In this document: positions 1-47,333 of the stretch, piece by piece | Layout: each line of letters begins with the position of its first letter | How positions within the stretch are numbered: the stretch's first letter is position 1 | Origin: Bacteroidota bacterium | GTDB lineage: Bacteria; Bacteroidota; Bacteroidia; Chitinophagales; LD1 | Assembly: GCA_026391075.1 (NCBI GenBank) | Contig: JAPLES010000034.1 | Coordinates: 1 to 47,333 of the forward strand | Length of the DNA: 47,333 nt | Direction: 5' to 3' | Position numbers and translations under genes: made by a program | Notes under the pieces: generated by a model | What the model was told of the DNA's origin: nothing | Seen by the model: the letters and a program-made list of their open reading frames with translations, nothing else | Databases searched by the model: none

Positions 1-127
1 CGCTGTTTTCAATTTGACCCCAGCATAAAATCGAGCCTTACATTTTTGCGCAAAACTCCCTGGGCGCGCGAGCGGGTAGAGCATATGTATTTGAAGAGCT
101 TGAGAGAAAAATGATGATTGAAAGTAC

Positions 128-1387
128 TTACGTCTTCTGTTTTTTCTTGCGCGCGGCAGGAAACAGAACGTTGTTTAAAATTAAACGATAGCCCGGAGAG
201 TTGGGATGTAAATCGAGATTGGTGGGAGGGTCGCCTACCATGTGCTGGTAGTCTTCGGGATCGTGCCCACCGTACCAGGTCCAAAGCCCTTTGCCGTATT
301 CGCCATGTATGTAACGCGCCTCGCCTGCCGATTTGTTTTGCCCCATTACTAACACACTCGACTTGATAAACTGTTTTTTGAAAGCTGTGGTTTGTCCCAG
401 AAAACCTTTGATGGTGCGGGTGTGGTCCTGACAAAGCATGGTAGGTACAGGGTCCCATTTTGCGCTAAAGTCGAAGAGCGAGAAATAATCTAAATCTTTT
501 TGCACGGTTCTGCCTAGGGTAGCATCAATATCGCTGTATTCATATTCATAAGGATTGGTGCGTAGGTGCCAGTTTTCGAAAGCAAAGCATTTGGTGTAAT
601 CGAGTTTAGATTGTGCATCGGGGTCTTGCGCATCGTGGTCGAACATTACATCGCAAATATCTGTGCCTTCGGCAGCCAGGGCAATGTCGTATGAGTCGGT
701 AGCGCTGCACATGGCAAACATAAAGCCGCCACCAAAAACAAAATCGCGAATGTTATGAGCCACGGCTAATTTCATTTGCGAAACTTTGCCGAACCCTCTG
801 CGCTTGACGCAGGCTTCCTGATTAGCCACATCATCCTGATACCATTGTGCGTTGGCGTAGGAAGCATAGAACTTTCCGTATTGCCCCGTAAAATCTTCGT
901 GGTGCAGGTGCAGCCAATCGTAAAGAATCAATTTGCCATCGAGCACTTCATCGTCATAAATTACATCGTAGGGAATTTCGGCATACTTTAAAACGAGGGT
1001 TACGGCATCGTCCCAAGGTAATTTGCTTTTAGGCGAGTAGACCGCAATCTTGGGAGCTTTCTCCAACTTCATTACGTCCATGTTGGTTTCCGGGTTGGCA
1101 ATTTGCGTGAGTATGGCGTTGTATTGCCCCGAGGTAATTACTTCGTAGCTCACTCCGCGAATTTTGCATTCGTTTTCTAAAGCCGTTACGTTAGGCACAG
1201 CAAAACTTCCTCCGCGATAATTTAATAGCCAGTCGAGGGTAGCTCCTTGTTTCAAGGCATAGTAAGCAAGGCCGTATGCTTTTAAGTGATTGGTTTGCCC
1301 TTCGTCCATAGGTATAAGCAGTTGTGAAGCAAAGGAGGAGAAGGAAAGAGAACAGAAAAGAAGAAGAGCAATTAGTTTATGGCGCAT
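128..1387 (-). CDS. Secreted asparagine synthetase B-like protein (Bacteroidota family)
   Basis: The protein has 419 residues when started at the ATG at 1387, which opens directly on a signal peptide (MRHKLIALLLFCSL...FAS). An upstream in-frame start at 1504 would add a Lys/Phe-rich stretch before the signal peptide and is less likely. The mature part begins LLIPMDEGQTNHLKAYG, which I recognise as the start of a Bacteroidota family commonly labelled asparagine synthetase B. I see neither an N-terminal Cys nucleophile of class II glutaminases nor a PP-loop ATP site, so that label should not be read as a demonstrated activity. A Gly-rich motif FVFGGGFMFAMCSATDS near the middle, and HGEYGKGLWTWYGGHDPEDY near the C-terminus, resemble a class I glutaminase/ThuA-like fold with a Cys in a nucleophile-elbow position. 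Probably exported to periplasm; substrate unknown. Confidence 0.7.
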   Translation of the reverse strand: MRHKLIALLLFCSLSFSSFASQLLIPMDEGQTNHLKAYGLAYYALKQGATLDWLLNYRGGSFAVPNVTALENECKIRGVSYEVITSGQYNAILTQIANPETNMDVMKLEKAPKIAVYSPKSKLPWDDAVTLVLKYAEIPYDVIYDDEVLDGKLILYDWLHLHHEDFTGQYGKFYASYANAQWYQDDVANQEACVKRRGFGKVSQMKLAVAHNIRDFVFGGGFMFAMCSATDSYDIALAAEGTDICDVMFDHDAQDPDAQSKLDYTKCFAFENWHLRTNPYEYEYSDIDATLGRTVQKDLDYFSLFDFSAKWDPVPTMLCQDHTRTIKGFLGQTTAFKKQFIKSSVLVMGQNKSAGEARYIHGEYGKGLWTWYGGHDPEDYQHMVGDPPTNLDLHPNSPGYRLILNNVLFPAARKKKQKT

Positions 1388-2186
1388 GTTGTTTTTTGCA
1401 AGGGCGAAGTTGAAGTAAAAAAATGATTTTGCGGGAACGATTTCAACAACAATTGTGAAAGTGAATGTGATTGCGCAAGTAACAACCAATAACGGTATGC
1501 CCAAAAGCTAACCTTGAGACACAATTTAAAAATGACCTAGAAAAATGGAATGAATAAACCTTTGACCGATTGGTTATTTGCAAGTAGAGTTAATTCTGCT
1601 TAACGGTTTTGATAAAAAAAATACACCAAGGACAGATCTATAGAGAGGCAATATGCAAATTTAATTAGCGCATTTGTGTCATTATTTTTTTCTGATTTCC
1701 GCAAAAAAAATTTCAAAAATAAATACCGAATTAATTGCTCTGAAAAAATCGAGCGCGTAAAAAAGGGCGAGTTTGGCAAGGCAAATCGCGTAGAAATACG
1801 TAGTTTTTGCGTAGAAATACGCTTTTTATTTCGAGATCTAGGTTGGAGATTTGCAACAAATATTTTAATCATAAAAAAAACAACAACCATGTATCAACCT
1901 GCACCGCCTGTTAAAAAACCAAAACCAAAACCAACGATTGAAATTGAAGCAACCAATTTGAACGAGGTTATTATGATTGCATTGTTTTAATAAGGGTGTA
2001 TTTGCAAGTTGCTCCTTCTGAGTAACGGACCTGGTAAATTTGGATTTACAGATTTTAATTTGTTTGTTGGATGGACACATTTCACACACACTAAAAATTG
2101 AATTATGCTTAACCTTATTGTTATTGATGATATTCTTGGCCTTGTATTTATTCTTTAACCCCACTATTATTTCATAACCATTCCCC
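1388..2186. other. Gene-poor region (~800 bp)
   Basis: No convincing gene is present. The only open stretch of note is a 33-codon ORF at 1889-1990 (starts MYQPAPPVKKPKPKPT), Pro/Lys-rich, without a visible ribosome-binding site or membrane segment, and I do not call it. The stretch is AT-rich with several A/T runs and carries the duplicated CGTAGAAATACG element at 1789-1821. It could hold promoters for both flanking genes or degraded sequence. Confidence 0.5.
1789..1821. promoter_or_regulatory. Duplicated CGTAGAAATACG inverted-repeat motif
   Basis: The 12-mer CGTAGAAATACG occurs at 1789-1800 and identically at 1810-1821, exactly 21 bp apart, i.e. two helical turns. Each copy is a CGTA/TACG inverted repeat around GAAA; the second extends to GCGTA/TACGC. 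The spacing on one DNA face suggests a binding site for a regulator, but two GNRA-loop hairpins in RNA are also possible. No bound factor can be named. Confidence 0.5.
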
Positions 2187-2318
2187 ATGGACAAACCACT
2201 CGACTCACTCAGCAAAGTACTAGGACTTGTAACCGTTGGCCTATCCATTTGGATAACCATAAAAACAAACCAGGTAGAGGAAAAAGTAAAATCATTGGCG
2301 AAAACCAAAAGATTTTAG
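2187..2318 (+). pseudogene. N-terminal part of a membrane-anchored coiled-coil protein, frameshifted
   Basis: This 43-codon reading frame (MDKPLDSLSKVLGLVTVG...) encodes a short cytoplasmic leader, one transmembrane segment (residues ~11-25, VLGLVTVGLSIWITI) and the start of a charged helix, then stops at TAG 2316-2318. The helix continues without a break in the -1 frame (LEYEHDSLKFERDF from ~2315 on). One extra A in the AAAA run at 2307-2310 would give one continuous ORF of about 260 residues, 2187-2968. I therefore read it as the 5' part of the next gene, separated by a one-base deletion, a sequence error, or -1 frameshifting. Confidence 0.6.
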
Positions 2319-2968
2319 AATACGAACACGACTCGCTCAAATTTGAGCGCGACTTTAAAACGCAGATATATGCCGATGTAAAAGAGGCCATCAAATCGAA
2401 CAACGAGCAAATTCAGCGCGCCTCAAAAGAGTATGTAATAAACATGGTGAGCGATCAAAAATTTTTAGATGCTATGCTTAGTGTAATAGCGGTTTCATCT
2501 AAATCGCCCGAACTAAAAGAAGAAATAAAAACTAATCTGGTGAACCAGGCCATTAACCAAACCGAAGACAGCGCGCTAGTGCAACACCTGGCTTTAAAAA
2601 CAAAACATCTCAATCTTAAAAACCTGCAAGAAAGCACCAGCGTTTCGCCCGACTTAATTGACATTGAAGTTTTTTACTGTGAAGAAACACACGCTACCTC
2701 TAAACTAAAGGCTGAAAAAATTATTGACCTTTTGAAAGCTACCAATAAATATAACGTGCGGTCGCTTCGCATTTTATCTGAAATTAAAAATGCAAGCCCG
2801 GGCTATAACATTAAATCAAACGTTATTCGTTACAACGCGGCTGATACTTACAACGAAACCAAATACGCTTCCGATATTCAAAAAATAATTTCTGCCAATG
2901 GAATTGACATCACCACACTTACTGTGGAGTTTCCTACTCCTTGGTACTTGAGCATATTTATTTATTGA
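2249..2968 (+). CDS. Coiled-coil protein with conserved C-terminal domain (3' part of frameshifted gene)
   Basis: The open frame can be started only from TTG at 2249, inside the transmembrane-coding part of 2187-2318, so this start is probably not genuine; the natural product likely begins at 2187. Residues ~25-75 are a charged helical stalk (LEYEHDSLKFERDF, DVKEAIKSNNEQIQ). The last ~95 residues form a separate alpha/beta domain with the pattern IEVFYCEET...GYNIKSNVIRYN...PTPWYLSIFIY. I have seen similar VFYC...GY.I..N.IRY...P.YLS.FI patterns as solvent-exposed domains of unknown function, but cannot name the family. The M15 peptidase gene follows 66 bp downstream on the same strand, so the pair may be co-transcribed. 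Function unknown. Confidence 0.6.
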   Translation: MDNHKNKPGRGKSKIIGENQKILEYEHDSLKFERDFKTQIYADVKEAIKSNNEQIQRASKEYVINMVSDQKFLDAMLSVIAVSSKSPELKEEIKTNLVNQAINQTEDSALVQHLALKTKHLNLKNLQESTSVSPDLIDIEVFYCEETHATSKLKAEKIIDLLKATNKYNVRSLRILSEIKNASPGYNIKSNVIRYNAADTYNETKYASDIQKIISANGIDITTLTVEFPTPWYLSIFIY

Positions 2969-2974
2969 CCCAAC

Positions 2975-3030
2975 AACTCGTAACCAGCAACCCGCAACCC
3001 GTAATGCGTAACCCGTAACCCGTAACTCCT
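2975..3030 (+). repeat. Eight imperfect heptamer repeats (consensus AACCCGT) before a start codon
   Basis: Eight contiguous units of exactly 7 nt run from 2975 to 3030: AACTCGT, AACCAGC, AACCCGC, AACCCGT, AATGCGT, AACCCGT, AACCCGT, AACTCCT. A ninth partial unit (AACC) directly abuts the ATG of the M15 peptidase at 3035. The array fills most of the intergenic space and occupies the ribosome-binding region. Confidence 0.9.
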
Positions 3031-3034
3031 AACC

Positions 3035-3781
3035 ATGAAAACTCCTCTTGTTCCTATCAGCATCATCAGCATTTACAAAAATAAATTAGGTGACCGTTTG
3101 CCATTGCCCGCGCGCATGGCGCAATGCACACCCGATACCGAAACAGCTATTTTTAAAATTGCTGTTGACCTTGCAAAAAAAGGAGGTAAGCTTGTACTCA
3201 GCGATTTGTTTCGCAGTTACGATATGCAGGCACAGTCGCACAGCGATTTTGTGAGCAAAAAGAAAAAAGCGTTTAGTCCGCCACCGGGAGGTAGCTTTCA
3301 TGAAGCCGGTCGCGGATTCGATTTAGATTTAAGCTCTATAAAAATTCCATTGACCGATTTTTGGAAACTTGCCGCAAAGTATAATGTAGTGCCAATCATT
3401 AGTGAACCTAAGCCCGGCAAAAGCGAAGCCTGGCATTTTGATTGTCGTGGCAGCCACCAACTTGTTTACGATTACTACGTTTCAAAAACCGGTAACAACT
3501 TTCCGGCATACAAAGCTGCTGCTGCCAGTGCCATACTTTCGGTGGGCATTCAAGTAGATGATTTTGGCAGTAATCAAAAACAAGCGGCACTGCAATCGTG
3601 CCTCATTCGCTTGGGTAAAAAAATTGGAAACATAGATGGCAGCATTGGTCGCAACACGCACAACGCACTCGATGAATTGGGAATTCCTTTCGACCTCAAT
3701 AACATTGAAGGCATGTTGATACAAGCAGAAAACTTAGTGCAACAAAAATTCCCCGCTGAGTTTGTGATAGCAGGAGTGTAG
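3035..3781 (+). CDS. M15-family zinc peptidase (D-Ala-D-Ala carboxypeptidase/endolysin-like) with C-terminal PG-binding-like domain
   Basis: 248 residues. The first ~150 residues carry the M15 zinc-peptidase signature: SFHEAGRGFD supplies His89 and Asp96 (SxHxxGxAxD) and EAWHF supplies catalytic Glu131 and zinc ligand His134. Family members cut the D-Ala-D-Ala or L-Ala-D-Glu bonds of peptidoglycan. The C-terminal ~75 residues include LGKKIGNIDGSIGRNTHNAL, which fits a peptidoglycan-binding type 1 repeat (GxxDGxxGxxTxxAL). I see no clear N-terminal signal peptide, unusual for a resident cell-wall enzyme and reminiscent of phage or released endolysins, though no phage genes are near. The start ATG follows an array of heptamer repeats. 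It converges on the OmpA gene with 6 bp between stops. Confidence 0.82.
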   Translation: MKTPLVPISIISIYKNKLGDRLPLPARMAQCTPDTETAIFKIAVDLAKKGGKLVLSDLFRSYDMQAQSHSDFVSKKKKAFSPPPGGSFHEAGRGFDLDLSSIKIPLTDFWKLAAKYNVVPIISEPKPGKSEAWHFDCRGSHQLVYDYYVSKTGNNFPAYKAAAASAILSVGIQVDDFGSNQKQAALQSCLIRLGKKIGNIDGSIGRNTHNALDELGIPFDLNNIEGMLIQAENLVQQKFPAEFVIAGV

Positions 3782-3787
3782 TTGTTC

Positions 3788-4489
3788 CTATTCCGAAATA
3801 ATATTCACTTCTGTTCTTCGGTTCTTTTGTTTGCCCGCAGTAGTGTTGTTATCGGCAACAGGTTTAGTATCACCATAACCTTTTGCTAGTACGCGTTCAG
3901 CAGCAATTCCTTTCTTCTTTAAATATTCTTTCACTGCATTCGCACGTTCTTCCGATAGTTTTTGATTGGCATCTGCAGCACCTACATTATCGGTATGTCC
4001 GCCAATTTCAATCACTAAAGTTTTTTTGATGTTCATGTATTCTGCCAATTCAGTCAACTCCTTATTTGATTCGGCACGCAGGGTTGATTTACCACTGTCG
4101 AAAAAAACATTGTCGAGTGTAAACGTGCGCGGAGGAGTAGCGGTAATAGTATATTCAAAGGTGTAAGGTCCGGGTGCTTCGGGCATATCGAGCACAAGGT
4201 CGCTCTGCGTTTTTGAAAATATTTTATACTTCACTTTATATTGCTGCGCAGGCGGAATAAGCATAGAAAACTTGCCTTGTGCATCGGTGGTTCCGCTAAA
4301 TTCTTTCCCATCTTTAATAGAGACAAAACTCACTAATTGATTTGCCTGCGGTTTTTGTTTGTTGTCTACCACTTCCACTTTCAACAGGGCATGTGTCATA
4401 TCGGCTTTTAATTCTTGCCCATTGCAGACTATAGATGTTAGACAAAAGAGACTAGACAATACAAGGCCGAAGAATAGTTTTTTGCTCAT
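3788..4489 (-). CDS. OmpA-family outer-membrane/peptidoglycan-anchoring protein
   Basis: 233 residues with an N-terminal signal peptide (MSKKLFFGLVLSSLFCLTS..). Residues ~30-110 resemble a carboxypeptidase-regulatory/Ig-like beta domain (LLKVEVVDNKQKPQANQLVS ... TTDAQGKFSMLIP). The C-terminal ~115 residues are an OmpA peptidoglycan-binding domain: FTLDNVFFDSGKSTL, then IGGHTDNVGAADANQKLSEE with the DAP-binding Asp/Arg positions (HTD, ERANAV), and NRRTEV at the end. It should anchor an outer-membrane-associated assembly to peptidoglycan. No beta-barrel is visible, so it is periplasmic or lipid-free. Downstream partner of ruvB on the same strand but separated by a strong palindrome, so probably its own unit. 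Confidence 0.85.
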   Translation of the reverse strand: MSKKLFFGLVLSSLFCLTSIVCNGQELKADMTHALLKVEVVDNKQKPQANQLVSFVSIKDGKEFSGTTDAQGKFSMLIPPAQQYKVKYKIFSKTQSDLVLDMPEAPGPYTFEYTITATPPRTFTLDNVFFDSGKSTLRAESNKELTELAEYMNIKKTLVIEIGGHTDNVGAADANQKLSEERANAVKEYLKKKGIAAERVLAKGYGDTKPVADNNTTAGKQKNRRTEVNIISE

Positions 4490-4541
4490 GGTTAATGTTT
4501 TGATTGATTACTAAACGTAAGTGAGTGGTGAAATATTTTGC

Positions 4542-4574
4542 AGACCCTATAGGTTTTAGAAACCTATAGGGTCT
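4542..4574. terminator. Perfect 15-bp inverted repeat, terminator or dispersed palindrome
   Basis: AGACCCTATAGGTTT at 4542-4556 is exactly complementary to AAACCTATAGGGTCT at 4560-4574, with a 3-nt loop. It lies 8 bp after the ruvB stop. Neither side has a strong T run. The core CCTATAGG is itself palindromic. A close relative is found at 33162-33194, so this may be a repeat family that also terminates transcription. Confidence 0.65.
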
Positions 4575-4581
4575 ATGCGAT

Positions 4582-5601
4582 TTAAAATAAACCACCTGAA
4601 ATAGTTGGCGGAGTTTTTCCTAAATGTTTGTAAGCAAGTTCTGTTACTTCTCTTCCGCGAGGGGTGCGTTTAATAAATCCTTCTTTAATTAAAAAGGGTT
4701 CATACACTTCTTCAATAGTTCCGGCTTCTTCACCAACAGCAGTAGCTATCGTAGTTAAACCCACTGGTCCACCTTTAAATTTATCAATGATGGCAGATAG
4801 AATACGATTATCCATTTCATCTAAACCATACAAATCTACATTGAGCGCTTCGAGCGCGTATTTGGTAATCTTGAGCGTAATTGTTCCGTCACCTTTTACT
4901 TGAGCAAAATCGCGCACTCTGCGCAAAAGTAAATTGGCAATACGCGGAGTTCCTCTGCTTCTTCTTGCAATTTCAAAAGCGGCATCTTCATTTATTTCTG
5001 CTTTCAAAATTTTAGACGAGCGTTTAATAATATTCTTCAACACCTCGGCATCATAATATTCCATGCGAAGTGTAATGCCAAATCGCGAACGTAAAGGAGC
5101 AGTCAACAAACCAGAACGCGTAGTTGCGCCCACTAGTGTAAACGGGTTCAATGCAATTTGCACACTGCGTGCATTAGGGCCCGTGTCAATCATAATATCA
5201 ATCTTGTAATCTTCCATGGCGCTATACAAATACTCTTCTACTACAGGCGAGAGCCGATGAATTTCGTCAATGAATAATACATCATTCACTTCAAGATTGG
5301 TAAGTAAGCCAGCTAAGTCACCCGGCTTTTCCAACACTGGACCAGAAGTGATTTTAATATTCACTTTCATTTCATTGGCCACGATATAACTCAATGTAGT
5401 TTTGCCAAGCCCCGGTGGACCGTGAAGTAAGACATGGTCTAGTGCTTCGTTACGCTGCTTTGCTGCTTCAATAAACACGAACAGATTGTCAACAATTTTC
5501 GGTTGCCCCATAAAATCATCAATAGCTTTAGGGCGCAAAGCGCGCTCTACTTCCTGCTCTTCTTTATTTAATTCTTTATCGGGATCTAAATTCGGATTCA
5601 T
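4582..5601 (-). CDS. ruvB: Holliday junction branch migration ATPase RuvB
   Basis: 339 residues from the ATG at 5601 ([11 protein letters not shown]), the usual start region of the family; an upstream in-frame ATG at 5643 adds a non-conserved 14-residue stretch. AAA+ features are all visible: [11 protein letters not shown] entry motif, Walker [10 protein letters not shown], Walker [10 protein letters not shown], sensor 1 [10 protein letters not shown], arginine finger APLRSRFG, and the winged-helix end VEEYLY... [16 protein letters not shown]. RuvB hexamers drive RuvA-bound Holliday junctions through DNA in the cytoplasm during recombinational repair. ruvA and ruvC are not in the window. Divergent from the PhoD-like genes, with 48 bp between the two starts. 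Confidence 0.98.
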
Positions 5602-5649
5602 GTTCGCAATTATAACATGAAAGTAATCAATTGCTATTTTCAATTCTGA

Positions 5650-6708
5650 ATGAAACCGAAACTTGTAATTCTATTGTCTATCGCCTATTGTCTATTGTCA
5701 TTGCCTTCTTGCAAGACAGACTCCCTCCTTGTATGCCCCCGACCACAACATGCCGAGCCACAAGGAAACATTTCGAAAATCGCTTTTGGTTCTTGCTCAT
5801 CGCAAAATAAAGAGCAGCCAATTTTGAATGCCATTGCAGCAAAGCAAAATGATTTGTTCGTTTATCTGGGCGATAATATTTATGGCGATACCGAAGACAT
5901 GAATGTGTTGCTTGGCAAATATGGAAAGCTCAGTTGCAAAACCGAGTTTCAAAATCTTTTGAACTCTTGTAAAGTAATTGCCACCTGGGATGACCACGAT
6001 TACGGAGTGAACGATGGTGGTGTAGAATATTCTAAGAAAGAAGAATCAAAGAATATTTTTCTTGACTTCTGGAACGAACCCAAAATTTCTGAACGCAGAA
6101 ATCACTCAGGTATTTACACTTCCTATTACTACGGAGATTCAGCGCATAGCGTGCAAATAATTATTCTTGACTTAAGAACTTTCAGAACGCATTTAATTAC
6201 CGATGCGAACGATAATTATATTCCAAATGCAGATTCATCAGCAACCATGCTTGGTGAAGCACAATGGATTTGGTTACAAAATGAATTACAACAACCGGCA
6301 CAAATCAGAATAATTGGCAGTAGCACACAGTTTGGCCGCTCAGTCGATGGTTACGAAGCCTGGGCAAATTTTCCATTAGAGCAACAAAAAATGTTTCAGA
6401 CTATTCGTAACACACAAGCAAGTGGTGTTGTTTTTATTTCGGGCGATGTTCATTTGGCTGAATTATCGAAACGAGTTGAGCCTAATCTTTATCCTATTTA
6501 TGATTTGACTTCGAGCGGCATTACGCAATTGGAAGAAGTAGATATTCCAAATTCTTTTCGGGTTGGAAATGTGAATTTAGATTACAACGTTGGCACCATA
6601 GAAATTGATTGGTCGCAAACTGACCCGGAAATATTTTTCAAAATTTATGGACTTACAGGCAATGAAACTTACAACCTCTCCATTCATTTAAGCGAAATTC
6701 ATTTTTGA
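5650..6708 (+). CDS. PhoD-like metallophosphoesterase, lipoprotein (copy 1)
   Basis: 352 residues. The N-terminus is a signal sequence with a lipobox-like LPSC at residues ~18-21, suggesting a lipoprotein. The PhoD/alkaline phosphatase D metallophosphatase motifs follow: [53 protein letters not shown]. These supply the di-metal Asp/Asn/His ligands. Family enzymes are extracytoplasmic phosphodiesterases or phosphatases; PhoD enzymes in this size class often act on phosphate esters, but the substrate here cannot be read. The signal-peptide core is encoded by four heptamer repeats (5670-5697). It forms a tandem pair with the next gene, overlapping it in TGATG. Confidence 0.88.
5670..5697 (+). 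repeat. Four heptamer repeats (TCTATTG) encoding a signal-peptide core
   Basis: Units TCTATTG, TCTATCG, CCTATTG, TCTATTG, each exactly 7 nt, lie within codons ~7-16 of the PhoD-like gene and encode the hydrophobic stretch [10 protein letters not shown]. The same heptamer recurs in the paralogous gene at 6728-6755, and in the opposite orientation at 47217-47286. Confidence 0.85.
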
Positions 6709-7766
6709 TGAAACGCAATTCTTTATTTCTACTGTCTATTGTCTATTGTTTACTGTCTTTACAATTTTGTACCACTGACCCATTGCGCATGTGCGACCGC
6801 GTTTTTCTGAAACAACCTATTCCAAAATTAACGCGTATCGCCTTTGGCTCCTGTGCCGACCAGGACCTTGACCAATCTATTTTAAACGAAGTGGTAAAAA
6901 AACAACCGCAGTTGTTCGTGTATCTAGGCGATAATATTTATGGCGATTCGTATAACATTCATGAACTTGAAGCGCGCTACGGAAAGCTTTCTTGCAAAAA
7001 AGAATTTCAAAATCTTATCACGCATACCAATGTGATTGCCACCTGGGATGATCACGATTACGGCCATAATGATTCAGGTGACGATTACGCACCAAAAGAA
7101 GAATCGAAACAAGTGTTTCTGAAATTTTTTGGGGAAGAAAATAATGATGCGCGTCAAAGTCATAAAGGAGTTTATACTTCTTATACCTATGGCGATTCAT
7201 CGAATCTTGTGCAAATAATTCTGCTCGACCTTCGAACTTTCAGAACGCCATTGATTGGTTCGTTTGAAAATGGCTATTCACCTAATTATGATTCAGCAGC
7301 GAGCATGATGGGCGCGGAACAATGGAATTGGTTGCGCAACGAACTGCTCAAACCGGCTAAACTTCGAATCATAGCCAGCAGCAGTCGTTTTGATACCGAA
7401 GCAGATGGTGGCGAGAGTTGGGGAAATTTTCCCGAAGAGCAAGCGCGCATGTTTCAACTCATTCGTACTACGCAAGCCAATGGCGTTTTGTTTTTGACAG
7501 GCGATATTCATTTTGGTGAATTGTGTAAGCGAAAGGAAAACAATTTGTATCCTATTTACGATTGCACAGCAAGCCCGCTTGCACGCCATGCAAACGAGCC
7601 CTGGTTTAATCAATATCAAATTGCCACTTCACCTGTTGGTTATAATTTCGGAACGCTCGACATAGACTGGGAACAAACTGACCCGCAACTCAGTTTCCAT
7701 ATTTTTAATTTGGATGGGAATGAAACCATGAATCACTCATTTCATTTAAGTGAAATTCATTTTTAA
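6708..7766 (+). CDS. PhoD-like metallophosphoesterase, exported (copy 2)
   Basis: 352 residues from the ATG at 6708, which shares one base with the stop of copy 1 (TGATG), indicating translational coupling. It is a clear tandem duplicate: [57 protein letters not shown], and an almost identical C-terminus HLSEIHF in both copies. All expected metal ligands are kept, so both should be active. The signal peptide ends LQFC, a poor lipobox, so it may be soluble periplasmic or anchored by a non-canonical box. The pair likely forms an operon with the thioredoxin-like gene 26 bp downstream. Confidence 0.87.
   Translation: MKRNSLFLLSIVYCLLSLQFCTTDPLRMCDRVFLKQPIPKLTRIAFGSCADQDLDQSILNEVVKKQPQLFVYLGDNIYGDSYNIHELEARYGKLSCKKEFQNLITHTNVIATWDDHDYGHNDSGDDYAPKEESKQVFLKFFGEENNDARQSHKGVYTSYTYGDSSNLVQIILLDLRTFRTPLIGSFENGYSPNYDSAASMMGAEQWNWLRNELLKPAKLRIIASSSRFDTEADGGESWGNFPEEQARMFQLIRTTQANGVLFLTGDIHFGELCKRKENNLYPIYDCTASPLARHANEPWFNQYQIATSPVGYNFGTLDIDWEQTDPQLSFHIFNLDGNETMNHSFHLSEIHF
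6728..6755 (+). repeat. Four heptamer repeats encoding the second PhoD signal-peptide core
   Basis: Units TCTACTG, TCTATTG, TCTATTG, TTTACTG, exactly 7 nt each, encode LLSIVYCLLS of the leader. Copy number equals that of the paralog, which fits their origin by duplication. Confidence 0.85.
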
Positions 7767-7792
7767 AATTGCGCTTCCTTATTAAACGCACC

Positions 7793-8536
7793 ATGAACTA
7801 TTTTTTGTGTTTCCTCTTTTCATTTTTGTGCAGCATCAATTTTTTAGTTGCGCAAACCATGCATTCAACGGTAACTAAAAGCAAGTTCTCTGTTCAATTA
7901 GATGAGAACACTATTGTGCGCAATGCCGAAGGCAAACGCCTACCTTATGAGCAGGTGGTGCAAATGATTTCAACGCGTGCTTACACACTTGATGCCGTTC
8001 GGGATAGCAATGGAAAAATTGCAGAGTATAAAATCAGAGCCAAAACAAATGATGATGCAGGCACACGAGAAACTTCTGTAAGTAAAACCGCTCATGAAGT
8101 TCCTGCGCCAACTAATAGAGGAGAAACTTTTCCTGACTTTATTTTGTACGATATAAACGGTAAAGTGATCCGCTCTTCAGACCTCAAAGGAAAAATTCTT
8201 GTCTTCAATTTTTGGTTCTCTACTTGTCGCCCTTGTTTAAACGAAATGCAAGGATTGAATACGCTGGCTGAAAAATATAAAGGCAGAATGGATGTAGTTT
8301 TTCTTGCTGCAGGTTGGGAAACGAAAACTGTAGTTGCTCAATTTTTGCAGACAAAAAAATTCAACTACACTGTTTGCCCTGAATCAATCAATCTAATTAA
8401 TGCGCTTAAAATAAAATCTTATCCAACTAATATTGTTGTAGGGAAGGATGGAAAAATAGTTGCTGATTACATAGGAGGTTTACCCGGCATAGAGCAAACA
8501 TTAGAAGCCGATATTGAAAAACTTTTGAAGCAGTAA
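7793..8536 (+). CDS. TlpA-like thioredoxin-fold protein with N-terminal extension
   Basis: 247 residues from ATG 7793, which opens on a signal peptide (MNYFLCFLFSFLCSINFLVAQ); a TTG at 7769 would place charged residues before it and is less likely. Residues ~20-100 are a beta-rich extension (KSKFSVQLDENTIVRNAEGK..). The C-terminal half is an AhpC/TSA-TlpA thioredoxin domain: GETFPDFILYDINGKVIRSS, active site FSTCRPC (CxxC), and cis-Pro region KSYPTNIVVG. Predicted periplasmic thiol-disulfide oxidoreductase. A paralog with the same architecture lies at 25368-26123. Probably co-transcribed with the two PhoD-like genes; it converges with proline dehydrogenase. Confidence 0.85.
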   Translation: MNYFLCFLFSFLCSINFLVAQTMHSTVTKSKFSVQLDENTIVRNAEGKRLPYEQVVQMISTRAYTLDAVRDSNGKIAEYKIRAKTNDDAGTRETSVSKTAHEVPAPTNRGETFPDFILYDINGKVIRSSDLKGKILVFNFWFSTCRPCLNEMQGLNTLAEKYKGRMDVVFLAAGWETKTVVAQFLQTKKFNYTVCPESINLINALKIKSYPTNIVVGKDGKIVADYIGGLPGIEQTLEADIEKLLKQ

Positions 8537-8546
8537 TCAACTACTC

Positions 8547-9725
8547 TCAACATTCTTTTCTGCGCTTCATTTCTTTCTTGATAAGCGAAAGTTCTCTACC
8601 CGTTTGTCCGGCTACAGAAGTATTTTCCTGTGCCCTGCGCATTAAATAAGGAATTACATCGCGCACGGGTCCATAGGGTAAATACTTGGTTGCGTTAAAA
8701 CCAAGTTTGGCTTGATTGAAGGTCATGTTATTGCCCATACCATATAATTGAGAAAATAAAACCTTGTTTGAATGGCGTTCAATTTTCATTTTGTCCATCT
8801 GTATCATAGCATAAAAATTGCTTGGTTCACTATGCGAAGCCACACAGGAATAAACGTGCTCCACGTTAGAAAGGCAAATTTTTATAGCCTCATCAAAATC
8901 TTTGTCAACTGCTTTTTTGTTTTTGTGAATGGGCGAATTGTAGTTCAGTTCTGTTGCCCGTTCTCTTTCTTTTTCCATATATGCACCGCGAACTAATTTT
9001 GCTCCTAAAAAGTAATTTTCTGTTTTCGCTTTTTCAATTTGCTGTTGCAAATATTCAAGCCTGTCACAACGGTACATTTGAAAGGTGTTAAATACAGTGC
9101 AGTTATGACCGTTGTAGACCTGCATCATTTCTTCCACCATTTTATCGAGTGGATGCTGAATCCAACTTTCTTCTGCATCTATATATAAGGCTACTTCATT
9201 TTCTACAGCCGACTTACACAATTTATCGAATCGTTTTTTTACCAGAGCAAATTCCTTTTTCTCTTCTGCATTGAGTTTTTCATTCTGTTGAATTTTTTCA
9301 AACAAACCGAAACGTGCAAACCCTGTAATCTTGATGCACACCGCTTTTACCGATTTGTTCTGTCCTGCAAACTCAATGGCTTCCAAATTTTTAGCAATCG
9401 TTGTATCGAAATCTTCTTCAGTTTCTTTTAACTCTACTCCATAGTTTAGCAGCACGCCAATGTTACTCTCTGCTAATTTTTGAATAGTCTTTTTACATTC
9501 TTTAAAAGTTTCGCCACCGCAAAAATGATTGTAAACCGAAAACTTGAACAAAGGTGAAACAGGAAGGTGGAGCGATAGTGCAATATTTGCCAGCGCGCTT
9601 CCAACATTCACCAGCGAGTTGTTTCCAACTAAAGTAAAAAGGGCTTTTGCTTTTTGTAAATCGCCACTACTTAAATTAGCAAAAGCAGTTTCTGTGTCTT
9701 CAAAAATATCGGGCGATATTTCCAT
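8547..9725 (-). CDS. Proline dehydrogenase (monofunctional PutA-type flavoenzyme)
   Basis: 392 residues, the usual size of a stand-alone proline dehydrogenase of Bacteroidota. The beta/alpha barrel motifs include ALYIDAEESWIQHPLD, TVFNTFQMYRCD, GAKLVRGAYMEKERERA and the C-terminal substrate-binding signature YLPYGPVRDVIPYLMRRAQEN with the Arg-Arg pair that holds the proline carboxylate. It oxidises L-proline to delta-1-pyrroline-5-carboxylate using FAD and passes electrons to quinones at the inner membrane. The pyrroline-5-carboxylate dehydrogenase partner is not in the window. Convergent with the thioredoxin-like gene, 10 bp between stops. Confidence 0.95.
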   Translation of the reverse strand: MEISPDIFEDTETAFANLSSGDLQKAKALFTLVGNNSLVNVGSALANIALSLHLPVSPLFKFSVYNHFCGGETFKECKKTIQKLAESNIGVLLNYGVELKETEEDFDTTIAKNLEAIEFAGQNKSVKAVCIKITGFARFGLFEKIQQNEKLNAEEKKEFALVKKRFDKLCKSAVENEVALYIDAEESWIQHPLDKMVEEMMQVYNGHNCTVFNTFQMYRCDRLEYLQQQIEKAKTENYFLGAKLVRGAYMEKERERATELNYNSPIHKNKKAVDKDFDEAIKICLSNVEHVYSCVASHSEPSNFYAMIQMDKMKIERHSNKVLFSQLYGMGNNMTFNQAKLGFNATKYLPYGPVRDVIPYLMRRAQENTSVAGQTGRELSLIKKEMKRRKEC

Positions 9726-9901
9726 ACGATTAAAAAATTGAAGCGTGAAGGTGAAAATTTATGGATATAAAACAACGGACCGTTAGATGTCTACATTTAG
9801 TTTAAATTTTTATTCGATAAACTTCCATGGGTTTTGAAACAATATGTAACTTGTGCAGTAAAAGGAGGAACACATTTTTTAATAACTCAAAAACAAAAAT
9901 T

Positions 9902-10216
9902 ATGGCAACAACATTTGACGGTAACGAAGGAGAAATGATTTTAGTAGGAGATGCTGCTGATATGACGCAGGCCTTTCAAAAAAAACATCCCAATCAAAAA
10001 AAGGGTTATTTTTTTGGGAGAAACAAAATTGAAGATCTGTTGAACCAAACAGGGGCAATGGGTATTCGAATTTATTTCGGACTTGCTAGCGAGAAAGATT
10101 TGACATTAGTGCTTGTTGCTGCAAACGCAGATGTGGATGATAATTTGAATAATATTTTGGATACAGGGATAGGTTGCCCTGATGTATGTAGCACTGATAA
10201 TGCGTTGAATTCATAG
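9902..10216 (+). CDS. Small conserved cytoplasmic protein (Bacteroidota)
   Basis: 104 residues from ATG 9902 (MATTFDGNEGEMILVGDAAD). An in-frame ATG at 9827 would add a Cys/Arg-rich stretch; the MATxFDGxEG opening is what I recall of a small Bacteroidota family with GYFFGRNKIEDLLNQTGAMGIRIYFG as its core, so I prefer 9902. The family reads FFG+..++.iL.Q.gc.GIR+Y.g and has no assigned activity. No signal peptide or membrane segment. The C-terminus has two Cys (GCPDVCSTD). Monocistronic: 5' gap of 176 bp, and a good terminator follows at once. Confidence 0.72.
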   Translation: MATTFDGNEGEMILVGDAADMTQAFQKKHPNQKKGYFFGRNKIEDLLNQTGAMGIRIYFGLASEKDLTLVLVAANADVDDNLNNILDTGIGCPDVCSTDNALNS

Positions 10217-10233
10217 AATATTTTTTGCGTTGC

Positions 10234-10277
10234 AAAAAACTTCAGCTAATTGCACTAAGATTGGCTGGAGTTTTTTT
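10234..10277 (+). terminator. Rho-independent terminator
   Basis: AAAAAACTTCAGC (from 10234) pairs with GCTGGAGTTTTTTT (ending 10277) with one G-U pair, followed by the T run. It ends the small-protein transcript. Confidence 0.8.
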
Positions 10278-10295
10278 ATGCCTAAATATTAACCA

Positions 10296-10937
10296 TTGCA
10301 ATACACCTTACTGCTTGCTTGTGTAAGTTCTGCTACAGTTTTTATCCCACTAACTTTTGCCGTTTTTAAACGCGAACTTTTATGGCGGCAGCATAAATGG
10401 TTTTGCTATTTTTTAATCAATCATCTTCTAAGCGAACTCGTAACTGCTTCACTAGGATTAAACAAAATGCGCAATCTAGAGGTCATGCTCTTCTTCAGTT
10501 TAATCGAAGGCGTTTTATTACTTCTGCTTTATAGAACTGTTATTGAAGAAATTCCCTTAAAACGTTTGTTGAAATTTATAACCCCGGCATATGTTCTAGG
10601 TTATCTTGGGGTATATTTTTTTCTCGATTACAAACTTTACATACCGTCTTACACTTATCCTTTTCACCAAATTGTAATGCTTGTTACAGTCCTACTTTTT
10701 TTTGCCGACCGCATGAAAAGGATGAACGAAATATTTCTGACTGAGAATCCTATGTTTTGGATAAGCTGCGGCTTTCTGTTTTTTTACACGGGTAGTATTT
10801 TCTATTTTGCTTTACACAATACCCTTTTTGCTTCTTATCCTTCCATCAGCAAAAATGGTTGGCTCATACATTCCACCATGTTAGTTATTATGAATCTGTT
10901 TTTGGCAATTGGTATTTTAAAAATTAGGAAAGCATGA
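10296..10937 (+). CDS. Seven-transmembrane protein, partner of histidine kinase
   Basis: 213 residues, seven predicted membrane segments (about residues 3-23, 35-55, 62-81, 90-110, 124-141, 152-173, 188-208) and almost no soluble domain. No ATG is available near the 5' end of the frame before residue 58, so the start is taken as TTG 10296, which keeps the first three helices. The gene overlaps the histidine kinase gene by four bases (ATGA), so the two are translationally coupled. I do not recognise a named family; the topology resembles 7TM sensor modules normally fused to kinases, and I infer it is the split-off sensor or anchor of the kinase. Confidence 0.75.
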   Translation: MQYTLLLACVSSATVFIPLTFAVFKRELLWRQHKWFCYFLINHLLSELVTASLGLNKMRNLEVMLFFSLIEGVLLLLLYRTVIEEIPLKRLLKFITPAYVLGYLGVYFFLDYKLYIPSYTYPFHQIVMLVTVLLFFADRMKRMNEIFLTENPMFWISCGFLFFYTGSIFYFALHNTLFASYPSISKNGWLIHSTMLVIMNLFLAIGILKIRKA

Positions 10938-11722
10938 GCATTTTACCCGTACTTATTTTTGGAACATTCTCGTTGCTATTTATGGCAGTAGCTATCATTT
11001 CATTTGTTATGTTCTATCAACGAAAAGTTATTGCCCATCAATTACAGATTCAACAAAAAGAAGAAGAGATGCAAAGGGAACTTTTACGCGCAACACTCAA
11101 AGCACAGGAAGATGAAATGCAACGCATAGGAAAGGACTTGCATGATGATATTGGTTTGAAATTGATATCGGTTAAAAACAAGGTTATAGGAGGTTTGATG
11201 AACATTAACAAAGAAACCGATGAGGCTAATTATTTGGAACAGGCAAAAAATGATTTGGAAGCAATAAGAAATGAGATACGCTCCATTTCGCACACCTTAT
11301 ATCCTAGTGCGTTGGATTTGAACGGGCTTTCTTTTGCACTAGAAAAAATCTGTAAAGATCTGAACGGTTATGAAGGAATAAAAATCTCTTTTCGGTTAAG
11401 TGGTGAATACAAGAAGGAAAAAAGAGAAATTGAAATTGCTTTGTACCGCATTGCCTTAGAGTGTATGAACAATGCTATTAAGCATAGCCAATGCACTGAA
11501 ATAAATCTTACGCTTATATACAGGGAGCAAGATTTTTCACTTGAAATAAGCGATAACGGAAACGGATTTGATGCATCGGACTTAATGAAACAAGAAGGCC
11601 TTGGACTAAAAAATATTCAAAGCCGTGCCAAAGCAATTGGTGCCGAACTGAAATTTGAAAGCAGTAAAAACGGAACCAAAGTTTTGGTTAACCAACTTAT
11701 ACAAGTGCAGAAGAATCAGTAA
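10934..11722 (+). CDS. NarL-class sensor histidine kinase (HisKA_3/HATPase)
   Basis: 262 residues. One N-terminal membrane helix (residues ~5-27), a coiled coil, then HisKA_3 dimerisation with the phospho-acceptor His70 in RIGKDLHDDIG, and HATPase_c with the N box (ECMNNAIKHS), G1 (EISDNGNGFD) and G2 (GLGLKNIQSRAKAIG). It should autophosphorylate and pass phosphate to a LuxR/NarL-type response regulator, but no regulator gene is adjacent. No sensory domain is present in the protein; sensing probably comes from the coupled 7TM protein. Confidence 0.9.
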   Translation: MSILPVLIFGTFSLLFMAVAIISFVMFYQRKVIAHQLQIQQKEEEMQRELLRATLKAQEDEMQRIGKDLHDDIGLKLISVKNKVIGGLMNINKETDEANYLEQAKNDLEAIRNEIRSISHTLYPSALDLNGLSFALEKICKDLNGYEGIKISFRLSGEYKKEKREIEIALYRIALECMNNAIKHSQCTEINLTLIYREQDFSLEISDNGNGFDASDLMKQEGLGLKNIQSRAKAIGAELKFESSKNGTKVLVNQLIQVQKNQ

Positions 11723-11842
11723 CCTCTAAAGATTTTCGTCAGGTTATTTTTCAGTAATCTACAAACCGCAATCTGTTTTATTCAGCATTGAATTGGCATC
11801 TAACCTATTCAATCATCCGTTTACATACTCAAATATACGTGT

Positions 11843-13654
11843 ATGAAAACCACCCTCTCGGCTGCATTTGTTCTTTGTGCTTCATTTATTATGGCAGCTG
11901 AAAAAACAAATTTGAAAGTGCTGGCCGATAAGACTTCAGGCTGTTCACCGCTGGAAATTCATTTTTCGGCAACAACAGAAATTGAAAATGCAAACTGGAA
12001 ATGGACTTTCAGCAATGGTGCAACTTCCTCCGAAAAAAATCCTTCTATTGTTTTTCTCGAAGCCGGAAATTATGATGCTACACTTACGGTTACCACCGCA
12101 ACTCAAAGTGAATCTTCTACTGTAAAAGTTATTGCATTGGCTTCGCCAAAAGTTGATTTTCGAATTGAAAAGGCAAGTGCCTGTGTCAATGAACCGATAC
12201 AATTTACTAATGAAAGTTCTGCTTCTGTTTCACCAATTGTAAGTTACGTTTGGGGATTTGGTGATGGCAAAACTGCTTTAGAAGCAAACACACAACACCG
12301 TTACAAAACAAACGGCAACTACAATGTTACGCTTATAGCTACCGATGCTAATGGTTGTGCAGCCAGCAAAACAACACTCGCCTCTTTAGAAGTTAAACCA
12401 AAACCGATAGCCGATTTTATTCCATCAACTCAAAGTGGTTGTAAGGAGACGGAGCAAATTTCTTTTGTGAATCACTCCCTTGGCAATAAGTTGAATTACA
12501 TGTGGAGTTTTAACGACAATAAAACGACCAGCGAAATAAATCCTTCGCAAATTTTCAATCAAGGAATTCATCAAGTAGCCTTAGCCGTAAAAGATGCAAA
12601 TGGTTGTGCCGATACTTTAGTGAAGAAAATTACTGTAGCTAATTTGAAAGTTGATTTTTCTTCGTCAAAAGAAAACACTTGTGCCGGTGAGAATGTAAAG
12701 TTCATAAACACATCAAATTACAGAGGCAGTAATTGCAATTGGGATTTTGGTGATGGAACAGTTTCTAACCAACGTAATCCAAACAAGATTTATTCTAACC
12801 CCGGTGACTACACCGTAAAATTTACCGTTAAAGAAGGAGAGTGCAGCGAAACAAGCAGTAAAGTTTCTTACATACACGTTACTCCGGGCAATCCAGTTTC
12901 ATTTAAGTCAAGCACAACCGAAGCATCTTGTGAGCCAGTTAAAAAAGTAACTTTCGAAAACACCACATCAAAATCTGCCTTAGCCTTATGGGAGTTTGGT
13001 GATGGAACAGTTTCGACTGAACCAAGAGCTGAAAAAGTTTTTGATAAAACGGGAAATTTTTCTGTGGGCTTAACGGTTACCGATTCATCGGGATGCACAA
13101 TTACAAAGCGCGAAGAAAATTTTATTCAAACAGCTAAACCAATGGCGCGTTTTGCAGTAGATACACTTGGATGCATAGGTTCTGCTATGCGGTTTACCAA
13201 TATGACTCCAAATGCATCTTCATATTTGTGGAGTTTTGGAGATGGAGAAACGGCTACTACAAAAAGCCCATATCACACCTACAAGAAGAATGGCTATTAC
13301 ACTGTATCGCTTACCGCTTTCAACAATGAAAGTTGTGACTCAACGGTTACTTTAAAAAATTATGTGCACGTTGACAATCTTAAAATTGATTTCGATGTAG
13401 TGGCTACACCTTCACAGGTTCCGCCATTTGTTTGCACTTTCAAAAACAAAAACGTGCAGCCGAATATGAAATTTGTTTGGGATTTTGGTGATGGCACTTC
13501 GGAAGCTTCTGCTAATCCTGTTCACATATATGATGCTCCCGGAAATTTTGATGTGCGCCTCGTAGGATATAACAAAACAGGTTGCACCAATTCGAAAGTT
13601 ATTCGTCAATCGCTCGAAATGGGAACCAGTATGAATTCTTCAACTAACGAATAA
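11843..13654 (+). CDS. Secreted protein of seven PKD domains
   Basis: 603 residues: a signal peptide (MKTTLSAAFVLCASFIMAAE) followed by seven consecutive ~80-residue PKD domains that fill the whole protein. The hallmark W-FGDG appears as WGFGDGK, WDFGDGT, WEFGDGT, WSFGDGE and WDFGDGT; modules one and three are degenerate (WTFSNGA, WSFNDNK). Each module has a Cys pair typical of surface Ig-like domains. No enzymatic domain and no recognisable T9SS C-terminal signal is present (it ends MGTSMNSSTNE), so it is probably an exported structural or binding protein retained by other means. Followed by a terminator; probably monocistronic. Confidence 0.85.
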   Translation: MKTTLSAAFVLCASFIMAAEKTNLKVLADKTSGCSPLEIHFSATTEIENANWKWTFSNGATSSEKNPSIVFLEAGNYDATLTVTTATQSESSTVKVIALASPKVDFRIEKASACVNEPIQFTNESSASVSPIVSYVWGFGDGKTALEANTQHRYKTNGNYNVTLIATDANGCAASKTTLASLEVKPKPIADFIPSTQSGCKETEQISFVNHSLGNKLNYMWSFNDNKTTSEINPSQIFNQGIHQVALAVKDANGCADTLVKKITVANLKVDFSSSKENTCAGENVKFINTSNYRGSNCNWDFGDGTVSNQRNPNKIYSNPGDYTVKFTVKEGECSETSSKVSYIHVTPGNPVSFKSSTTEASCEPVKKVTFENTTSKSALALWEFGDGTVSTEPRAEKVFDKTGNFSVGLTVTDSSGCTITKREENFIQTAKPMARFAVDTLGCIGSAMRFTNMTPNASSYLWSFGDGETATTKSPYHTYKKNGYYTVSLTAFNNESCDSTVTLKNYVHVDNLKIDFDVVATPSQVPPFVCTFKNKNVQPNMKFVWDFGDGTSEASANPVHIYDAPGNFDVRLVGYNKTGCTNSKVIRQSLEMGTSMNSSTNE

Positions 13655-13673
13655 AAAATTGCACTTTTAATCT

Positions 13674-13710
13674 AAAGCGGCTCACTTAAAACGTGGGCTG
13701 TTTTTGTTTT
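13674..13710 (+). terminator. Rho-independent terminator after the PKD gene
   Basis: CGGCTCAC (13678-13685) pairs with GTGGGCTG (13693-13700) with two G-U pairs and a 7-nt loop, followed by TTTTTGTTTT. Confidence 0.7.
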
Positions 13711-13735
13711 CGGTTTGTAATTTCACCTTTGCTGC

Positions 13736-14878
13736 ATGAAGGTTCCTTTTTTTAAAACAGCTATTACTGGTGATGAAGAGCAATATGTGCATCAGGTTCT
13801 GCACGATGGAAATTCTTTTGCCGATAAAAATTTCATTTCTAAATGCGAAAATTGGTTTGCAGAAAATAATGGACTAAAGAATTTCTTTCTCACCAAATCA
13901 TGTACGCATTCGCTGGAACTTGCTGCCCTTACACTTGGAATTAAAACAGGTGACGAGGTTATTATGCCATCGTTTGGATTTGTGGCTTGTGCCAACGCCA
14001 TTGCGTTGCGTGGGGCTACTTGTTTGTTTGTAGATATTGAATCAACCTCTATGAACATTGATGCCGCAAAAATTGAAGCAGCAATTACTCCAAAAACAAA
14101 AGCAATTCTCACCATCAATTATTCCGGTGTTGCCTGCGATTATGTAGCTATTAAAAAGATTGCTCACAAACATCAGCTCTTTATTATTGAAGATAATGCG
14201 CATGGCACAGGAGCTAAGCAAGGTGAAAATTCTCTCGGTAGCTTTGGTGATATCTCCACTTTTAGTTTTGATCATTTGAAAAATATTAGTTGCGGGCAGG
14301 GCGGTGGAATTGCTATCAACAACGAAACGCTGCTTGAAAATTTCTTTGTTCATTATGAATTTGGAACTAATCGCAGAAATTTTTTCAGCGGAAAAGAGAA
14401 TCGTTACGAATGGAAAAACCTGGGCTCTAATTTTCCGCTTTCAGAATTGAATGCTGCTATGCTTTACTCGCAATTAGAAAATATAGCGAAGATTAACGGT
14501 CGCTTTGTTCAACTTTGGAATTTGTATTTCGAAAAATTAAACACGCTGCAAACACAGCGTAAAATTTCTCTGCCTGAACTTTCTATTGATTCGTACCATA
14601 ATGGACATTGCTTTTTTATAAAAACAAAAAATGAAGAAGAACGCAATACGCTTATTCTTTTTTTAACTGCAAAAGAAATTAGCGCACAATTTCATTACAC
14701 ACCATTGCACAGTAGTGAGTTTGGTTTAACCGCAGGAAGATTTTACGGCAACGATGAATTTACTTCAACCGAAAGCAAAAGACTTTTACGTTTGCCGCTC
14801 TATTACAACATGACAGATACAGAGATAAATCATGTAATATCAAAAGTGCTTGAGTTTTACGAAATAGATAATCGCTAA
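13736..14878 (+). CDS. rffA: dTDP-4-amino-4,6-dideoxygalactose transaminase (RffA/WecE)
   Basis: 380 residues, the family length. DegT/DnrJ/EryC1 fold-type I PLP enzyme: substrate region MKVPFFKTAITGDEEQYV, PLP-ring-stacking and binding residues in KSCTHSLEL, Asp153 in IIEDNAHGTGA (contacts the PLP ring nitrogen) and the Schiff-base Lys182 in FSFDHLKNISCGQGGG. RffA-type enzymes convert dTDP-4-keto-6-deoxy-glucose to dTDP-4-amino-4,6-dideoxy-galactose, a precursor of Fuc4NAc in surface glycans. No other sugar-nucleotide gene is adjacent, so it is either an orphan of a scattered pathway or serves another 4-ketosugar. Confidence 0.9.
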   Translation: MKVPFFKTAITGDEEQYVHQVLHDGNSFADKNFISKCENWFAENNGLKNFFLTKSCTHSLELAALTLGIKTGDEVIMPSFGFVACANAIALRGATCLFVDIESTSMNIDAAKIEAAITPKTKAILTINYSGVACDYVAIKKIAHKHQLFIIEDNAHGTGAKQGENSLGSFGDISTFSFDHLKNISCGQGGGIAINNETLLENFFVHYEFGTNRRNFFSGKENRYEWKNLGSNFPLSELNAAMLYSQLENIAKINGRFVQLWNLYFEKLNTLQTQRKISLPELSIDSYHNGHCFFIKTKNEEERNTLILFLTAKEISAQFHYTPLHSSEFGLTAGRFYGNDEFTSTESKRLLRLPLYYNMTDTEINHVISKVLEFYEIDNR

Positions 14879-14924
14879 AAAATTACAGTCAACCATTCTT
14901 TTATTTTTACTAAAAATTGAAACC

Positions 14925-15320
14925 ATGAAAACCAAATTACTTTTTGTTGCTCTTACACTCATTACGTTTTTACCTTCCTGCAAAAAAGATTTAGCAACGG
15001 CATGGGTGGGCACTTACACAGGTATTGCCGGAAGCAGTACAGTCAATCGAGTGGTTATTTCAAAAGTAGATGACAGCACTATCAAAATTGAATTACAAGC
15101 AGGAGTAACAGGAACCTTTTATACCTATACTACTTTGGCTAGCGGTAAACTAACTACTTCTTCAGCGGTTGCAATAAATGAAGACGGAACAGTGTATGGA
15201 TATACCGGACTTTATCATATTAGCGGAGGCGGCTCGCTCAGCGGAAATAACCTAACCCTTAGTGGCACTGCAACACAAAGCGGGAGCACACTCTATTATA
15301 CTTTTCAAGGAAGCAAGTAA
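14925..15320 (+). CDS. Small putative lipoprotein
   Basis: 131 residues with a lipoprotein leader (MKTKLLFVALTLITFLPSCKKD; lipobox FLPSC). The mature part is Gly/Ser/Thr-rich, beta-prone (WVGTYTGIAGSS, GGGSLSGNNLTLSGTATQSG) and fits a small beta-sandwich or lipocalin-like repeat. No named family recognised. Nine bases before the next gene, so probably co-transcribed with the SDR and lipid kinase genes. Confidence 0.72.
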   Translation: MKTKLLFVALTLITFLPSCKKDLATAWVGTYTGIAGSSTVNRVVISKVDDSTIKIELQAGVTGTFYTYTTLASGKLTTSSAVAINEDGTVYGYTGLYHISGGGSLSGNNLTLSGTATQSGSTLYYTFQGSK

Positions 15321-15328
15321 TACCAAGA

Positions 15329-16099
15329 ATGAATTACACCCTCATAACCGGAGCAAGCAAAGGAATAGGAAAGGCATTTGCACATGAATGCGCAAGCAGA
15401 GGAATGAATTTGATTCTTGTTGCACGCTCACAACATTTGCTCGAAGAATTAGCCGCAGAACTTTCCAAGAAGAACATCAGCGTTCACACGCACACAGCAG
15501 ACTTACTTGACCATTCAGTTCACAAGAAAATTTTTGATTGGATAAAAACGAACGGATGGAACGTGAACATGCTAATCAATAATGCGGGCATGGGTTACTT
15601 CGGTAAGTTTGATGAAAAGCCATTGGAGAAACATGTAGAAGTAATGCACTTGAATATGGATTCTATGATTCGCATGGCGCACGAATTTTTGAATGCCAGC
15701 GACCCGAAGCAAAAAAGATATTTGCTCAACACCTCCAGCACAGGTGCGTTTCAACCTACTCCATACATGGCTGTTTACTGCGCTTCAAAATCTTTTATGC
15801 TTTCGTTTTCTGAAGCCATACGATTTGAATTGCGAAAACAAAATGTAAACGTAACAGCGCTTTGTCCGGGTGGAACGGAGAGCGATTTTTTTCACCCTGC
15901 AGGAATGGAAAAAGTGATTGAAAAAAACTCTCAGTTTATGATGAAAGCCGAAGCAGTGGCTAAAATTGGTATGAATGGTTTAATGAAAAATAAAGCTGTT
16001 GTTGTTCCAGGTTTTGTAAATAAAGCGGGTAAAGTGGCAGCCAACCTTTTCCCAAATAGTTTAGTAGTGCCTGGTGCAGCAAAGTTTTTTGACGTGTAA
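15329..16099 (+). CDS. Short-chain dehydrogenase/reductase
   Basis: 256 residues, classical SDR: NAD(P)-binding TGASKGIG (residues 8-14), NNAG (84-87), catalytic Ser137, Tyr150 and Lys154 (YCASK), and the PG motif ALCPGGTESDF. The basic residue in VARSQHLL after the second strand favours NADP(H). Substrate unknown; this subfamily (YqjQ/DltE-like) is often near lipid genes, which agrees with the lipid kinase gene that follows after 26 bp. Confidence 0.9.
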   Translation: MNYTLITGASKGIGKAFAHECASRGMNLILVARSQHLLEELAAELSKKNISVHTHTADLLDHSVHKKIFDWIKTNGWNVNMLINNAGMGYFGKFDEKPLEKHVEVMHLNMDSMIRMAHEFLNASDPKQKRYLLNTSSTGAFQPTPYMAVYCASKSFMLSFSEAIRFELRKQNVNVTALCPGGTESDFFHPAGMEKVIEKNSQFMMKAEAVAKIGMNGLMKNKAVVVPGFVNKAGKVAANLFPNSLVVPGAAKFFDV

Positions 16100-16125
16100 T
16101 AATTCTTCACTTTCCCTATTGAAGT

Positions 16126-17025
16126 ATGGGCCACATTGCTTTTATTATTCACGGAAAACTGCACGGAAACAATCAACTTGTTTCAAAAATCAATTCTGTT
16201 TTTTCTTCCGATTACGAGTTAAGTTTTTCTTACACTGAATATTGCGGTCATGGAATGGAGCTGGCAAAAAATAGTGCTGACTCAAATGCAGATTACATTA
16301 TTGCGGTAACAGGCGATGGAACTTTCAATGAAGTAATTAATGGCGTTATGCTTTCGCAAAACAAAAAAGTAAAACTTGGTTTACTACCACACGGTACCGG
16401 AAATGATTTTGCAAGAATGCTCGGTTTGTCCAATGACATTATGGCGCTCAAAAAAATGATTGAAACCGATTCATTCAAAAAAATCGATGTAGGTTTCGTC
16501 AACTTTAAAAATTTAAAAGGAGAAAATGATTCCCGCTATTTCATCAATATTACTGATTTAGGAATGGGAGGTTTTATAGCAAAGAAACTTTCGGGCTCTT
16601 CCAAATGGTTAGGTGCTACACTTACTTTTCAATGGGCAATTGTAAGCACCTTTCTTACTTACAAGCATCAGGTAATGAAAATACGAACCGATGATTTTTT
16701 GTATGAAGGAAAAATTCTGAGTTACATCATTGCCAACGGAAAATATTTTGGTGCAGGGTTGGGCATTGCTCCCGATGCAAAACCTGATGATGGTTTTTTT
16801 GAAATTGTTATGGCTTCCGAAATTTCATTGTGGGATTATTTGAAGAACCTGAATAAGATTCGGGCTTGCACAAAAGTTGAACATCCTAAAATGAATTATT
16901 TGCGTGCCAAAGAAATATTTATTGAAACCCAAGATCAACCCATTGATATGGATGGAGAATTTATCGGTTATTCTCCTATGAAAATATCTATTGTTCCTCA
17001 CGCCATTCAAATGCTTTGCCCTTAA
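16126..17025 (+). CDS. Diacylglycerol kinase-family lipid kinase (YegS/DgkB-like)
   Basis: 299 residues. DAGK catalytic domain: GDGTFNEVINGV (residues 63-74) nucleotide-binding loop, HGTGNDFARMLGL (89-101), NITDLGMGGFIAK, and the C-terminal IDMDGEF motif. Enzymes of this family phosphorylate diacylglycerol or related lipids at the cytoplasmic membrane face, recycling DAG or, in some Bacteroidota, acting on sphingoid bases. The start ATG 16126 opens directly on the conserved first strand (HIAFIIHGK). Likely last gene of the 14925-17025 unit. Confidence 0.9.
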   Translation: MGHIAFIIHGKLHGNNQLVSKINSVFSSDYELSFSYTEYCGHGMELAKNSADSNADYIIAVTGDGTFNEVINGVMLSQNKKVKLGLLPHGTGNDFARMLGLSNDIMALKKMIETDSFKKIDVGFVNFKNLKGENDSRYFINITDLGMGGFIAKKLSGSSKWLGATLTFQWAIVSTFLTYKHQVMKIRTDDFLYEGKILSYIIANGKYFGAGLGIAPDAKPDDGFFEIVMASEISLWDYLKNLNKIRACTKVEHPKMNYLRAKEIFIETQDQPIDMDGEFIGYSPMKISIVPHAIQMLCP

Positions 17026-17039
17026 AAATACATCGTTTC

Positions 17040-17066
17040 GCGAAAATGTTTCGCAAGCTGTTTTTG
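17040..17066 (+). terminator. Possible terminator between convergent genes
   Basis: GCGAAA (17040-17045) pairs with TTTCGC (17049-17054) around a 3-nt loop; a T-rich stretch (TGTTTTTGTTTT) follows after 6 bases. Stem is short, so the call is weak. Confidence 0.4.
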
Positions 17067-17068
17067 TT

Positions 17069-17845
17069 TTAGTGCAGGTCGTGACTATGCTGTTCTTTTA
17101 ATCTTTTCATCCAGGCATCGCGTTCTGCCGGTGTCATGTTCTGTAACTGCTTCAGCATCTCTTGCATTTCGGCACCACCGGGTAATCCGGTGCCTTCCTG
17201 TTTAGTATAACCTGACAAACTGAACAATGCCGCGGGATTATTTCTCTTCTCTGCTTTTACCAAATCAATTTGCACCACATGTCCTTGTTCGCCAGCTTTT
17301 ATTCTCACCGGAAAACCAACGGCTCCTTTTGCTTCTAATGCTTTATACATGTTTGCTTTGCCCGTATATTTTGTTTTCACTTTGGCAAAATCGGCATAGC
17401 CTATTAAATCTGTGGTCGTCCACATTTCGGTTTCGCGATTGTTACCTTTTCTAATTACTCTAACATGTTTACAGGTGTAATTATTTACTTTCTCAATACC
17501 CAGCACGGTAACTTCATATTCACTTTGCGGATAGTCTTTCATGTCTTCTGTTTCGGTAGAAGATGAAAACTCAGTATAGGTTTTATTTTTTTCGTTCAAC
17601 AAGTAAACGGTGTTTGCATTACTCTTTAGCGTAAGCATGGTTATGTTTCCTATTCCTTCAGGAGCACCGGTCATATTCATATTCATTTCGCTGCGGTTAT
17701 TTCCATCTTGTGAATAGGCTTTCATTAAGCCGGTTATTATTTCTTTTCCTCCGGTAGTTGAAATTTTCATTTCAATATAAACGCCTTGGGCATTGATAAT
17801 TAAAAGTGTGAACGCACAGCAAATAGAAGCCAATAATTTTTTCAT
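17069..17845 (-). CDS. DUF4412 domain secreted protein
   Basis: 258 residues with a signal peptide (MKKLLASICCAFTLLIINAQG). The body matches the DUF4412 family pattern: an antiparallel beta protein starting YIEMKIST..., NTVYLLNEKNKTYTE, YEVTVLGIEKVNNYTCKHVRV, TEMWTTTDLIGYADF. This fold resembles LolA/LolB-like lipid-binding sheets, which is inference. The C-terminal tail (LPGGAEMQEMLKQLQNMTP...) is helical and charged, ending HSHDLH. Cell location: periplasm or outside. No known activity. Confidence 0.8.
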   Translation of the reverse strand: MKKLLASICCAFTLLIINAQGVYIEMKISTTGGKEIITGLMKAYSQDGNNRSEMNMNMTGAPEGIGNITMLTLKSNANTVYLLNEKNKTYTEFSSSTETEDMKDYPQSEYEVTVLGIEKVNNYTCKHVRVIRKGNNRETEMWTTTDLIGYADFAKVKTKYTGKANMYKALEAKGAVGFPVRIKAGEQGHVVQIDLVKAEKRNNPAALFSLSGYTKQEGTGLPGGAEMQEMLKQLQNMTPAERDAWMKRLKEQHSHDLH

Positions 17846-17881
17846 AGAATAAATTTATGCCACGAGGTTATCGTAATTTTA

Positions 17882-18154
17882 TTACTCAGCATTGGTAGGG
17901 TCAATAATATACGAAACCTCGGTAACCAGATTTGCCGGAAAGCCGCCTTTGGCAGCGTGCTCACGGATAGCTTCTTCGTTAGGTGCTATGTAAACGCAAT
18001 AAATTTTATCGCCCGCTACGTAACTGTGTTTCCATTGTATTTGCGGACCCATTGCACCCAGCACACTGCACGAGGTTTGCGAAATACCTTTTAGCTGCTC
18101 CGGTGTCAGTTTGCTTGCACCCGGAATGTTTCTTTCAATGATATACTTAGGCAT
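17882..18154 (-). CDS. DUF4242 domain small protein
   Basis: 90 residues, full-length DUF4242: MPKYIIERNIPGASKLTPEQ at the N-terminus and HSYVAGDKIYCVYIAPNEEAIREHA in the middle. The family is a dimeric alpha/beta-barrel ferredoxin-like fold; a Streptomyces member binds nickel. Candidate ligands here are His44 region and His66. Cytoplasmic by lack of leader. 36 bp downstream of it lies the DUF4412 gene on the same strand, so they may be co-transcribed. Confidence 0.82.
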   Translation of the reverse strand: MPKYIIERNIPGASKLTPEQLKGISQTSCSVLGAMGPQIQWKHSYVAGDKIYCVYIAPNEEAIREHAAKGGFPANLVTEVSYIIDPTNAE

Positions 18155-18231
18155 TGCTTTTAGTTTTGGTTAAACAACCAGATTAACGCAGGTAAAACTA
18201 AAAGTTTTTGGAACGCGAGGAAAAAATAAAA

Positions 18232-18366
18232 GTAGATATGTCTTCGCAGAGTACCGAGGCGGAGATCCCGGGCGAACGATAGGCGAGCAGGATTTCAAAA
18301 TCCTGTTTATCTATTAGTTCGATATGCCGTGAGGAATATGGAGAACAGCGGAGTGGGGTTTGGACA
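18232..18366. repeat. Candidate dispersed intergenic element
   Basis: This 135-bp stretch has a higher GC content and a different texture from its AT-rich surroundings. It holds a CAGGATTT/AAATCCTG inverted repeat (18288-18295 and 18298-18305) and a GGCGAACGATAGGCGAG tract. Read on the minus strand it stays open for about 50 codons, including YSSRHIELIDKQDFEILLAY, without a start codon. I recall this peptide as a commonly called spurious ORF in Bacteroidota genomes, which points to a widespread repeated DNA or RNA element; this memory is unverified. Confidence 0.45.
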
Positions 18367-18414
18367 CTTTAATTCCTTTTTTTATAATTACTTATTATTG
18401 AACCATTCTCTCAG

Positions 18415-18972
18415 ATGTCAAAAATATTCTTAACAATTAGTTTTATTATTTTTTCAAATGTGTCTTTTTCTCAAAGCACAAATGACTTAGATATTAAAAA
18501 TGGATTTAGACATTTGAAATTGGGCTCATATGTTACTCAAATAAAAAATATTAAAAAGGATTTAACTGCATTTGATTTCGGCTCGGATATTGAATCCTAT
18601 GTTTACATAGGAAACGATATCAAGTCAATTTTTGATGTAGATATTGATAAGGTTAGCTTATTGTTTTTAAAGGGTAAACTCTTCAGTATTAGTGCATCTT
18701 TTGGAACAGTTGGGAAAGATTTTACTATAGATGAATACAATTCTCTGCTTAATTATTTAAAAAGTGCTTATGGGGAACAATGCATTCCTATTAGAAAAGA
18801 AGGAGCCACTATTGGAGGGGAATTTTGGGGTGGACAAAAAGTTGCATTAGAACTTATAAGGCGTGATGAATCAAAAAGAACAAAAGACCCATCGAATTTT
18901 CGTTGGTTTAATGGATATATTCACGTGTATGATATTAAATTAAATAATGCAGCGTATCAAAATGAATTTTGA
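18415..18972 (+). CDS. Exported protein of unknown function
   Basis: 185 residues with a signal peptide (MSKIFLTISFIIFSNVSFSQ). The remainder is an alpha/beta protein with GFRHLKLGSYVTQIKN, a pattern (G-RxLKLGs) seen in small secreted Bacteroidota proteins whose first helix follows a 'FRGFxLGxs' strand, and later SLLFLKGKLFSISASFG. No catalytic signature can be pointed out and I cannot name the family. More AT-rich than neighbours. Convergent with the ASCH gene (22 bp between stops). Confidence 0.7.
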   Translation: MSKIFLTISFIIFSNVSFSQSTNDLDIKNGFRHLKLGSYVTQIKNIKKDLTAFDFGSDIESYVYIGNDIKSIFDVDIDKVSLLFLKGKLFSISASFGTVGKDFTIDEYNSLLNYLKSAYGEQCIPIRKEGATIGGEFWGGQKVALELIRRDESKRTKDPSNFRWFNGYIHVYDIKLNNAAYQNEF

Positions 18973-18994
18973 GACCTTGCGATTACTGTCAACC

Positions 18995-19318
18995 TCATTC
19001 AATATTTTTTTTCGAAAGTATTTCTCCAAGTTCAATTACAAAACACTTAGTTGGTTTTTGAGTTGACCACTTTGCTTTTGATAAACGCATCGTTATTTTC
19101 TTGCAAACAATATCAAACTCAGGAGCATCTTTTGCATAACCATTTTTGAAACGAACTATATCGTAGCTTCTGCATTTAGTAGTTCCTTCTAACCAAAATC
19201 TTTTCTTCCAATAATCTTTAAGCTCTCTGTATTCTTCTTTCTTCTCACCGGATACAATCATAGCAAACCACTCCTTTTTAAGAGTGAGATGAAGAATTTC
19301 GGGCTTTGTATTTTTCAT
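18995..19318 (-). CDS. ASCH-domain protein
   Basis: 107 residues covering one ASCH domain: HLTLKKEWFAMIVSGEKKEEYRELKDYWKKR with the characteristic GEKxxEYR motif, RSYDIVRFKNGYAKDAPEF, then the closing beta strands. ASCH domains share the PUA-like barrel and bind RNA or modified nucleosides; some members deaminate or hydrolyse N4-acetylcytidine, though the active Lys/Glu set is not certain here. Upstream lies a heptamer array (19331-19365) starting 12 bp from the ATG. Cytoplasmic. Confidence 0.85.
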   Translation of the reverse strand: MKNTKPEILHLTLKKEWFAMIVSGEKKEEYRELKDYWKKRFWLEGTTKCRSYDIVRFKNGYAKDAPEFDIVCKKITMRLSKAKWSTQKPTKCFVIELGEILSKKNIE

Positions 19319-19330
19319 TTGTATTCACTT

Positions 19331-19409
19331 CGTTAATCTAAAATCGTTAATCGTTGTTCATTAATCAAATACTTGATTTGCGAACAACGATTAACGAATG
19401 CAGATTGAA
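19331..19409. repeat. Heptamer array and 15-bp inverted repeat between ASCH and fadJ-like genes
   Basis: Five 7-nt units CGTTAAT, CTAAAAT, CGTTAAT, CGTTGTT, CATTAAT run from 19331 to 19365, and inverted-sense units (GAACAAC, GATTAAC, GAATGCA, GATTGAA) from 19382 to 19409. CGTTAATCGTTGTTC (19345-19359) is perfectly complementary to GAACAACGATTAACG (19382-19396); inside the loop AATCAA/TTGATT pair again. This could form a large hairpin downstream of the fadJ-like gene and just upstream of the ASCH start. Confidence 0.75.
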
Positions 19410-19414
19410 GAATT

Positions 19415-21280
19415 TTAATTTGCATGAAACTTCCTTACCTCCTTCGCATACTCCTTTAAAATATTAGCAGGCTTAAAGCGCACACCGTATTTAGAAGAGA
19501 TGTCTTCCATCAGCGCAACAATCTTACCGGCACCCTGGTGGTCGAGGTAGCGGAAAGGCCCACCAGTAAACGGAGGAAAGCCCAAGCCAAACACCGCGCC
19601 TACATCGCCATCGGTAGGGCTTTCTAAAATCTTTTCTTCTAAGCAGTGCAGGCACTCGTTCAGGAACATCATGCCCATGCGGTTTTGTATAGTCTCCATT
19701 GTAAACTCCTTGCGTTTAGGGTTGCCGAAGTATTTGTAGATGTCTTCGTTAATGCCTTGTTTCTTTCCTTTCTCATCATACTTATACATACCGCGCTTGT
19801 TCTTTTTGCCGTGGTAGCCATCGTTAAACATTTTCAAAATAGCATCGCTGGTGCGTGCGCCTTCGCGCAGTTTCGCCATTTCAGCAAGCTCACCTTTCAT
19901 AATATGCGCGCCCACATCAATGCCCACTTCATCTTGCAAAGTCACAGGCCCCACAGGGAAACCCCATTGCTTCATCGCCTTGTCAATAAAGCCTGCTTCG
20001 CAACCTTCTTCTATCAATAAGAAACACTCGTTCATGTAAGGCGCAAGAATACGCGTGGTATAAAAGCCCGGTCCGTCATTCACCACTATACATGTTTTAC
20101 CCTGACGAATACCGAGTTCAAAACAAGTAGCCGTAACCCAGTCGGCAGTTTTTGGTGTTTTAATAATTTCGAGCAAAGGCATTTTAGGAACAGGCGAGAA
20201 GTAGTGCATGCCAATTACGTTCTCGGGGCGCGCTGCTTTCTCTGCAACATGGCTAATTGGAAGAGCCGAAGTGTTACTCGCAAAAATTGTATTGGGCGAA
20301 GAAGCGGCTTCGCAATCAGCAACGATGCGCTGCTTCAGTTTTATTTCTTCAAACACCGCTTCCACTATAATGTCGACTTTATCAAAACCCGTGTAATCTA
20401 ATTTCGATTGCACGCGGTTAATGATTTGCTCTGCCTCGGGTGCGCTCATGGTTTTGCGTTTAATCTTCTTGGCTAAATCGCTCCATATAGTTTGCTTGGC
20501 TTGCTGAAGCGTTTCTTCCTTAATGTCTTTGAGCAAAACATTTATTCCGTCAACGGCACTCACCTGCGCAATACCCGCTCCCATAAATCCCGCGCCAATC
20601 ATCGCTATGTTATCGGTAGATTTAATCAAGTCCGCTGCATAAGGGTTTTTTTTCTTCTCGGTCATGTTGAAGAAAATGCGAATCAACTGTCGGCTCTCGT
20701 TCGTCAGAATTAATTCTTCAAACTTCACCGCTTCGGCATCGAGCCCGCGCTCCATTCCTTCTTCGATTCCTATTTGCACACATTCCAAAATGCGCAACGG
20801 TGCAGGATAATTTCCCTGCGTTTGTTTCATCACCATCTCCTTCGCCTTGGTGTAAATTATTCTGCGGGTTAGCGGATTGCTTTCTAAAAGTTTTTCTACG
20901 AAAGTTCTTTTGTCTTCGCGCACCAAAGGTTTGTTCGACAACTGCAAAGCGAAATCAATAGCTGCATTCAATAAGCTTTCTTTGTTCGTTATTTTATCGG
21001 CAAGGCCAATGCTCTTTGCTTTGCGTCCGTAAATCTTCTTACCGGTTAGCATCATGTCGAGTGCTTTCTGTATTCCTATCAAGCGAGGCAAGCGTTGAGT
21101 TCCACCACCACCGGGCAAAAGCCCAAGCATTACTTCGGGCAATGCAAAGTGTGTGCTCTTATCATCGCTTACAATTCTTCCGTGACAAGCCAAAGCAATT
21201 TCAGTTCCTGCTCCTAAGCAAGCTCCATTGATTGCTGCAACAACCGGTTTTTTTCCTTTTTCTAGTTTATTGAGTGACAC
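19415..21280 (-). CDS. FadJ-type 3-hydroxyacyl-CoA dehydrogenase / enoyl-CoA hydratase, main part (frameshifted)
   Basis: 621 residues open from GTG 21280. It contains the rest of the hydratase/isomerase domain (ACLGAGTEIALACHGRI, EVMLGLLPGGGGTQRLPRL), the NAD-binding Rossmann domain (NIAMIGAGFMGAGIAQ), the catalytic His region IGMHYFSPVPKMPLLEI and the C-terminal HADH domains. The enzyme performs the second and third steps of fatty-acid beta-oxidation. The first ~88 residues lie in another frame (21262-21543). Removing the duplicated TG at 21277-21280 (ATGTGTCA to ATGTCA) would join both into one normal ~715-residue protein (..SSHATAMSLNKLEKGKK..). Separate translation from the GTG is possible but would split the hydratase domain. 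No thiolase gene is adjacent. Confidence 0.88.
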   Translation of the reverse strand: MSLNKLEKGKKPVVAAINGACLGAGTEIALACHGRIVSDDKSTHFALPEVMLGLLPGGGGTQRLPRLIGIQKALDMMLTGKKIYGRKAKSIGLADKITNKESLLNAAIDFALQLSNKPLVREDKRTFVEKLLESNPLTRRIIYTKAKEMVMKQTQGNYPAPLRILECVQIGIEEGMERGLDAEAVKFEELILTNESRQLIRIFFNMTEKKKNPYAADLIKSTDNIAMIGAGFMGAGIAQVSAVDGINVLLKDIKEETLQQAKQTIWSDLAKKIKRKTMSAPEAEQIINRVQSKLDYTGFDKVDIIVEAVFEEIKLKQRIVADCEAASSPNTIFASNTSALPISHVAEKAARPENVIGMHYFSPVPKMPLLEIIKTPKTADWVTATCFELGIRQGKTCIVVNDGPGFYTTRILAPYMNECFLLIEEGCEAGFIDKAMKQWGFPVGPVTLQDEVGIDVGAHIMKGELAEMAKLREGARTSDAILKMFNDGYHGKKNKRGMYKYDEKGKKQGINEDIYKYFGNPKRKEFTMETIQNRMGMMFLNECLHCLEEKILESPTDGDVGAVFGLGFPPFTGGPFRYLDHQGAGKIVALMEDISSKYGVRFKPANILKEYAKEVRKFHAN

Positions 21281-21543
21281 ATGGCCGTTGCGTGTGAACT
21301 GAATAAGTCGCCTTTCTGTTTCACCTTGCCGAACATTTCAATGTCGGCACCGGCAATCCAGTCTTTCTTCTTGCTGATAATAACCGCGGCTTTTACACTG
21401 TTATCGTTTTCGAGTTCCTGAAATATTTTATCAATGCCCTCCACAAATTCGATTGATACTTTATTTATTTTTTCGTTCTGCTGGTCGAGCCAAACAATGG
21501 CTACTCCGTTATCTCTTTTTTCGATGGTGGCAATTTGCGACAT
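21262..21543 (-). pseudogene. N-terminal fragment of the FadJ-type enzyme (before frameshift)
   Basis: 93 codons, of which the first 88 are genuine: MSQIATIEKRDNGVAIVWLD, then the crotonase strand AAVIISKKKDWIAGADIEMF holding the GADIEMF oxyanion motif. After Met88 the frame runs into CHSIN and a stop, while the continuation SLNKLEKGKKPVVAAING is in the frame of 19415-21280. A 2-nt duplication (TGTG for TG) explains the break. Either a recent mutation or a sequence error. Confidence 0.75.
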
Positions 21544-21563
21544 GGGTTATGTTTTTAGATTTG
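21534..21563 (+). promoter_or_regulatory. Bacteroidota-type promoter for the TPR-cyclase gene
   Basis: TTTG at 21534-21537 and TAGATTTG at 21556-21563 are separated by 18 bp, close to the Bacteroidota -33/-7 consensus (TTTG, ~19 bp, TAnnTTTG). Start of transcription would fall near 21570, about 30 nt before the ATG at 21601. The site overlaps the first codons of the divergent fadJ-like gene. Confidence 0.6.
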
Positions 21564-21600
21564 AATGGCGAAGATAAAAACCCATATTTAACTACTGCGC

Positions 21601-22785
21601 ATGAAAAAACAATTTCTCTTTATTATGCTTTCGGGTTTGGTTTTTTTCTCTCATGCGCAAAGTTCAGAGTTAGATTCGCTTCTAAAAATTTTAAAAACAG
21701 CACCGGAGGATACTAATAAGCTAAAACTTTTGGAGGACATATCCGATATTGCCCCTGATGGCGAATGGCAGAAATACAGCAATACGCTCGGTAAATTGGC
21801 CGAGAAATTTATGACCAACGTTAACCCTGCCATTAAACTGGCCGGGAAAAAATATTATTCGGTTTATCTAAATAATAAGGCCTACGGTTTTGCCGAAATG
21901 GGAGATTATAGAAGCGCTTTCGACTATTACGAACGTTGCTTAAAATTAAATCAGGAAACCGGTAATAAGATTAATTCGGGTGTAGTGTTAAGCAGTATAG
22001 GGGCTATTTACGAGCGGCAAAACGATGCAGTAAACGCGGAAAAAAAATACAAACTCGCTTTACAATTACAGGAAGAAATCGGCAATGCTAAAGATGTGGT
22101 AGCTACTTTAGATAACATAGGTGTTATCTATTTTAAAAATAGACTCTGGGATAGCGCCATGATTTTTTATACAAAAGCATTAGATATTGTTGAACGTAAC
22201 AACTACAGGAACCACAATTCAACCTACTTGTTTTGCAATATAGGTGACTTAATGGAGCAAGTTGACCGTACAGATAAAGCTATCGAATATTATCAGCGGG
22301 CCGTTCAAATGTCAGGCGAAATAGGAGATAAATTGGGTAAGGCCAGAGGGCTAAATGGCTTAGCTAATGTTTACCTAAACAAAGGTGAAACTGCACAAGC
22401 CGCAGATTGCGCTAAGCAGGCTATAGTGCTGGCCATTAATACAAACACGGTAAATCTTACGCTGAAATCGGCCGGTTTATTGAAACAGATTTATACTAAA
22501 CAAGGTAAGTTTAAAGATGCGCTGGAAATGTATCAGTTGGAAATTGCAAGCCGCGATAGTATAGCTGGTAAAGAAAATCAGAAAGCTGTAATTCAGCATC
22601 AGTTTAAGTACGAGTACGATGTAAAGGAAGCTATCGCTAAAGCCGAACAAGAAAAGAAAGACGGTATTGCAAAAGCAGAATTAAGGCGGCAGAAAGTTCA
22701 GAAGATGGCTTTACTAGGTGGCTTTGGCGTAATGGTTTTGTTTGCTGGAGTATTTTTTCGTCAGCGTAATAAAATTGGCAGATAG
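21601..22785 (+). CDS. TPR-repeat membrane protein, N-terminal part of an interrupted adenylate cyclase
   Basis: 394 residues: signal peptide (MKKQFLFIMLSGLVFFSHAQ), about six tetratricopeptide repeats (residues ~70-330; e.g. YYERCLKLNQETGNKINSG, LDNIGVIYFKNRLWDSAMIF), a charged coiled coil and one membrane helix (MALLGGFGVMVLFAGVFF), followed by the juxtamembrane FRQRNKIGR. The frame then meets TAG at 22783-22785, and immediately after it the same frame continues with KKRSDELLLNILPEEV and a full cyclase domain. Periplasmic TPR sensor - helix - cytoplasmic cyclase is the normal architecture of this family, so the ORF is truncated by one nonsense codon. Confidence 0.85.
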   Translation: MKKQFLFIMLSGLVFFSHAQSSELDSLLKILKTAPEDTNKLKLLEDISDIAPDGEWQKYSNTLGKLAEKFMTNVNPAIKLAGKKYYSVYLNNKAYGFAEMGDYRSAFDYYERCLKLNQETGNKINSGVVLSSIGAIYERQNDAVNAEKKYKLALQLQEEIGNAKDVVATLDNIGVIYFKNRLWDSAMIFYTKALDIVERNNYRNHNSTYLFCNIGDLMEQVDRTDKAIEYYQRAVQMSGEIGDKLGKARGLNGLANVYLNKGETAQAADCAKQAIVLAINTNTVNLTLKSAGLLKQIYTKQGKFKDALEMYQLEIASRDSIAGKENQKAVIQHQFKYEYDVKEAIAKAEQEKKDGIAKAELRRQKVQKMALLGGFGVMVLFAGVFFRQRNKIGR

Positions 22786-23436
22786 AAAAAACGTAGTGAT
22801 GAATTACTTCTCAATATTCTGCCAGAAGAAGTTACTGAAGAACTGAAAGCAAAAGGAAGTGCCGAAGCCAAACTTTTCGAAAACGTAACTGTAATTTTCA
22901 CCGACTTCAAAAACTTTACCGGCATTAGCGAAAAACTTTCTCCGCATGATTTGGTGAATGAATTGCACGAATGCTTTTCGGCATTCGATAACATTATGCA
23001 CAAATACGGCATCGAAAAAATAAAATCAATGGGCGATTCGTATATGGCGGTGAGCGGTTTGCCAACTTCCAATCCAAACCATGCTGAGGAAATGGTAAAT
23101 GCAGCTATTGAAATACGCGAGTTTATGCTTAACCGAAAAAAAACAAATCCTGAAACTTTTGAAGCGAGAATCGGAATTCACTCCGGTCATGTTGTTGCCG
23201 GAATTGTAGGCGTAAAGAAGTTCGCTTATGATATTTGGGGTGATACGGTGAACACAGCCGCACGAATGGAACAAAATAGTGAAGGTGGGAAAATTAATAT
23301 TTCGCAAACCACTTATGAATTGCTTAATAGAAGTTCCACTTCTTTAAGAAGTGGAACTTCTCCATTCACTTTTGAATACCGAGGAGAAATTGAAGCGAAG
23401 AATAAAGGGAAATTGAAAATGTATTTTGTAGAATAA
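22786..23436 (+). pseudogene. Class III adenylate cyclase domain cut off by in-frame TAG
   Basis: Directly continuous with 21601-22785 in the same frame: KKRSDELLLNILPEEVTEEL linker, then the cyclase fold with VIFTDFKNFTG (first metal Asp), EKIKSMGDSYMAVSG (adenine-selecting Lys and second metal Asp), FAYDIWGDTVNTAARMEQN (Asp selecting ATP, transition-state Asn and Arg). All catalytic positions are intact, so loss is recent, or the TAG is read through, or the domain is translated separately; the first in-frame ATG is 22951, inside the domain and after the first metal Asp, so internal initiation would give an inactive fragment. A palindromic segment is in frame at 23329-23361. Confidence 0.78.
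23329..23361. repeat. In-frame palindrome in cyclase copy 1
   Basis: AGAAGTTCCACTTC (23329-23342) and GAAGTGGAACTTCT (23348-23361) are perfect complements, 14 bp, around TTTAA. It encodes RSSTSLRSGTS between the conserved YELL and FEYRGEI of the cyclase end, where family members I recall have no such segment. Confidence 0.85.
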
Positions 23437-23454
23437 GCTTAGCTTCCCAGACCC

Positions 23455-25371
23455 ATGACCATTCCCGAAGAAATAGAACAACTCAAAATTAAGCTGCAGA
23501 AAACTGTTGATGAAAGAGACCAAGCGGAAATTCTTGTTGAAATTTTAAGGAAACATATCTCAGTAAACAGCACAGATACGCAACCTCATATTGAGTATCT
23601 GTTACAACTGGCAGAAAAACTGAATGAGCCACTATATCATGCATGGGGGCATCAGCATCTTGCGACACTTCAACGCAACAAAGGTGAATTTGAAACTTCT
23701 TTAACTTCAGATGGGAAAGCACTAAGATTGTTCGAACAGATAAAGAGCAAACAAGGCATTGCATCTTCTTACAATAACATTGGGCTTACTTATGAGCAAC
23801 AAGGCGATTACCCCGAAGCACTTAAAAATTATTTCATCTCTTTAAAACTGAGAAAAGAAACAGAAGATAAACTGAGTGTTGCCGCGTCCTATAACAACAT
23901 TGGGAACATCTATAAAAGGCAGGGCAATTTTCCTGAAGCACTCAAAAATCATTTCGCCTCAGTAAAACTCAGAAAAGAAATAGGGAATACAGGCGGCATT
24001 GCAGATTCGTATACCAATATCGGTATTGTTTACAAAATACAAGGCAATTTTGAGGAGTCACTTAAAAATCATTTCACATCACTAAAACTCAGTGAGGAAA
24101 TCGGAAACAAAAGAAGCATTGCCGCTTCTTACATCAATATTGGTGGAACTTACGAAGCTCAAGGTAATTATACAGAAGCATTGGAAAATATTTTCAAAGC
24201 CCTGCATATATTTCAGGCAATAGACCACAAGCTTGGTGTTGCCCGGTCTTATAGCAACATCGCACTTATTTATTACCGTCAACAAAATTACACTGAAGCA
24301 CTGAAATATTATTTTGACTCTTTAGCTTTAAGTGAACAAATAGGCGACAACCCGGGTATTTCTATTTTCCATAACAACATTGGCAATGTATACTCTAAGC
24401 TAGGTAATTACCCTGAAGCATTCAACCACCAGTTACTGGCTTTAAATAAAGCCGCAGCAATAGGTTATAAAGAAATAATTAAAGAATCATCCCTTTCACT
24501 TACCTCTATTTATAAAGCTGCCGGTGATTTTGAAAATGCTTTGAAGTATTATGAAAACTATCATCAAGTGGAAAGTGAGATGATTGGCGAAAAAGCAAAA
24601 GGTCAATTGACTCATCTGAACTTTCACCACAACATGGAGCAGAAAGAAAAAGATTTGGAAATTGAACAGCTGCGCAATGTAGAGTTGAAGAAGGAAAGAG
24701 ACCGCTCCGAGAATTTGCTGCTCAACATCCTACCAGCAGAAGTTGCCGAAGAGCTAAAAGCAAAAGGCACAGCCGATGCAAAATTGTTTAATGATGTAAC
24801 AGTTCTCTTCACCGACTTCACCGACTTCACCATCATTAGCGAAAAGCTTTCGCCACAGCAGTTAGTGGATGAACTGCACGATTGCTTTTCTGCCTTCGAT
24901 AAAATTTGTGAGAAGTACAGCATCGAAAAAATAAAAACCGTAGGCGATGCTTACCTCGCTGTTTCAGGTTTGCCATTAGCCAATCCAAATCATGCAGGCG
25001 ATATGGTGAATGCCGCTTTAGAAATAAACCAGTTTATTGCTAAGCGTATTAAAGAAAGAGAATCTAAAGCCCTCTCATTCGGAGAGGGTTTGGGAGAGGT
25101 GAGGATTGGCATTCACTCCGGATCTGTAGTTGCAGGTATTGTGGGCATAAAGAAATTTGCTTACGATATTTGGGGCGATACGGTGAACACAGCCGCGCGT
25201 ATGGAGCAAAACAGCGAAGCCGGTAAAATCAATATCTCGCAAACCACTTATGAGTTGCTTAATAGAAATTCCACTTCTTTAAGAAGTGGAATTTCTCCAT
25301 TCACTTTCGAATACCGCGGAGAGATTGAAGCGAAGAATAAGGGCAAGTTGAAAATGTATTTTGTCAATTAG
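23455..25371 (+). CDS. Soluble TPR - class III adenylate cyclase
   Basis: 638 residues, no leader or membrane segment. Residues ~60-370 carry about eight TPRs of the Kinesin-light-chain-like NNIG-Y--QG-Y-EAL type, then a coiled coil (MEQKEKDLEIEQLRNVELKK) and a signalling-helix linker (RSENLLLNILPAEVAEEL). The cyclase domain has Asp454 (LFTDFTDFT) and Asp498 (KTVGDAY) for metals, Lys494 and Asp571 (FAYDIWG) for adenine choice, Asn578 and Arg582 (NTAARMEQ) for transition-state binding: a full set for cAMP synthesis. Two repeat-derived segments are in frame (25065-25104 and 25264-25296). It follows the interrupted paralog by 18 bp. Input is probably a protein partner bound by the TPRs. Confidence 0.93.
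   Translation: MTIPEEIEQLKIKLQKTVDERDQAEILVEILRKHISVNSTDTQPHIEYLLQLAEKLNEPLYHAWGHQHLATLQRNKGEFETSLTSDGKALRLFEQIKSKQGIASSYNNIGLTYEQQGDYPEALKNYFISLKLRKETEDKLSVAASYNNIGNIYKRQGNFPEALKNHFASVKLRKEIGNTGGIADSYTNIGIVYKIQGNFEESLKNHFTSLKLSEEIGNKRSIAASYINIGGTYEAQGNYTEALENIFKALHIFQAIDHKLGVARSYSNIALIYYRQQNYTEALKYYFDSLALSEQIGDNPGISIFHNNIGNVYSKLGNYPEAFNHQLLALNKAAAIGYKEIIKESSLSLTSIYKAAGDFENALKYYENYHQVESEMIGEKAKGQLTHLNFHHNMEQKEKDLEIEQLRNVELKKERDRSENLLLNILPAEVAEELKAKGTADAKLFNDVTVLFTDFTDFTIISEKLSPQQLVDELHDCFSAFDKICEKYSIEKIKTVGDAYLAVSGLPLANPNHAGDMVNAALEINQFIAKRIKERESKALSFGEGLGEVRIGIHSGSVVAGIVGIKKFAYDIWGDTVNTAARMEQNSEAGKINISQTTYELLNRNSTSLRSGISPFTFEYRGEIEAKNKGKLKMYFVN
25065..25104. repeat. Dispersed palindromic repeat inserted in frame in cyclase copy 2
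   Basis: CCCTCTC (25070-25076) pairs with GAGAGGG (25082-25088), followed by TTTGGGAGAGGTGAGG. It encodes KALSFGEGLGEVR between IAKRIKERES and IGIHSG. The paralog has a shorter unrelated segment here. A near copy lies between genes at 38349-38387. Confidence 0.85.
25264..25296. repeat. In-frame palindrome in cyclase copy 2
   Basis: AGAAATTCCACTTC (25264-25277) and GAAGTGGAATTTCT (25283-25296), 14 bp perfect around TTTAA. Compared with copy 1 the left arm has G to A and the right arm the matching C to T, so pairing is kept. Encodes RNSTSLRSGIS. Confidence 0.85.
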
Positions 25372-26123
25372 TTCCCCACCATCGAAAGCGATTTTTTAAG
25401 CGCGGCATCAATCTCGCGCTTAATTAAATCATCTACTCCCGGCAAACCACCTGAATAAGAATTAATGATTCTTCCATCGCGACCAACAACTATGTGTGTA
25501 GGATAGATTTCAACTTTTAAGGCATCGGTTAAGGCGGTGGCGTGAGGGCAAACCGTATAATTGAAAGGATGTGTGCTGATGAACTGCGAAACAGAATCGC
25601 GATAATCAGTAGTAGGAGCAAGAAAAACAACATCGGATGTAGAAGCATATTTATTGCTCAACTCATTGAGCAAAGGAATTTCATTGATACAGGTTTTGCA
25701 GTTGCCATACCAAAAAAAAAGCACCGTCACTTTTCCTTTCACATCATCCGAGGTAATTAATTTGCTGTCTAAAGTTCCCAGTTCAAAATTCGGAAGTGCT
25801 TCGCCAATCAATGGCTTCGGAAGATTTTCTGTGCCGGGAGTGCGCATATACGTTTCGCGTTTGCCTACATCATCTTTCTTTACTTCACGCAGTTTGCATT
25901 CAATCGCATTGCCGTGTGTGTCTTTTACTAAGTCAATGGTGTATTGACCTGTAGCCATCATTTTCATCACAAAGGCATAAGGCACGCGTTGACCGTTCTT
26001 ATCTTTTACAACAGTATTCTCATCAATAGAAACGGTGAAGTCGGTGCGCTTGGTTACTGAAGTCATTTGAGAAAATGCTATAGTTAAAGCAAAGCTTAGA
26101 AGAAGAGTAAATAGAGATTTCAT
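25368..26123 (-). CDS. TlpA-like thioredoxin-fold protein (paralog)
   Basis: 251 residues with a signal peptide (MKSLFTLLLSFALTIAFSQ). Same architecture as 7793-8536: an N-terminal extension (RTDFTVSIDENTVVKDKNGQ) and a TlpA domain with GEALPNFELGTLDSKLITS, active site YGNCKTC and IYPTHIVVGRDG containing the cis-Pro. Predicted periplasmic thiol oxidoreductase. Its stop overlaps by four bases the stop end of the convergent cyclase gene (25368-25371). About 40% identity to the first copy by eye. Not adjacent to cytochrome-maturation genes, so the partner is unknown. Confidence 0.85.
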   Translation of the reverse strand: MKSLFTLLLSFALTIAFSQMTSVTKRTDFTVSIDENTVVKDKNGQRVPYAFVMKMMATGQYTIDLVKDTHGNAIECKLREVKKDDVGKRETYMRTPGTENLPKPLIGEALPNFELGTLDSKLITSDDVKGKVTVLFFWYGNCKTCINEIPLLNELSNKYASTSDVVFLAPTTDYRDSVSQFISTHPFNYTVCPHATALTDALKVEIYPTHIVVGRDGRIINSYSGGLPGVDDLIKREIDAALKKSLSMVGN

Positions 26124-26238
26124 TTTGTAAAATTTGATGCTAAGATATGTTCAAACAGAACCCCTGTCAAGTCAAATGAGGTCAAATTATCGGGTGTTCA
26201 AAGTGTATAAAGGGCGCAAACAAGTAGCAGTTCCTTTT

Positions 26239-26246
26239 TATTTTTG
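26239..26246 (+). promoter_or_regulatory. -7 box TATTTTTG before the DinB gene
   Basis: Matches TAnnTTTG, 18 bp before ATG 26265. No TTTG is seen at the -33 distance, so the assignment is tentative. If correct, the TTG at 26244 cannot be the start codon. Confidence 0.35.
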
Positions 26247-26264
26247 AAAAATAAATCGAATCCC

Positions 26265-26705
26265 ATGCTAAATCTGTCACTCTCCGAAATTTATGAACGG
26301 AACCTTCTTCAACTAAAATATGAAATCAATTTGTATGCAAATGAAAGTGCGTTGTGGTCGGTGCGCGGTCAAGTCAGCAACTCTGCCGGAAATTTGTGTT
26401 TGCATTTAATTGGCAACCTCAATCATTTTATTGGAGCAACCTTGGGCAACACTGGTTATGTGCGCCATCGCGAAAATGAATTCACTTCTAAAAATGTTCC
26501 GCGCGAAAACCTTTTGGCTGAAATAGATAAGACAATTGAAGTGCTGAAAACTACTCTAAGCCAAATGAAGGAAGAAGATTTGGCAAAAGAGTTTCCTCTT
26601 TTAAAACACGATAAGCGAGTAAGCACCGAAGAAATGCTTCTTCATCTATTGGCTCACCTGAATTATCACCTCGGGCAAATTAATTATCACAGAAGGTTGG
26701 CATGA
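26265..26705 (+). CDS. DinB-family (DUF1572-like) putative metal-dependent protein
   Basis: 146 residues from ATG 26265; a TTG at 26244 would give seven more. Four-helix DinB bundle with three His in the expected positions: LCLHLIGNLNHFIG on helix 2 and LLAHLNYHLGQINYHR on helix 4. DinB members bind a divalent metal and include thiol-dependent transferases such as bacillithiol transferases; the role of this one is unknown. Cytoplasmic. Stands alone between divergent and convergent neighbours. Confidence 0.85.
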   Translation: MLNLSLSEIYERNLLQLKYEINLYANESALWSVRGQVSNSAGNLCLHLIGNLNHFIGATLGNTGYVRHRENEFTSKNVPRENLLAEIDKTIEVLKTTLSQMKEEDLAKEFPLLKHDKRVSTEEMLLHLLAHLNYHLGQINYHRRLA

Positions 26706-26762
26706 TGGCATGACTAAGCATAGGTTGAGGAGGGCAAGTCATACTATCATTAAAGAGGATGA

Positions 26763-27983
26763 TTAACCTGTAATCGCTTTAATCCCTGGCAATTCTTTCC
26801 CTTCAAAGTATTCAAGCATAGCACCACCACCGGTTGAAACGTAACTCACTTTGTCAGCCAGATTAAATTTATGAACCGCTGCAACACTGTCGCCACCGCC
26901 AACTAAACTGAAAGCACCTTTTGATGTAGCGAGTGCTACCGCTTCGGCAATTGCTTTTGTGCCGTGTTGAAACTTTTCCATTTCAAAAACACCCATGGGT
27001 CCATTCCACAAAATTATTTTAGAAGAAAGAATCACTTGTGTGAAATCGTAAATCGCATTGTTCGCAATATCCAATCCCATCCAGCCATCTTCAATTTCAT
27101 TGCTGTTTGCAGTGGCGGTATTTGCAGCGGCATCAAACTTATCGGCAATTACACTGTCAACAGGCAAAAGAAGATTTACATTTTTTGTTTTTGCTTTTTC
27201 AATCAGTTGAAGTGCGAGTTCGAGTTTGTCTTCTTCCACTAAACTGTTTCCGATTTTACCTCCCATCGCTTTAAAAAAAGTATAAGCCATTCCGCCTCCA
27301 ATCAAAATGTTGTTGGCTTTATCTAACAGATTTTCGATGATGAGAATTTTGTCGCTCACCTTTGCCCCACCAAGAATAGCTGTGAATGGTTTATCTCCGC
27401 TCTTCAAAACTTTTTCAGCACTTGCTACTTCATTTGCCATCAAGTAACCGAACATTTTATTTTGCTCCGAAAAATAATTGGCAACGATGGTGGTAGAAGC
27501 ATGTGCGCGATGAGCGGTGCCAAAAGCATCGTTCACATACACATCGCCATGCTTTGAAAGTTTTTCTGCGAAAGCCGCATCACCTTTTTCTTCTTCCTTA
27601 TAGAAACGAAGATTCTCCAACAACAAAACTTCTCCTGCTTTTAATGAAGAGGAAAGAGCAAATGCTTCATCGCTTACGCAATCACCAGCAAACTTTACAT
27701 CAACTCCGAGCAGTTCAGATGTTCTCTTCACGGCATGTTTCAGAGTGTGTTTTGCAAAGTCAACTGTGCCATCCTCTTTCAGTTTTTTAAACGGTCTTCC
27801 GAGGTGGCTCATCAGCACCACGCTTCCGCCATCTTTCAAAATCTTTTGAATGGTAGGTACCGCCCCGCGAATGCGGCTGTCATCTGTTATATTGTATTGT
27901 TTATCGAGAGGAATATTAAAGTCAACGCGAATTAAAGCGCGCTTGCCTGCAAAGTTGAACTGCTCTACATTTTTTAAACTCAT
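26763..27983 (-). CDS. pgk: Phosphoglycerate kinase
   Basis: 406 residues, normal length. Signature [15 protein letters not shown] near the N-terminus, [29 protein letters not shown], hinge and nucleotide part [29 protein letters not shown] split over two motifs, and the C-terminal [12 protein letters not shown]. Cytoplasmic glycolytic enzyme transferring phosphate from 1,3-bisphosphoglycerate to ADP. gap is not adjacent in the window. Monocistronic by orientation, convergent with DinB. Confidence 0.98.
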
Positions 27984-28040
27984 GATTCAATTTTTAGTGT
28001 TGCGAAAATAATTTTTCGGACAAAACTGACTTCAATCTTT

Positions 28041-28048
28041 TATGTTTG
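28041..28048 (+). promoter_or_regulatory. -7 box TATGTTTG
   Basis: Exact match to TAnnTTTG located 25 bp before ATG 28073. The -33 region is not a clear TTTG. Candidate promoter of the GldM-C-like gene. Confidence 0.4.
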
Positions 28049-28072
28049 AGTGAACACTCGGCAATAGAATCA

Positions 28073-28426
28073 ATGAAAAAAGCTATCACTCTCCTTACTT
28101 TCTCATTCTTTTATTTTATTTCTTCCGGGCAGGTTGCTAAAGCAGAAATAGAAAATTTGCCGATAGATACTTCCTTTCTAAAATACAAAACCATAGAAGA
28201 AGTTCTCGCATTACCTCCTGCTTACAAAGTGATTTCTTACGAAGTTGCTTTTTCTACAAAAGGAGAAATTTTCAAAATAGGTGGTGGACCAGATGTACCG
28301 TTTCCTCCTCAGCTTCTCTTGTTCGTATCACGCGCTGCAAAAGGCGATAAACTTATTTTTGACGAAATAATGTTGAGCAAAGGAGCTAGAAAAATAAAAC
28401 TTGCGCCTAAAGAATTTACGTTTTAA
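28073..28426 (+). CDS. Small exported protein resembling the GldM C-terminal domain
   Basis: 117 residues from ATG 28073, opening on a signal peptide (MKKAITLLTFSFFYFISSGQ); a TTG at 28046 is less likely and overlaps the -7 box. The mature part has YKVISYEVAFSTKGEIFKI, VSRAAKGDKLIFDEIMLSKG and ends in KIKLAPKEFTF, the strand pattern of the last GldM/PorM domain (KG ... -GD-++fe-I-a-g-...+kl-p--F-). GldM is a periplasmic shaft of the T9SS motor. A stand-alone copy of the terminal domain is seen in several Bacteroidota exported proteins; function unknown. The link to GldM is my pattern reading, not a search. Confidence 0.7.
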   Translation: MKKAITLLTFSFFYFISSGQVAKAEIENLPIDTSFLKYKTIEEVLALPPAYKVISYEVAFSTKGEIFKIGGGPDVPFPPQLLLFVSRAAKGDKLIFDEIMLSKGARKIKLAPKEFTF

Positions 28427-28519
28427 CTGTTACAGATTGTTGCATCAGTTCTTTCAAAAATTTCAAATTAATTTCAGAAAGTTAATCTGCCTTCGCCAAT
28501 AATTTTGGTGGAGATAAAA

Positions 28520-29389
28520 TTAAGTGCCGAGATAAGTCTTCAAAAGCTTACAACGCGAAGATGTTTTCAAACGAAGTAGTGCTTTGTCCTTTATCTGTCG
28601 AACACGTTCGCGCTTAAGGTCGAAGCGGTTTCCTATATCATCTAAACTCATAGGCTCTTCTAAGCCAATTCCGAAAAAAAGTTTTACCACTTCTGCTTGT
28701 CTTCCACTCAGTGTTGTAAGCGTTCGTTCAATTTCGCAGCGTAATGATTCGCTGAACGTAACTTGTTTATCCGCAGCCTCGGCATCAAGGTTTTCCAGCA
28801 CATCGAGCAAAGAATTTTCTTCGCCTTTTACAAATGGCGCATCCATAGAAACATGTCTACCTGCCACACCAATGGTGGCGCGCACTTCATCAATTTCAAT
28901 ATTCAACAGGCTGGCTAATTCTTCGGGTGTTGGTTCGCGTTCAAATTCCTGTTCAAGCTGTACAAATGCTTTGTTGATTTTATTCAGTGCGCCTACTTTA
29001 TTCAGTGGCAAACGAATAATGCGCGACTGCTCTGCCAGCGCTTGTAAAATAGCTTGACGAATCCACCATACTGCGTAAGAAATAAATTTGAAGCCGCGGG
29101 TTTCATCAAATCGTTCAGCGGCTTTTATTAGACCTAAATTTCCTTCATTGATTAAATCGGGAAGGGTGAGCCCTTGGTTTTGATACTGTTTAGCCACCGA
29201 AACCACGAAACGCAAATTTGCTTTCGTCAGTTTTTCAAGCGCGTTGGTATCGCCTGTTTTAATTTGTCGAGCTAATTGAACCTCTTCCTCTGCAGTGATT
29301 AATTCAACGCGACTAATCTCTTGTAAATACCTTTCCAATGAAGCACTCTCACGGTTGGTGATGCTCTTCGTAATCTTAAGCTGGCGCAT
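28520..29389 (-). CDS. rpoD: Primary RNA polymerase sigma factor RpoD (Bacteroidota type)
   Basis: 289 residues, the short Bacteroidota form lacking region 1.1. Region 1.2: [19 protein letters not shown]; region 2: [58 protein letters not shown]; region 3: [10 protein letters not shown]...[10 protein letters not shown]; region 4 with the helix-turn-helix [20 protein letters not shown]. It directs core polymerase to the TTTG/TAnnTTTG promoters typical of the phylum, candidates for which are seen in this window. The final residues ([14 protein letters not shown]) match the conserved family end. Confidence 0.97.
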
Positions 29390-29445
29390 AAGCGGTAAAA
29401 TTTATTTCATTAAATGTGTCAGCCACTAAAGAAATAAGTTTATTC

Positions 29446-29453
29446 CAAACATA
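29446..29453 (-). promoter_or_regulatory. -7 box TATGTTTG upstream of rpoD
   Basis: On the minus strand TATGTTTG fits TAnnTTTG exactly and lies about 57 bp before the rpoD ATG. A -33 TTTG is not evident. Confidence 0.4.
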
Positions 29454-29510
29454 AAAGCGTTGTAACAGAGTTTTTTGGGCTTTCCATTTTAACTTCCCTA
29501 AAATTGCCAC

Positions 29511-30683
29511 ATGCAAAAAAACGATACAGAAATATTTTTCTCTTCTCTGCAAGAAAGTATTTCTCAAAATCAATTCATAAAACTTACGCTTAGCGACAGA
29601 CGTTACAAAAGCAACGAACTCAAAAATGTTTTTGTAAAACCTGTTCAACTCAAATCAGGATTCAATCTTTCGTTTGTGTATAGGTATCCTACAAAAGATG
29701 TTACCAAAAACTATGAAGTGGCAGAAGCCATCACCACACTGCAACACATGCTTGATAAAGATTTTTTCAAGGCAGATTTGTTCACTACTGCAAAAGACTT
29801 TCATCTCACGATTACCAAAAGTGGTAAAACAATTCTTACACAAAAATCAGCCGCTATCACTGAGCCGCCTTCTACCGAGCACGACAAAACCAAGAAGCGA
29901 TATGTAAAGCCCGAGAACAATATTTACCTGCGTGAACTCGGAATTACTTCTGCCGAAGGAAAAGTTAAGAGCGATAAGCAGGATAAGTTTCGGCAAATAA
30001 ATAAGTATGTAGAAATTGTGGAAAGCATTGTTGAGTCGGCTGCGCTGCCTGCTAATTTTCAAATTGCCGACATGGGCGCTGGGAAAGGTTATCTCACTTT
30101 TGCTTTGTATGATTACCTCACTAACGTTTTAAATCTCAGTCCGCAAATCACCGGCATTGAAATGCGACAAAATTTGGTGGATACCTGCAATCAAATTGCG
30201 CAGAAAGCAAATTTTGCAAAACTTAATTTTCAAAATGGTTCTATTGACACGGCTGAATTGCCTGCAACAGATATGTTGATTGCTTTACATGCTTGCGACA
30301 CGGCTACCGACCAAGCTATTTACCGCGGAATAAAAGCGGAAGCCAAAGTGATTATCTGTGCGCCTTGTTGCCATAAACAAATTCGAAAACAGATTCATCC
30401 GGCTAATGACTTGAAGGCTATCACACAATTTGGCATTCTTGAAGAGCGGCAATCAGAAATACTCACGGATACTATTCGCGCGCTTATTTTAGAAGCACAT
30501 GGCTACAAAACAAAAGTGTTTGAATTTATTTCTACTGAACACACGCCAAAAAATATTTTGATTGTCGGTGTAAAAACGAGCACAGAAAAAGTTTTGCGAA
30601 AAGAAATATTAGAACAAGTCAAGAATTTGAAAGCGCTGTTTGGTATTGAACAACATGAGTTGGAAAAACTGATAGGAATATAA
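29511..30683 (+). CDS. SAM-dependent methyltransferase (METTL25/methyltransferase_32-like)
   Basis: 390 residues. An N-terminal alpha/beta domain of ~130 residues precedes a Rossmann methyltransferase: motif I IADMGAGKGYLTFALYDYL (from residue 185), acidic loop ITGIEMRQ, then LHACDTATD (259-267) and the Cys-rich CAPCCHKQ (283-290). LHACD and CCH.. are the marks of the METTL25/RRNAD-like family, where Cys and His may bind metal; family substrates are poorly known, with RNA or ribosomal protein methylation proposed. Cytoplasmic. Followed by a strong terminator. Confidence 0.85.
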   Translation: MQKNDTEIFFSSLQESISQNQFIKLTLSDRRYKSNELKNVFVKPVQLKSGFNLSFVYRYPTKDVTKNYEVAEAITTLQHMLDKDFFKADLFTTAKDFHLTITKSGKTILTQKSAAITEPPSTEHDKTKKRYVKPENNIYLRELGITSAEGKVKSDKQDKFRQINKYVEIVESIVESAALPANFQIADMGAGKGYLTFALYDYLTNVLNLSPQITGIEMRQNLVDTCNQIAQKANFAKLNFQNGSIDTAELPATDMLIALHACDTATDQAIYRGIKAEAKVIICAPCCHKQIRKQIHPANDLKAITQFGILEERQSEILTDTIRALILEAHGYKTKVFEFISTEHTPKNILIVGVKTSTEKVLRKEILEQVKNLKALFGIEQHELEKLIGI

Positions 30684-30698
30684 AAGAATACGAAGCAA

Positions 30699-30731
30699 AA
30701 AAGCCCTTCGCAGTTTTTGCGAAGGGCTTTT
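30699..30731. terminator. Bidirectional rho-independent terminator
   Basis: AAAAGCCCTTCGCA (30699-30712) is exactly complementary to TGCGAAGGGCTTTT (30718-30731); A and T runs flank the stem. It serves the convergent methyltransferase and LamG genes. Confidence 0.92.
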
Positions 30732-30749
30732 GAGTTTTCGAAATTGAAA

Positions 30750-32249
30750 TTATTGCAAAACTATTTCTTTCGTACTCTTTACAGTTTGCGAAGCATCCAA
30801 TACATAAAGTAAGTAAGTGCCGGTACCCGTAAACGTGTTTAGGTCAATGTAAAATTGCTGCTGATTAGCTACTTGATTAAATACTATCTGCCCTAAAGCA
30901 TTTGTGATTTTAATGCTGTAGCCTGTCATAGAAATTAAGTTTCCGTTATCAATTACCAGATGGTCGTGTGCAGGATTCGGATAAACAGTAACTGAGTTTG
31001 TATTATTAGGTGGAGCTACTCCTGTAAGATTTACATTAATAATCAAAGTATCAGTAACTGATAAATGATTTGTAACAGTATCATAAGTAGTGCAAACAAC
31101 TCCTGTTGTGTCGTAAACTATTGTTGAAGTGCTTGCAGTGTTGCTGCAATTATTTCCATCGGTGTATGAATAAGTTATTGGTTTATTGCCTAAGCCTGAC
31201 TGCGATGGATTTAAGGTATTGCCGCTAAGACCAGTTACACCGCTGTATGTTCCACCGTTTGGTGAACCATTGAGCGTTACAGCCGAAGCATTATTGTTTA
31301 CAAAAGCTGGTAGTGAAAATGTAACTGTTGGCAATGGATTAATGGTTACTAATTGCGAAGCACTTGCAGTGCAGCCATTAGCATCTGTTACTGTTACGGT
31401 ATAACTACCGCCTTGGTTTACGGTTGTATTTTGTGTGGTTTGTGTATTGCTCCATGCATAATTGGTTCCCAAACTTGCCGTTAAAACTACGCTATCACCC
31501 GGACAAAAAGTTGTAGATGATTGTGGAGTAATAGTGGCGGAGCATGAATTTGCGTTATATAATTGTGTGATTTCTTGCTGCGTTAAAGTGCGGCTCCAAA
31601 TTCCAATATCATCTATTTTGCCAGTAAAACCATATTGCAATGTTCCTACTGTAATGTCAGAAATATTATTTGCACTGCCCAAACCGGGAATATTAGTGGT
31701 CGAATCTATCAGAACTGCATCCTTATACACTCGAAAAGTTGAGTCTAAGACAGTCCCAACTATAAAATGCCAATTATTTAAAGAGGGAGTAGGCACTCGT
31801 GTAATGTATTGTGTTCCTAATGTGTAACAGTCGAACTCCAAATTTGGCGAACTATAACTAAAGTCATGGTGCCTTATCCAAAATGCCCCTTCAGCACCAT
31901 CGCCCCCTTTAATAATAATATCCTGTGCAAAATTGTTTGTAGTTGGATTGTACCATAAGGCTACCGAAAAATTAGGGGATAAATTTAACTGAGAACTATG
32001 AGGTATTGTAATTGATTGAACTGGTGTAAAAGAATACGCGGCATTCGAATTGCCGAACCGGTTTGTAGATAATGTAGCTGAATTAACCGTTCCATTATGC
32101 CCATTCCCACTTACATCATTAGCATTTCCCGTAAAAGGCCAGTAACCCACTAAACCGTTTGTTGGGACATAACTTGGTATTTGCGAAAAAACTTCAGAGC
32201 AAATTAATAGCATACATACAGTGAGCGGATAAAAATATTTTGGTTTCAT
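30750..32249 (-). CDS. LamG-domain surface protein with T9SS type A sorting signal
   Basis: 499 residues. Signal peptide (MKPKYFYPLTVCMLLICSEVFS), a LamG/concanavalin-like domain (residues ~25-230: LVGYWPFTGNANDVSGNGHN, IDDIGIWSRTLTQQEI), then two Ig-like modules (TFCPGDSVVLTAS, TVTVTDANGCTAS). The last ~75 residues are a type A T9SS C-terminal domain: SVTVYPNPAHDHLVID ... ITNALGQIV ... GTYLLYVLDASQ ... KEIVLQ. It should be exported by T9SS and released or attached to the cell surface; LamG suggests carbohydrate or protein binding. Divergent from an XRE regulator with an operator-like palindrome between. Confidence 0.9.
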   Translation of the reverse strand: MKPKYFYPLTVCMLLICSEVFSQIPSYVPTNGLVGYWPFTGNANDVSGNGHNGTVNSATLSTNRFGNSNAAYSFTPVQSITIPHSSQLNLSPNFSVALWYNPTTNNFAQDIIIKGGDGAEGAFWIRHHDFSYSSPNLEFDCYTLGTQYITRVPTPSLNNWHFIVGTVLDSTFRVYKDAVLIDSTTNIPGLGSANNISDITVGTLQYGFTGKIDDIGIWSRTLTQQEITQLYNANSCSATITPQSSTTFCPGDSVVLTASLGTNYAWSNTQTTQNTTVNQGGSYTVTVTDANGCTASASQLVTINPLPTVTFSLPAFVNNNASAVTLNGSPNGGTYSGVTGLSGNTLNPSQSGLGNKPITYSYTDGNNCSNTASTSTIVYDTTGVVCTTYDTVTNHLSVTDTLIINVNLTGVAPPNNTNSVTVYPNPAHDHLVIDNGNLISMTGYSIKITNALGQIVFNQVANQQQFYIDLNTFTGTGTYLLYVLDASQTVKSTKEIVLQ

Positions 32250-32291
32250 CGGAGTAGTTTTAGTGATTCTAAACGGAAAATAAATTTTCTT

Positions 32292-32313
32292 TTGGATACA
32301 TATGTGTATCCAA
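32292..32313. promoter_or_regulatory. Operator-like palindrome between LamG gene and XRE regulator
   Basis: TTGGATACA (32292-32300) and TGTATCCAA (32305-32313) are perfect 9-bp arms around TATG. Its place midway between divergent starts (43 bp from the LamG ATG, 31 bp from the XRE GTG) suggests a binding site for the XRE protein. Confidence 0.6.
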
Positions 32314-32344
32314 CTATTTTTTTGTTTGGGTTCACATTTGACGG

Positions 32345-32584
32345 GTGAAAAATCCGTTAGAAGTTAAAGCCTTTGGAGTTCATCTTAGGCAACTGAGGGA
32401 TGCTAAAAAATTAAGTCAACAAGAACTTGCCGACCTCGCTGATGTTGCCAAGATTACGATTCAAAGAATTGAGAATGGAAAATACAGTGCTACAATTGAT
32501 GTTTTAATTTCCATTGCAAGAGCATTGAAAATTCCCCTTTCTGATTTGATTAATTTCCTAACACCGAAAGTCAAGAAGAAATAG
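32345..32584 (+). CDS. XRE-family HTH transcriptional regulator
   Basis: 79 residues, start GTG 32345 (no upstream ATG is in frame; conserved residues begin within the first 12 positions). The protein is one Cro/C1-type helix-turn-helix: VHLRQLRDAKKLSQQELADL, DVAKITIQRIENGKYSATID, SIARALKIPLSDLI. The C-terminus ends in basic PKVKKK. Such single-domain regulators bind palindromes as dimers; the 22-bp palindrome just upstream is the natural candidate, implying autoregulation and possibly control of the divergent LamG surface protein. Confidence 0.88.
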   Translation: MKNPLEVKAFGVHLRQLRDAKKLSQQELADLADVAKITIQRIENGKYSATIDVLISIARALKIPLSDLINFLTPKVKKK

Positions 32585-32741
32585 TTTCTTATGCTAACTG
32601 TTAAGTCCCCTATAGGTGTTTTACTCAACAAAAATATTCTGCGCAGCTGATTTTGAGAGGATGATTTTTTTCTTGCAAATTGAATAGCTAAAGAATTATC
32701 AAACTCAATAACCTTCCTATTTACTATTCTTGTAACCACTT

Positions 32742-33158
32742 ATGAAAAACCCAAGAGTTTCTGTCTTTCGCAAAGTAACTTTCAATGCTGCTCACAAACT
32801 TTATCGAAAAGACTGGAGCGATGAAAAAAATAAAGAAGTGTTCGGTTTGTGCGCCAACGAGAATTTCCACGGACACAACTATCGTTTAGATGTAAAAATT
32901 ACCGGTGAAATAAATCCCGAGACAGGATACGTGATTGATTTGAATGAAGTCAAAACAATTATTCAGCACGAGGTCCACGACCGCTTCGACCATCAAAACC
33001 TCAACTTAGATTGCGCTGAATTCAAAGACCTCAATCCTACGGGAGAAAATATTGTGGTGGTCATCTACAATTTGCTTCGCGCAAAAATTGAAGCGAAATA
33101 CGATTTGCAAGTTCGCCTTTGGGAAACGGAAAGAAATTATTTTGAGTATCCGGCTTAA
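32742..33158 (+). CDS. queD: 6-carboxy-5,6,7,8-tetrahydropterin synthase (QueD)
   Basis: 138 residues. PTPS/QueD motifs: FNAAHKL with zinc ligand His18, catalytic Cys37 in FGLCANENFHGHNY with zinc ligands His43 and His45, RFDHQNLN with the catalytic Asp/His pair, and substrate Glu130 in WETERNYF. It converts 7,8-dihydroneopterin triphosphate to 6-carboxytetrahydropterin for queuosine synthesis. The CxxxHGHNY spacing fits QueD rather than eukaryotic PTPS. No other queuosine gene adjoins it. Cytoplasmic. Confidence 0.93.
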   Translation: MKNPRVSVFRKVTFNAAHKLYRKDWSDEKNKEVFGLCANENFHGHNYRLDVKITGEINPETGYVIDLNEVKTIIQHEVHDRFDHQNLNLDCAEFKDLNPTGENIVVVIYNLLRAKIEAKYDLQVRLWETERNYFEYPA

Positions 33159-33161
33159 AAA

Positions 33162-33194
33162 AAACCTCATAGGTTTTTAAAACCTATGAGGTTT
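33162..33194. terminator. Perfect 15-bp inverted repeat, bidirectional terminator-like
   Basis: AAACCTCATAGGTTT (33162-33176) and AAACCTATGAGGTTT (33180-33194) pair perfectly around TTA, filling the gap between convergent queD and the EEP gene. Same design as 4542-4574. Confidence 0.75.
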
Positions 33195-33196
33195 GC

Positions 33197-34228
33197 TCAT
33201 TTAAAAGCGATATCAAAATAAACCGGCAAGTGGTCGCTATAACCGCCCACCCATCTACCTCTTGCAAAAGTACGGCTAGGGACTAATCCATACTTAGGAT
33301 CATTATACAAAAGAAAAGGCGGATTGAAAATGTGTGCACCATCTAATCGCATGTAATATGGATTCTTCCTGTCAAGCAAATTTTGCGAAACAATAAACTG
33401 GTCGAAGATGTCATTCTCTTCTTTGTAGCGAAGCGAGAATTCATTTTGTTGTTCAAGCGGTTTCATCAAATTGATCATCAACTCTGCTCTTGATTTTTTC
33501 TTCACCACCAAAAGAGCAGCTAATGAAGAATCATTTGGATTGTCGTTGAAATCGCCCATCACCACCACACGCGCATACTTTTCACCTAAGTAAATATTTT
33601 CGATTTTATCTTTAAGCACTTGCGCTACATACGCGCGCTTCGCATCACTTTTTTCTTTTCCTCCTAAGCGGCTCGGCCAGTGATTTACAAAAAACCAAAT
33701 CGGTTCGCCTTCGTTGATATAACCTTTGAGGTAAACAATTTCACGGGTTCCATCACCCGGGTCAAAGGGGAAATGGATTGGAATAAAAGCAGAGAATGAT
33801 TCGTTGAGCGCATCTTTGTTGTAAAGAATGGCGCAATCAATTCCTCTTTCATCGGGCGAGTCGCGGTGCACTACACCAAAGTTAAATTTCTTTAGAGCCG
33901 GCTGCGCCAGTAAATCTTCCAACACTTTATCGTTTTCAATCTCACTTAACCCAATTACTAATGGTTGAATGGTATCGAGCAACGCGGCAAGTGTTTTAGC
34001 TGTGTGTTTAAGTTTTATCTGGTACTTCTTCGTGTTCCATTCGCTCTTAGAAGTGGGTAAATATTCAGCGTCATCCGTTTCAGGATTATCAATAGTATCG
34101 AACAAATTTTCTACGTTGTAGAAAACAACACGACTTGGATTTAAAATTCTGTCGAAGGTATGATGTTGACTTTGTGCATTCAGCAGGCAGAAGAACAAGA
34201 GGCAGAAAATAGAAAGGGAATGTTTCAC
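33197..34228 (-). CDS. Secreted endonuclease/exonuclease/phosphatase-family protein
   Basis: 343 residues with a signal peptide (MKHSLSIFCLLFFCLLNAQS). EEP fold motifs: VVFYNVENLFDTIDNPETDD (metal-binding Asn/Glu), GLSEIENDKVLEDL, VNHWPSRLGGKEKSDAKR, VVMGDFNDNPND, and the catalytic His in YSDHLPVYFDI. This Bacteroidota secreted subfamily is usually annotated as endonuclease; DNase or phosphodiesterase activity outside the cytoplasm is likely, exact substrate unknown. The start overlaps the end of the SDR gene by four bases, marking the third gene of the operon 36435 to 33197. Confidence 0.88.
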   Translation of the reverse strand: MKHSLSIFCLLFFCLLNAQSQHHTFDRILNPSRVVFYNVENLFDTIDNPETDDAEYLPTSKSEWNTKKYQIKLKHTAKTLAALLDTIQPLVIGLSEIENDKVLEDLLAQPALKKFNFGVVHRDSPDERGIDCAILYNKDALNESFSAFIPIHFPFDPGDGTREIVYLKGYINEGEPIWFFVNHWPSRLGGKEKSDAKRAYVAQVLKDKIENIYLGEKYARVVVMGDFNDNPNDSSLAALLVVKKKSRAELMINLMKPLEQQNEFSLRYKEENDIFDQFIVSQNLLDRKNPYYMRLDGAHIFNPPFLLYNDPKYGLVPSRTFARGRWVGGYSDHLPVYFDIAFK

Positions 34229-35109
34229 TCGAAATATTTTTTATCGGCAATTAATTTCAATTCTTCATCAACGCCCAGCGGAGCAAAGCCCAAACTTACT
34301 GCTTTTGAAATATCAAGCGATACATCGGCAGGTCTTGGTGCTGCCATCTTCACATCTTTTTGCGAACAGGAGAGGAGTAGCGATTCATTTAACTGAAAAG
34401 AATTAGCAGCCTTCACACCAAACTCATAACGCGATAATCTTTCCTTTCCAGCTAAATGAATGATGCCTGTTTCGTTCATCAGTTTCAGAATTCCTTCCGC
34501 AATGCTTCGTGCTCCGCATATACTTCGGTACTCATCAAAGAAGAGCGCAGCTTTTTCTCCGTTCTTGAGTTGCGAAATAAATTTCTGTAAATAGTTTGAA
34601 ACACTCGCTTCAGGAATCCCAAACATCAGTGGCAAACGAAACACAGTTGCTTCAGGATAAATGCGAAGCACTTCTTCTTCGGCAATTGATTTTTGTTCGC
34701 CATAAACACTCAACGGATTTTTTTGCGCATCCTCTTTATACATTCCTTTTGTTCCATCAAAAACTAAATCGGTAGAAGTAAACGCAAAAGGAATATGGAA
34801 ATCGCAGCAAATGCCTGCAAGGTTTTTAGTGGCTTCTACATTCACTTCATAGCTGAAGTCTTTATTCTGCTCGCAAAAGTTTGCGTCAGCAATAGCAGCC
34901 GCATGGATGATAGCATCGGGTTCAATATCATCAATGAAATTTCCAAGTTCAATGTAGTTGCGAATGTCGCAGTTGATAACGGTTGCTTCTTTGAAATCGA
35001 AACTTTTTGAATTGGTTATGCCGTAAACTTCCCAGTCAACAGAAGCAACCCGCAACAAATGATAACCAAGAAAACCTGAAGCACCGGTGATGATGAGTTT
35101 CTTCTTCAT
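34225..35109 (-). CDS. RmlD-like extended SDR (sugar-nucleotide or sterol-type dehydrogenase)
   Basis: 294 residues. NAD(P)-binding TGASGFLG (residues 8-15), HAAAIADANFCE, catalytic Thr/Ser region FTSTDLVFDG (Thr113/Asp114) and Tyr136/Lys140 in VYGEQKS, which together are closest to dTDP-4-dehydrorhamnose reductase (RmlD) and related family members. Located 6 bp after the sterol-reductase-like gene and overlapping the EEP gene, so it is in one operon with both. No other rhamnose genes are near; given its neighbour, a role on a sterol or terpenoid substrate is conceivable but is only inference. Confidence 0.85.
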   Translation of the reverse strand: MKKKLIITGASGFLGYHLLRVASVDWEVYGITNSKSFDFKEATVINCDIRNYIELGNFIDDIEPDAIIHAAAIADANFCEQNKDFSYEVNVEATKNLAGICCDFHIPFAFTSTDLVFDGTKGMYKEDAQKNPLSVYGEQKSIAEEEVLRIYPEATVFRLPLMFGIPEASVSNYLQKFISQLKNGEKAALFFDEYRSICGARSIAEGILKLMNETGIIHLAGKERLSRYEFGVKAANSFQLNESLLLSCSQKDVKMAAPRPADVSLDISKAVSLGFAPLGVDEELKLIADKKYFE

Positions 35110-35115
35110 AAGGCT

Positions 35116-36435
35116 CTAAACTATTCCGGGAATAATTTTATAGGGAACCAAAGCACAATACTTATTCCAGTCTTCGCCATATTTATTCCTGCACTTGGTA
35201 TCGTCACGAAACGCACGGTGAGTTAGCAAAACAGTAAGGAAGATAACGTAGAAGAAAGGAGCGAAAAAACTGAAGCCCGTAGCACAACTCCAGAAAAATG
35301 CAGCGAGTATCTCAGGCACATAATGAAAGTGTCGCGCAACTCCCCAGAAACCGGAGGCAAGCAATAGATTAGTTTTCTTCTCTCCTGTTTCAGTGATATA
35401 ACTCGCGCTGATGAGAACAGGTTCTTTACCCCAAATTTTTGTTTTGCCGTTAGAAGCGCGCACTTCTTGTCTCTGATAGTCTGCCCAATAGTTCAACCAA
35501 ATGGAGACAAAACCGAGAACAAAGATTACTGCTGCAAAGAAAATGTTCAACCCAATCGGATGATTCACCATAAACATAACGGGCGAAGTATAAATAGCAG
35601 GCACCCAAACCAAACATCCCCAGCAGATATAATAACCCGCACGGTCCACCTGAATATCCATTGATTTCATATAGCCGCTTTCCCAAATAAAAAACTTGAA
35701 CAGATAAATGAAAAGAAGCGCAGCAGAAATAATAATGCTCCAATCGGCACTGCCGAAAATTTCTTTTTGTGCAAAAGCAAATGAAACAACTGCCAGCGAC
35801 CAGCCCGTCATTCCGAAGCGGCAGTTGGTAAACTGTTTCACATCCCAACCTAAAATGCGCGGATACAATTCGGTGCCCCAGTAATAATCGAAAATGAAAT
35901 TACCTGTGTGTGAGTTATCTGTTGAAGAAGGAAAAAATCTTCCTTTCAAATAAAGGAACAGACAAAAAACAAGCGCAGTAAAATTCAGTGCGCCTAACAA
36001 ATCACCAAAGTGGTGATAGATAATTCCTGCAGGAAATAAATTAAGATACAACGAGCAGAAAAAGTAAATAACGAAAGTGAGCAGGTAAGAAAATAATCCG
36101 TTGTCAACGTATTCGGGAGTATTTCCCATGGCGGTAATGTTGCCCTTGTATTTTTTGCCGGGCAAAATTTTCATGAGCAACAATTGCAACACTGCAAAAA
36201 CGCCAATCATCTTCCACGCTATAACCGAGCCGAAGAAGCGTGACAACCAAACATCCTTAAAGATTTGAATAATTCCTTTTTCTAAAATTTCTTTCCCTAA
36301 AGAAATGAATGAACCGTTGAGTTCAACATTTGTATGCCACATCAGCATAGCGAATGGCGGAGTAAGGGTCATGAGTAAAAGAGGAACAACACTACGATTA
36401 AAAAAATTACTTGAGGTGGTTGACCAGCCTGACAT
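35116..36435 (-). CDS. 7-dehydrocholesterol reductase-like (ERG4/ERG24 family) membrane enzyme
   Basis: 439 residues, about ten membrane helices. The sequence resembles eukaryotic DHCR7 over its length: TGNFIFDYYWGTELYPRI, DWSIIISAALLFIYLFKFF-WESGYMKSMDI, IWGKEPVLISASY, LLLASGFWGVARHFHYV, LLTHRAFRDDTKCRNKYGEDW and the end YCALVPYKIIPGI. These cover NADPH- and sterol-binding positions. DHCR7 reduces the C7=C8 bond of sterols using NADPH. Sterol reductases of this family are uncommon in bacteria, and no squalene or sterol genes are seen here. First gene of a three-gene operon with an SDR and a secreted EEP protein. Confidence 0.92.
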   Translation of the reverse strand: MSGWSTTSSNFFNRSVVPLLLMTLTPPFAMLMWHTNVELNGSFISLGKEILEKGIIQIFKDVWLSRFFGSVIAWKMIGVFAVLQLLLMKILPGKKYKGNITAMGNTPEYVDNGLFSYLLTFVIYFFCSLYLNLFPAGIIYHHFGDLLGALNFTALVFCLFLYLKGRFFPSSTDNSHTGNFIFDYYWGTELYPRILGWDVKQFTNCRFGMTGWSLAVVSFAFAQKEIFGSADWSIIISAALLFIYLFKFFIWESGYMKSMDIQVDRAGYYICWGCLVWVPAIYTSPVMFMVNHPIGLNIFFAAVIFVLGFVSIWLNYWADYQRQEVRASNGKTKIWGKEPVLISASYITETGEKKTNLLLASGFWGVARHFHYVPEILAAFFWSCATGFSFFAPFFYVIFLTVLLTHRAFRDDTKCRNKYGEDWNKYCALVPYKIIPGIV

Positions 36436-36472
36436 GCGCGTTATTTTATTGGTTATAAAACATTATGTCACC

Positions 36473-36520
36473 CTGAGCTTGTCGAAGGGTTCGACACCAA
36501 AAATGCTTCGACAAGCTCAG
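36473..36520. repeat. Dispersed palindrome CTGAGCTTGTCGAAG
   Basis: CTGAGCTTGTCGAAG (36473-36487) and CTTCGACAAGCTCAG (36506-36520) are perfect 15-bp arms with an 18-nt loop. It lies between the sterol-reductase-like gene and the hydrolase gene, both on the minus strand. I recall this word as a frequent intergenic repeat in bacterial genomes. It may act as a terminator for the hydrolase. Confidence 0.85.
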
Positions 36521-36539
36521 CAAGACAAACTTCTCATTT

Positions 36540-37379
36540 TCAGAATCGCGCAAGCTTGATAAACTTCTTGCTCAAAAAATCCATAATGATTGAATTGACC
36601 ACAGCAGGCTTATCTTTTTGAGGATAATGTTTTGTGCATGGAATTACAGCGAGGTAACCACGTTGCACGCTTTCAAACATTTCGCTGGTGTGCGACTGCT
36701 TGATAATATCATGGTCACCGGTCATGAACAAAGTGGGACATTGTATTTTTCTTAAATCATCCTTTGTCAAATTAGGTTCGGTAAGCAACATGGTTTTCAT
36801 GCGCGATGTAAATTGCGTTAGCATATTATCATTTGGCCAACCACGAAAATTATTTCGCACAAACGAATACACCTTGTCATCGTCCCATGCTTTTACTTTC
36901 TCTAATACTTCGTGGTACACCACACTTGTATCAACTTTGTAGTTGGCTCCTATTGCTACAAGCTTTCTAACTTTTTCGGGATGTGTAATGGCAAGATACA
37001 AACCGATAATTCCTCCATCGCCAAAACCTACGATATGTGCGCTGTCAATTTTTAAAACACTCATTAGCGCAAGAACATCTTCACTCATCAGAAAGTAATC
37101 CATCTTTCTATCGGTAAAAGTTGATTTGCCATGGCCGCGATTATCCATTGTAATCACTTTGTAGCGTTTCGAAAAATCAACTAATTGTTTATCCCATTCA
37201 GTCATACACTCCATAGAACCGTGCAAAAGAAAAAGTGCATCGCTTCCTGTTCCGTAAATCTTGTAGTGAATTTTTACATCGTTGATTTTAGCAAAGCGAC
37301 TGGATACTGTATCTAACTGAGCTGTAGCAGTCATTGAAATAATCGCAAATAGAAAAACGAATTGAAGTTTCTTAATCAT
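36540..37379 (-). CDS. Exported alpha/beta-hydrolase-fold protein lacking the nucleophile Ser
   Basis: 279 residues, signal peptide (MIKKLQFVFLFAIISMTATAQ). Fold motifs are all present: oxyanion LLHGSMECMTEWDKQ, DNRGHGKSTFTDR, acid region MTGDHDIIK and the late His in CTKHYP. The nucleophile elbow reads VGFGDGG where related proteins have GxSDGG: codon GGC (Gly120) stands for AGC Ser, one transition away. The hydrolase may thus be inactive, a pseudoenzyme, or have a different mechanism. Stands between the type B adhesin cluster and the sterol-reductase-like operon, divided from the latter by a palindrome. Confidence 0.87.
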   Translation of the reverse strand: MIKKLQFVFLFAIISMTATAQLDTVSSRFAKINDVKIHYKIYGTGSDALFLLHGSMECMTEWDKQLVDFSKRYKVITMDNRGHGKSTFTDRKMDYFLMSEDVLALMSVLKIDSAHIVGFGDGGIIGLYLAITHPEKVRKLVAIGANYKVDTSVVYHEVLEKVKAWDDDKVYSFVRNNFRGWPNDNMLTQFTSRMKTMLLTEPNLTKDDLRKIQCPTLFMTGDHDIIKQSHTSEMFESVQRGYLAVIPCTKHYPQKDKPAVVNSIIMDFLSKKFIKLARF

Positions 37380-37412
37380 GAGAAATTATTGGTTTAAAAA
37401 TGAAAATTAGAA

Positions 37413-38324
37413 TCAATTGAAATAACGCGCGCTCTTCAGGAAAGTGGTTTTTGGTTTCACACCATCGAAACGGTAGATGAGTTGCACTTCGTGTGAACCT
37501 GTTTGATGTTTCCGCAATTCGCCAAAACCAAAATCGTAAGCGTAACTAGCAAGAAGGTGTTTGGTGATGTGAACGCCCAGCATTAATCCCGCAGCATCGT
37601 TAGAGCGATAAAGCACTCCAACTACCACGCGTTTTCTGATGGTGAAGTTGACATTCACTTCTACTTGCGCAATAAAATCAATGGAGCGAACAAACAAAGC
37701 CGGAGTCATACTCAACTTGTCGTTGATGTTCCAATTGTATTTTGCATAAGCAAAATAATGGCGCGGTACACGAAACGGTGTTGCCTTTTTTAATCCCTGG
37801 TCGAGATTTGAAACGGAGAATCCTATCGTAGTGTTGTATCCACTGAATTCAATTCCCGCAGCAAGAAACGCTTTGAAGTGATTTGTGTTTGAATAAATAC
37901 CACTTTGGTCTGCACTCTGCTGATAAATCAATTCTTCTCCTTTTACAAAACTATTGAGCAAACCAATGCTTAAGCCAATGGACAAACGTGAACGGTCATT
38001 CAATCTTTGTGAATACGCGTAAGAAATTTTTGCTGTAGTAAATCTTTGTTTGCCCAGCATATCGTTGCTAATCACCAAACCAACACCACCTCTTATCTTC
38101 GGAAAAAAGCCGTAGGCATTAATTAGAAGCGTGCCGGGCGCTTCTTTAAAACCTACCCACTGCTGACGATACAATACGCCCGCGTAAATATCGCGTGTGT
38201 TGCCGCTTACTGCCGGATTGAACACATTGGTGTGATAAGCAAAGTGTGCAATCACAGGTTCATTCTGCCCCTTTAGATTTAAGGTAGTTATTACTACCGC
38301 AAAAAATGTCAAAAGTTTTTTCAT
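37413..38324 (-). CDS. PorP/SprF-family type IX secretion membrane protein
   Basis: 303 residues with a signal peptide (MKKLLTFFAVVITTLNLKGQ). PorP/SprF marks: HFAYHTNVFNPAVSGNTRDIYAGVLYRQQWVGF near the N-terminus (split motif NPAxxG...YRxQW), then alternating beta strands of an outer-membrane barrel (GVGLVISNDMLG, LMLGVHITKHLLASYAYDFG, SHEVQLIYRF at the end). SprF-type proteins are needed for export or surface attachment of specific type B CTD proteins. The gene follows the OmpA-like and giant adhesin genes on the same strand, so the cargo is likely 40282-45900. A palindrome separates it from the OmpA-like gene. Confidence 0.92.
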   Translation of the reverse strand: MKKLLTFFAVVITTLNLKGQNEPVIAHFAYHTNVFNPAVSGNTRDIYAGVLYRQQWVGFKEAPGTLLINAYGFFPKIRGGVGLVISNDMLGKQRFTTAKISYAYSQRLNDRSRLSIGLSIGLLNSFVKGEELIYQQSADQSGIYSNTNHFKAFLAAGIEFSGYNTTIGFSVSNLDQGLKKATPFRVPRHYFAYAKYNWNINDKLSMTPALFVRSIDFIAQVEVNVNFTIRKRVVVGVLYRSNDAAGLMLGVHITKHLLASYAYDFGFGELRKHQTGSHEVQLIYRFDGVKPKTTFLKSARYFN

Positions 38325-38348
38325 GCTTATTTATTTTGTATTTGCCTC

Positions 38349-38387
38349 TAAGCCCTCTCCTTCGGAGAGGGTTGGGAGAGGTGCTGT
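38349..38387. repeat. Dispersed palindromic repeat between porE-like and sprF-like genes
   Basis: CCCTCTCC (38353-38360) pairs with GGAGAGGG (38364-38371) around TTC, followed by TTGGGAGAGGTG. Near copy of the in-frame segment at 25065-25104. It abuts the stop of the OmpA-like gene and may modulate expression of the downstream SprF-like gene. Confidence 0.8.
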
Positions 38388-40273
38388 TATTTCTGTATTA
38401 CCTGAAATGCTGTTCGTCTGTTCTGCTGATGTTCTTCTTCTGTCTTCGCACCTTTAATTACAGGTTGTGAAAACCCGAAACCTTTTGCCGACAATCTTCC
38501 TCCGCTTATTCCTTTTAAAATTAAATAGTCAACCACGCTCTTCGCTCTGTTTTCTGAAAGCAGATTGTTGTATTCGGGCTTGCCGCGCTCATCGGTGTGT
38601 GAATTAATTTGCACAAATGCATCAGGAGTATCTTCCAGAATTTTTACCAGCTTATCTAATTCAGGTTTCGAAGTTTCGCGCAACACAAAACTATCGAGGT
38701 CATAATAGATGTTGTCAATTTTGATTTCTGTTTTAGGAATTCGCTTGATAGAGAAATCATAATTGTGTCCATTAGCTTTCGAAAATTCTTTCGAATATTT
38801 TTCTCCTTGCGTAGTCAACTTGCGCGAATCACCGAAGTAGCCGGGGCTGAGCACATTTATTTTATAGTCCTTGTCCTGGTTGAGCGTGAAACTGTATTCA
38901 CCGTTTGCATTAGTGGTTGTTGTGTCAGTTGTTCCGTCAGCAGCAGTAAGTATAATTGTTGCTCCTGCAACTGGTGTGTTGTTCGGGTCATCGGTAATTC
39001 TTCCTTTCACCGTAAGATTTACAGGAGTAAGGAAGAAGGAATAAATATCATCACCACCTGCACCATCTTTTCTGTTCGAAGAAAAATATCCGCTCTTTCC
39101 ATCGGCTTTAAACACCAACGAAAAATCATCGGCACTGCTGTTGAAAGGCGATTTCAAATTAGCAGGTTTACTCCATGTGCCGTTTGCATAAACAGAACTG
39201 AACAAATCCAATCCACCAAAACCGGTGTGCCCATCACTCGAAAAACACAAAACAGAATCGTGCATCACCGGAAACATTTCATCAAATTCTGTATTGATAA
39301 TATTTCCTGCGTTCACCGGGTCGCTCCAGCTATCACCGCTTCTGCGCATATACCAGATATCTGCTCCACCACTACCGCCTGCCATTTTGCTGACGAAAAA
39401 AAGCTGATTGCCATCGGCAGAAATTGCAGGCTGCTCCATATCCGATTTCTGAGCAGATGAAAGCGAAACAGGTTTCACATTGCTCCATAAATTTGCCGCA
39501 TCATCATAATCTGCCTGATAAATTTTGCAGAAATTATCTTTTGTTTTTCCATCGTTGCAACGCGTAAAATATCCTGTCTTTGTTTTTCCGCAATACGAAA
39601 GAAATTCATCGTTGGCAATTGAACTCAGCGATTCCACCTTCTTCGCTTTGCTCCATGTTTTATCTTCTTTGAAATACGCAGTTTGATAAAAATCAGCGAA
39701 GCCCTGTCCGTCATACGAATAAACATTATCTTCTTTATCTTCAATTCTTGATGAAGTAAAAACCAATAAATATTTCACGAGCACAACTGCGTAGTCGTTG
39801 AAAGTGGTGTTTAATTCTTTTTCGTTTTTAAATGTATAAAGCCATTCATCGGGTGCTACGCTCGTAGCAAATTTGCAGTTAGCAAGAAGGCGTGTGGCAT
39901 CTTTGTCATTCGGTTGAGAAGCCAGAAAACTTTCAAATTTCTTTTGTGCTTCATCATACTTCGCTTGCTTCATCAAAATATTTCCCTGATGAAAAAGATA
40001 ATTCGGATTAGGATAACCTTCGCCTTTCGCGCGGTCGTATCCATTTATCGCTTCATCCCATTTGCCGGTGTACCGATAGCATTCAGCTACATTAAAATTG
40101 ATTTGAGCCAAATCAATTTTCTTCTCGGGTTTCTTTAAAACTTTTTGATACAAGTCTAATGCAGCAGTGTATTGCTTATTGTTGAATGCATGCGTAGCCA
40201 ATTCAAGATTGGTTTGTGCCGTTGACAATTCAACCGCAAAAAGTAAAAGCAGAACAGATAAATATGTTTTCAT
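38387..40273 (-). CDS. PorE-like OmpA-family protein (TPR, PD40, CarboxypepD_reg, OmpA)
   Basis: 628 residues, signal peptide (MKTYLSVLLLLFAVELSTAQ). In order: TPR region (residues ~20-140: ALDLYQKVLKK, AINGYDRAKGEGYPNPNYLF), WD40/PD40-like propeller (~190-430: MEQPAISADGNQLFFVSKM, FSSDGHTGFGGLDLFSS, GKSGYFSSNRKDGAGGDDIY), carboxypeptidase-regulatory domain (VTVKGRITDDPNNTPVAGAT), and OmpA peptidoglycan-binding domain (NIYYDLDSFVLRETSK, INSHTDERGKPEYN, NRRTAFQV). This layout matches PorE, the periplasmic T9SS protein that ties the translocon to peptidoglycan. It starts 8 bp after the giant adhesin stop and likely forms one operon with it and the PorP/SprF gene. Confidence 0.92.
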   Translation of the reverse strand: MKTYLSVLLLLFAVELSTAQTNLELATHAFNNKQYTAALDLYQKVLKKPEKKIDLAQINFNVAECYRYTGKWDEAINGYDRAKGEGYPNPNYLFHQGNILMKQAKYDEAQKKFESFLASQPNDKDATRLLANCKFATSVAPDEWLYTFKNEKELNTTFNDYAVVLVKYLLVFTSSRIEDKEDNVYSYDGQGFADFYQTAYFKEDKTWSKAKKVESLSSIANDEFLSYCGKTKTGYFTRCNDGKTKDNFCKIYQADYDDAANLWSNVKPVSLSSAQKSDMEQPAISADGNQLFFVSKMAGGSGGADIWYMRRSGDSWSDPVNAGNIINTEFDEMFPVMHDSVLCFSSDGHTGFGGLDLFSSVYANGTWSKPANLKSPFNSSADDFSLVFKADGKSGYFSSNRKDGAGGDDIYSFFLTPVNLTVKGRITDDPNNTPVAGATIILTAADGTTDTTTTNANGEYSFTLNQDKDYKINVLSPGYFGDSRKLTTQGEKYSKEFSKANGHNYDFSIKRIPKTEIKIDNIYYDLDSFVLRETSKPELDKLVKILEDTPDAFVQINSHTDERGKPEYNNLLSENRAKSVVDYLILKGISGGRLSAKGFGFSQPVIKGAKTEEEHQQNRRTAFQVIQK

Positions 40274-40281
40274 GTTTTGTC

Positions 40282-43200
40282 TTAGTCTTCGATGAGTAAT
40301 ACGTTTCCTTTTACAGTGGTGGTGCGATCGGTAATGTTTTGCAATTGCACTACATAGTAGTACGTGCCTGGCGAAACCTTATCGCCTTTGTAAGTGCCGT
40401 ACCATCCGTCTATGCCGCGGTATAATTCCTGTCCCCAACGATTCAGAATTACCAAATCATATCCTTTGAGGAAGAAATCATTCTTGCCATCAACGTTCGG
40501 AGTAAATACGTTAGGGAAATCAACCACCCGAATAATTCCATAACTCTCTAAACTTGCACATCCGTTATCGGTGGCAATTACCCATACAGAATCTTTGTCG
40601 TTGAAACTGCTTGAGGCAAATGTGTTCTTGCTTTCGCTTTGAACAGACGGAGGTGTATTCCAGAAGAACTCATAATTATCAAACGAATCAGGTAAAGCAG
40701 TAAACGTTAGCACTTCGTTTTGGAAAACAGTGTTGTCAACTTTGTCACTGGTTAAGGTAACCACCGGCAATGAAATAACTGTAACAGGAACTGTGAACCG
40801 TCCCGACAAACTATGGCAAACTCCTGAAACTGTAACATCAACGTAGTAAGTAGTAGACTGTGTAAGCACCGGAGTAGTGAATGGATTCGCAGTACTTATT
40901 GAATCGCCACCTATTGGGCTATCCCACCAGATAACTGTAGCACCCGATGGAGAAACATTAGCAGTGAGTGTAGTTGTGTTTCCATAACAAACCGAATCGC
41001 GCGATGCACTTATTCCTAACACTTCAGGCGCATTGACAACTGTAATCGTTGTTGCAATTCTGTTTCCGCTGCTCGTGCAACCAAAATCATTGACTACTTC
41101 TAAATAATAAACAGTTGTTGCAGTAGGAGAAACTGTAAGCGGACTTGTGCCTACAAAATTTCCTCCCGTTGCAGCATCGTAAAAATTGTAAGTAATAATG
41201 TCGCCAACTGAATTTGTTGCGCTGAGTGTTGCCGTAGTTCCTTCGCAAATGGTGTTGCCTAAAGCATTAACAGTTACTGTAGCTGGAGTAGGCGAAGCAT
41301 GAACATTTACATTGAGCGAAGCAGCCGAAGAACTTCCGCAGGTGTTGGAAGCAGTAACAGAAACGGTGTGAACTCCCGCAGTAGTCCAGTTAACCGTAAC
41401 GGCATTTGTTCCCTGACCGCTTGCAATTGTTCCTCCGCCATTTACTGTCCATGTATAAGCTAATGCATTTGGAATATTGCTGATGCTGTAAGGGAAAACT
41501 CCCGGACAAACACTCGTGTCGCCAACAACAATTGAACTCATTACAGGTGCAGGTGCGTTCACTGTTACATTGATAGAAGAAGCGGTACTTCCTCCACAAT
41601 TATTTGAAGCAATAACGGAAACCGTATAACTGCCCGCAGCTGTCCAACTCACTACAATTACATTCGTTCCCTGTCCGCTGGTAATGGTTCCTCCACTGCT
41701 GATTGTCCATGTGTATGATGTTGCGTTTGCAAGTGGAGTAACGGAATAAGTAGCCGTATCGTTTCCGCATTTAGTAAGCGAACCGATAATAGTTGCAGGT
41801 GTAAGCGGAATGGTGTTGACCAACACATCAATCGTATCGCTGGCACTTCCGCAGGCATTAGTACCTGTAACAATATATGAGCCGCTGTTAGCTACTTGCA
41901 CATTGGTAAGCGAAACATTTTGTTGAGCAGATGTAAAACCCGGTCCGTTCCAACTCCATGATGTAACTCCTGTGCCACTCGCATTGAGTTGAATATTTGC
42001 CCCTGCACAAACAGTATCGCCTGCTCCGCCTGCTACTGCTGTAAAATTCTGAATCACCGTATTTACTTGCACAGAAACTGTAGCACTCACATTGCCGCAG
42101 GCATTCGATGCACTCACGGTATAAGTTCCGCTATTAATAGTTGTAGCAGGAGCTATAGAAGGATTTTGAGAAGAAGAAGAAAAACTACTTGGTCCGCTCC
42201 AGGTGTATGTGTTTACGTTTGTTCCGGTGGCCGAAAGATTTACTGTTTGTCCGCTGCAAACAACTCCGCTTGACGATGCAGTAGCAATTAAGTTTTGAAT
42301 AGCATCGTTCACCAAAACATTAATGGTTGATGAAGAAGTGTTACAAGCATTTGTTGCGGTAATAGTATAAGTACCACTCGCGTTTGCCTGTGCGTTTGGC
42401 ACCGAAGCATTTTGTGTGGCAGCACTAAAACTGTTTGGTCCTGTCCAACTCCACAAAGTTGTAAGAGTCGTTCCGTTCGCTGTTGCAGTTAAATTAATAG
42501 TAGCGTTGGCACAAACCGTATCGTTAGGTGAAGCCGAAGAAGAAAGATTTTGAATAAGCGTATCTACTTCTACCGAAACGGTTGCTGTTACATTTGCGCA
42601 GGTATTGTAACCTGTTACCGTGTAAATTCCCGTAGCAGCTACAGTAGCGTTATTGATAGCAGGATTTTGTTGTGTTGAACTAAATCCGTTTGGTCCGCTC
42701 CAGGTGTATGAACTGATGTTCAAACCGCTTGCCGATAAGTTGACAGTCGCACCATTACAAACAAGTCCGTTTGAGGAAGCAGAAGCTGTAACACTAGATG
42801 CAGCACCACTCACTACTATTAAAATATTTGCCTGTGAAGTTCCGCAGGCATTGCTTGCGGTTACAGTATAAGTTCCGCTGTTTGCGGCAGTTGAATTTGA
42901 AATGCTTGGATTTTGCTGAGCAGAAACAAAACTATTTGGTCCTGTCCAACTCCAGGTATTTACGTTAGTTCCGCTTGCAGATAAATTGATATTGCTTCCT
43001 GTGCAAACGCTATCGTTTGGTGCAGCATTCACCGCAACATTCTGAATCGGATTATCTACATCTACATTTACAAATGCAGAAGCGGTTCCGCAAATGTTGG
43101 TGAATACCACCGTGTATTTGCCACTATCTAAGAGTGTAATATTATTGACAGAAGGATTTTGAGAAGCAGAAGAAAATCCATTTGGTCCGCTCCATTGGTA

Positions 43201-45900
43201 TGATGTTGCGCCCGTTGCACTGCTCGTTAAACTTAAATTCGAATTGCTGCAAATGTTTGTAAGGTTCGCATTTGCTGTTGGATTGATTGGTCCCGATGAT
43301 ATAGTTACAGCAACAGTACTCGAAGCACCTCCGCAAAGATTAGTGGCAGTCAACGTATATGTTCCTGCATTGCCCGCCTGAAAATTTGTAATTGAATTAT
43401 TCAATTGATTCGAAGTAAAACTTGGTCCCGTCCACGAATAAGAAGTAGCACCGGTTGCGCTTCCACCTAAACTTAAAGCAGCACCCGGACAAACCGCTGT
43501 TGGACTTGCAGTAGCCGTTACACTCAATGGAATATCATTCACCGTAACGTTCACTGTTGCTGTTGTATTTCCGCAAGTGTTAGAAGCAGTAACGGTGTAA
43601 GTTCCTGTGGCATTTGATTGCGCGTTGACTACCGAAGCATTTTGTGTAGAAGCACTAAAACTATTTGGTCCGCTCCAAGTCCATGAAGTGGCGTTTGTGC
43701 CGCTGCCAACTAAGTTCACTGTATTATTTGCACAAGCAGGATTTGGATTTGCACTTGCACCTACTGCTGTTGGGGGCGCATTCACTGCTACACTCACAGT
43801 AGCTGTTCCGCTTCCGCAAGCACCGCTTGCACTAAGTGTATATGTTCCCGCTGCTGCTGTTTGTATATTACCAAGTGTAGGACTTTGTGTAGAAGAAGAA
43901 TATCCTCCCGGCCCGCTCCAACTCCATGTAGTTACGTTTGTTCCTCCTCCTGTTAGCACCACGTTATTTCCTGCACATGCAGGATTAGGTGCAGCACTTG
44001 CTGTTACACCCGACACAGAACCTAAGACCGTAACTTGTTTCGTATTTGAAGTAGAGCCACAAGTATTTGTTGCAGTTACCGAAACTGTATAAGGTCCGCC
44101 TACAGTTGTCCAGTTTACAGTGAGCGAAAGAGTTCCTTGACCTGATTGAATAGTTCCGCCACCGCTTACTGTCCAAGCATAAGAAGTTGCACCGCCCACT
44201 GCCGAGATTGAATAAGTCTGCGCACCAACACATACAGAAGTAAGTCCCGAAATACTTCCTACCGCACTAGGTGGATTGGTTACTGCTACGGTTACACTAC
44301 TACGTGCGCTTACACAGCCTGGTGTTGTTGTGCTATTTGCTTGAACATAATAAGTAGTTGCTGTAGTTGGCGAAACGGTAAGCGGTGCAGAACCCAATAA
44401 AGTTCCGTTGGTAAAAGCATTATAAACCGAATAAGTAACATTTGCTCCCGAACCACTTCCCGAAATAACAGTAGAAGAACCATTGCAAATAGAAGAAGGA
44501 GCGGCTGAAGCTGTTGGAGTTGGTGGCGCGTTGCAAACCACACTAATACAATTAATCACAGTGCCGGCAGTAATACTTGCCGTAGTAATTCCTCCACTGT
44601 TTCTTACACTGGTTGTTACAATGGTAGGCACAAGCGTATTTACTGTAGGGCTGTAGGCTTGCGTTACAATAGGTGGTGTGGTTGGCGCGCAACCTGAACC
44701 ACCTTGATTTCCGTTTATATCAGTTTTTGTTACTCCAAAATCGTAATACCCAATTCCTCCGGTGGTATCGGCACTTAAACTATTAATTAAAAATCCTGAA
44801 TCTGCAGTTTGAATTCCTGTAGGCAGAATAGAAATAAAACTATTATAAGATTTTGCAAACATCACCGCACCGGTTGAGCGATTCGACTTTAACAATATAG
44901 AAGTAAAATTAAATAGCGATGCACCCGAAGCAAAAACTGCAAAATTGTTGTCGAAAGTTTTTGTCAAATTGCCTGCACTCACAGGTAAGCCGGCCGCATA
45001 GTAACGTGTGTTAGTACCAATCACCGAAGGGCCTGCATTAGCGGCACTCCAGTTATAAATGTAGCCGCCCAAATTATCTAAGCCTGACATCACAATATTA
45101 TTTCCCGCATCCTGAATCACCGATTGCACATCTTCATCATTGCTGTTTCCAAATCTTCTTGCCCATTGAAAAGTTCCAGTCAAATCGGTTTTCAAAACCA
45201 CGGCATCGTTTTGTCCATCACCGGCAACCATAGTTGCCTGTCCTACAAAAACATAACCGTCACTCGTTTCTGCCAAACCATTTAAATAATCATCATCATC
45301 AAAAAGAGTAGTAGAGAAAAACGTTTTCATCCACGACAAATTTCCGCTGGCATCTATTTTAAAGCAAAACATTTTCGAAGAATCCTGTCGCGCAATTGCT
45401 CCCGCACCATCCGGGTCAACACCCGAAGCACTTCCTGCAATTACAAAACCTCCATCGCTTGCCTGCAAAACTCGCGCACCGCTTGACGTAGCTCCAGATA
45501 CAGGTATGTAGCGATACTGCCAAGTAATAGCCCCTGTTGTAGTTAAGCGCATTACCAAACATTGACCGCCCGCATCACCGGTAACTATATAACCTCCGCC
45601 TGTTGCATTTTTCACATCGTTCAAACTTACATCGCTGCTAAACGAACCGTTGCGGTAAAGCGTGCTTCGAATATGATTACCATTCGTATCCACTTCGGTT
45701 AAACCACCTTGAACACCCAGCGGCAAACCCGAAAAATTTCGCGTTACCAAAGCCGAAAAAACATAATTGCGCGAAGGCGCTTGCACCATTCCGCTGGGTA
45801 TGTCGAACTCGCCTAGATTATATTGAATGCGGAAAGTGGTTTGCTGCGCACTGCCGTATAAGGCAACAGCCAAAAGAAACAGAACGTAAATTCTTTTCAT
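40282..45900 (-). CDS. Giant Ig-repeat surface adhesin with T9SS type B (gliding-associated) C-terminal domain
   Basis: 1872 residues. Signal peptide (MKRIYVLFLLAVALYGSAQQ); residues ~25-410 form a propeller-like region of SDGG/NATGGGYIVTG repeats (ASDGGFVIAG, TSDGYVFVGQ, LKTDLTGTFQWARRFGNS). Then about sixteen Ig/PKD-like modules of ~80 residues; nine of them are closely alike (41815-44020, see repeat entry). The C-terminal ~80 residues are a type B CTD: FPNVFTPNVDGKNDFF, LVILNRWGQELYRG, SPGTYYYVVQLQN, VKGNVLLIED. It should be exported by T9SS and attached to the surface like SprB-type adhesins. The following PorE-like and SprF-like genes are the expected partners. Module Cys pairs may form disulfides. 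Confidence 0.94.
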   Translation of the reverse strand: MKRIYVLFLLAVALYGSAQQTTFRIQYNLGEFDIPSGMVQAPSRNYVFSALVTRNFSGLPLGVQGGLTEVDTNGNHIRSTLYRNGSFSSDVSLNDVKNATGGGYIVTGDAGGQCLVMRLTTTGAITWQYRYIPVSGATSSGARVLQASDGGFVIAGSASGVDPDGAGAIARQDSSKMFCFKIDASGNLSWMKTFFSTTLFDDDDYLNGLAETSDGYVFVGQATMVAGDGQNDAVVLKTDLTGTFQWARRFGNSNDEDVQSVIQDAGNNIVMSGLDNLGGYIYNWSAANAGPSVIGTNTRYYAAGLPVSAGNLTKTFDNNFAVFASGASLFNFTSILLKSNRSTGAVMFAKSYNSFISILPTGIQTADSGFLINSLSADTTGGIGYYDFGVTKTDINGNQGGSGCAPTTPPIVTQAYSPTVNTLVPTIVTTSVRNSGGITTASITAGTVINCISVVCNAPPTPTASAAPSSICNGSSTVISGSGSGANVTYSVYNAFTNGTLLGSAPLTVSPTTATTYYVQANSTTTPGCVSARSSVTVAVTNPPSAVGSISGLTSVCVGAQTYSISAVGGATSYAWTVSGGGTIQSGQGTLSLTVNWTTVGGPYTVSVTATNTCGSTSNTKQVTVLGSVSGVTASAAPNPACAGNNVVLTGGGTNVTTWSWSGPGGYSSSTQSPTLGNIQTAAAGTYTLSASGACGSGTATVSVAVNAPPTAVGASANPNPACANNTVNLVGSGTNATSWTWSGPNSFSASTQNASVVNAQSNATGTYTVTASNTCGNTTATVNVTVNDIPLSVTATASPTAVCPGAALSLGGSATGATSYSWTGPSFTSNQLNNSITNFQAGNAGTYTLTATNLCGGASSTVAVTISSGPINPTANANLTNICSNSNLSLTSSATGATSYQWSGPNGFSSASQNPSVNNITLLDSGKYTVVFTNICGTASAFVNVDVDNPIQNVAVNAAPNDSVCTGSNINLSASGTNVNTWSWTGPNSFVSAQQNPSISNSTAANSGTYTVTASNACGTSQANILIVVSGAASSVTASASSNGLVCNGATVNLSASGLNISSYTWSGPNGFSSTQQNPAINNATVAATGIYTVTGYNTCANVTATVSVEVDTLIQNLSSSASPNDTVCANATINLTATANGTTLTTLWSWTGPNSFSAATQNASVPNAQANASGTYTITATNACNTSSSTINVLVNDAIQNLIATASSSGVVCSGQTVNLSATGTNVNTYTWSGPSSFSSSSQNPSIAPATTINSGTYTVSASNACGNVSATVSVQVNTVIQNFTAVAGGAGDTVCAGANIQLNASGTGVTSWSWNGPGFTSAQQNVSLTNVQVANSGSYIVTGTNACGSASDTIDVLVNTIPLTPATIIGSLTKCGNDTATYSVTPLANATSYTWTISSGGTITSGQGTNVIVVSWTAAGSYTVSVIASNNCGGSTASSINVTVNAPAPVMSSIVVGDTSVCPGVFPYSISNIPNALAYTWTVNGGGTIASGQGTNAVTVNWTTAGVHTVSVTASNTCGSSSAASLNVNVHASPTPATVTVNALGNTICEGTTATLSATNSVGDIITYNFYDAATGGNFVGTSPLTVSPTATTVYYLEVVNDFGCTSSGNRIATTITVVNAPEVLGISASRDSVCYGNTTTLTANVSPSGATVIWWDSPIGGDSISTANPFTTPVLTQSTTYYVDVTVSGVCHSLSGRFTVPVTVISLPVVTLTSDKVDNTVFQNEVLTFTALPDSFDNYEFFWNTPPSVQSESKNTFASSSFNDKDSVWVIATDNGCASLESYGIIRVVDFPNVFTPNVDGKNDFFLKGYDLVILNRWGQELYRGIDGWYGTYKGDKVSPGTYYYVVQLQNITDRTTTVKGNVLLIED
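41815..44020 (-). repeat. Nine tandem ~240-bp Ig-like modules in the adhesin
   Basis: Nine consecutive modules (about residues 627-1362) share the pattern VC-G--V-LSASGT-V-SWSWSGPN-FSS-QNPSI-N---A-SGTYTV-ASNACG. The W-SGP-F core occurs in each. Modules differ by many substitutions, so the array is old, but unequal crossing-over could still change repeat number. They are flanked by two less similar Ig/PKD modules on either side. Confidence 0.85.
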
Positions 45901-46035
45901 AGTCAGGATTTAAAAACGAAAACTGTGTGTCAGTTAAAGGAAGCGGCAAAATATAGTTTTATGTGGATTCGAAGAATTTTTGAGGGAGAGAAAATTCAAC
46001 GAGTAGAATAGAGAATTCAAAAAATGAAAAATTGT

Positions 46036-47319
46036 TCAGCGAACCTTCACCACATTTTTACTTTTCAAACTTTGTATTCTATCTGTATCATATTTCAATT
46101 CACCAAGTATAGCGCCAGTGTCATCACCTAAATCGGGCGCACTTTTATTATTGTAAAAATCATTATGCAAAAACTTCAGCGGCTGATTAATCGTTTTGTA
46201 TTTGCCGGCTGCGGGGTGCTCGTTTTCACTAAACATTTTGCGCTCATTCAAAAAAACATCCTGCTCAATATCACTCAAATCATTAATCGTAGTAAAACAA
46301 AAATCCTCGTGCTTAAATTCCTCGAGCCATTCACTTCTCGTCTTCGTCAAAAACAAAGCGCTCACTTCCTTTTTGAGTTTCTCCAATGCCTCGCCTTGCA
46401 ATAAGAACATATCGTTCCATTCAGCCTTTCCAACTTTCGCGCAAAACTTACTCCAAAACTTTGGCTCCAAACTTCCAAGCGCTACAAACTTCTCATCACT
46501 GCATTTATACACGTTGTAATTCGGCATCGCCCCGCTCAATTCAAATGCACCACGCGCCAAATTATTCTTTGTGCCTTGATGATAGGCAAACTGCAAAGCC
46601 GTAAAAGGCACAGCCGCATCGGTCATGCTCACATCTATCCACTCGCCCTTGCCTGTCCGCTCGCGCTGGTAAAGCGCAGCCGTCACCGCATTCATAGCCA
46701 TATAACCACCACCTGCAATATCCGCCAATTGAAAACCGGGTATCGTAATTTCAGAAGCATTACCCGTAATGCCGAGTGCGCCTGCAATAGCTACGTAATT
46801 CAAATCGTGCCCTGCATCCATCGCCTTGCTAGAATGTTGTCCGTAGCCTGTCACCGAAACATAAATCAATTTCGGATTCAGCTTCGCCAGCTCCTCATAA
46901 CCAAAACCCAAATCCTTCATCACTCCAGGGCGATATTGTTCAATCAGCACATCGGCTGTCTTTACTAAATCGTAAATAATTTGTTTGCCTTCGGCAGAAA
47001 GATAATTGAGTGCCAAACTTCTTTTGTTTCTATTAAGCGCAAGATAAAGCATACTAATGCCATTGATGCGAGGTTCAAAACTGCGGATATAATCGGGGTT
47101 ATCGGGGTCTTCGACCTTAATTACATCGGCACCCATATCTGCCAAAAACATAGTTGCAATAGGCCCCGGTAACAAACGCGTGAAATCAATAATCCTTACC
47201 CCCTCAAGAGGACCGGTTTTCTGTTTTCTGTTTTCTGTTCTCTGTTCTCTATTGTCTGTTGTCTGCGGTCTGTTGTCTGTTGTCTGGAACTTCCTAAAAC
47301 ACTTCGCAAACTGCATCAT
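46036..47319 (-). CDS. Family III CoA-transferase / alpha-methylacyl-CoA racemase-like
   Basis: 427 residues. CaiB/BaiF domain begins GPLEGVRIIDFTRLLPGP at residue ~36. Asp/His/Glu corresponding to the racemase set are present: His171 (AGHDLNYVA), Asp200 (GFQLADIAGG) and Glu285 (GSLEPKFW), the spacing of alpha-methylacyl-CoA racemase. It would epimerise 2-methylacyl-CoA or move CoA between acids, in the cytoplasm. The N-terminus is odd: residues ~12-35 (QTTDNRPQTTDNREQ...) are read from ten heptamer repeats (47217-47286) and are absent from the family. The ORF has no other start codon upstream of the domain than ATG 47319 or 47316. Confidence 0.88.
   Translation of the reverse strand: MMQFAKCFRKFQTTDNRPQTTDNREQRTENRKQKTGPLEGVRIIDFTRLLPGPIATMFLADMGADVIKVEDPDNPDYIRSFEPRINGISMLYLALNRNKRSLALNYLSAEGKQIIYDLVKTADVLIEQYRPGVMKDLGFGYEELAKLNPKLIYVSVTGYGQHSSKAMDAGHDLNYVAIAGALGITGNASEITIPGFQLADIAGGGYMAMNAVTAALYQRERTGKGEWIDVSMTDAAVPFTALQFAYHQGTKNNLARGAFELSGAMPNYNVYKCSDEKFVALGSLEPKFWSKFCAKVGKAEWNDMFLLQGEALEKLKKEVSALFLTKTRSEWLEEFKHEDFCFTTINDLSDIEQDVFLNERKMFSENEHPAAGKYKTINQPLKFLHNDFYNNKSAPDLGDDTGAILGELKYDTDRIQSLKSKNVVKVR
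47217..47286. repeat. Ten heptamer repeats in the N-terminus of the CoA-transferase gene
   Basis: On the plus strand ten 7-nt units run uninterrupted: TTTTCTG x3, TTCTCTG, TTCTCTA, TTGTCTG x2, CGGTCTG, TTGTCTG x2. On the coding strand they read CAGACAA-like units giving Q/T/D/N/R residues. Because 7 is not a multiple of 3, gain or loss of one unit would shift the frame between the start codon and the enzyme domain. Confidence 0.9.
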
Positions 47320-47333
47320 GGCAACGAGGTTGC

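Follow-up and report, generated by a model that had tools for sequence, protein, structure and literature searches.

Two class III nucleotide cyclase genes lie side by side in the 47,333-nucleotide stretch of Bacteroidota DNA analyzed here (the window, contig C77 of its own genome, G000), and each carries the same palindrome within its reading frame. How did one palindrome come to lie in two protein-coding genes, and why do its two copies differ by a pair of matching changes? The source genome comprises 3.6 Mb in 91 contigs and is 98% complete. The first-pass annotation had described two class III cyclase genes, and PF00211 does match both: cyclase 1 at 22789..23436 on the + strand (E 7.1e-57) and cyclase 2, which also has TPR repeats, at 23455..25371 on the + strand (PF00211 E 8.7e-55, TPR_12 E 1.1e-71). 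The frame of cyclase 1 is cut, however, by an in-frame TAG at 22783-22785, which splits the cyclase domain from an upstream TPR/membrane part. The orthologue of cyclase 1 in the relative G015 is a single open frame with E at the TAG position, and one TAG is likewise found in cyclases of G000:C20 and G017:C12. Identity between cyclases 1 and 2 is highest at the palindrome, reaching 0.95 in a 20-codon block, against 0.82-0.88 in the adjoining blocks and 0.53-0.80 in seven blocks upstream. An Rfam scan of the window gave 0 matches.

The palindrome in cyclase 1 (23329..23361) has the sequence AGAAGTTCCACTTCTT-T-AAGAAGTGGAACTTCT, with perfect 16-bp arms around a 1-nt centre, and encodes RSSTSLRSGTS. 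The copy in cyclase 2 (25264..25296) is also a perfect palindrome, encodes RNSTSLRSGIS, and differs from the first by G to A at position 5 and C to T at the paired position 29, so that the base pair is kept. The first-pass annotation had placed both copies exactly and had correctly read the paired difference and its effect on the protein (S to N, T to I); only its description of 14-bp arms around TTTAA must be corrected. We term this 33-bp sequence family A. It spans 11 codons and, as read off the sequence, is open in 4 of the 6 frames. Altogether the window contains six palindromes with arms of at least 10 bp: two of family A, two of a second family, B, and two that are terminator-like (30699-30731 and 40094-40120). 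Five sequences of equal length generated by a first-order Markov model had 0-1 such palindromes, with a longest arm of 10.

Family A is dispersed. Its core was found at 14 places in G000 when up to 3 mismatches were allowed, whereas a reversed control pattern had 0 matches there, and 11 of the 14 copies are perfect palindromes. Among 60 genomes, matches were found in 8: its own, 6 of 17 relatives within its genus, and 1 of 42 further genomes. The last is a single match with 3 mismatches and stands at chance level, since the reversed control pattern gave one match each in 2 of these 42 genomes. A search of contigs representing one genome per species (84,980 species) found 13 stretches with an exact match to the core, 10 of them from Bacteroidota MAGs and 3 from Caballeronia; the flanks of the Caballeronia stretches are not palindromic, so these are probably chance matches. 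We therefore describe family A as found mainly in its own Bacteroidota genus rather than confined to it, since three of the ten Bacteroidota stretches (L054, L058, L060) come from MAGs that may belong to other genera. A covariance model of the family had matches at E <=0.01 in 12 of 18 genomes of the genus, including its own, and none in the remaining 6; the weaker of these matches may include some unrelated hairpins.

In size and number the family resembles REP elements, which are palindromes of 20-40 bp in many copies, although its 14 copies in G000 are few compared with the more than 100 per genome quoted in one abstract for usual REPs. The ends are AG..CT in 34 of 52 rows of 33 bases, and inspection of ends and flanks revealed no GTAG or CGTC end tag. 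The flanks themselves have only A-rich positions -4..-2 and T or C at -1. Target-site duplications of 4-6 nt were seen at 0 of 50 copies and of 3 nt at 1 of 50. At the site shared by G004:C19 and G000 L011, the two flanks are split in a third genome between contigs G001:C7 (L163) and G001:C70 (L165), and on each of these contigs the homology stops at a family A palindrome, reflecting either a rearrangement or two insertions.

Six of the 14 copies in G000 are in frame within long open frames, namely those of cyclases 1 and 2, LipB, methionyl-tRNA formyltransferase (Fmt), IcmF and a TonB-dependent receptor; around the other eight, no open frame exceeds 71 aa. With copies in frame in such unrelated genes, the likeness to Rickettsia palindromic elements drawn in the first-pass annotation is apt. 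Copies within genes of relatives include those in LipB of G004 and in Fmt and two cyclases of G015, and QueA of G009 has a weaker copy of 31 bp. A comparison of cyclase orthologues, which had been proposed as a check, indicates that the segment is an insertion: it is present in 4 of the 32 cyclase domains read from the genus, and cyclases without it read, for example, YELVKDKFxCEYRGEI. Empty orthologous sites were found for the cyclase, the TonB receptor, LipB, Fmt and IcmF. The net gain of filled over empty sites is 30 bases in the cyclase (compared with its tandem neighbour in G015) and in the TonB receptor, 3 to 10 codons in LipB depending on the relative, 2 codons in Fmt (compared with G004) and 3 in IcmF. 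Since none of these gains is exactly 33 bp, the insertion junctions cannot be placed, and some host sequence was probably lost or altered at insertion or afterwards.

The empty orthologues place the sites within genes in loops whose length varies. For the cyclase this placement rests on alignment with a solved adenylyl cyclase, which has a gap at the insert, ahead of the FxYRG strand; a model of this domain of cyclase 2 by AlphaFold had a pLDDT of 37.5 and was set aside. The same LipB loop holds a different insert, made of short tandem units, in G015 lipB (L236). In a tree of the cyclases, those with the element do not form one resolved clade; one insertion followed by conversion and several separate insertions would both be compatible with the tree.

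REP-associated tyrosine transposases (RAYTs) are HUH/Y1 single-strand transposases. In two sister species a RAYT gene is flanked on both sides by family A, a link that the first-pass annotation had overlooked. A 205-aa RAYT gene in G017:C19 has a family A palindrome at 15 bp on one side and another at 36 bp on the other, and in G015:C39 a RAYT 72% identical to it is bracketed by two copies that share a subtype (AGATA..TATCT), with two more family A copies outside these brackets. The assignment as RAYT comes from NCBIfam NF047646 (E 1.4e-16, 60.7 bits, which is below the 80-bit cut-off); a Pfam search gave 0 matches at 0.001. The assignment also draws on the HUH motif NHFH and the Y motif YIHANP, which both proteins have; a RAYT of G000:C33 has NHFH and YIHQNP.

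A total of 19 RAYT match rows came from 10 genomes of the genus. Palindromes with arms of at least 9 bp lie on both sides of seven RAYT genes (G017:C19, G015:C39, G008:C270, G012:C621, G000:C33, G009:C2 and G006:C53, the last accounting for two of the 19 rows). An eighth gene, in G016:C277, is truncated by the contig start and has one palindrome inside its open frame and one behind it; for the remaining 10 rows, at most one such palindrome lies within about 300 bp. Each of the bracketed genes has palindromes of its own sequence, except that G017:C19 and G015:C39 share family A; most of these palindromes are 33 bp long, and many have AG..CT ends. The RAYT genes of G009 (L190 1682-1714) and G016 (L182 33-65) also hold their own 33-bp palindrome in the open frame, and that of G016 is followed by an extra copy of an arm. 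No close family A RAYT was found in G000, where the best match is 40% identical and bracketed by another palindrome; the family A RAYT of this genome may have been lost or left unassembled. The RAYTs present in G000 were rejected as the source of family A, 0 of four Y1 matches lying beside a family A palindrome. The pattern used for the bracket of G000:C33, from which the second bracket of that gene is too divergent, occurs at two places in G000, both on contig C33.

The copies of family A covary strongly, which bears out the check across copies that had been suggested for the palindrome. We aligned 41 of the 68 places (29 distinct sequences), comprising all 14 from G000 plus 27 more that are exactly 33 bases long; 96.6% of the cells are paired, and changes on both sides occur in 8 of the 16 pairs and in 30 cells. 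Shuffles of this alignment averaged 3.6 pairs and 6.6 cells, with 0 of 500 reaching the observed values, and controls with a slid structure gave 1-3 pairs. The 27 places outside the alignment were left out by the analyst's choice, 16 for their other lengths and 11 as weaker or terminator-like rows of 33 bases; the terminator-like weak matches at G004:C115:7209 and its G000:C54 orthologue are not in the alignment. When all 52 rows of 33 bases (40 distinct) are taken, 583 of the 640 cells are Watson-Crick pairs, 24 are G-T and 33 are mismatched, and 23 of the 52 are perfect palindromes. Departures from the consensus in the 40 distinct rows number 56 paired and 57 other; paired departures would be rare by chance alone. 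A nested-hairpin (REPIN-like) arrangement of the arms, AGAAGT-TCC-ACTTCT, was considered and rejected because the inner 6-bp stems show no covariation: 0 pairs have both sides changed, and 85.3% of cells are paired, which is not above shuffles.

Family B has the size and design of family A and another sequence. It occurs at 12 places in G000, of which the two in the window are intergenic (4542..4574) and between two convergent ORFs (33162..33194). Its copies covary like those of family A, with changes on both sides in 5 of 16 pairs and 9 cells. Inspection of positions among the listed family B places revealed no pair suggestive of a RAYT between them. Along G007:C15:175053-176257, palindromes of family B follow one another at intervals of 294 bp, in the manner of a repeated domain. 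A different dispersed repeat, CCCTCTCATTCGGAGAGGGTTTGGGAGAGG, lies in frame in cyclase 2 (25070..25099, + strand), is missing from cyclase 1, and occurs at 18 places in G000 at up to 3 mismatches. A 400-kb census also gave a further palindrome family, CTGAGCTTGTCGAAG..CTTCGACAAGCTCAG (L032 5428-5463, L040 17750-17785 and L045 10215-10262).

Changes in place were read from ten comparisons of homologous sites, with homology judged from the flanks. Fmt and the pair G004:C115/G015:C4 were left out for their unequal lengths; the G015:C12 cyclase, which has one further unpaired change, is not among the ten. Two comparisons show a paired double change in arms that are otherwise the same (cyclases 1 and 2, which are paralogues, and G004:C1 with G000 L014), three have unchanged arms (LipB, L009 and C89/C31), and five show unpaired changes, nine as listed and eight distinct, one being common to two comparisons. 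For C1/L014 and C89/C31, the left flanks are homologous near the element only, or nowhere. In place, unpaired single changes thus outnumber paired double ones by about 8 to 2. Unpaired changes as frequent as paired ones, which the first-pass annotation had named as telling against its own proposal, are therefore found in part, both in place and, at 57 to 56, among the rows. Where two arm changes have occurred, the odds that the second compensates the first are about 1/31 x 1/3, and compensation is seen in 2 of 3 such comparisons; only one of the two cases is independent, because the locus was singled out on account of the cyclase pair.

The clearest sign of arm copying is a rebuilt copy in Fmt of G015. 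Compared with G000 (...CTTCTTCAAGAAGTGGAACTTCTGAA), it has 15 extra bases, which provide a new right arm, GGAACTTTT, complementary to its altered left arm, AAAAGTTCC; the old end, CTTCT, remains behind. The same arrangement might instead stem from a newly inserted copy of an AAAAG subtype. An extra arm-like stretch also lies beside the element in G015:C4, as it does at the palindrome of G016:C277. The earlier suggestion that one arm is copied to the other thus gains a rebuilt copy, while the pairing of changes in place speaks for it less strongly. Pressure on the hairpin itself, which the first-pass annotation had offered as the other implication of the paired change, need not follow.

The dispersal of family A, its covariation, its in-frame insertion and its bracketing of RAYT genes in two relatives are observed directly; its mobility, and the action of a RAYT on its palindrome, we infer from sequence. 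The reading that we favor, at a probability of about 0.72, is that a REP-like family A was spread by a RAYT, is tolerated in protein loops, and has its arms re-matched by template switching. The cyclase palindrome is a copy of this dispersed 33-bp element, and a RAYT would have spread the copies in trans, presumably recognizing the hairpin of 16-bp arms. Copies that landed in frame in variable protein loops would be tolerated and retained. A mutation in one arm would at times be copied to the opposite arm, most simply by a polymerase switching templates across the hairpin, as the one rebuilt copy and the two paired changes in place suggest. Such copying would produce coupled amino-acid changes, for example S to N together with T to I in cyclase 2.

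The strong covariation of the long stem would also be expected if the palindromes were selected as RNA or DNA hairpins, such as terminators, mRNA stabilizers or protein-binding sites, with the paired changes being compensatory, and the family B copy at 33162-33194 does lie between convergent ORFs. However, terminators and processing sites would do harm in the reading frames of unrelated genes that hold 6 of the 14 copies, copies in place decay through unpaired changes, and 6 of the 18 genomes of the genus have no match to the model. We consider selection on the hairpin improbable and "compensatory" in this sense the weaker reading, and for the in-frame copies we reject the terminator reading. 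We think still less of growth at each site from chance precursors by quasi-palindrome correction, with no mobile element at all. Passages of PMC6649704 and PMC8604942 do have template switching turning imperfect palindromes perfect, and the loop lengths of Fmt and IcmF are little changed, but the identical 33 letters stand at unrelated sites; because independent growth would not yield one sequence, such an origin is very unlikely for family A.

A much stronger competitor, which we regard as plausible though against the odds, is that the paired variants are old subtypes, each of which arose a single time in a master copy before spreading. The difference between the cyclases would then reflect an exchange of subtypes, by conversion or replacement, rather than change in place. 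Subtypes do recur at several sites (AGAAA..TTTCT also in G016:C186; ATAAG..CTTAT in G004, G015 and G001; AGACG..CGTCT in G017), the tree does not resolve the element-bearing cyclases as a single clade, and a peak of identity at the palindrome between cyclases 1 and 2 is expected from conversion. On the other hand, the G015 Fmt copy with its extra arm looks local, and so does the pair G004:C1/L014. Even with old subtypes, arm copying is needed somewhere, because a master copy must itself gain paired changes.

Several features of the favored reading, a RAYT-spread element with re-matched arms, have counterparts in known systems. REPtrons (RAYT/TnpAREP) resemble family A in having small palindromes that flank a Y1/HUH transposase gene, with copies elsewhere. 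In passages of PMC6006769, subclass 2.6 is mostly from Bacteroidetes, has atypical structures without GT[AG]G, and holds RAYT group 5 sequences; its structures are called weaker, whereas the palindromes of family A span 33 bp and have as many as 16 paired bases. Judged by motifs, the family A RAYT (NHFH, YIHANP) falls outside this subclass, which has NH[LIV]H and YIH[QN]NP. The double-foot REPs of subclass 2.4, in the same passages, share with family A their symmetric ends, and an in-frame palindrome within the RAYT, as in that subclass, is seen also in G009:C2 and G016:C277; the ends of subclass 2.4 are GT[AG]G..C[TC]AC, whereas those of family A are often AG..CT.

Intragenic REPs, with which passages of PMC3733652 count RPE-4/6 of Rickettsia as intragenic CGTC repeats, are like family A palindromic repeats in genes of unrelated function, and the same passages consider such repeats perhaps neutral in flexible parts of proteins. 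More than half of the inserts described there are dimers or grouped repeats, unlike the single palindrome of family A, which is short, perfect, 11 codons long and free of a GTAG or CGTC tag. As to arm copying, passages of PMC6649704 describe coding inverted repeats in Nematomorpha mitochondria whose arms are kept alike, with template switching proposed, and passages of PMC8604942 infer template switching in coding inverted repeats of yeast, where it alters amino acids; as described there, and unlike family A, these repeats do not belong to a single dispersed element that has a transposase linked to it. Intragenic REPs, atypical RAYT structures in Bacteroidetes and arm copying are thus already in print separately. 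In the open-licence literature we found no published account of family A, and searches with the letter strings of the repeats found no bacterial-repeat paper by title.

The lack of a GTAG or CGTC tag marks family A as a new variant among REP/RAYT elements. With it, these systems gain a symmetric type without a tag in the Bacteroidota, whose RAYT partners have been called atypical. Palindromic DNA is here seen settled in frame in conserved enzymes, and the orthologous sites allow arm copying to be weighed against ordinary mutation. A further proposal, which is speculative and in our judgment doubtful, is that tag-free, fully symmetric 33-bp RAYT elements act as in-frame inserters of 11-codon loops, with arm copying steering host proteins. 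If this were true, a single mutation in the element would regularly lead to two linked amino-acid changes in LipB, Fmt and the signalling cyclases, and, because the arms copy each other, the symmetry of the DNA rather than the protein would steer the evolution of such conserved proteins.
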